NCBI GenBank assembly: GCA_955652025.1
Contig: CATPAO010000021.1
Location: forward strand, 1 to 14,613
DNA: 14,613 nucleotides
Source: Casimicrobiaceae bacterium
GTDB lineage: Bacteria > Pseudomonadota > Gammaproteobacteria > Burkholderiales > Casimicrobiaceae
Direction of reading: 5' to 3'
Positions 1 through 14,613 of the stretch are shown in pieces (within the stretch, counting starts at the first letter, position 1; every line of letters starts with the position of its first letter). The position numbers and the translations under genes were made by a program. A model generated the notes under the pieces. That model was not told where the DNA came from, searched no databases, and saw nothing but the letters and a program-made list of their open reading frames with translations.

Positions 1-44
1 CCCTGCCGTGTGAAGGCAGTGCTCTACCACTGAGCTAACCGCCC
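1..44 (-). tRNA. tRNA-Val (anticodon CAC), 5' part only
   Basis: Read on the minus strand from 44 down to 1, the sequence folds as the first 44 bases of a tRNA. There is a 7-base acceptor strand GGGCGGT, T8-A9, a D arm GCTC/GAGC with a 7-base loop, and an anticodon arm CTGCC/GGCAG around the loop TTCACAC. Loop position 33 is T and the anticodon is CAC, which reads the valine codon GUG. The variable loop, T arm and 3' acceptor strand lie outside the window. Identity rests on the anticodon and on the close match to proteobacterial tRNA-Val as I remember it; the CCA end cannot be checked. Confidence 0.93.
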
Positions 45-67
45 CGCGAACCCAGACAGGAGCCGCG

Positions 68-96
68 ATTTAACCATAGCGTCTAGGGCGCGGCAA
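68..96 (-). promoter_or_regulatory. putative sigma70 promoter of the tRNA-Val gene
   Basis: On the minus strand, TTGCCG (91-96) and TTAAAT (68-73) are separated by exactly 17 bp, each matching 4 of 6 consensus bases of the -35 and -10 boxes. Transcription would begin near 61, about 17 bases before the mature tRNA 5' end at 44. The bases just after the -10 box are GC-rich, as is common for stringently controlled stable-RNA promoters. Position and spacing are good but the boxes are imperfect, so this is an inference. Confidence 0.4.
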
Positions 97-118
97 ACGC
101 GGCAAAACGTGCTGTAGA

Positions 119-162
119 GTCCTGTCCAGGACGCAGTTGCACCGTTTGTGTGCAAAAATTGC
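119..162. promoter_or_regulatory. stacked short dyads in the divergent tRNA-Val / ATP-grasp intergenic region
   Basis: The 194-bp gap between the tRNA and the first cluster gene contains three perfect short inverted repeats in 44 bp: GTCCTG-TC-CAGGAC (119-132), TTGCAC-N7-GTGCAA (137-155) and GCAA-AAA-TTGC (152-162). The last two share bases 152-155, so as RNA hairpins they would be mutually exclusive. They could be operator half-sites for the Anbu cluster or short hairpins. I see no convincing plus-strand -35/-10 pair here, and no other gene in 45-238. The function is unknown. Confidence 0.3.
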
Positions 163-238
163 CCCCGGATGACTCGGTCGCGGGGCATGGCAATGGGTCG
201 GGCGGGCCTAAGCCGCTGCCGCCAAAGGACTTCCGGCG

Positions 239-1702
239 ATGGCTTGCCGCTTGCTTAATTCCGCCAACCGCGTCGCACAAATTTGCATGTTCCCCCCTCC
301 CTACGACGAAATGTTGGGTCCGGACGGCCAGGTCCGGCCCCATTACCGGGCATTCGCCGATTGGCTCGATCGAACGACACCGGATCGGATTGCGCAAAAA
401 CGGGGCGAGGCGGAGCGCGCGTTTCATCGTGTCGGAATCACGTTCGCGGTGTACGGCGAGGAATCCGGCACCGAGCGGTTGATCCCATTCGATCTCGTGC
501 CGCGCATCATTCCGGCGAACGAATGGACGACGCTCGAAGCCGGGCTGCGGCAGCGTGTGCATGCGCTGAATCTGTTCCTGCATGACATTTATCACGACCA
601 GGCGATCCTGAAGTCGGGCACCGTGCCAGCCGAACGCGTGCTTTCGAACGCGCAGTACCGGCGCGAAATGGCCGACATAGACGTGCCCAGCGGCATCTAC
701 GCGCACGTCGCGGGCGTCGACGTCGTGCGTGCCGGCGAGGGCGACTACTACGTGCTGGAGGACAACCTGCGCGTTCCCTCCGGCGTCTCCTACATGCTCG
801 AAAACCGCAAGATGATGATGCGGCTTTTCCCCGAGCTTTTCGCCACGCGCCTCATCCGGCCGATCCAGCACTATCCGGACCTGTTGCTCGAGAACCTGCG
901 CACCGTCGCGCCCGCCGGTGAAGAGCGACCCACGGTGGCCCTGCTGACGCCCGGCGCGTACAACGCCGCGTATTTCGAGCACGCGTTCCTGGCGCAGCAG
1001 ATGGGCGTGGAGCTGGTCGAGGGTATCGACCTGTTCGTTCAGAACGACACGGTCTTCATGCGGACGACGCGCGGTCCGCAGCGCGTGCACGTGATCTATC
1101 GCCGCGTCGACGACGACTATCTCGATCCGCAAGCGTTCCGACCGGATTCGATGCTGGGGGTGCCGGGGCTGTTCTCGGCCTATCGCGCCGGAAGGGTCAC
1201 GCTCGCCAACGCGATCGGCACCGGCGTCGCAGACGACAAGTCCATCTATCCCTACGTGCCGGACATGATTCGCTTCTACCTGACAGAGGCCCCGATCCTC
1301 AACAACGTGCCGACCTACATGCTGCATCGGCCCCAGGATCGCGAACACGCGCTCGCGCATTTGTCCGAGCTGGTCGTGAAGGAGGTGCACGGCGCGGGCG
1401 GTTACGGCATGCTGATCGGCCCGGCCGCCACCAAGGCCGAGATCGAGGCGTTCCGCCAACGGATCAACGCCGCCCCGGAGAAATACATCGCCCAACCGAC
1501 GCTGGCCTTGTCGACCTGCCCGACGTTCGTCGAATCCGGCGTGGCGCCGCGCCACATCGACCTCCGCCCCTACGTGTTGTCGGGGACGGACATCGATTTG
1601 GTCCCCGGCGGTTTGACCCGCGTCGCACTGCGGCCGGGATCGCTGGTCGTCAATTCGTCGCAGGGCGGCGGCACCAAGGACACCTGGGTCCTCGCGCAAT
1701 AG
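239..1702 (+). CDS. circularly permuted ATP-grasp family protein (Anbu cluster ligase)
   Basis: This 487-aa protein is a circularly permuted ATP-grasp enzyme (DUF404/DUF407, COG2308 type). Such enzymes use ATP to activate a carboxylate and join it to an amine; the substrate here is unknown. Recognisable conserved blocks are GEESGTERLIPFDLVPRIIP near residues 74-93, the acidic LEDN motif at 173-176 followed by LRVPSGVSYMLENR, and the glycine-rich KEVHGAGGYG at 381-390, a likely phosphate-binding loop. Length is normal for the family. The start is ambiguous. ATG 239 has a good Shine-Dalgarno (AAAGGA, 224-229, 9-nt gap), but family members usually begin around the YDEM block, which favours ATG 287 (codon 17) or 311. 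The stop lies 7 bp before the alpha-E gene, so the two are surely cotranscribed. The family assignment is firm; the reaction is inferred. Confidence 0.93.
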   Translation: MACRLLNSANRVAQICMFPPPYDEMLGPDGQVRPHYRAFADWLDRTTPDRIAQKRGEAERAFHRVGITFAVYGEESGTERLIPFDLVPRIIPANEWTTLEAGLRQRVHALNLFLHDIYHDQAILKSGTVPAERVLSNAQYRREMADIDVPSGIYAHVAGVDVVRAGEGDYYVLEDNLRVPSGVSYMLENRKMMMRLFPELFATRLIRPIQHYPDLLLENLRTVAPAGEERPTVALLTPGAYNAAYFEHAFLAQQMGVELVEGIDLFVQNDTVFMRTTRGPQRVHVIYRRVDDDYLDPQAFRPDSMLGVPGLFSAYRAGRVTLANAIGTGVADDKSIYPYVPDMIRFYLTEAPILNNVPTYMLHRPQDREHALAHLSELVVKEVHGAGGYGMLIGPAATKAEIEAFRQRINAAPEKYIAQPTLALSTCPTFVESGVAPRHIDLRPYVLSGTDIDLVPGGLTRVALRPGSLVVNSSQGGGTKDTWVLAQ

Positions 1703-1709
1703 ACGAACC

Positions 1710-2666
1710 ATGCTCTCCCGAACCGCAAACGAACTCTATTGGATGGCGCGTCATATCGAGCGCGCGGAAAACACCGCGCGGCTCCTCGACGTCACCTACC
1801 GAACGTCGCTCTTGCCATATGAAATGCACGAACCGGGCCTGTCGTGGGCCGAGCCGTGGGCGGTCCCCTTGGTCACCTCGGGGCTTGCCACTGCTTACTA
1901 CGAGCGGCAATCCGGCGTGAGCGCCGATACCGTGCTGAGATATATGATTATCGACAGCACGAACCCGTCGTCGATCTTCTGCTGTCTGCGCGCGGCCCGC
2001 GAATCGGCCCGCTCGGTTCGCGGCGCGATCACGTCCGAGATGTACGAGGACCTGAACTCGGCGTGGCTCGATATGCGGGCTTACGATTACGAGCGAATCG
2101 AGGCCGGCGGCTTCTCCGATTTCTGCGACTGGGTGAAAATGCGCTCGCACCTGTTTCGCGGCGTGACGTTCGGCACGATGCTGCGCGACGAGGCGTATCA
2201 CTTCATTCGGCTCGGCACGCACATCGAGCGCGCCGACAACACCGCCCGCATTCTGGACACCAAATATCACATCCTGTTGCCGTCGGTGACGGACGTCGGC
2301 GGCGCCGTCGATTACTATCAGTGGCAGTCGCTGCTGACGTCGGTGTCGGGCTTCGAGGCGTACCGCAAGATCTACAGCGACGTCATTTCGCCGCATCGCG
2401 TGGCCGAGCTTCTGGTCCTGCGCGCGGACATGCCGCGATCGCTGCACAGCTGCATGAATTTCATCTACGAGACGCTCGACATCCTGTGCGACGAGAACAG
2501 CCGCGAGCTGTCGCGCCAGGCCGGCGAGCTGCACGCGCGCCTGCATTTCGGGCGCCTGGACGAAATGATCGACTTCGGGCTCCACGAGTACCTGGTGGAC
2601 TTCCTCGAACGAATCGCCGCGCTGGGCGGCGAGATCAGCCGCGTGTTCCTCGTTCCGACCAACTGA
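1710..2666 (+). CDS. alpha-E domain protein (DUF403)
   Basis: This 318-aa, predominantly helical protein belongs to the alpha-E family (DUF403, COG2307), which almost always sits beside a circularly permuted ATP-grasp gene. The hallmark start MLSRTANELYWMARHIERAE is present. The block HIERAENTARLLD (15-27) recurs as HIERADNTARILD (171-183), 11 of 13 residues identical, showing that the protein is an internal duplication of one helical unit around a conserved His-Ile-Glu-Arg. No signal peptide or membrane segment is visible, so it should be cytoplasmic. The role is unknown; in this context it may hold or position the peptide substrate for the ligase or the Anbu peptidase. No strong Shine-Dalgarno precedes it, and translation may be coupled to the upstream gene 7 bp away. 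Confidence 0.94.
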   Translation: MLSRTANELYWMARHIERAENTARLLDVTYRTSLLPYEMHEPGLSWAEPWAVPLVTSGLATAYYERQSGVSADTVLRYMIIDSTNPSSIFCCLRAARESARSVRGAITSEMYEDLNSAWLDMRAYDYERIEAGGFSDFCDWVKMRSHLFRGVTFGTMLRDEAYHFIRLGTHIERADNTARILDTKYHILLPSVTDVGGAVDYYQWQSLLTSVSGFEAYRKIYSDVISPHRVAELLVLRADMPRSLHSCMNFIYETLDILCDENSRELSRQAGELHARLHFGRLDEMIDFGLHEYLVDFLERIAALGGEISRVFLVPTN

Positions 2667-2690
2667 TCTGCGCACCGAGGCTGACGGAGC

Positions 2691-2704
2691 CGTTCCGGTA
2701 AAAT
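2691..2704 (+). promoter_or_regulatory. putative -10 element of an internal promoter before the Anbu gene
   Basis: The 84-bp gap 2667-2750 is the only sizeable gap inside the cluster. It carries TAAAAT (2699-2704, 5 of 6 matches to the -10 consensus) within CGTTCCGGTAAAAT, a 14-mer repeated exactly at 8347-8360 just upstream of pyrG. No good -35 box lies 16-18 bp upstream; the nearest candidate, CTGACG (2681-2686), is only 12 bp away. Position and similarity to the better pyrG promoter support it; the missing -35 weakens it. Confidence 0.35.
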
Positions 2705-2750
2705 CGATCCTTTTCGCGCGGGCGCATCGCGGTCCTCGCTCACCACAGCC

Positions 2751-3482
2751 ATGACTTATTGCGTTGCAATGTCGCTCGACGCGGGAATGATCTTCGCGTC
2801 GGACTCCCGCACGAACGCCGGCGTCGACCAGATCGCCCGCTTCTCGAAGATGCGGGTGTTCCACCGCGACGGCGACCGCGTGATCGTGACGCTGTCGTCG
2901 GGCAACCTGTCGATCACGCAGAACGCCGTCAACGTGCTCGAGCTGCGGGCGCGTAGCGGCGACAAGGTCCCCAACATGTGGAATGCCGAGTCGATGTTCG
3001 ACGTCGCAGGGCTGTTGGGCGACGCGCTCCGCGAAGTCAAGACGCGCGACGGGCCCTATCTGTCGCAGAACAACATCGATTCGTCGGCGAATTTCATCGT
3101 CGGCGGGCAAATTCGCGGCGAGCCGCATCGGCTGTTCGAAGTCTATAGCGAAGGCAACTTCATCGAGGCCACCGCCGACACCTGCTACTTTCAGATCGGC
3201 GAATCGAAATACGGCAAGCCCGTGATCGACCGCGTGGTGAACCGCCGCACGTCGCTGGTCGATGCCACGAAATGCACGATCGTCTCGTTCGATTCGACGA
3301 TGCGCTCGAACATTTCGGTGGGATTGCCAATCGACCTGCTCGCCTACGAGGCGGACTCGCTCAAGATCAAATTGCAGCGCCGCGTCGACGAGACAGACCC
3401 CTATTTCCAGATGGTCCATTCGCAGTGGGGCGAGGGATTGCGGCGCGTGTTCGCGCAGCTGCCCGACCCCGATTGGACCTAG
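2751..3482 (+). CDS. proteasome-type peptidase Anbu (bacterial proteasome-related NTN hydrolase)
   Basis: This 243-aa protein is Anbu (COG3484), a bacterial relative of HslV and proteasome beta subunits. Loss of the initiator Met exposes Thr1 (TYCVAMSLDAG) as the N-terminal nucleophile. Asp17 in the block FASDSRTNAGVDQIARFSK and Lys32 at its end match the proteasomal Thr1-Asp17-Lys33 catalytic set; the SGNLSITQN block lies further downstream. There is no propeptide, and length is usual for Anbu. Anbu proteins are known to form open-ring or helical assemblies rather than closed chambers, and their natural substrate has not been established. The gene sits between alpha-E and the transglutaminase/DUF2126 gene, so it probably acts on the product of the ligases. 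It starts at ATG 2751 with no clear Shine-Dalgarno, and the next gene begins 15 bp after its stop. A classical HslV is unlikely because no hslU neighbour is present. Confidence 0.95.
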   Translation: MTYCVAMSLDAGMIFASDSRTNAGVDQIARFSKMRVFHRDGDRVIVTLSSGNLSITQNAVNVLELRARSGDKVPNMWNAESMFDVAGLLGDALREVKTRDGPYLSQNNIDSSANFIVGGQIRGEPHRLFEVYSEGNFIEATADTCYFQIGESKYGKPVIDRVVNRRTSLVDATKCTIVSFDSTMRSNISVGLPIDLLAYEADSLKIKLQRRVDETDPYFQMVHSQWGEGLRRVFAQLPDPDWT

Positions 3483-3497
3483 CGACCGCTCGTTTCG

Positions 3498-6400
3498 ATG
3501 GCGATCCGCGTCGCGCTGTTACATCGGTCGACTTACCGGTTCGATCGGCTGGTCAATCTCTCGCCGCACGAAATCCGCCTGCGGCCGGCCCCGCATTGCC
3601 GCACGCCGGTACTCGGCTATTCGCTCTCGGTCGAGCCTGAAAATCACTTCGTCAATTGGCAACAGGATCCGTATGGCAACTGGCTCGCACGGCTGGTGTT
3701 TCCGGAGCGGACCGGCAGGCTCGACATCACCGTCGACCTGACCGCGGATTTGACGGTCACCAATCCGTTCGACTTTTTTGTCGAGCCCTACGCCGAGGGT
3801 TATCCGTTCGCCTATTCAGGCGCGCTCGCGAAGGAATTGATCCCGTTCCTGGAAACGTCGCCGCTGACGCCGCGGCTCGCCCGGTGGATCGACGCGTTCC
3901 GTGCCTCGATTCGGCGGGACGAGTCGAGCGTCAACATGATGGTGCGGTTGAACCAGGAGCTGCAGCGCGAAATCCGTTACCTGGTGCGGATGGAGCCCGG
4001 TGTGCAGACGCCGGAAGAGACGCTCGAGCGCGCATGCGGTTCGTGCCGCGACAGCGGTTGGCTGCTGGTGCAGATCCTGCGCGCTCTCGGCATTGCCGCG
4101 CGTTTCGCGTCGGGCTATCTCATTCAATTGAAGGCCGACCTGAAGCCGCTCGACGGGCCCGCGGGGACCGACCGCGATTTCACCGACTTGCACGCCTGGG
4201 CGGAGGCCTACATCCCCGGCGCCGGTTGGATCGGATTCGACCCGACGTCGGGCCTCTTGGCCGGCGAAGGCCATCTGCCGCTCGCGTGCACCGCCGATCC
4301 CGGCAATGCGGCGCCGGTGATCGGCTACACCGATGTCTGCGAGACGCGGTTCGACGTCACGATGCAAGTCACGCGCATCCATGAGGATCCGCGCGTCACC
4401 AAGCCCTACAGCGAACCGCAATGGAATGCGATCCAGACGTTGGGCCAGCGCGTCGACGACGATCTCGTCCTCCACGACGTGCGATTGACGCAAGGCGGCG
4501 AGCCGACGTTCGTATCGATCGACGACATGGACGGCCCCGAATGGAATTACGTCGCGATGTCGCCGAAAAAACGCGATCTTGCCGAGGCCCTGCAACGGCG
4601 GCTCAAGAAGCGATTTGCGCCGGGGGGCCTGCTGCACCAGGGCCAGGGCAAGTGGTATCCGGGCGAGCCTCTGCCGCGCTGGTCGCTGGGGATCTATTGG
4701 CGCGTCGACGGCGAAGCGCTTTGGCGTGACGATATGTGGTTGGCCGACACGAGCGTCGCCGGAGCCTCGACGCTCGATACCGGTCGCGATTTCGCGCACC
4801 GACTCGCCGAGGCGCTCGGCCTGCCGCCCGATTACGTCATCACCGCGTACGAGGACGTGGCGCAACTTCTGCAACAGGAGGCGGCGCTGCCCGCCGATGT
4901 CGATCCGCTCAACGCCGACCTCTCGCAATCGGAGGAGCGCGCGCGGCTCGCCCGGCTGCTCCGTGGCGGGCTCGACAAGCCGGCGGGGTTCGTGTTGCCG
5001 CTCAAGGCGACAACCGCGAACGACGAGGCCGGGGATATCGTCTGGGAAACGAGCCGCTGGCCGTTGCGCCGCGAGCGGCTTTATCTGACGGTCGGCGATT
5101 CGCCGCTCGGATTGCGCCTGCCGCTTGGCGCGTTGCCGGATACCGTGCCTGACGATGAGCACGAAGGACCGATCGATCCGTTCGCGCCGCACGCGCCGCT
5201 CAAAAGGCGCGACGCGATGCAATCCAAGGGGCGCGCGCGAGGCGACGCTCTACCCGCGGTGATCAGGACCGCGCTGACCGTCGAGGTCCGTGGCGGTCAC
5301 GTACGGGTGTTCATGCCGCCGCTCACGCGGATCGCGTCGTACGCGGAGCTCGCCGCGCAAGTCGAGAACGTCGCGCGCGCACTCGACGTTGCCGTGGCGA
5401 TCGAGGGCTACCCACCGCCGCGCGATGCGCGCGTGAACGCGCTCCTGGTCACGCCCGATCCCGGCGTCATCGAGGTCAACATCCATCCGGCGGCGTCATG
5501 GCACGATCTGATCGAGACGACGACCGTGCTGTACGAGGAAGCGCGGCAGACGCGGCTCGGCACCGAAAAATTCATGCTCGATGGGCGCCACATGGGGACC
5601 GGCGGCGGCAATCACGTCACGCTCGGCGGCGCGGCGCCGCCCGACAGTCCGCTGCTGCGCCGGCCGGACCTGCTGCGGAGCCTGATCACCTATTGGCAAA
5701 ACCATCCGGCGCTGTCGTACTTGTTCGCCGGGATGTTCGTCGGTCCGACGTCGCAGGCACCGCGCGTCGACGAGGCGCGCGACGACCGCATCTACGAGTT
5801 GGAGATTGCATTCCAGCAACTCGTGCGAAAGCAGAAAGACGGCACGAGTGCGGCGTCGCCGTGGCTCACCGACCGCTTGCTGCGCAATCTGCTGACCGAT
5901 CTGACCGGCAACACGCATCGGGCGGAATTCTCGGTCGACAAGCTCTATTCGCCCGACAGTCCCACCGGCCGGTTGGGACTGTTGGAATTCCGCGCTTTCG
6001 AGATGCCCCCTCACGCGCGAATGAGCGCCGTCCAGATGCTGTTGCTGCGCGCGTTGGTCGCACGCTTCTGGCGTGAGCCCTACGAAGGGGCGCTGATCCG
6101 GTGGGGAACCGCGCTGCACGACCGCTGGCTGTTGCCGCATTTCGTCGCCACCGACATGCGCGACGTCGTCACCGACCTCAATCGCTTCGGCTACGAATTC
6201 TCGCCGCATTGGTTCGAGCCGTTCGTCGAATTCCGTTTTCCGCGCTTCGGCACCACGAGCTACGCGGGCGTGACGATCGAGTTGCGGCAAGCGATCGAGC
6301 CGTGGCACGTGCTGGGCGAGGAGACGAGCACCACCGGCACGTCGCGATTCGTCGACTCGTCGGTCGAGCGGTTGCAGGCGAAGGTGACCGGCATGATCGG

Positions 6401-6779
6401 CGGGCGGCACGTGGTCACCTGCAATGGACGCGCGCTGCCGCTCACGCCGACCGGCGTTCCCGGCGAGTTCGTCGCCGGCGTGCGGTTTCGCGCCTGGAAT
6501 CCGCCCTCGGCGTTGCATCCGACGATCGGCGTCCAGGCACCGCTTACGTTCGACCTCGTCGACACGTGGTCGCAGCGGGCGCTCGGTGGTTGCACCTACC
6601 ATGTCGTCCATCCCGGCGGGCGCAATTACGAGACCTTCCCGGTCAACGCGAACGAGGCCGAAGCGCGACGCACGACGCGCTTCTGGGCGCACGGTCATTC
6701 GCCGGGACCGGTCAGCGTGCATCCGGAACCCACGAACCCGGCGATGCCGTCGACGCTCGATTTGCGCTGGCAGCCGTAA
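3498..6779 (+). CDS. transglutaminase-like protease fused to DUF2126 (glutamine-synthetase-like ligase)
   Basis: This 1093-aa two-part enzyme combines functions that could be opposed. Residues about 4-90 match the bacterial transglutaminase N-terminal domain. The core at about 150-250 holds the full papain-like triad Cys183 ([12 protein letters not shown]), His232 ([10 protein letters not shown]) and Asp248 (FDPTSG); bacterial members of this fold usually act as peptidases or amidases. From about residue 300 to the end is DUF2126 (COG4196), proposed to be a circularly permuted glutamine-synthetase-like amide ligase. Its conserved blocks include [27 protein letters not shown] (700-706) and LEFRAFE with Glu830, Arg832 and Glu835, plausible nucleotide- or metal-binding residues. 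No signal peptide is visible. Length agrees with fused members in other proteobacteria. It is the last gene of the cluster; gltX follows after a 130-bp gap. Domain identity is firm; the DUF2126 chemistry is a published prediction, not shown here. Confidence 0.94.
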
Positions 6780-6909
6780 TGGGCTCCACGCGAAGTTGCG
6801 GTCGGCGCGTCGCGCCTCCCACGATACTTCGTGCGGTAGGATGTTTCCGCCGCCGTCTTGGGGCGGCCCTGCGGCGGCGCTGAGACACTTGGAAAAAACG
6901 AGCGCCAAA
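6780..6909 (+). other. intergenic region with three hairpins upstream of gltX
   Basis: These 130 bp separate the Anbu cluster from gltX. Three inverted repeats can be seen: GGCGC/GCGCC around a 3-base loop (6805-6815, inside GGCGCGTCGCGCC at 6804-6816), CACGA/TCGTG around TACT (6820-6833), and CCGCCGC/GCGGCGG (6847-6853 with 6871-6877) around a 17-base loop. None is followed by a T-run, so none is a classical intrinsic terminator. A weak -10-like TAGGAT (6837-6842) has no matching -35 box. An ATG at 6841 in the gltX frame would add a proline-rich extension unlike known GltX and is probably not used. Confidence 0.3.
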
Positions 6910-8307
6910 GTGACAGCTGTTCGCACCCGCTTCGCGCCGAGTCCGACCGGATTTCTCCATCTCGGCAACATCCGTTCCGCGCTTTTCGGATGGGCGTTCG
7001 CGCGCCGTCGGCAGGGCGCGTTCATTCTGCGGATCGAGGACACCGACCTCGAGCGCTCGACGCCCGAATCCGTGAAGGGGATCGTCGACGCGATGGCGTG
7101 GCTCGGTCTCGACTACGACGAAGGTCCGTATTTCCAGATGCGGCGGATGGATCGCTATCGCGCGGTGCTCTCCGACATGCTGGCGCGCGGCCTCGTATAT
7201 CGCTGCTACACGACGACGGAAGAGCTGGATGCGCTCCGCGCCGCGCAGACCGCGCGCGGCGAGAAGCCGCGCTACGACGGCCGCTGGCGTCCCGAGAACG
7301 CCGCAGGAAAAACACCGCCGCCGGACGTGCCGCCGGTCATCCGCTTTCGCAATCCCGATGCAGGCGTCGTGGTGTGGGACGATGCTGTCAAGGGGCGGAT
7401 CGAGATCGCCAACGCCGAGCTGGACGACCTCGTCATCGCGCGCTCCGACGGCACGCCGACCTATAATTTCTGCGTCGTCGTCGACGACCTCGATATGAGA
7501 ATCACGCATGTCATTCGCGGCGACGACCACGTCAACAACACGCCGCGACAGATCAACATTCTGCGCGCACTCGGCGCAGCGCTGCCCGTCTACGCGCACC
7601 TGCCCACCGTGCTGACCCCGGCCGGCGAGCGGCTGTCGAAGCGGCACGGCGCGCGCGGCGTGCTGCAGTACCGCGACGACGGCTATCTCGCCGACGCCGT
7701 GGTCAACTACCTCGCGCGTCTCGGCTGGTCGCACGGCGACGACGAAGTGTTCTCGCGCGAACAATTCGTCGCCTGGTTCGACTTGGTGGGACTGACGCCG
7801 TCGCCGGGACGCTTCGATCCCGAAAAGCTCCGTTGGCTCAACCACGAGCATCTCAAGCGGCTGCCGGACGAGGCGTTGGGGGCGAAGCTGGCACCGTTTC
7901 TCGAGGCGGCCGGAATCGCAATCGGCGCGGAACCGCCGCTGCCCGCGGTGGCCGCGCTGTTGCGCGATCGCGCCGCGACGTTGGTCGAGATGGCCGAGGC
8001 GGCGCGCTATTTTTATGCAGCGCCGCAAGTGCCGGCAATCAAGGTGGCGGAAATGGTGACACCGGCTAACCGGGCCGCATTAATGGAACTGCACGGCGAG
8101 TTTGCGACGACACCGTGGACGCGCGAGACGATCGGCGCAGCATTGAAAAGCGCGGCGGCACGGCATGGATTGAAGCCGCCGCAGATCATGATGGCACTGC
8201 GGATGCTCGTCGCCGGAACGGCGCAGACGCCGGCGATCGACGCCGTGCTGGCGCTGGTGGGCCGCGACCCGACGCGCGCGCGGATGAAAGCGGGACTGTC
8301 ACTATAA
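6910..8307 (+). CDS. gltX: glutamyl-tRNA synthetase
   Basis: GltX charges tRNA-Glu with glutamate in the cytoplasm using ATP. From the GTG at 6910 it is 465 aa, close to the 471 of E. coli. The class I signature is complete: [14 protein letters not shown] with the HIGH-type motif HLGN at 17-20, [11 protein letters not shown], and the KMSKS-type loop RLSKR at 241-245. The zinc site of the E. coli enzyme (CxC...CxH) is absent: the region reads [10 protein letters not shown]...RYDGRW with a single cysteine, as in many bacterial GluRS. The frame stays open far upstream, but the RFAPSPTG block fixes the start at or near 6910; the Shine-Dalgarno is poor. Whether it also charges tRNA-Gln (non-discriminating) cannot be told from sequence alone. 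The nearest gene upstream is the Anbu cluster, downstream is pyrG. Confidence 0.96.
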
Positions 8308-10077
<1,770 letters not shown>

Positions 10078-10110
10078 CCATGGACAGCGGACGATGCAAC
10101 GCGCTTGCTT

Positions 10111-10185
10111 CGTCGTCCCCGCGCACGCGGGGACCCGGCGGCTTTTGGTAAACGACACTGGGTTCCCGCCTTCGCGGGAACGACG
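10111..10185. repeat. REP-like composite inverted repeat between pyrG and kdsA
   Basis: The 163-bp pyrG-kdsA gap holds two hairpins in opposite orientation. GTCCCCGCG/CGCGGGGAC (10115-10123 with 10126-10134) is an uninterrupted dyad, and GTTCCCGC-CTTC-GCGGGAAC (10162-10181) is a perfect 8-bp stem with a 4-base loop. The ends are themselves an inverted repeat: CGTCGTCCCCGCG (10111-10123) pairs with 10173-10185 with one mismatch, so the whole 75-bp unit could form one large cruciform. The GCGAAGGCGGGAACCCAG-type core (minus strand) is a REP/dRS3-like repeat I recognise from many proteobacterial intergenic regions. It may help terminate pyrG transcripts, although no T-run follows. Just downstream, TTGAAA (10186-10191) is a good -35 but has only a poor -10 partner. 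Confidence 0.75.
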
Positions 10186-10240
10186 TTGAAATGTACGACA
10201 TCCCGCTATTGCCGCGTCGCGGTCCCCGCAGGGCAAATTG

Positions 10241-11095
10241 ATGAAGCTCTGCGGCTTCGACGTCGGTCTCGATCGCCCGTTTTTCCTGATCGCCGGGCCG
10301 TGTGTCGTCGAATCGCGGCAATTTCAACTGGACGTTGCCGGCGAACTGAAAACGATCTGCGCCGACCTTGAGATTCCGTTCATCTTCAAGTCGTCGTACG
10401 ACAAGGCGAATCGAAGCTCGCACGCGTCGTTTCGCGGGCCCGGCATGGACGAGGGGCTCCGGGTGCTCGCCGACGTCCGGCGCCATGTCGGCGTTCCGGT
10501 GCTGACCGACGTCCACACGATCGAGGAGATTCCTGCCGCCGCGGCGGTGGTCGACGTGCTGCAGACGCCCGCGTTTCTATGCCGCCAGACCGATTTCATC
10601 CAGGCGGTCGCGGCGGCCGGCAAGGCCGTCAACATCAAGAAAGGTCAGTTCCTCGCGCCGGACGACATGAAGCAGGTCGTCGCCAAGGCGAAGGCGGCGA
10701 GCGGTACCGACAACATTCTCGTGTGCGAGCGCGGTGCGTCCTTCGGTTATCACAACCTGATCACCGACATGCGTGCGCTCGCGATCATGCGCGATACCGG
10801 ATGCCCGGTCGTGTTCGACGCGACGCATTCGGTGCAGCTACCCGGCGGCCAGGGCACGTCGTCGGGCGGGCAGCGCGAGTTCGTGCCGGTGCTCGCGCGC
10901 GCCGCGATCGCCGCCGGCGTCGCGGGGCTCTTCATGGAGACGCATCCCGATCCCGAGCGCGCGTTGTCGGACGGACCCAATGCTTGGCCGCTCGGACTGA
11001 TGCGGCCGCTCCTGGCGACGCTGAAGACGTTGGACGCGACGGTCAAGCGCGCCGGCTTTCCAGAAAATGAAATGATGACAGGTACGCATGCGTAA
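10241..11095 (+). CDS. kdsA: 3-deoxy-8-phosphooctulonate (KDO-8-phosphate) synthase, metal-dependent type
   Basis: KdsA condenses phosphoenolpyruvate with arabinose-5-phosphate to give KDO-8-phosphate, a precursor of LPS inner core, which marks the organism as Gram-negative with an outer membrane. The 284-aa product has the family blocks [65 protein letters not shown] and [12 protein letters not shown]. Cys21, His196, Glu233 and Asp244 reproduce the four metal ligands of the Aquifex enzyme with nearly constant spacing; E. coli KdsA has Asn at the Cys position. This is therefore predicted to be the metal-dependent class. ATG 10241 (MKLCGF) is preferred over the adjacent TTG 10238 and has AGGG at 10230-10233 with a 7-base gap. 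PEP is the product of enolase, encoded two genes downstream. The Dabb gene follows after 9 bp. Confidence 0.97.
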
Positions 11096-11102
11096 GGAGG
11101 AA
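11094..11102 (+). promoter_or_regulatory. strong Shine-Dalgarno overlapping the kdsA stop
   Basis: AAGGAGGAA overlaps the TAA stop of kdsA (11093-11095) and lies 4-5 bases before the GTG start at 11105. It is the best ribosome-binding site in the window. It fixes the start of the small Dabb gene and suggests that ribosomes finishing kdsA re-initiate there. Confidence 0.75.
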
Positions 11103-11104
11103 CC

Positions 11105-12719
<1,615 letters not shown>

Positions 12720-12731
12720 ACTGTCGCCATC

Positions 12732-13046
12732 GTGCGCATCCTCGCCTACATCTTCGTTGCGCTGATCGTCGCGCTCCAGTACCCGATGTGGCTGGGGAAA
12801 GGCGGTTGGCTGCAGGTCCGCGAATACGACCGGCAGGTGGCACTGCAACGCGACGCCGACGCCAAGCTCAAGGTCCGCAACGATGCGCTGGACGCCGACG
12901 TCCGCGACCTCAAGACCGGCTACGAGGCGGTCGAGGAGCGCGCGCGAAGCGAGCTCGGGATGATCAAGCACGACGAGGTCCTGTTCCAGCTCCAATCCTC
13001 GGGCGCAAAGGCGCCTTCTCCGGCGGCCGTGAAGACTGCGCGCTGA
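12732..13046 (+). CDS. ftsB: cell division protein FtsB (septum formation initiator family)
   Basis: FtsB is a small bitopic inner-membrane protein that forms a trimer with FtsL and FtsQ and helps activate septal peptidoglycan synthesis. The 104-aa product begins with a short cytoplasmic end and one hydrophobic segment at about 3-20 (ILAYIFVALIVALQYPMW), followed by the family-typical GKGGW at 22-26. A periplasmic coiled coil covers about 30-75, and the signature ERARSELGM at 69-77 precedes a hydrophobic strand. The start is GTG at 12732, 12 bp after eno; the ribosome site is weak, so coupling to eno is likely. A C-terminal tail rich in Ala, Pro and Lys is not conserved. Confidence 0.95.
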   Translation: MRILAYIFVALIVALQYPMWLGKGGWLQVREYDRQVALQRDADAKLKVRNDALDADVRDLKTGYEAVEERARSELGMIKHDEVLFQLQSSGAKAPSPAAVKTAR

Positions 13047-13078
13047 GTCGCCGCCGGCCTCGCACTCCGGCCTGCCCG

Positions 13079-13873
13079 ATGCATCGCGTTACGTCGCCGC
13101 AAAATCCACGCGTCAACGAGGCGGCGCGGCTCGCTCAGTCGTCGCGCGATCGGCGCAAGACCGGACGTTGCATCCTGGAAGGCGAGCATCTCGTCACGGT
13201 TTATTGCGATCGCGTCGGTCCCCCCGAAACACTGATCGTCGCCGACGACGCGCTCACCGTGCCGGCGATCGCTGCGCTGGCGCGGCGCGTGCCGTCCGCC
13301 GATGCGCTGGTCGTTCCCGCAACGCTGTTCGCTGCCATCGCGGCGCTGCCGGTCGAGGTCGGCGTGCTCGCGGTCATCCGCACACCGCGATCGACGCTAC
13401 CGCCGCCGGCGGAGTTCTGCCTGTTGCTCGAAGACTTGCAGGATCCCGGTAACGTCGGCACGATCCTGCGCACCGCCGCCGCGGCCGGTGTCGGACAGGT
13501 GCTGATGTCGAGACATTGCGCGTTCGCCTGGTCGCCGAAAGTGTTGCGGGCGGGGCAGGGCGCGCATTTTCTGACGACGGTCGTCGAGGACGTCGATCTT
13601 GCGGCCTGGGTTGCGTCGTTTCGCGCCGCCGCTGGACGCGTCATCGCGCTGGTCCTCCACGGGGGCACTGATCTGTTCCGAGCGAAACTCGTGCGGCCGC
13701 TCGCGTTCGCGATCGGCAATGAAGGCGCCGGATTGTCGGCGCAACTGACCGGCGCGGCCGATCAGCGCGTCACGATTCCGATGCCGGGTGGCACCGAGTC
13801 GCTGAACGCGGCGGCGGCGGCGGCGATCGCCCTGTTCGAGGGCGTGCGACAGATGCGCCCCGGGGGCCCGTGA
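13079..13873 (+). CDS. SpoU/TrmH-family RNA 2'-O-ribose methyltransferase
   Basis: This 264-aa protein is a SPOUT-class methyltransferase that uses S-adenosylmethionine to methylate a ribose 2'-OH, probably in rRNA. The N-terminal part (about 1-100) resembles the substrate-binding region of TsnR/RlmB-like enzymes (TSPQNPRVNEAARL, RCILEGEHLV). The C-terminal knotted domain shows LEDLQDPGNVGTILRTAAAAG (125-131 NVGTILR, with catalytic-type Arg131), FAIGNEGAG (Asn214, Glu215) and the final ESLNAA (240-245, Asn243). The target nucleotide cannot be predicted. The frame is open far upstream through ftsB and eno, but ATG 13079 gives a normal length and leaves a 32-bp gap to ftsB. The gene ends 7 bp from the end of a convergent gene. 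Confidence 0.92.
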   Translation: MHRVTSPQNPRVNEAARLAQSSRDRRKTGRCILEGEHLVTVYCDRVGPPETLIVADDALTVPAIAALARRVPSADALVVPATLFAAIAALPVEVGVLAVIRTPRSTLPPPAEFCLLLEDLQDPGNVGTILRTAAAAGVGQVLMSRHCAFAWSPKVLRAGQGAHFLTTVVEDVDLAAWVASFRAAAGRVIALVLHGGTDLFRAKLVRPLAFAIGNEGAGLSAQLTGAADQRVTIPMPGGTESLNAAAAAAIALFEGVRQMRPGGP

Positions 13874-13880
13874 CAAGCCA

Positions 13881-14613
13881 TTAATTCAGCACCGCCGAGA
13901 ACTGCGCACTTTCGATGCAGCCATTGCCCACGGCGGAAACCCAGCGCCCCTCGATGCCCAGCGATGTGGCCTTGACTTCGGACAGATCGGCCGTCGCCGA
14001 AAACACCGTCGATCCGCTCTGCGTACACGCGTAACTGGCAGCGCTGATCGTGTATTGGCCACCATGCAGGGCGAGTGTTCCCGTCATCTGGCACGCATAA
14101 TTCGGATAGGTGAACGACAGCGTCACTGCGCCCGCATTGGTCTGCGTGACCTGCAAACCGTAGGTGCCCGTGTACGAGCCGTTGCTCGACGAATTGTTGC
14201 AGCTGGTCTGCGACGCCGACATGCCTCCTGTGTAGAGGCCCCCGATCGTGATCGCGGTCAGCGTCTGCCGCTCGACGGCTTTGACGACCGTGCCGACGCT
14301 GCTGACCACGTACGTCATCGTCGCCTGGTAGGTGTTCGACGTGCTCGGACGAAACGACGCCGAGCCCACCTGCTGCGCCGTGGCGTCGCCGGTGCCCCAC
14401 GGCAGCGCGTAATAGGTGCCCGTGGTCGCATAGAGCGAGCCGCTATAGGCGCCGCTGCTATCGAGCGACAAATCGGCGGTGTACCAAGTCGGCTTGTGAT
14501 CCGCGCCGTAGATAAAGAACGTGACGAACATGAAGTTTTCCGACTGGATGACATTCATTCCCCAGCCGGATTCGCTCGGCGTCCACCAAATGTCGGTGTA
14601 GTCCGTGGCGAGC
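13881..14613 (-). CDS. partial, probably exported Ser/Thr-rich protein with WW-ESGWG motif (N-terminus outside window)
   Basis: The minus-strand frame is open from the window edge to the stop TAA at 13881-13883, giving 243 codons of a longer protein. An ATG at 14556-14558 is internal: codons before it, up to the edge, encode YTDIWWTPSESGWGMNV in one continuous motif. The WWxPxESGWG...F(V/A)TxFxYGxDxxPTWY pattern is one I recognise from many uncharacterised secreted proteins of beta- and gammaproteobacteria. The rest is beta-rich, with abundant Ser, Thr, Gly and Tyr and four cysteines (in TSCNN, YACQM, YACTQ and NGCIE), two possible disulfides, consistent with export. Any signal peptide would lie outside the window. 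Function is unknown. It is convergent with the methyltransferase gene. Confidence 0.8.
   Translation of the reverse strand, partial: LATDYTDIWWTPSESGWGMNVIQSENFMFVTFFIYGADHKPTWYTADLSLDSSGAYSGSLYATTGTYYALPWGTGDATAQQVGSASFRPSTSNTYQATMTYVVSSVGTVVKAVERQTLTAITIGGLYTGGMSASQTSCNNSSSNGSYTGTYGLQVTQTNAGAVTLSFTYPNYACQMTGTLALHGGQYTISAASYACTQSGSTVFSATADLSEVKATSLGIEGRWVSAVGNGCIESAQFSAVLN

Follow-up and report, generated by a model that had tools for sequence, protein, structure and literature searches.

In actinobacteria, the Pup-proteasome system combines a ligase of glutamine-synthetase (GS) fold with a proteasome-like hydrolase and is linked to starvation survival. A fusion of a papain-like hydrolase to an amide ligase is found in glutathionylspermidine synthetase/amidase. 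The canonical Anbu operons carry genes for an ATP-grasp protein, an alpha-E protein, a small transglutaminase, and Anbu, in this order, as in Pseudomonas putida (PP_2685-2688, PP_2688 being ATP-grasp), and the text available of PMC6376114 counts the separate transglutaminase-like gene as part of the operon. Anbu is described as a proteasome-like particle of 12 subunits whose ring is open (PMC5666114), and is reported to be inactive on standard peptide substrates (PMC6376114, PMC5666114). In the sections available of their papers, Piasecka and colleagues detected neither peptidase activity of Anbu nor specific interactions of the operon proteins (PMC6376114), and Fuchs and colleagues based a case for proteolysis by Anbu on the binding of inhibitors and on the shape of the ring (PMC5666114). 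To judge from the accessible part of a 2021 paper, no task had been established for the operon by then (PMC8665760), and we found none in later literature.

The Four Genes and Their Products

The window, that is, the whole stretch of 14,613 nucleotides analyzed here, corresponds to an entire contig. It contains four genes on the forward strand, separated by 7, 84, and 15 bases, all of them open, intact, and members of named families: circularly permuted ATP-grasp, alpha-E, Anbu, and transglutaminase-DUF2126. These are the assignments of the original prediction, and they are upheld by Pfam matches for ATP-grasp, alpha-E, and transglutaminase-DUF2126 (PF04174, PF04168, PF01841, and PF09899, whose search it had proposed, all matched in the expected genes) and by matches to solved Anbu proteins for Anbu; NCBIfam gave no match for any of the four proteins. 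The prediction also described the cluster as complete and intact. The genes are indeed intact, but "complete" applies to these four only, because the left end of the contig cuts a tRNA gene.

The ATP-grasp gene (287..1702, with the corrected start discussed below) matches PF14403 along positions 1-374 of 374 (E = 4e-167; 556 bits against a curated cut-off of 32), PF04174 (E = 6e-156), and PDB 3n6x (E = 5e-220), which was deposited as a putative glutathionylspermidine synthetase. An alignment of 91 rows, window included, shows 96 invariant columns. The alpha-E gene (1710..2666, forward strand) matches PF04168 above the curated cut-off (E = 2e-96, positions 1-294 of 294). This helical protein is a tandem duplication of a unit of about 155 residues: the ER motif occurs twice, and the two halves align with each other in HHalign (E = 1e-19, 140 columns, 21% identity). 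Its predicted model has a pLDDT of 89.6.

Anbu (2751..3482, forward strand), a homolog of N-terminal threonine hydrolases, has no Pfam match at E ≤ 1e-3 and matches five distinct solved Anbu sequences, with E values from 1e-93 (PDB 5loy) to 3e-69. The residues Thr1, Asp17, and Lys32 are present as predicted, with the threonine immediately after the start methionine, and are invariant in all 111 rows of the Anbu alignment, which is limited to rows whose match exceeds 200 residues. The S1 pocket (T20-F30-S48-L52-T55) is of the Anbu-1 type and not the basic pocket of Anbu-2. The Anbu-1 pocket of Pseudomonas aeruginosa is given as T20, F30, T48, L52, and S55 in the text available of PMC5666114; the two changes, at positions 48 and 55, exchange one small polar residue for another.

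The fourth gene (3498..6779, forward strand) encodes a transglutaminase-like cysteine hydrolase (residues ~1-280) followed by DUF2126, a putative ligase of GS fold (residues ~280-1090). It matches PF08379, PF01841, and PF09899, the latter over 826 of 826 positions. The Cys183/His232/Asp248 triad was correctly predicted and is invariant in 28/28 transglutaminase-DUF2126 rows, and the hydrolase domain matches 3isr by profile (E = 9e-6). The structure predicted for DUF2126 is similar to glutamine synthetase (mean pLDDT of the fused protein, 69.8; best GS row in Foldseek, E = 0.08); gamma-glutamylmethylamide synthetase and a 1-naphthylamine GS are among the GS-like rows. From this model we assign DUF2126 a GS fold with moderate confidence, and at that confidence the reading of the cluster as two ligases, two hydrolases, and one helical partner holds.

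Comparison with Canonical Anbu Operons

ATP-grasp, alpha-E, and Anbu lie on one strand and in the same order in the window and in the canonical operon, and in the tree the window ATP-grasp falls within the radiation of the canonical operons. The original prediction had identified its four genes with the set that Iyer and colleagues reportedly proposed in 2009 as a widespread peptide-synthesis or peptide-tagging system. The window is not this canonical cluster: its clade lacks the small transglutaminase between alpha-E and Anbu and has a transglutaminase-DUF2126 fusion after Anbu. In the window, the space between alpha-E and Anbu is the gap of 84 bases, and the sole match of the small-transglutaminase profile is the fusion itself. 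Outside the clade, the small transglutaminase is present in 50 of 60 loci. This suggests that the clade has replaced the canonical small transglutaminase by the fusion behind Anbu.

Regions around Anbu matches were surveyed in 37 cases from the class sample (L042-L078) and in three regions centered on DUF2126. Anbu is patchily distributed, being present in 36 of the 140 genomes of the class when the partial matches in G020 and G137 are counted, and 35 of these 36 also have alpha-E. As described in the text available of PMC5491218, which makes no mention of Anbu, I35_5080-83 of Burkholderia cenocepacia likewise encodes a large transglutaminase protein together with DUF404/407 (ATP-grasp) and DUF403 (alpha-E), depends on NtrC/sigma54, and, unlike the window, additionally has a separate transglutaminase-domain protein. 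The large protein would correspond to transglutaminase-DUF2126.

Candidate Regulatory DNA and the Start of the First Gene

The DNA upstream of the operon was overlooked in the original prediction; in our view, nothing else hints as strongly at function. The upstream comparison omitted every locus without an ATP-grasp match as well as L089, L105, L108, L112, L149, and L151, where the match begins too far inside the gene, and L111, with 72 bases upstream, was excluded from the shuffle test. The clade is thereby represented by 14 rows, namely 13 of its 16 loci and the window. A candidate sigma54 -24/-12 promoter lies at 240..255 on the forward strand (TGGCTTG-CCGC-TTGCT; GG and GC kept, two mismatches). 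As a single-sequence match it was discarded as stand-alone evidence, since such matches are no rarer in the whole window than expected by chance (two found, 2.2 expected). The evidence is therefore its conserved position: the box is found at -46/-47 from the start codon in 13/14 clade rows, against a mean of 0.13 and a maximum of 2 in shuffled sequences. The box is 54% alike, versus 32% for the spacer preceding it when compared without gaps, and it also occurs upstream of 39 of 46 canonical Anbu operons.

Farther upstream, the palindrome TGCACC-N5-TGTGCA (138..154) resembles an NtrC enhancer site, with one mismatch to the NtrC consensus (0.5 such matches expected in the window). Sites with at most two mismatches occur between -250 and -20 in 10/14 clade rows, and in eight of these the site lies at -147 to -150; shuffled sequences gave a mean of 0.165 and a maximum of 2. 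In three other rows the site appears only at three mismatches, and L094 shows none. Sigma54/NtrC-type upstream DNA is common to the window clade and the canonical operon. A second palindrome, TGTCC-A-GGACG (123..133), is also conserved: 13/14 clade rows carry it with at most two mismatches, 153 to 165 bases before the start codon. Taken singly it is not rare in the window, and other matches lie within the upstream 400 bases in four canonical rows and seven class-sample rows. A nitrogen promoter at every Anbu locus can be ruled out, because the other lineage of the class has a sigma54 match in 11/30 rows and an NtrC match in 3/30, and so mostly lacks it.

The promoter also bears on the start of the ATP-grasp gene, which the original prediction placed at 239. 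The ATG at this position overlaps the conserved -24/-12 box, and the start is hence most likely at 287, where 13/14 clade rows have ATG, GTG, or TTG and the remaining one CTG; at the position of 239, 4/14 rows have no NTG codon. On the other side, 7/14 rows do have ATG, GTG, or TTG at the 239 position, the frame from 239 to 287 is open in 14/14, and AAAGGA just before 239 can be read as a ribosome site. Promoter overlap and codon conservation nonetheless make 239 the less likely start, and the coordinate first given probably wrong.

Probable Nitrogen Control

RpoN was found to be encoded. In the window's own genome, a metagenome-assembled genome that is 67% complete, no NtrC scores above the family cut-off; counting this genome, NtrC is above the cut-off in 9 of the 12 genomes searched. 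In P. putida, the orthologous canonical operon is induced by nitrogen limitation. The expression data are not uniform (PMC7801951, Table 2): in the rpoN mutant PP_2686 is still induced, 14.2 fold versus 12.6 fold in the wild type, as is urtA, and PP_2685 (Anbu) rises just 1.1 fold in the wild type. Taken together, conserved DNA and orthologous expression give fair support to an operon that would be switched on by nitrogen starvation through NtrC/sigma54. In the class sample, co-occurrence with urease is seen; this is a correlation only, with genome size controlled only through catalase and kinship only through an even sample draw. Weak urease rows (G010, G023, G078) and weak catalase rows (G036, G056, G126) were dropped from this test, and G000 was omitted.

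Possible Functions

Our preferred reading, in which our confidence is slightly less than even, is that NtrC and sigma54 control the operon and that its products form a cytosolic module of ligases and hydrolases by which amide bonds are made and broken. When fixed nitrogen is short, phosphorylated NtrC would bind near 138-154 and sigma54 RNA polymerase would fire from 240-255, so that the four genes would be co-expressed, as the conserved DNA and the orthologous expression in P. putida suggest. From fold and family, ATP-grasp, probably with alpha-E, and the GS-like DUF2126 would join carboxylates to amines through acyl-phosphates, and amide or isopeptide bonds would be cleaved by Thr1 of Anbu and by the Cys-His-Asp triad of the transglutaminase-like domain. 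We infer substrate and direction as follows: the ligases most likely attach a short mark of amino-acid or gamma-glutamyl type to a protein or peptide of the cytosol, whose marked form the hydrolases would then process, such that amino nitrogen is recycled. The idea of the original prediction, in which the ligases build or attach a peptide for Anbu or the transglutaminase-like domain to trim or remove, is likewise hypothetical: PMC6376114 reports neither peptidase activity of Anbu nor specific contacts between operon proteins, and PMC5666114 favors proteolysis instead.

A small-molecule route is less probable, though a serious alternative: the product of the ligases would be a gamma-glutamyl or isopeptide metabolite in solution, which Anbu and the transglutaminase domain would hydrolyze again and which would serve as a nitrogen carrier or as a handle for dismantling a poor nitrogen source. 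Precedents are glutathionylspermidine synthetase/amidase and the gamma-glutamyl-amine pathways. The window shares with the former the fusion of a papain-like hydrolase to an amide ligase, but its fused ligase looks GS-like and its ATP-grasp is a separate gene. The enzymes among the GS-like rows of DUF2126, the deposited name of 3n6x, the fusion of DUF2126 to a papain-like domain, and the co-occurrence of urease all fit such a route. Against it, the four genes of the window neither include nor enclose one for an oxidoreductase, a transporter, or a transaminase, and one would hardly expect a small metabolite to be handled by a proteasome-like particle of 12 subunits, as described in PMC5666114.

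More specifically, the amide-bond module might serve Proteobacteria under nitrogen starvation as a tagging and recycling system that dispenses with a protein modifier, and so be the equivalent, independent of Pup, of the proteasome route in actinobacteria. ATP-grasp/alpha-E and DUF2126 would then build short isopeptide marks on proteins, and the proteins so marked would be processed by Anbu and the transglutaminase domain. We consider this unlikely. The window set resembles the Pup-proteasome system in logic only: the cluster, with gaps of a few to 84 bases, has no gene for a small protein modifier of the Pup type, no AAA unfoldase/ATPase partner is found among the window genes, and the open ring of Anbu, as described, sets the cluster apart (PMC5666114). 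We regard it as quite improbable that Anbu is simply a proteasome-like protease that turns over protein in bulk when nitrogen is short, with the ligases as neighbors that have a separate task. The degradation argument of Fuchs and colleagues speaks for it; the missing unfoldase, the nearly constant company of alpha-E, and the report of no peptidase activity, in the text available (PMC6376114), speak against it.

Conserved nitrogen-control DNA, the co-occurrence of urease, and the gene swap together point to nitrogen limitation as the condition in which to look, to a constant core, which may be the alpha-E side, and to the parts that are interchangeable. A vague proposal of peptide tagging thereby becomes a defined comparison of strains.

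That the operon is a relic or a horizontally drifting cassette without present function in its host, as its patchy presence and the adjoining tRNA gene might suggest, is very improbable given the catalytic residues kept, the box more alike than its spacer, the substitution rates, and a position between tRNA and gltX in most members of the clade. With four relatives, dN is 0.11-0.17 and dS 0.66-1.14 for ATP-grasp, alpha-E, and Anbu; dN is well below dS, which indicates that selection maintains these first three genes.

Gene Content of the Cluster

The window spans a contig of 14,613 bases from end to end, and the genome to which it belongs is 67% complete and 2.78 Mb long. In the named collection, the nearest relatives are MAGs, most of which carry the label Betaproteobacteria or Burkholderiales. 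Four genes on the + strand, separated by gaps of 7, 84, and 15 bases, encode in order a circularly permuted ATP-grasp protein, an alpha-E protein (1710–2666), Anbu, and a protein that joins a transglutaminase-like domain to DUF2126 (3498–6779; hereafter the fusion). Next come a glutamyl-tRNA-synthetase-type gene and genes for CTP synthase, a DAHP-synthase-family protein, a Dabb-domain protein, enolase, a DivIC-family protein, and a SpoU methylase, the names gltX, pyrG, kdsA, eno, and ftsB being assigned by this analysis. Upstream of the cluster, the contig end truncates a tRNA gene (1–44, - strand; Rfam RF00005, 31.2 bits), which from our reading of its anticodon loop is probably tRNA-Val(CAC). 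At the other end, an open frame of 243 aa (13881–14612, - strand) runs off the contig; it has no match in Pfam or NCBIfam and shows 67% identity to the clade locus L082 over a partial match.

With the exception of Anbu, which has no Pfam match at E ≤ 1e-3, the cluster proteins match their Pfam families over their full length and well over the cut-offs. Anbu matches five solved Anbu sequences, the best being 5loy, a designed Anbu-1 consensus protein, and the residues of its S1 pocket, T20-F30-S48-L52-T55, follow the Anbu-1 pattern given by Fuchs et al. (PMC5666114). The catalytic residues named in the original prediction (Thr1, Asp17, and Lys32 of Anbu, and the Cys183/His232/Asp248 triad) are present in the window and invariant across 111 Anbu rows and 28 fused-protein rows. 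The alpha-E protein is a tandem duplication of a helical unit of ~155 residues (HHalign E = 1e-19), with an ER motif in each half. From what is known of these families, the cluster presumably encodes ATP-dependent amide ligases with two different folds, together with one threonine and one cysteine hydrolase.

Probable Replacement of the Small Transglutaminase

The canonical operon encodes ATP-grasp, alpha-E, a small transglutaminase, and Anbu. The window's Anbu retrieved 76 named loci, 16 from its own clade (L082–L097) and 60 from outside it. The small transglutaminase is present in 50 of the 60 non-clade loci, adjoining Anbu on the 5′ side in 49 and lying at a distance from it in L150; no transglutaminase was detected within the fetched flanks, some cut by contig ends, of the other ten (L103, L108, L124, L125, L139, L142, L143, L145, L147, and L155). 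A transglutaminase-DUF2126 gene was found at none of the 60 within these flanks, often shortened by contig ends. In the clade, none of the 14 loci having the alpha-E/Anbu junction on the contig carries the small transglutaminase there, and the transglutaminase domain of the fusion lies immediately 3′ of Anbu in 15 of 16 (the L086 contig stops short of the gene). DUF2126 is also visible in 13 of these 15, the contigs of L084 and L087 stopping within the gene. In L085 (5943–9294) and in L066 of the class sample (5873–9465), the fusion gene is interrupted, leaving two frames, by sequencing error or a real break.

The surroundings are conserved in most of the clade. A tRNA gene lies at the same place 5′ of the operon in all 14 aligned rows, and in 11 of 16 clade loci the gene after the fusion is gltX; four contigs end too early (L084, L086, L087, and L090), and in L097 gltX was not found within 1.4 kb downstream of the fusion. 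The clade locus L091, which shares this operon and synteny, comes from a MAG record titled Bordetella parapertussis, a label that looks doubtful. Among 13 genomes (the window's own and 12 of the clade), two encode a second Bact_transglu_N protein elsewhere, and 12 have one full alpha-E gene, to which G144 adds a fragment; the genome search found no alpha-E in G140. A DUF2126 gene also occurs in 9 of 16 genomes chosen from those of the 60 non-clade loci; in the L143 genome, which is among the 16, no operon partners adjoin Anbu.

In the midpoint-rooted tree, the ATP-grasps of the clade group together (100/99), and their sister (99/90) is the ATP-grasp of L101, a locus that retains the small transglutaminase. 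Together they nest inside the canonical set, the fork to the Paraburkholderia side reaching only 92/83; no branch in any of the 200 bootstrap trees (0%) sets the canonical rows apart from all others. The clade fusions group (100/99) with a fusion from Pseudomonas aestuarii (L169), whose genome has a canonical operon at another place. The simplest reading of these sequences is that the small transglutaminase was lost, and the fusion acquired, in an ancestor of the clade.

In itself, the combination of Anbu with the fusion is no rarity: in the class sample, a DUF2126 gene, in some cases split or cut, is present in 12 of 37 Anbu-centred regions. None of the 37 has the window's gene order. A literature search reaching few subscription papers found no description of this order, of the gene exchange, or of the three-part control region. 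The kind of system is already known, and this clade's version of it is new.

Control Region and Start of the Operon

Three elements lie upstream of the cluster: a palindrome, TGTCCAGGACG (123–133); an NtrC-like site, TGCACCGTTTGTGTGCA (138–154), with one mismatch to what we take to be the NtrC palindrome consensus; and a sigma54 -24/-12 box, TGGCTTGCCGCTTGCT (240–255). Single matches carry little weight, as the window has 2 sigma54-like matches for 2.2 expected and neither palindrome is rare in it; what counts is conserved position. We compared 14 clade rows, each with at least 250 bases upstream, between -250 and -20. A sigma54 match occurs in 13 of them (mean of 200 shuffles 0.13, largest 2); NtrC matches are present in 10 rows (shuffle mean 0.165, largest 2), at -147 to -150 in eight and at -138 and -123 in the remaining two. 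Three further rows have an NtrC site only at 3 mismatches, and L094 has none even then. Just upstream, 13 of the 14 rows have the palindrome TGTCC-W-GGACA between -153 and -165; it was not found there in canonical rows, four of which, with seven class-sample rows, have it at scattered positions. Mean identity in ungapped comparison is 32% in the stretch from -120 to -60 versus 54% in the sigma54 box, variable spacer included.

The original prediction began the cluster at 239, at an ATG that overlaps the sigma54 box, its A directly preceding the TGGC. We take the start to be 287 instead, so that the ATP-grasp gene would span 287–1702. Among the 14 rows, from the window and its 13 sister loci, 13 place the sigma54 box at -46/-47, counted from the start codon equivalent to 287. 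Position 287 is ATG, GTG, or TTG in 13 rows and CTG in one, and the 239 position lacks an NTG codon in four. Against 287, the frame from 239 to 287 is open in all 14 rows, in seven the codon at 239 is ATG, GTG, or TTG, and AAAGGA lies nine bases 5′ of 239. The alignment with the solved relative 3n6x begins at residue 20 of the long version.

Of 46 loci with the canonical operon, 39 have a sigma54 match and 24 an NtrC match, against a shuffle mean of about 1 and largest values of 4 and 5; many of the 46 are close Paraburkholderia and hence not independent. In a second, distant lineage (30 class-sample rows), the counts are 11 and 3. The window's genome has an RpoN gene; NtrC was not found above cut-off in this 67% complete assembly, and is above cut-off in 9 of 12 genomes searched, this one included.

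Nitrogen control of the family is already known from expression and regulon data. In P. putida, the first of two comparisons under nitrogen limitation gave rises of 11.1 fold for PP2685, 6.6 fold for PP2686, and 7.1 fold for PP2687 (PMC3325844), and on nitrate versus ammonium PP_2685 (Anbu) and PP_2688 (ATP-grasp) change by log2 +4.4 and +4.0 (PMC8050072). In another study, nitrogen limitation raised PP_2686–2688 11–15 fold and PP_2685 only 1.1 fold in the wild type; induction of PP_2686–2688 persisted at 14–20 fold in an rpoN mutant, as did that of urtA, which points either to residual RpoN or to induction that does not strictly depend on sigma54 (PMC7801951). The B. cenocepacia H111 genes I35_5080–83 (DUF404/407, DUF403, transglutaminase, and large transglutaminase) are sigma54- and NtrC-dependent (PMC5491218). 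COG3484 ("proteasome-type protease") is among the predicted sigma54-regulated genes enriched in the alpha, beta, and gamma classes (PMC12316311), and in marine metagenomes urea-metabolism domains associate with DUF403, DUF404, DUF407, and Bact_transglu_N (PMC3597751). What is new here is the anatomy and conservation of the nitrogen-control DNA in this lineage, where the operon is very probably under such control.

Co-Occurrence and Possible Function

Anbu co-occurs with urease in the class sample (21 of 35 Anbu genomes versus 12 of 104 others; Fisher P = 5e-8, odds ratio 11.5; 139 genomes, the window's own excluded, with kinship only partly controlled). Catalase, a control for genome size, does not co-occur (11 of 35 versus 25 of 104, P = 0.38).

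Beyond the observed gene identities, residues, conserved upstream DNA, and altered gene set, we tentatively propose that under nitrogen starvation the ligases would attach amino acids through amide bonds, as a mark, to a protein or peptide of the cytosol, and that the hydrolases would process the marked product so that its nitrogen is recycled. The chief rival, that the ligases make a soluble γ-glutamyl-type metabolite, is possible and somewhat less probable. Less likely is that Anbu acts as a free protease. Among the 140 class genomes, Anbu occurs in 36, DUF2126 in 27, and alpha-E in 43; alpha-E is found in all 27 DUF2126 genomes and in 35 of the 36 Anbu genomes (the exception, G020, having a partial Anbu match), and occurs without Anbu in eight genomes. 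Hence, the constant core is the alpha-E side, and the near absence of Anbu without alpha-E speaks against a stand-alone protease. That the operon is a functionless relic is also less likely, the catalytic residues being invariant. In the class genome G073 (locus L042), two Anbu genes (6494–7252 and 12949–14073) flank a cluster of transglutaminase-DUF2126, ATP-grasp, and alpha-E genes, and G123 and G086 each have two Anbu genes on separate contigs.
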